Shown here piece after piece: positions 1-8,569 of a DNA stretch of 8,569 nucleotides. A program made the translations under genes and the position numbers. Origin of the DNA: Nitrospinota bacterium (lineage in GTDB: Bacteria; UBA8248). Where the stretch lies: the NCBI GenBank assembly GCA_003506735.1, contig DNYS01000251.1, positions 10,513 to 19,081 of the forward strand, in the 5' to 3' direction. Each line of letters begins with the position of its first letter. Position 1 is the stretch's first letter. Below the pieces are notes generated by a model. It did no database searches. It saw nothing but the letters and a program-made list of their open reading frames with translations, and was not told the DNA's origin.

Positions 1-104
1 ACGGGATCGGAATCCTGAGGCGGTGGGCTAAAGGTTATTCCTGCCGACCGGCCATGCGCCTCGGGGGGGCCCAGTGGGGGGGGCAGGTTGGATAGACCCC
101 AGCG
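1..104. other. Sequence downstream of moaA
   Basis: After the moaA stop there is no convincing gene or intrinsic terminator before the window ends. Two G-runs (63-69 and 76-83 on the plus strand) are long homopolymers and so are weak points for sequencing accuracy. Confidence 0.5.
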
Positions 105-1088
105 TCAGCCTCCGATGGCGCTCATCGTCCGCTTGGGCTGGACGAATTCTTTTTGTCCGATGAGGTGGCCGGGGGTTTTGGTGCGGACAACGCCGGCGAG
201 CCAGCTTTTGATGGCATCGTCCGATTCTCCCCCGCGGAGGAGGGCCTTGATGTCGTGCTCCACCGTCGAGAACAGGCAGGTCCTGATCTCGCCCTCGGCG
301 GTCAGGCGAATCCGGTTGCAGCTCTCGCAAAATGGCCGTGTCACCGAGGCGATGACGCCGATCTCCCCCCGGCCGTCCTTGTAGCGGTAGCGCGTGGCCG
401 GGTCCGAGGGATTCCCGGAGACCAGCTCCAGTTCGCCCTCGCTTGAGAGGCCCTTGAGAATTTCTTCGGCGGAGAGCACTTTTTCGGGATTCCAGGCCTG
501 ATCGGCGTCGAGCGGCATGTATTCGATGAACCGCACGATGTAGCCCGTCTCGCGCGCCCAGGCGCCAAACCGGGGAAGCTCCTCTTCGGTCAAATTCTTG
601 AGCGCCACCGCGTTGATTTTGATCGGGCTAAATCCCGCGGCCGCGGCCGCCTCGATCCCTTCCATCACCTGGCTCAGCTGGTTCCGGCGCGTCATCAGCA
701 AAAACTTGGTCTCATCGAGCGTATCCAGGCTGATATTGATACGCCGGAGCCCCGCATCGAAAAGCCGCTGGGCCATCCGGGGCAGAAACACCCCGTTCGT
801 TGTGAGCGCCAGATCCATTCCGGGCTGGATGTCGAGCATCCCGCGGATCAGAACGTCCAGATCCTTCCGCAGCAAAGGCTCACCCCCCGTGAGGTGGTAG
901 CTCGTGAAACCCAGCTCTGTCGTGATTCGGACGACCCGGAAGATTTCCTCGTAGGTCAAAATCTCATCGTGCGGAAGAAAGGTCATGCCCTCCTCGGGCA
1001 TGCAGTAAAAACACCGGAAATTACACCGGTCCGTCACCGAGATCCGCAGATCGTCGTGCGCCCGGCCATAGTTGTCGTAAAGTGGCAT
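105..1088 (-). CDS. moaA: GTP 3',8-cyclase MoaA (radical SAM, Moco biosynthesis step 1)
   Basis: This 327-residue protein is a full-length MoaA, a radical SAM enzyme that rearranges GTP to 3',8-cyclo-7,8-dihydro-GTP, the first committed step of molybdopterin synthesis in the cytoplasm. The N-terminal SAM-binding [4Fe-4S] motif CX3CX2C is seen at C22, C26 and C29 (CNFRCFYC). The SAM-contacting GGEP motif lies at 68-71. The second, substrate-binding cluster motif CX2CX13C is at C254, C257 and C271. The chain ends in the double glycine (MSAIGG) typical of MoaA, where the C-terminal tail reaches the active site. The ATG is preceded by GGGAG at a spacing of about 7 nt. The gene starts 13 nt after the stop of the upstream moeA fusion and so is almost certainly cotranscribed with it as the last visible gene of the riboswitch-led operon. 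Nothing is missing or unusual. Family assignment is essentially certain from the two cysteine motifs and the GG tail. Confidence 0.97.
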   Translation of the reverse strand: MPLYDNYGRAHDDLRISVTDRCNFRCFYCMPEEGMTFLPHDEILTYEEIFRVVRITTELGFTSYHLTGGEPLLRKDLDVLIRGMLDIQPGMDLALTTNGVFLPRMAQRLFDAGLRRINISLDTLDETKFLLMTRRNQLSQVMEGIEAAAAAGFSPIKINAVALKNLTEEELPRFGAWARETGYIVRFIEYMPLDADQAWNPEKVLSAEEILKGLSSEGELELVSGNPSDPATRYRYKDGRGEIGVIASVTRPFCESCNRIRLTAEGEIRTCLFSTVEHDIKALLRGGESDDAIKSWLAGVVRTKTPGHLIGQKEFVQPKRTMSAIGG

Positions 1089-1101
1089 CGAATAGCTCCC
1101 G

Positions 1102-3063
1102 TTATTTATCGCCGGGGGGTGTCAACACCTGCCCGGTCAGGTCCGTTTTGTATCCACCCAGCGCCTCGACGCTTTCCGCGAAGTCGGGCTCGCGCAAAAC
1201 CCCGATCAGCCGCTGGATGGCCTGCGTCTCCCAATACTCGGCCGGAACGATGAAATCGAAGCGCTCCCAGCCCAGCGATACGAATTCGAGGCCCAAGAGA
1301 CTGGCGGCGGCGAATATGCCGAGCCCGGCGTCGGCCCTCCCTCCGGCGACGGCCATGGCCACCGCCACATGCGTCGTCTCGACGTTCCCGTACCCGTTCA
1401 CATCGCCGGGCGATATTCCCGCCTCGGCGAGCAGGTGATCCAGAAGCACCCGGGTCCCCGCCCCGTTCTGGCGGTTGACGATGGCGACGTCCCCGCGCGC
1501 GAGATCGGCGAGCGAGGCGATCCCCTTGGGATTCCCCGCCGGCAGGAAGATTCCCTGCTCACGCTGGACGAAATTGACGGCCACGACCTCGCGCCCCTTC
1601 AGATATCGGCGGATATAGCTCCAGTTGTAATCGCCCGTTTCGGGATCGAGCAGATGGCTGCCCGCCAGGTGGGCCTCCCCGTTCTTGACGGCTATGAGGC
1701 CCGCCATCGATCCAACCGCCGAAGTGGACAGGCTCATCTCACGGAACCGCGACCGCACACGGCTCGCCAGAAGGTCCAGCGCATTATCGTGGCTTCCCGC
1801 CATCAGGATGTTGCCCCGGATTTCGCTGAGCGGGCGAAGCAGCTCGACCCCCACCTCCTCGCCCGCCTCGATTCCCTCCGAGCCCGGCGGGACCCGCACC
1901 ACCCCGTCGGCCTCGATGAGGCTGCTGATTACGCTGGCGCCCCGCTTGGCGGGAAGGGCGACCAGGCGCCCGCCGACCTCGCCAAGCTTGACCCGGAGGA
2001 ACTCCTCCATCCCCAGCCGGGAGGCGCTCTTGCGGCTCATCACGGCGGTGGCGGCGGAATGCCCATGGGTGGGAGCTCCCGCCATGTGCGCCATCAGCGG
2101 GCGGACGAACTCCTGAAGGGCGAGCACCGCCGATACCGGATATCCGGGAATTCCGATCAGGGGCTTCACCTGGCCGGCGCTGGATTTGCCCACGCCGAGA
2201 ATCGTCGGCTTCCCCGGAAAGATCGCGACGCCGTGGACGAGGAGCTCGCCGATCTTTTTCACGACGGCCGAGGTGAAATCCTCGCGCCCGGCGGACGAGC
2301 CCGCGTTCACGAGCACGATGTCGGCGCACTCGAGAGCGTCCCGGGCGGCCTCCTCGATGGCCTCGAAGCGATCCTCGATGATGGGATACACAAAAGGCGC
2401 ACCGCCCCATTCGGTGATGTACCCCGAAAGGATAACCGAGTTGAATTCGACCAGATCGCCCGGCTTGAGGTCCGCCCCCGGCGAGACCAGTTCATCCCCC
2501 GTGGGGATAATGGCCACGACGGGAGCCGTTCGGACCGCCACCTCGGTGATGCCGGCGGCGAGGATGCCGCCGAGATCGTAGGGGCGGAGACGGTGGCCCG
2601 GCGGAAGCAGTAGATCGCCCTGGACCACATCCTCTCCCGCAACGCGGACATGGTTCCAGGGGACGACCGCCGCCTCGATCTCGATCGTCTCCGAATCGAT
2701 CTCGTTCACGACCTCGACCATGATCACCGCGTCCGTCCCTTCCGGCAGTGGATCGCCCGTATCGACGGGAAACGCGTCCACGCCGGTCAAAAGCGCCCTG
2801 GGCTCGACTACAGATGCCCCGAAGGTGTTTTCGGCACGGACCGCGAAACCGTCCATGGCGGCGGCATGAAAATGCGGACTCGATATGGCCGCGTGGACGG
2901 CCTCGGCCGTGATGCGCCCAAGTGCATTTGGGACGGGAATTATTTCAAAAGGAAGAAAGGGCGACGGCGGCATCTTTTCGAGCAGGCGCGCGAGGGCCTC
3001 CTCGCGCGGGATGTTATCGAGGTAGATGGTTCGTCCCGCTAGGGGAAGGGCGGTATCGCTCAT
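1102..3063 (-). CDS. MoeA-type molybdopterin molybdenumtransferase fused to a PBP-like (LysR-substrate-binding-type) domain
   Basis: This 653-residue protein has two parts. Residues 1 to about 410 form a complete MoeA. They contain MDGFAV at 70-75, GED at 143-145, PTGDEL at 187-192, NAGSSAGREDF at 253-263, HGVAIFPGKPT at 278-288 and IPGYPVSA at 305-312. These are the landmarks of the molybdopterin-binding and active-site loops that insert molybdate (or tungstate) into adenylylated molybdopterin. Residues about 418-645 match the periplasmic-binding-protein-like domain often found C-terminal to MoeA or in ModE-like regulators. Landmarks are GSHDNALDLL at 423-432, NRQNGAGTRVLLDHLL at 530-545, and a GYGNVETTHVAVAMAV stretch from 557 followed by AGLGI. 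No signal peptide is seen, so the PBP-like part is cytoplasmic. A role in sensing or delivering a small ligand such as the oxyanion is my inference. The gene starts at an ATG 48 nt after the preceding moeA stop. The best Shine-Dalgarno-like sequence (AAGG) is about 12-15 nt upstream, rather distant. Fusions of this shape are known in bacteria and archaea. All MoeA motifs are kept, so it is probably an active enzyme. Confidence 0.93.
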   Translation of the reverse strand: MSDTALPLAGRTIYLDNIPREEALARLLEKMPPSPFLPFEIIPVPNALGRITAEAVHAAISSPHFHAAAMDGFAVRAENTFGASVVEPRALLTGVDAFPVDTGDPLPEGTDAVIMVEVVNEIDSETIEIEAAVVPWNHVRVAGEDVVQGDLLLPPGHRLRPYDLGGILAAGITEVAVRTAPVVAIIPTGDELVSPGADLKPGDLVEFNSVILSGYITEWGGAPFVYPIIEDRFEAIEEAARDALECADIVLVNAGSSAGREDFTSAVVKKIGELLVHGVAIFPGKPTILGVGKSSAGQVKPLIGIPGYPVSAVLALQEFVRPLMAHMAGAPTHGHSAATAVMSRKSASRLGMEEFLRVKLGEVGGRLVALPAKRGASVISSLIEADGVVRVPPGSEGIEAGEEVGVELLRPLSEIRGNILMAGSHDNALDLLASRVRSRFREMSLSTSAVGSMAGLIAVKNGEAHLAGSHLLDPETGDYNWSYIRRYLKGREVVAVNFVQREQGIFLPAGNPKGIASLADLARGDVAIVNRQNGAGTRVLLDHLLAEAGISPGDVNGYGNVETTHVAVAMAVAGGRADAGLGIFAAASLLGLEFVSLGWERFDFIVPAEYWETQAIQRLIGVLREPDFAESVEALGGYKTDLTGQVLTPPGDK

Positions 3064-3111
3064 TTTCGGCTAAACCTTACCTTTTTTAACCCAGACTTCT
3101 ACTAAAATGGC

Positions 3112-4353
3112 TCAGTAAAGGGTGACGCGAACCTCCGCGCCGGCCCTGATGCCTTCGTTTTCGAGCGGGACCGTGATGAACCCGTCCGCACCCGTCATGG
3201 TCGATATCATCGCCGAATTGCCCATCAGGGGATGGGCGGCGAACCCCTCTCCCTCCCGCTCCAGCTTGACGCGAACCAGATCCTCGCGTCCCGGCGCGGA
3301 GGGCAGATTTCTCGAGAGTCTGGCGAGAACCCCCTTTTCGCGGTCCAGCTCCGAGGCCGCCTCGCCGCTCAACTGGCGGAGGATGGGCCTCACGAAAGCA
3401 TGAAAGATCATCAGCGCCGAAACCGGGTGTCCCGGTATCCCGACCACCGCCTTATCGGCCCCCCCGCGCCGCACACGGCCGATGATGGTGGGCTTTCCCG
3501 GCTTGATGGAAATCCCGTGAACGAGCACGCCGGGCTCTCCAAGCGAGTCGATGGCCTCGACGGCGAAATCGCGCATCCCTATCGAACTGCCACCCGATAT
3601 CAGAGCCACATCCACGCGCTCCACCGCTTCGGCCAGACGGCTTTTGATGGTGGCCAGATCGTCCGGAAGAATCTCCTCGGTTTCGGGAATCCCCCCCGAC
3701 TCGATTACGGCCGCCGCCAGCGAGAAGCGGTTGATGTCCCGAATCTGGCCGGGGCCGGGCTTCTGGCTTGGGTCCACCAGTTCATCCCCCGTCGGAAGAA
3801 TTGCCACACGCGGCCGGCGGTGGACCTTGAGCGCCGTGATCCCCACCGCCGAGAAGGCGCCGATATCCTGGCTTCGAAGCCGGGACCCCGCCGGGAGAAT
3901 GCGCTCGCCCGCCTTTAAATCGTCGCCCACGCCAAGAACGTTTTCGCCCACCGCTCCGGGCCGGCGGATTTCCACCGTCCCCTCGTCGGGAGCGGTGGTG
4001 TACTCCTCCATCACGACGGCATCGGCGCCGGCGGGCATCATCCCTCCGGTGTTGATCCGGGCCGCTTGGCCTCTGCCCACCTCGAACGCCGGGGCCGACC
4101 CCATGGGGACATGGCCCACAAGCTCCAGATAGGCTGGGATCGAATCGCTCGCGCCAAATGTATCCGGTGCCCGGACGGCATACCCGTCCATGATGGACCG
4201 GGCGAACTCGGGAAGACTCTCCGGGCTGAGGACATCCTCGGCCAGGACGCGGCCCACGGCGTCGAACGAGGAAACCTCCTCGGCCGGCAGGGGAAGAAAA
4301 CCCCTCGCCGCCTCACGGGCCTCCTCGGGCGATACAACCTTGAAAAATTCCAA
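3112..4353 (-). CDS. moeA: Molybdopterin molybdenumtransferase MoeA, stand-alone paralogue
   Basis: MoeA catalyses the last common step of molybdenum-cofactor synthesis: insertion of molybdate into adenylylated molybdopterin with release of AMP. With the start chosen here the protein has 413 residues, close to the usual MoeA size. Motifs, in order, are MDGYAV at 55-60, NTGGMMPAGAD at 101-111, GDDLKAGE at 143-150, PTGDEL at 187-192, SGGSSIGMRDF at 253-263, HGISIKPGKPT at 279-289, and a GIPGHPVSAL loop shortly after. Acidic residues expected in the metal/AMP site (D56, E191, D262) are present. The frame is open further upstream to an ATG at 4428, but that extension reads through the intrinsic terminator and riboswitch platform and encodes non-MoeA sequence. 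I therefore choose the TTG at 4353, which has GGAG 7 nt upstream and gives a normal MoeA N-terminus (EFFKVVSPEEA). It is the first gene behind the Moco riboswitch and is followed by a second moeA and moaA. Having two MoeA proteins may reflect specialisation, for example molybdenum versus tungsten; this is not shown by the sequence. Confidence 0.94.
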   Translation of the reverse strand: MEFFKVVSPEEAREAARGFLPLPAEEVSSFDAVGRVLAEDVLSPESLPEFARSIMDGYAVRAPDTFGASDSIPAYLELVGHVPMGSAPAFEVGRGQAARINTGGMMPAGADAVVMEEYTTAPDEGTVEIRRPGAVGENVLGVGDDLKAGERILPAGSRLRSQDIGAFSAVGITALKVHRRPRVAILPTGDELVDPSQKPGPGQIRDINRFSLAAAVIESGGIPETEEILPDDLATIKSRLAEAVERVDVALISGGSSIGMRDFAVEAIDSLGEPGVLVHGISIKPGKPTIIGRVRRGGADKAVVGIPGHPVSALMIFHAFVRPILRQLSGEAASELDREKGVLARLSRNLPSAPGREDLVRVKLEREGEGFAAHPLMGNSAMISTMTGADGFITVPLENEGIRAGAEVRVTLY

Positions 4354-4364
4354 TCTCCCGCTCC
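4351..4364 (-). promoter_or_regulatory. Ribosome binding site and TTG start of moeA
   Basis: On the minus strand GGAG (4364-4361) is followed after 7 nt by the TTG codon (4353-4351) that begins the MoeA homology. The only nearby ATG (inside GGAATGGAG) is out of frame. The site lies about 25 nt downstream of the terminator T-run, so translation of moeA is possible only on transcripts that read through the terminator. Confidence 0.7.
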
Positions 4365-4389
4365 ATTCCGCCGGATAAAAGTGGAAATG

Positions 4390-4421
4390 AAAAAGCCAGC
4401 CGCCGCAAACGCGGGGCTGGC
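4390..4421 (-). terminator. Intrinsic terminator in the moeA leader (riboswitch expression platform)
   Basis: Read on the minus strand, GCCAGCC-CCGC is followed by a GTTT loop and then GCGG-C-GGCTGGC. This gives an 11-bp GC-rich stem with one bulged C (4402) and a 4-nt loop, directly followed by TTTTT (4394-4390). It sits between the Moco aptamer and the moeA start, the position expected for a transcription-attenuation platform. It can also end transcripts arriving from tatA. The 5' arm (CCAGC, 4420-4416) is complementary to the GCTGG strand that closes the aptamer (4492-4488), so an antiterminator can compete with it. Confidence 0.9.
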
Positions 4422-4492
4422 ATGGCATCCGGCCATCTCTTTCGAGGCGCCGGAGGGTCCAGAGGGAACCCCGGCAATGCCACCGGCCCAGC
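4416..4492 (-). promoter_or_regulatory. Putative antiterminator pairing of the moeA riboswitch
   Basis: On the minus strand GCTGG (4492-4488) can pair with CCAGC (4420-4416). TGGCAT (4482-4477) can pair with ATGCCA (4428-4423). Together they form a two-part helix that ties up the 5' arm of the terminator. The same GCTGG also forms the 3' strand of the aptamer closing stem with CCAGC at 4603-4599. The two pairings exclude each other. If ligand stabilises the aptamer stem, the terminator would be free to fold and transcription would stop. A small competing hairpin, ATGGC/GCCAT (4436-4422), is also possible. The pairing is visible in the sequence; the mechanism is inferred. Confidence 0.6.
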
Positions 4493-4608
4493 GCTCCTTT
4501 CCAGATACCGGGAGGCCGCCCCGTTTCCAGCGCGACCCTTCGGCGCGGTCTCCTAGCGCCGCATGGATGTCGGCGCCTTAGAGCACCTGCGCTCGGAGGC
4601 TGGTCATA
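4477..4608 (-). ncRNA. Molybdenum-cofactor (Moco) family riboswitch aptamer
   Basis: The leader of the moeA-moeA-moaA operon contains a structured RNA whose conserved-looking blocks match what I recall of the Moco RNA motif. A CCTCCGAGC block sits near the 5' end, and a 3' module runs GCCTCCCGGTATCTGG and then AAAGGAGC. A closing stem pairs CCAGC (4603-4599) with GCTGG (4492-4488), extended by CTCC/GGAG. Internal hairpins include GAGC/GCTC with loop GCAGGT, GCGCCG/CGGCGC, and GGTCGC/GCGGCC. The known class sits upstream of Moco synthesis, molybdate transport or Moco-enzyme genes and usually turns them off when cofactor is plentiful. A weak promoter candidate is GATAAT (4643-4638) at the end of tatA, about 35 nt before the closing stem, but no convincing -35 is visible. 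Identification rests on remembered consensus, genomic position and the adjoining terminator. Whether it is the Moco or the tungsten-cofactor variant is not resolved, because I could not assign every helix to the published P1-P5 scheme. Confidence 0.85.
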
Positions 4609-4631
4609 GTTACTTCTCTTAGAGCGCCGCC

Positions 4632-4841
4632 CTAGCCATTATCCCCGTCAGCCGGTTTTCCGGTGACCGAGGCCACGGGCTCTTCCTTCTTTTCGGGCAA
4701 TTCGTCGCCGCTGAGCCCCTTCTTGAAGTTCTTGATCCCCGAAGCCAGGCCGGAGCCGATTTCGGGCAGGCGCTTTGCGCCAAATACAAGCACGCAGATC
4801 AGGAGGACGACAAGGATTTCCGTAACTCCGAACGGGAACAT
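4632..4841 (-). CDS. tatA: Sec-independent (twin-arginine) protein translocase subunit TatA
   Basis: TatA forms the pore-like assembly of the twin-arginine translocase, which exports folded and often cofactor-loaded proteins across the cytoplasmic membrane. The 69-residue product has the family layout. A short N-terminal transmembrane helix spans about residues 6-20, the FG hinge is at 20-21, and an amphipathic helix with the signature FGAKRLPEIGSGLASGIKNF runs over 20-39, followed by KK. It ends in a charged, disordered-looking tail. An upstream in-frame extension to 4913 was not used, because AGGAG lies 8 nt before the ATG at 4841 and TatA proteins begin only a few residues before the membrane helix. 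The gene follows the aminotransferase stop by 25 nt and precedes the Moco riboswitch leader. TatB and TatC are not in the window. The neighbourhood fits, since many Moco enzymes are Tat substrates. TatE or a short TatB are less likely given the length and the LPEIG motif. Confidence 0.95.
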   Translation of the reverse strand: MFPFGVTEILVVLLICVLVFGAKRLPEIGSGLASGIKNFKKGLSGDELPEKKEEPVASVTGKPADGDNG

Positions 4842-4866
4842 CGCAGTGGCTCCTTTCACTGATCGC

Positions 4867-6050
4867 TCAGGCGATGGCCTCCGCATACACACGCGTGGCG
4901 GCGGCCGACGCATCGCCCACCCGGTCAGTATACCCTAACTTCTTGAAAATCACCTCCAATGCCGATATCAGATAGGTCACATTCGCCTGCTGGGCACCAT
5001 GGCCCATCAAGCCAATTCTCCAGGCTTTGCCCGCGACAGGGCCCAGCCCGCCTCCGATTTCGATGTCAAAGTCGTGGAGAAGCGCCTTGCGGACCTCGGC
5101 ATCGTCGATATTCCCGCCGATGGCGACCGTATTGAGGGTAGGGGTGCGGGCTCCCTCCTGGGCGAACATGGACAGGCCCAGGGCCTCGATTCCGGCCTGA
5201 AGCGCCTTGCAGGCCAGGGCATGGCGGGCGAAGCGGTTCTTCAGCCCCTCCTCGAACACCAGCCGGAGGGCTTCGCGGATGGCGTAGTTCATCGTGATGG
5301 GTCCGGTGTGGTGGTAGGAGCGGTCGCTCCCCCAGTATTTTTCGATCATCGAAACATCGAAGTACCAGCTTTTCACCTTGTCCTTTCGCTCGCGCATTTT
5401 CCCGAGAGCCCGCTCGCTCATGGTCAGCGGGGCCAACCCCGGCGGGCAGGAAAGGCACTTCTGGGTTCCGCTGTAGGCGATCTCGACGCCCCACTTGTCC
5501 ACCTCGACCGGCACGCCACCGAGCGAGGTCACGCAATCCAGGAGGAGGAGGGCACCGTGGCTCTGGCAGGCAGCCCCAATCTCCTCCATCGGCTGAAGCA
5601 CGCCCGTGCTCGTTTCGGCGTGGACGATGCCCACCAGGGTGGCGTCCGGATTCGCGTCGAGCGCCTTTTTTACATCCGCCGGATCGATGGGCTGGCCCCA
5701 GGGGACCTCGACTAGGATGACCTCGGCCCCGTAGCGGTCGGCGACATCGGCCATACGGGTTCCGAAAACGCCGTTGATGCAGATGATGGCCTTATCGCCC
5801 GGCTCGATCACGTTGCACACCGCAGCTTCCATCCCAGCGCTGCCGGTTCCGGATACGGGGAAGGTCACGCGGTTTTTCGTCCCGAAAAGATCCCGGAGCA
5901 TGACCTGCAATCGTCCATCACCTGGAGAAAGTCCGGGTCCAAATGGCCAACCACGTTCGTGCTCATCGTCTTGAGTACGCGGGGGTGGACAGGGCTGGGC
6001 CCGGGGCCCAGAAGAAGACGCAGGTGCGGATTTAGTTCTCCAACCGTCAT
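4867..6050 (-). pseudogene. Class V PLP-dependent aminotransferase, alanine/serine-glyoxylate type, broken by a 1-nt frameshift
   Basis: The product resembles alanine-glyoxylate and serine-glyoxylate aminotransferases, cytoplasmic PLP enzymes that move amino groups to glyoxylate or pyruvate. The N-terminal piece (6050 to about 5911) encodes the family opening LLLGPGPSPVHPRVLKTMS and GHLDPDFLQVMDD. The rest continues in another frame from about 5910 with LQVMLRDLFGTKNRVTF, SGTGSAGMEAA, HAETSTGVLQP, DCVTSLGGVP with the cofactor-ring aspartate, and SGTQKCLSCPPGL with the PLP lysine (about K198 in the restored protein). Restoring one base in GACGATTGCAGG, for example GAT-CTG-CAG, joins the two into about 394 residues, the normal family length, with nothing lost. 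The start is ATG at 6050 with GAGGA 7 nt upstream; an in-frame TTG at 6068 looks worse. Apart from the single shift the coding sequence is intact, so a sequencing or assembly error, or a very recent mutation, is as likely as true decay. The exact substrate cannot be told from sequence alone. Confidence 0.88.
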
Positions 6051-6112
6051 TCGAATTTCCTCAATCAAAGGGATAATAAAACCCGCCCCAACGAGGGGAC
6101 GAATGAGAACGC

Positions 6113-6140
6113 ATCACAAGCCACCCAGGACGGCAGTCAA
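6113..6140 (-). promoter_or_regulatory. Candidate promoter for the aminotransferase-tatA unit
   Basis: On the minus strand TTGACT (6140-6135) is followed by a 16-nt spacer and TGTGAT (6118-6113). The -35 matches the sigma-70 consensus at five of six positions and the -10 at four. It lies 62 nt before the aminotransferase start. This is a pattern match only. Confidence 0.3.
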
Positions 6141-6228
6141 GGCCTCCAGGGCGAACGCAGAGCCGCAGATACTACCACGAGCCCATTCCGGATCGAAAGG
6201 GAAAATGGGAGGAAACTACACGGATGCC

Positions 6229-6254
6229 CGGCCCGGGGGAGGCGGGGCGGGCCG
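6229..6254 (-). other. GC-rich hairpin downstream of the aldehyde dehydrogenase
   Basis: CGGCCCG and CGGGCCG form a perfect 7-bp stem with a 12-nt loop, starting 63 nt past the aldehyde dehydrogenase stop. No T-run follows on either strand, so it is not a standard intrinsic terminator. It could protect the 3' end of the transcript or be a chance product of the high GC content. Confidence 0.35.
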
Positions 6255-6317
6255 AGCGGCGATACATTCACCCGGAAACAATTCACTCAAACGTCGATTC
6301 GAACGCCCCCGGTGCGA

Positions 6318-7772
6318 TCAGCCCAAATTCAGCACCACCGATTTGACCTCCAGGTACATGGCGAGGCCTTGCTTGCCGCCCTCACGGCCAAGGCCACTCT
6401 CCTTGAATCCGCCGAAGGGTATCTCGTGGGTGTATCCGGCGGCGTCGTTCACCCCGATGAGCCCGTAGTCGAGCTGTTCGGTCACACGCACCACGCGCGC
6501 CACATCCCGGGTGTAGAGGTAGCACGCCAGGCCGAAGATCGTATCGTTCGCCCGGGGGATGAGCTCTTCTTCGGTTTTGAAAGTCATGACGGGCGCCACC
6601 GGGCCGAATATCTCCTCCTGGCAGACGGGCCAGCTGTCCTCGACGCCCAAAAGCACGGTGGGCGCGTAGAAATAGCCCTTCGCGAGAGCCCCTTCGGTGA
6701 GCGAATCGCCGCCCGCCAGCACCTCCGCCCCCCGCTCCTTGGCGTCCACGACCAGAGCGTGAATCCCCTTGCGGGCGCTCTCGCTGATCATGGGCCCCAC
6801 CTGCATGCCCAGCTCGAAGCCCGGCCCGACTTTGAGCACCTTGACCTTTTCGACGAAGGCGGGGATGAAGCGATCCGCGATGCCTTCCTGGATATAGATG
6901 CGGTTCGCGCAGATGCACGATTGCCCGCCGACGCGCAGATATTTGATCCCGACCGCCCCCTCGACCGCGGCGTCCAAGTCGGCGTCATCGAACACGATGA
7001 ACGGCGCGTTCCCGCCCAGTTCGAACGTGATCCGCTTGATCTGGGAAGCGGCCTGTTCCATGAGGATCTTCCCCACGTCGGTCGATCCGGTGAAGCCGAT
7101 TTTCTTGACTTTCGGGTTTTTCATGAGCTCGCCCGCCATTGGGCCCGAGCGCTTTCCCGTCACAACGTTGAGCACACCGGGCGGAAGCCCCGCCTCATGG
7201 CAGGCCTTGGCGATCGCCAGCGCGGTCAGCGGGGTGGCTGAAGAGGGCCTGAGCACAACCGTGCAGCCCGCGGCCATCGCGGGGGCGATCTTGCGGGTGA
7301 TCATGTTGGCCGGAAAATTCCAGGGCGTGATGGCGCCCACAACGCCGACCGGCGAGGCCTGGACCCAGAGGCGCTTGTTCGCGAATGGAGAGGGGACCGT
7401 TTCTCCGTAGGCGCGGCGCGCCTCCTCGGCATACCAGTTGAAATAACCCGCCGAAAAACCCACCTCGCCCTTGGCCTCGGCAAAGGGCTTGCCGTTTTCG
7501 AGCACCATCAGCCGCCCGATCTCCTCCACCCGATCCAGGATTCCGAGTTCGATTTTTCGGAGGATCGCCCCGCGCTCCTTGCCGGGGGTGGTGGACCAAC
7601 CCGGAAACGCCGCATGGGCCGCGTCAATGGCCCGCGCCATCTCGGCGACGCCCCCGTCGGCCACGGTGGCCACCGTCTCTCCCGTTGCCGGGTCATCGAC
7701 CTCGAACCGCCCATTGTCATCGGCCTCGACCCACTGGCCGCCGATCAGCATGGGATAATGTTCATCGGACAT
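6318..7772 (-). CDS. NAD(P)-dependent aldehyde dehydrogenase, succinate-semialdehyde dehydrogenase-like
   Basis: This 484-residue protein is a complete member of the aldehyde dehydrogenase superfamily, which oxidises an aldehyde to the acid with NAD(P). Landmarks are the oxyanion asparagine N152 in TPWNFPAN, the cofactor-binding stretch VVLRPSSATP at 172-181, GFTGSTDVGK at 226-235, the general base E251 in FELGGNAP, and the catalytic C286 in GGQSCICANR. The C-terminus is PFGGFKESGLGREGG. The CxC around the nucleophile and the GLGREGGKQGLAMYLEVK tail resemble GabD-type succinate-semialdehyde dehydrogenases. Substrate range in this family is broad, so I give no gene symbol. The usual cofactor-contacting lysine (KP) is replaced by R175. 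The start is ATG at 7772 with AAGGAG 5 nt upstream; the open frame back to 7838 shows no homology. It stands between a MaoC-like dehydratase and an aminotransferase, separated from both by several hundred bases, so it may have its own promoter. Confidence 0.93.
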   Translation of the reverse strand: MSDEHYPMLIGGQWVEADDNGRFEVDDPATGETVATVADGGVAEMARAIDAAHAAFPGWSTTPGKERGAILRKIELGILDRVEEIGRLMVLENGKPFAEAKGEVGFSAGYFNWYAEEARRAYGETVPSPFANKRLWVQASPVGVVGAITPWNFPANMITRKIAPAMAAGCTVVLRPSSATPLTALAIAKACHEAGLPPGVLNVVTGKRSGPMAGELMKNPKVKKIGFTGSTDVGKILMEQAASQIKRITFELGGNAPFIVFDDADLDAAVEGAVGIKYLRVGGQSCICANRIYIQEGIADRFIPAFVEKVKVLKVGPGFELGMQVGPMISESARKGIHALVVDAKERGAEVLAGGDSLTEGALAKGYFYAPTVLLGVEDSWPVCQEEIFGPVAPVMTFKTEEELIPRANDTIFGLACYLYTRDVARVVRVTEQLDYGLIGVNDAAGYTHEIPFGGFKESGLGREGGKQGLAMYLEVKSVVLNLG

Positions 7773-7825
7773 GGTGTCTCCTTTCTCGTTGCGCACGAAC
7801 ATTGGCGAGAACCGCTGCGCCGGCC

Positions 7826-7848
7826 CCGGCCGGACCATTCCCGGCCGG
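7826..7848 (-). other. Perfect CCGGCCGG hairpin in the leader of the aldehyde dehydrogenase
   Basis: Two copies of the palindrome CCGGCCGG (7826-7833 and 7841-7848) are separated by 7 nt and can form a perfect 8-bp stem. If the promoter at 7883-7911 is used, the hairpin lies in the 5' untranslated region, about 54 nt before the ATG. It has no T-run. It may stabilise the mRNA or be a protein site; its function is unknown. Confidence 0.45.
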
Positions 7849-7857
7849 AGGAACTTT

Positions 7858-7953
7858 ATCGAATCGTAACGGATTGTTTTTTATCTTAACGAATCGAATC
7901 GGAGCGGGCAAAGGAGGATCCCCTCCGGCGACCTCGGCCGGTCGGTCGATTCG
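7858..7953. repeat. Repeated ATCGAATCG boxes around the aldehyde dehydrogenase promoter
   Basis: ATCGAATCG occurs at 7858-7866 and again at 7893-7901, exactly 35 bp apart. An inverted copy of its core, TCGATTCG, lies at 7946-7953. One copy falls in the spacer of the candidate promoter and one just downstream of it. The arrangement resembles an operator for a local repressor or activator, but no regulator gene is in the window. Confidence 0.45.
7883..7911 (-). promoter_or_regulatory. Candidate promoter for the aldehyde dehydrogenase
   Basis: On the minus strand TTGCCC (7911-7906), a 17-nt spacer and TAAGAT (7888-7883) match the sigma-70 boxes at four of six positions each. They sit at the edge of the most AT-rich stretch of the gap. 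The leader would be about 105 nt. This is a weak, pattern-based call. Confidence 0.35.
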
Positions 7954-8110
7954 GCAACCGCCCCTTCGAGCAGCGGAAATTCCCTGGGACCGGAGTGATG
8001 CGAAGCACTTAAAACACCGGTGCCGGGCGTGGCCGGCCATTGGGGCCTTCGCGCCCTGGTGCGTTACCGAGGCGCGGGGGAGGGCGGCATCCGCCTGATC
8101 TCCGCTGAGC

Positions 8111-8569
8111 CTACTTCCCGTCGAGGGGGATGTTCTCGTAGTCGGGGATGGCGCCCATGCCCTTTTTCGCGACAAGCGACTTGCGCCGGAATTCCATGAT
8201 GAGCTCGCCCCGCTGGTTGTGGGCGCGGGTCTCCATGTGGAGGATTCCGCGGTCGGGCTTGGAGCGCGACTCGCGCTTATCGAGAATTTCGGTTTCCGCG
8301 TAAAGAGTGTCCCCATGAAAAACCGGGTTGGGCATCTTGATGAACTCCCACTCGAGGTTGGCGATCGATCGGTAGGAGGTGTCGGTCACCGACATCCCGG
8401 TCACGACGGCAAGCGTGAGAGCCGAGTTCACGAGCGGCTTGCCGAACTGGGTCTTGGACGCATAGTGGTGATCGAAATGAATCGGGTGGGTATTGCCCGT
8501 GAGCAGAGTGAACTGGGTGTTGTCCGACTCCAATATCGTCCGCCCCGGGCGGTGCTTGATGACCTCCCC
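8111..8569 (-). CDS. MaoC-like hot-dog-fold acyl-CoA dehydratase/hydratase, N-terminus cut by the window edge
   Basis: The visible 152 residues resemble MaoC-type enoyl-CoA hydratases, which add or remove water on CoA thioesters. The frame is open to the window end and begins GEVIKHRPGRTILESDNTQF, so only the first few residues are missing; the TTG at 8533 is not the true start. The hydratase motif is seen as LLTGNTHPIHFDHHYA at visible residues 22-37, with the catalytic histidine at about H31. The position that is aspartate in classic (R)-specific enoyl-CoA hydratases (GD) is N26 here. This GNT variant is, as I recall, common among MaoC-family dehydratases related to mesaconyl/itaconyl-CoA hydratases. 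The central FHGDTLYAETEILDKRESRS segment (85-104) is typical of the fold. The stop is TAG at 8111. The natural substrate is unknown; its relation to the downstream aldehyde dehydrogenase is only one of position. Confidence 0.88.
   Translation of the reverse strand, partial: GEVIKHRPGRTILESDNTQFTLLTGNTHPIHFDHHYASKTQFGKPLVNSALTLAVVTGMSVTDTSYRSIANLEWEFIKMPNPVFHGDTLYAETEILDKRESRSKPDRGILHMETRAHNQRGELIMEFRRKSLVAKKGMGAIPDYENIPLDGK

What the first reader, a model, noticed from the sequence alone, without database searches (positions are those of the whole stretch)
4390..4608. Readable OFF-switch: Moco riboswitch with mutually exclusive P1 and antiterminator sharing one GCTGG strand
Seen: CCAGC (4603-4599) pairs with GCTGG (4492-4488) to close the aptamer. 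The same GCTGG, plus TGGCAT (4482-4477), is complementary to ATGCCA and CCAGC at 4428-4416, which includes the 5' arm of a strong intrinsic terminator with five Ts. Known: Moco-family riboswitches sit before Moco genes. Inferred: bound cofactor stabilises the closing stem, frees the terminator arm and stops transcription of moeA-moeA-moaA. Without cofactor, the antiterminator lets it through.
Basis: partly seen in the sequence, partly recalled or inferred. Interest (0 to 1): 0.7.

Follow-up and report, generated by a model that had tools for sequence, protein, structure and literature searches.

The report
Tungsten-cofactor riboswitch gating moeA after tatA
Between the genes tatA and moeA of a little-known bacterium lies a known kind of RNA switch, in the version thought to sense the tungsten form of the molybdenum cofactor, and it is predicted to stop transcription of the cofactor-making genes when that cofactor is plentiful.

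Summary
Minus strand 4610-4477 is an RF01055 hit (59 bits, E 1.7e-12); the pairings and five-T terminator are where stated. Corrections: (1) The aptamer lacks stem P3, the sub-type proposed in 2008 to sense the tungsten cofactor. 10 of 10 riboswitches found in its 18-genome phylum lack P3; 18 of 18 genomes have a tungstate-binding-protein homologue, 1 of 18 has ModA over cut-off. Tungsten cofactor is the likelier ligand, untested. (2) It lies 17-52 nt behind the tatA stop in 10 of 10 loci, not at a transcript start. (3) Only GCTGG is exclusive; TGGCAT:ATGCCA can form in both states. (4) Full-length RNA prefers the terminator even without ligand; the antiterminator dominates only before the terminator's 3' arm appears, in 8 of 10 leaders, so control would be kinetic. 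GCTGG and CCAGC are invariant in 10 of 10, so covariation is untestable. A sister genus keeps the terminator without a recognisable aptamer. New member of a known class.

The parts
4477..4610 (-). RF01055 Moco/Tungsten riboswitch aptamer (whole model 1-135)
   Evidence: 59 bits, E 1.7e-12, gathering score 36
4595..4603 (-). P1 5' strand: outer CCAGC (4603-4599) and core CTCC (4598-4595)
   Evidence: sequence; core pairs in the RF01055 alignment; outer duplex -8.7 kcal/mol
4488..4497 (-). P1 3' strand: core GGAG (4497-4494), bulged C4493, GCTGG (4492-4488), the strand shared with the antiterminator
   Evidence: CGCTGGG directly after GGAG in 10 of 10 leaders
4539..4542 (-). CGAA junction where stem P3 would be; P3 absent
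   Evidence: 15-position gap in the RF01055 alignment; P2 closes straight onto CGAAGGG
4423..4482 (-). anchor hairpin: TGGCAT (4482-4477) pairs with ATGCCA (4428-4423), bringing GCTGG and the terminator 5' arm together; can form in both states
   Evidence: present in the minimum-energy fold together with P1 and terminator, and in the antiterminator-forced fold
4416..4420 (-). CCAGC in the terminator 5' arm, the partner of GCTGG in the antiterminator
   Evidence: sequence; sampled ensembles
4390..4421 (-). intrinsic terminator, stem -23.3 kcal/mol, five T
   Evidence: equivalent hairpin and T run in 10 of 10 leaders
4632..4841 (-). tatA; its stop ends 33 nt before the CTCC of P1
   Evidence: PF02416 E 1e-14; distance
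3112..4353 (-). moeA1 (TTG start, then EFFKVVSPEEA...)
   Evidence: PF03453, PF00994, PF03454; start placed by relatives, G008 has an in-frame stop just before MEFFKV
1102..3063 (-). moeA2 fused to a PBP-like domain
   Evidence: PF12727 E 6.3e-72; NF011068 739.5 bits, over cut-off 534
105..1088 (-). moaA
   Evidence: PF06463, PF04055

Best explanation
Minus-strand 4610-4390 holds an RF01055 riboswitch aptamer without stem P3, followed by a terminator hairpin with five T, between tatA and moeA1, and it likely works as an OFF switch in which bound cofactor, probably the tungsten form, would hold P1 closed and let the terminator stop transcription before moeA1-moeA2-moaA. Shown: the aptamer, the missing P3, the terminator hairpin, the shared GCTGG strand, the gene order, and the tungsten and molybdenum gene content of the lineage. 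Predicted by folding: without ligand the transcript passes through a stretch, with the terminator 5' arm out but not the 3' arm, in which GCTGG and part of GGAG pair with the terminator arm and open P1. Inferred: polymerase passes while that state lasts, so the choice is kinetic; the transcript starts upstream of or inside tatA, so TatA would be made regardless of the switch; the ligand is the tungsten rather than the molybdenum cofactor.
For: Rfam hit. In the window RNA with 209 nt out, antiterminator 0.92 and P1 0.07 when free; P1 1.0 and antiterminator 0.03 with a -10 kcal/mol bonus on core P1; full-length with bonus, terminator 1.0. The free antiterminator reaches 0.68 or more in 8 of 10 leaders. 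In L005 (G004) the spacer has shrunk to 22 nt and folds as a six-pair hairpin that sets GCTGG against CCAGC. The anchor differs as a pair between the window (TGGCAT/ATGCCA) and G008 (CGGCAT/ATGCCG). Order tatA-leader-moeA1 in 18 of 18 loci compared, the aptamer in 10 of 18; 17-52 nt from tatA stop to P1 in 10 of 10, 17-18 nt in three of them. P3 lacking in 10 of 10. TupA homologue 18 of 18 (best solved relative of the G009 query is 3lr1, a tungstate-binding protein, E 4.2e-90); AFOR family 18 of 18; ModA over cut-off 1 of 18 against 9 of 14 control genomes.
Against: Full-length RNA without ligand still prefers the terminator (0.98 in the window; antiterminator 9.6 kcal/mol worse). 2 of 10 leaders (L011, L012) hardly form the antiterminator at any length scanned (0.06 and 0.00), and 5 of 10 are at 0.072 or less at one fixed length just before the 3' arm. 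In L005, L006, L007, L009 and L010 the core of P1 and part of the antiterminator coexist under the ligand bonus (0.36 to 0.77 of samples). In G008 the full-length free fold loses the anchor (0.05 at 224 nt). GCTGG and CCAGC do not vary, so covariation is untested. My own P3 test over other phyla is weak: TupA at 150 bits or more in 36 of 67 genomes with only P3-lacking RNAs against 2 of 12 with a P3 RNA, p 0.026, or p 0.06 without this phylum; at any score p 0.13, or 0.34 without this phylum; AFOR 52 of 67 against 9 of 12, p 1.0. Two P3-bearing RNAs (G147, G284) lie near TupA-like genes. 0 of 80 genomes had a TupA over the NCBIfam cut-off of 400 bits; WtpA 0 of 18. The one genome with ModA over cut-off, G005, is a riboswitch bearer, and 6 of 18 have some ModA-like match at E 0.001 or better. 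E. coli has an AFOR-family hit too, so AFOR is not proof of tungsten use.
Confidence: 0.62

Rival explanations
1. Same OFF switch by termination, but the ligand is the ordinary molybdenum cofactor, or either metal form.
For: 2 of the 19 organisms with P3-lacking RNAs in PMC2408646 had no tungsten genes found; two P3-bearing RNAs lie near TupA-like genes; my P3/TupA association is weak and the P3/AFOR association absent; G005 has both the riboswitch and ModA. MoeA and MoaA serve both cofactors (pathway knowledge, recalled).
Against: No P3 in 10 of 10; TupA homologue 18 of 18, ModA over cut-off 1 of 18.
Confidence: 0.28
2. The terminator is simply the end of the tatA unit, and the aptamer acts on it little or not at all; read-through or a promoter inside tatA feeds moeA1.
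For: Seven genomes of genus g4 keep the terminator with no RF01055 match; full-length RNA prefers the terminator with or without ligand.
Against: The seven bases after GGAG are invariant in 10 of 10 although they lie outside the conserved core, while the P1 5' strand varies and still pairs with them; the free antiterminator reaches 0.68 or more in 8 of 10; the g4 clade falls next to riboswitch bearers, so loss is the simpler reading (support 93/96).
Confidence: 0.12
3. The switch acts on translation of moeA1 rather than on termination.
For: The E. coli moaA Moco RNA is described as holding the ribosome binding site within the nucleotides of P1 (PMC2408646).
Against: The moeA1 start (4353-4351) lies 36 nt behind the T tract and outside the aptamer, with the terminator between.
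Confidence: 0.04

Closest known systems
Moco RNA motif / molybdenum-tungsten riboswitch (RF01055), E. coli moaA type
   Same: Conserved core from CTCCGAGC to GGAAAGGAG, OFF logic, upstream of cofactor synthesis genes.
   Different: No P3; terminator platform with an antiterminator on the P1 3' strand; lies inside a gene row behind tatA.
P3-lacking 'Tuco' variants (PMC2408646), such as the triple arrangement of S. wolfei with putative terminators after the first two RNAs
   Same: No P3, intrinsic terminator, cofactor-synthesis genes, tungsten-related genes in the genome.
   Different: Single copy, mid-row behind tatA, with an anchor hairpin between P1 and terminator.
Classic terminator/antiterminator riboswitches (general kind, recalled)
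   Same: P1 3' strand shared between aptamer and antiterminator.
   Different: Here the antiterminator is predicted to be only transient.

Membership tests
RF01055 Molybdenum/Tungsten riboswitch | covariance-model score over the gathering threshold | tested here: met
   59 vs 36 bits, full model
RF01055 Molybdenum/Tungsten riboswitch | upstream of Mo/W cofactor synthesis, transport or enzyme genes | tested here: met
   moeA1-moeA2PBP-moaA downstream
RF01055 Molybdenum/Tungsten riboswitch | binds Moco or Tuco and changes expression | not testable with these tools
   no binding or expression data here
P3-lacking (tungsten-cofactor) sub-type | stem P3 absent | tested here: met
   10 of 10 in the phylum
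P3-lacking (tungsten-cofactor) sub-type | organism carries tungstate uptake or tungstoenzyme genes | tested here: met
   TupA homologue 18 of 18 (under the strict NCBIfam cut-off); AFOR 18 of 18; WtpA 0 of 18
P3-lacking (tungsten-cofactor) sub-type | P3 absence tracks tungsten use across phyla | tested here: inconclusive
   TupA at 150 bits or more p 0.026, any TupA p 0.13, AFOR p 1.0
P3-lacking (tungsten-cofactor) sub-type | responds to the tungsten form | not testable with these tools
   needs binding or reporter data
Transcription-terminating riboswitch | intrinsic terminator downstream of the aptamer | tested here: met
   -23.3 kcal/mol stem and five T; hairpin and T run in 10 of 10 leaders
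Transcription-terminating riboswitch | antiterminator exclusive with P1 | tested here: met
   window: P1 0.07 and antiterminator 0.92 free, 1.0 and 0.03 with bonus, at 209 nt; a prediction, and it fails in 2 of 10 leaders and is incomplete in 5 of 10
Transcription-terminating riboswitch | covariation of P1 and antiterminator pairings | tested here: inconclusive
   shared strand and arm invariant in 10 of 10; the P1 5' strand varies with pairing kept

The most novel reading that the evidence does not exclude
A sensor swap: this phylum gates moeA-moeA-moaA behind tatA with one inherited terminator, driven by a tungsten-cofactor riboswitch in most genera, and in genus g4 by a different, undescribed sensor in the 172-247 nt leader that replaced the aptamer but kept the terminator.
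Probability: 0.08. Interest if true: 0.72.

Novelty: new member of a known kind. Interest (0 to 1): 0.4.

Why it matters
That P3-lacking Moco RNAs sense the tungsten cofactor was proposed in 2008, and deleting P3 from the E. coli RNA only disrupted regulation (PMC2408646). A lineage with a tungstate-binding-protein homologue in 18 of 18 genomes and ModA over cut-off in 1 of 18, and with a compact leader such as that of L005, gives a natural test object. The place of the switch, behind the export gene tatA, would let cells keep Tat capacity while gating cofactor synthesis.

Tried and rejected
Aptamer remnants in genus g4: RF01055 search found none at E 0.001 in the 7 genomes, and Rfam at E up to 5 on two g4 loci and G006 (L055, L059, L062) gave none; RNAalifold on the 7 leaders gave a covariation term of -0.23, so no new RNA is claimed. 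ATG at 4428 as moeA1 start: rejected, because it would put the terminator inside the gene and G008 has a stop in that frame before MEFFKV. Complementarity by shuffling alone: not significant per leader. WtpA as tungsten marker: none found. A regex P3 classifier missed many hits and stopped with an error; it was replaced by folding the P2-P5 stretch. 16 of 108 rows in which that fold did not close cleanly I judged by eye, 8 of them printed again. A MAFFT alignment of 17 aptamers for a covariance model was made and not used.

Papers: PMC2408646 seen as abstract and outline, passages, and section 11 whole; PMC12121620 and PMC9971707 passages only; all others as search listings. No held paper has riboswitch, moeA and tatA together; two hold Nitrospinota and tungsten (listing only). 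These searches cover only the open papers held.

Full report
OBSERVATION. RF01055 scores 59 bits over its whole length on the minus strand, 4610-4477, E 1.7e-12 against a gathering score of 36, and it is the only copy found in the genome held, which is 84% complete in 297 contigs. The outer closing helix is CCAGC 4603-4599 with GCTGG 4492-4488, with C4493 bulged. The terminator runs from 4421 to 4390 with five T and a stem of -23.3 kcal/mol. The 228-nt leader is more stable than all 200 of its shuffles, z -3.3.

SURROUNDINGS. On the minus strand the row is MaoC-like, aldehyde dehydrogenase, class V aminotransferase, tatA, the leader, moeA1, moeA2 fused to a PBP-like domain, and moaA. The phylum of the window holds 18 genomes in one family. 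By tblastn the order aminotransferase-tatA-moeA1 is seen in 18 of 18, with moeA2 and moaA following where the contig reaches that far. RF01055 is found in 10 of 18: five of five in genus g1 (the window's), one each in g2 and g5, and three of three in g6; not in the seven of g4 nor in G006 of g3.

NOT AT A TRANSCRIPT START. From the tatA stop to the CTCC of P1 there are 33 nt in the window and 17, 18, 18, 31, 39, 40, 40, 45 and 52 nt in the nine others. With 17-18 nt there is hardly room for a promoter and a start site before the outer P1 strand, so the RNA should begin inside or upstream of tatA (inference). The promoter scan found nothing, but it covers only the sigma-70 type.

P3 IS ABSENT. 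The Rfam alignment skips 15 model positions of P3, and P2 closes straight onto CGAAGGG. The 10 riboswitches of the phylum lack P3; the L012 row did not close in the script and was read by eye. In PMC2408646, 58 of 176 examples lacked P3, and 17 of 19 organisms with such RNAs had genes pointing to the tungsten cofactor; the authors propose that this type senses it.

METAL GENES. AFOR-family proteins are in 18 of 18 genomes, with the caution that E. coli scores too. A TupA homologue is in 18 of 18; the query's best NCBIfam model is TupA at 237.8 bits, under its cut-off of 400, and its best solved relative is the tungstate-binding protein 3lr1, E 4.2e-90. WtpA is in 0 of 18. ModA passes its cut-off in 1 of 18 (G005, a riboswitch bearer) and matches at E 0.001 in 6 of 18, against 9 and 11 of 14 control genomes. 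The genomes are partly incomplete. The lineage looks built for tungstate more than molybdate.

MY OWN TEST OF THE P3 RULE. In 386 genomes 84 had a match. I read 108 of the 115 matches, from 81 genomes: I judged 12 to have P3 and 96 not, 16 rows by eye because the fold did not close cleanly. Of 80 genomes searched for TupA and AFOR (80 of 84, for a cap), 79 had a P3 call. TupA at 150 bits or more: 36 of 67 with only P3-lacking RNAs, 2 of 12 with a P3 RNA, Fisher p 0.026, 0.06 without this phylum; TupA at any score 39 of 67 against 4 of 12, p 0.13, 0.34 without this phylum; AFOR 52 of 67 against 9 of 12, p 1.0. Related genomes are not independent, and the 150-bit line was set after seeing the scores. 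Two P3-bearing RNAs, G147 and G284, lie near TupA-like genes. This is weak support, so the ligand claim rests mainly on the published proposal and the lineage's gene content.

SWITCH ANATOMY. Over 10 leaders the seven bases after GGAG are CGCTGGG without exception, the terminator 5' arm keeps GCCAGC without exception, and the P1 5' strand is CCAGC, ACAGC, CCGCG or CCACG, each still giving at least four pairs. A strand that stays fixed while its partner drifts is what a double duty would leave, though shared descent can also do it. It is TGGCAT/ATGCCA in the window, CGGCAT/ATGCCG in G008, one pair short in three g1 leaders, and shrunk to GGCATC-AACG-GATGTC in G004. In G008 the full-length free fold gives it up (0.05).

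FOLDING ALONG THE TRANSCRIPT. With 209 nt out, the free window RNA is 0.92 antiterminator and 0.07 P1; a -10 kcal/mol bonus on core P1 gives 0.03 and 1.0. The maximum of the free antiterminator is 0.92, 1.0, 0.68, 0.78, 0.98, 1.0, 0.98 and 0.85 in eight leaders (L001, L005, L009, L010, L007, L016, L006, L013) and 0.06 and 0.00 in L011 and L012. At one fixed point, just before the 3' arm, only 5 of 10 were above 0.45. In five leaders core P1 and part of the antiterminator coexist under the bonus. Full-length RNA favours the terminator in ten of ten, 0.59 to 1.0 without ligand. These are equilibrium samples at each length; a kinetic choice is inferred.

SISTER GENUS. In seven g4 genomes the tatA-moeA1 gap keeps a terminator of the same build, ACCAGCCCTGC or GCCAGCCCTGC with GGTTGG as 3' arm and a T run, but there is no RF01055 match in the seven genomes at E 0.001, nor at E up to 5 in the two g4 loci given to that scan, and no covariation. 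A tree of MoeA2 from 17 of 18 genomes groups g4 with the riboswitch-bearing g6 at 93/96, just short of the tool's mark of 95/80, so loss of the aptamer is the simpler reading.

VERDICT. The riboswitch is real and belongs to RF01055; termination control is likely; tungsten specificity is the better bet but open. Reading of RNA-seq by others already points to termination by the E. coli Moco RNA (PMC12121620 passage), and putative terminators after P3-lacking RNAs are on record for S. wolfei. What is added here is the place behind tatA, the lineage and its metal genes, the anchor and shared-strand anatomy over ten leaders, and a sister genus with the terminator alone.

Noticed in passing
L055:2437-2679, L056:5604-5846, L057:4657-4903, L058:2896-3142, L059:2692-2863, L060:5241-5487, L061:5436-5664: Genus g4 leaders between tatA and moeA1 keep the terminator but no recognisable aptamer; most share stretches such as AGGAGAT and GCGGG in front of it.
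   Followed up: partly
G147:C6:61237-61375 (L174) and G284:C11:114369-114508 (L169): P3-bearing RF01055 hits in one family with TupA-like genes downstream (about 0.15 and 2 kb), against the simple P3 rule.
   Followed up: partly
G326:C74:8956-9359 (L249, L242); G325:C20:147005-147777 (L250, L241): Two RF01055 aptamers in a row, with a TupA-like gene downstream on the same contig.
   Followed up: no
L227 (G223:C92:4047-4335): RF01055 hit whose P2 stretch is about 205 nt in the fold, far longer than in the other rows.
   Followed up: no
window 3112-4428: The longest ORF for moeA1 starts at ATG 4428-4426 and would swallow the terminator; automatic annotation may pick it.
   Followed up: yes
L070:6039-7917 (moeA2PBP of G008) and L057:2966-4692 (moeA1 of G017): Genes split between two frames in these MAGs; assembly error or real, not decided.
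   Followed up: no
L044:1240-2139 and 2152-3228: An excisionase-type helix-turn-helix joined to a PBP-like domain stands directly before the TupA homologue, a possible tungstate or cofactor regulator.
   Followed up: no
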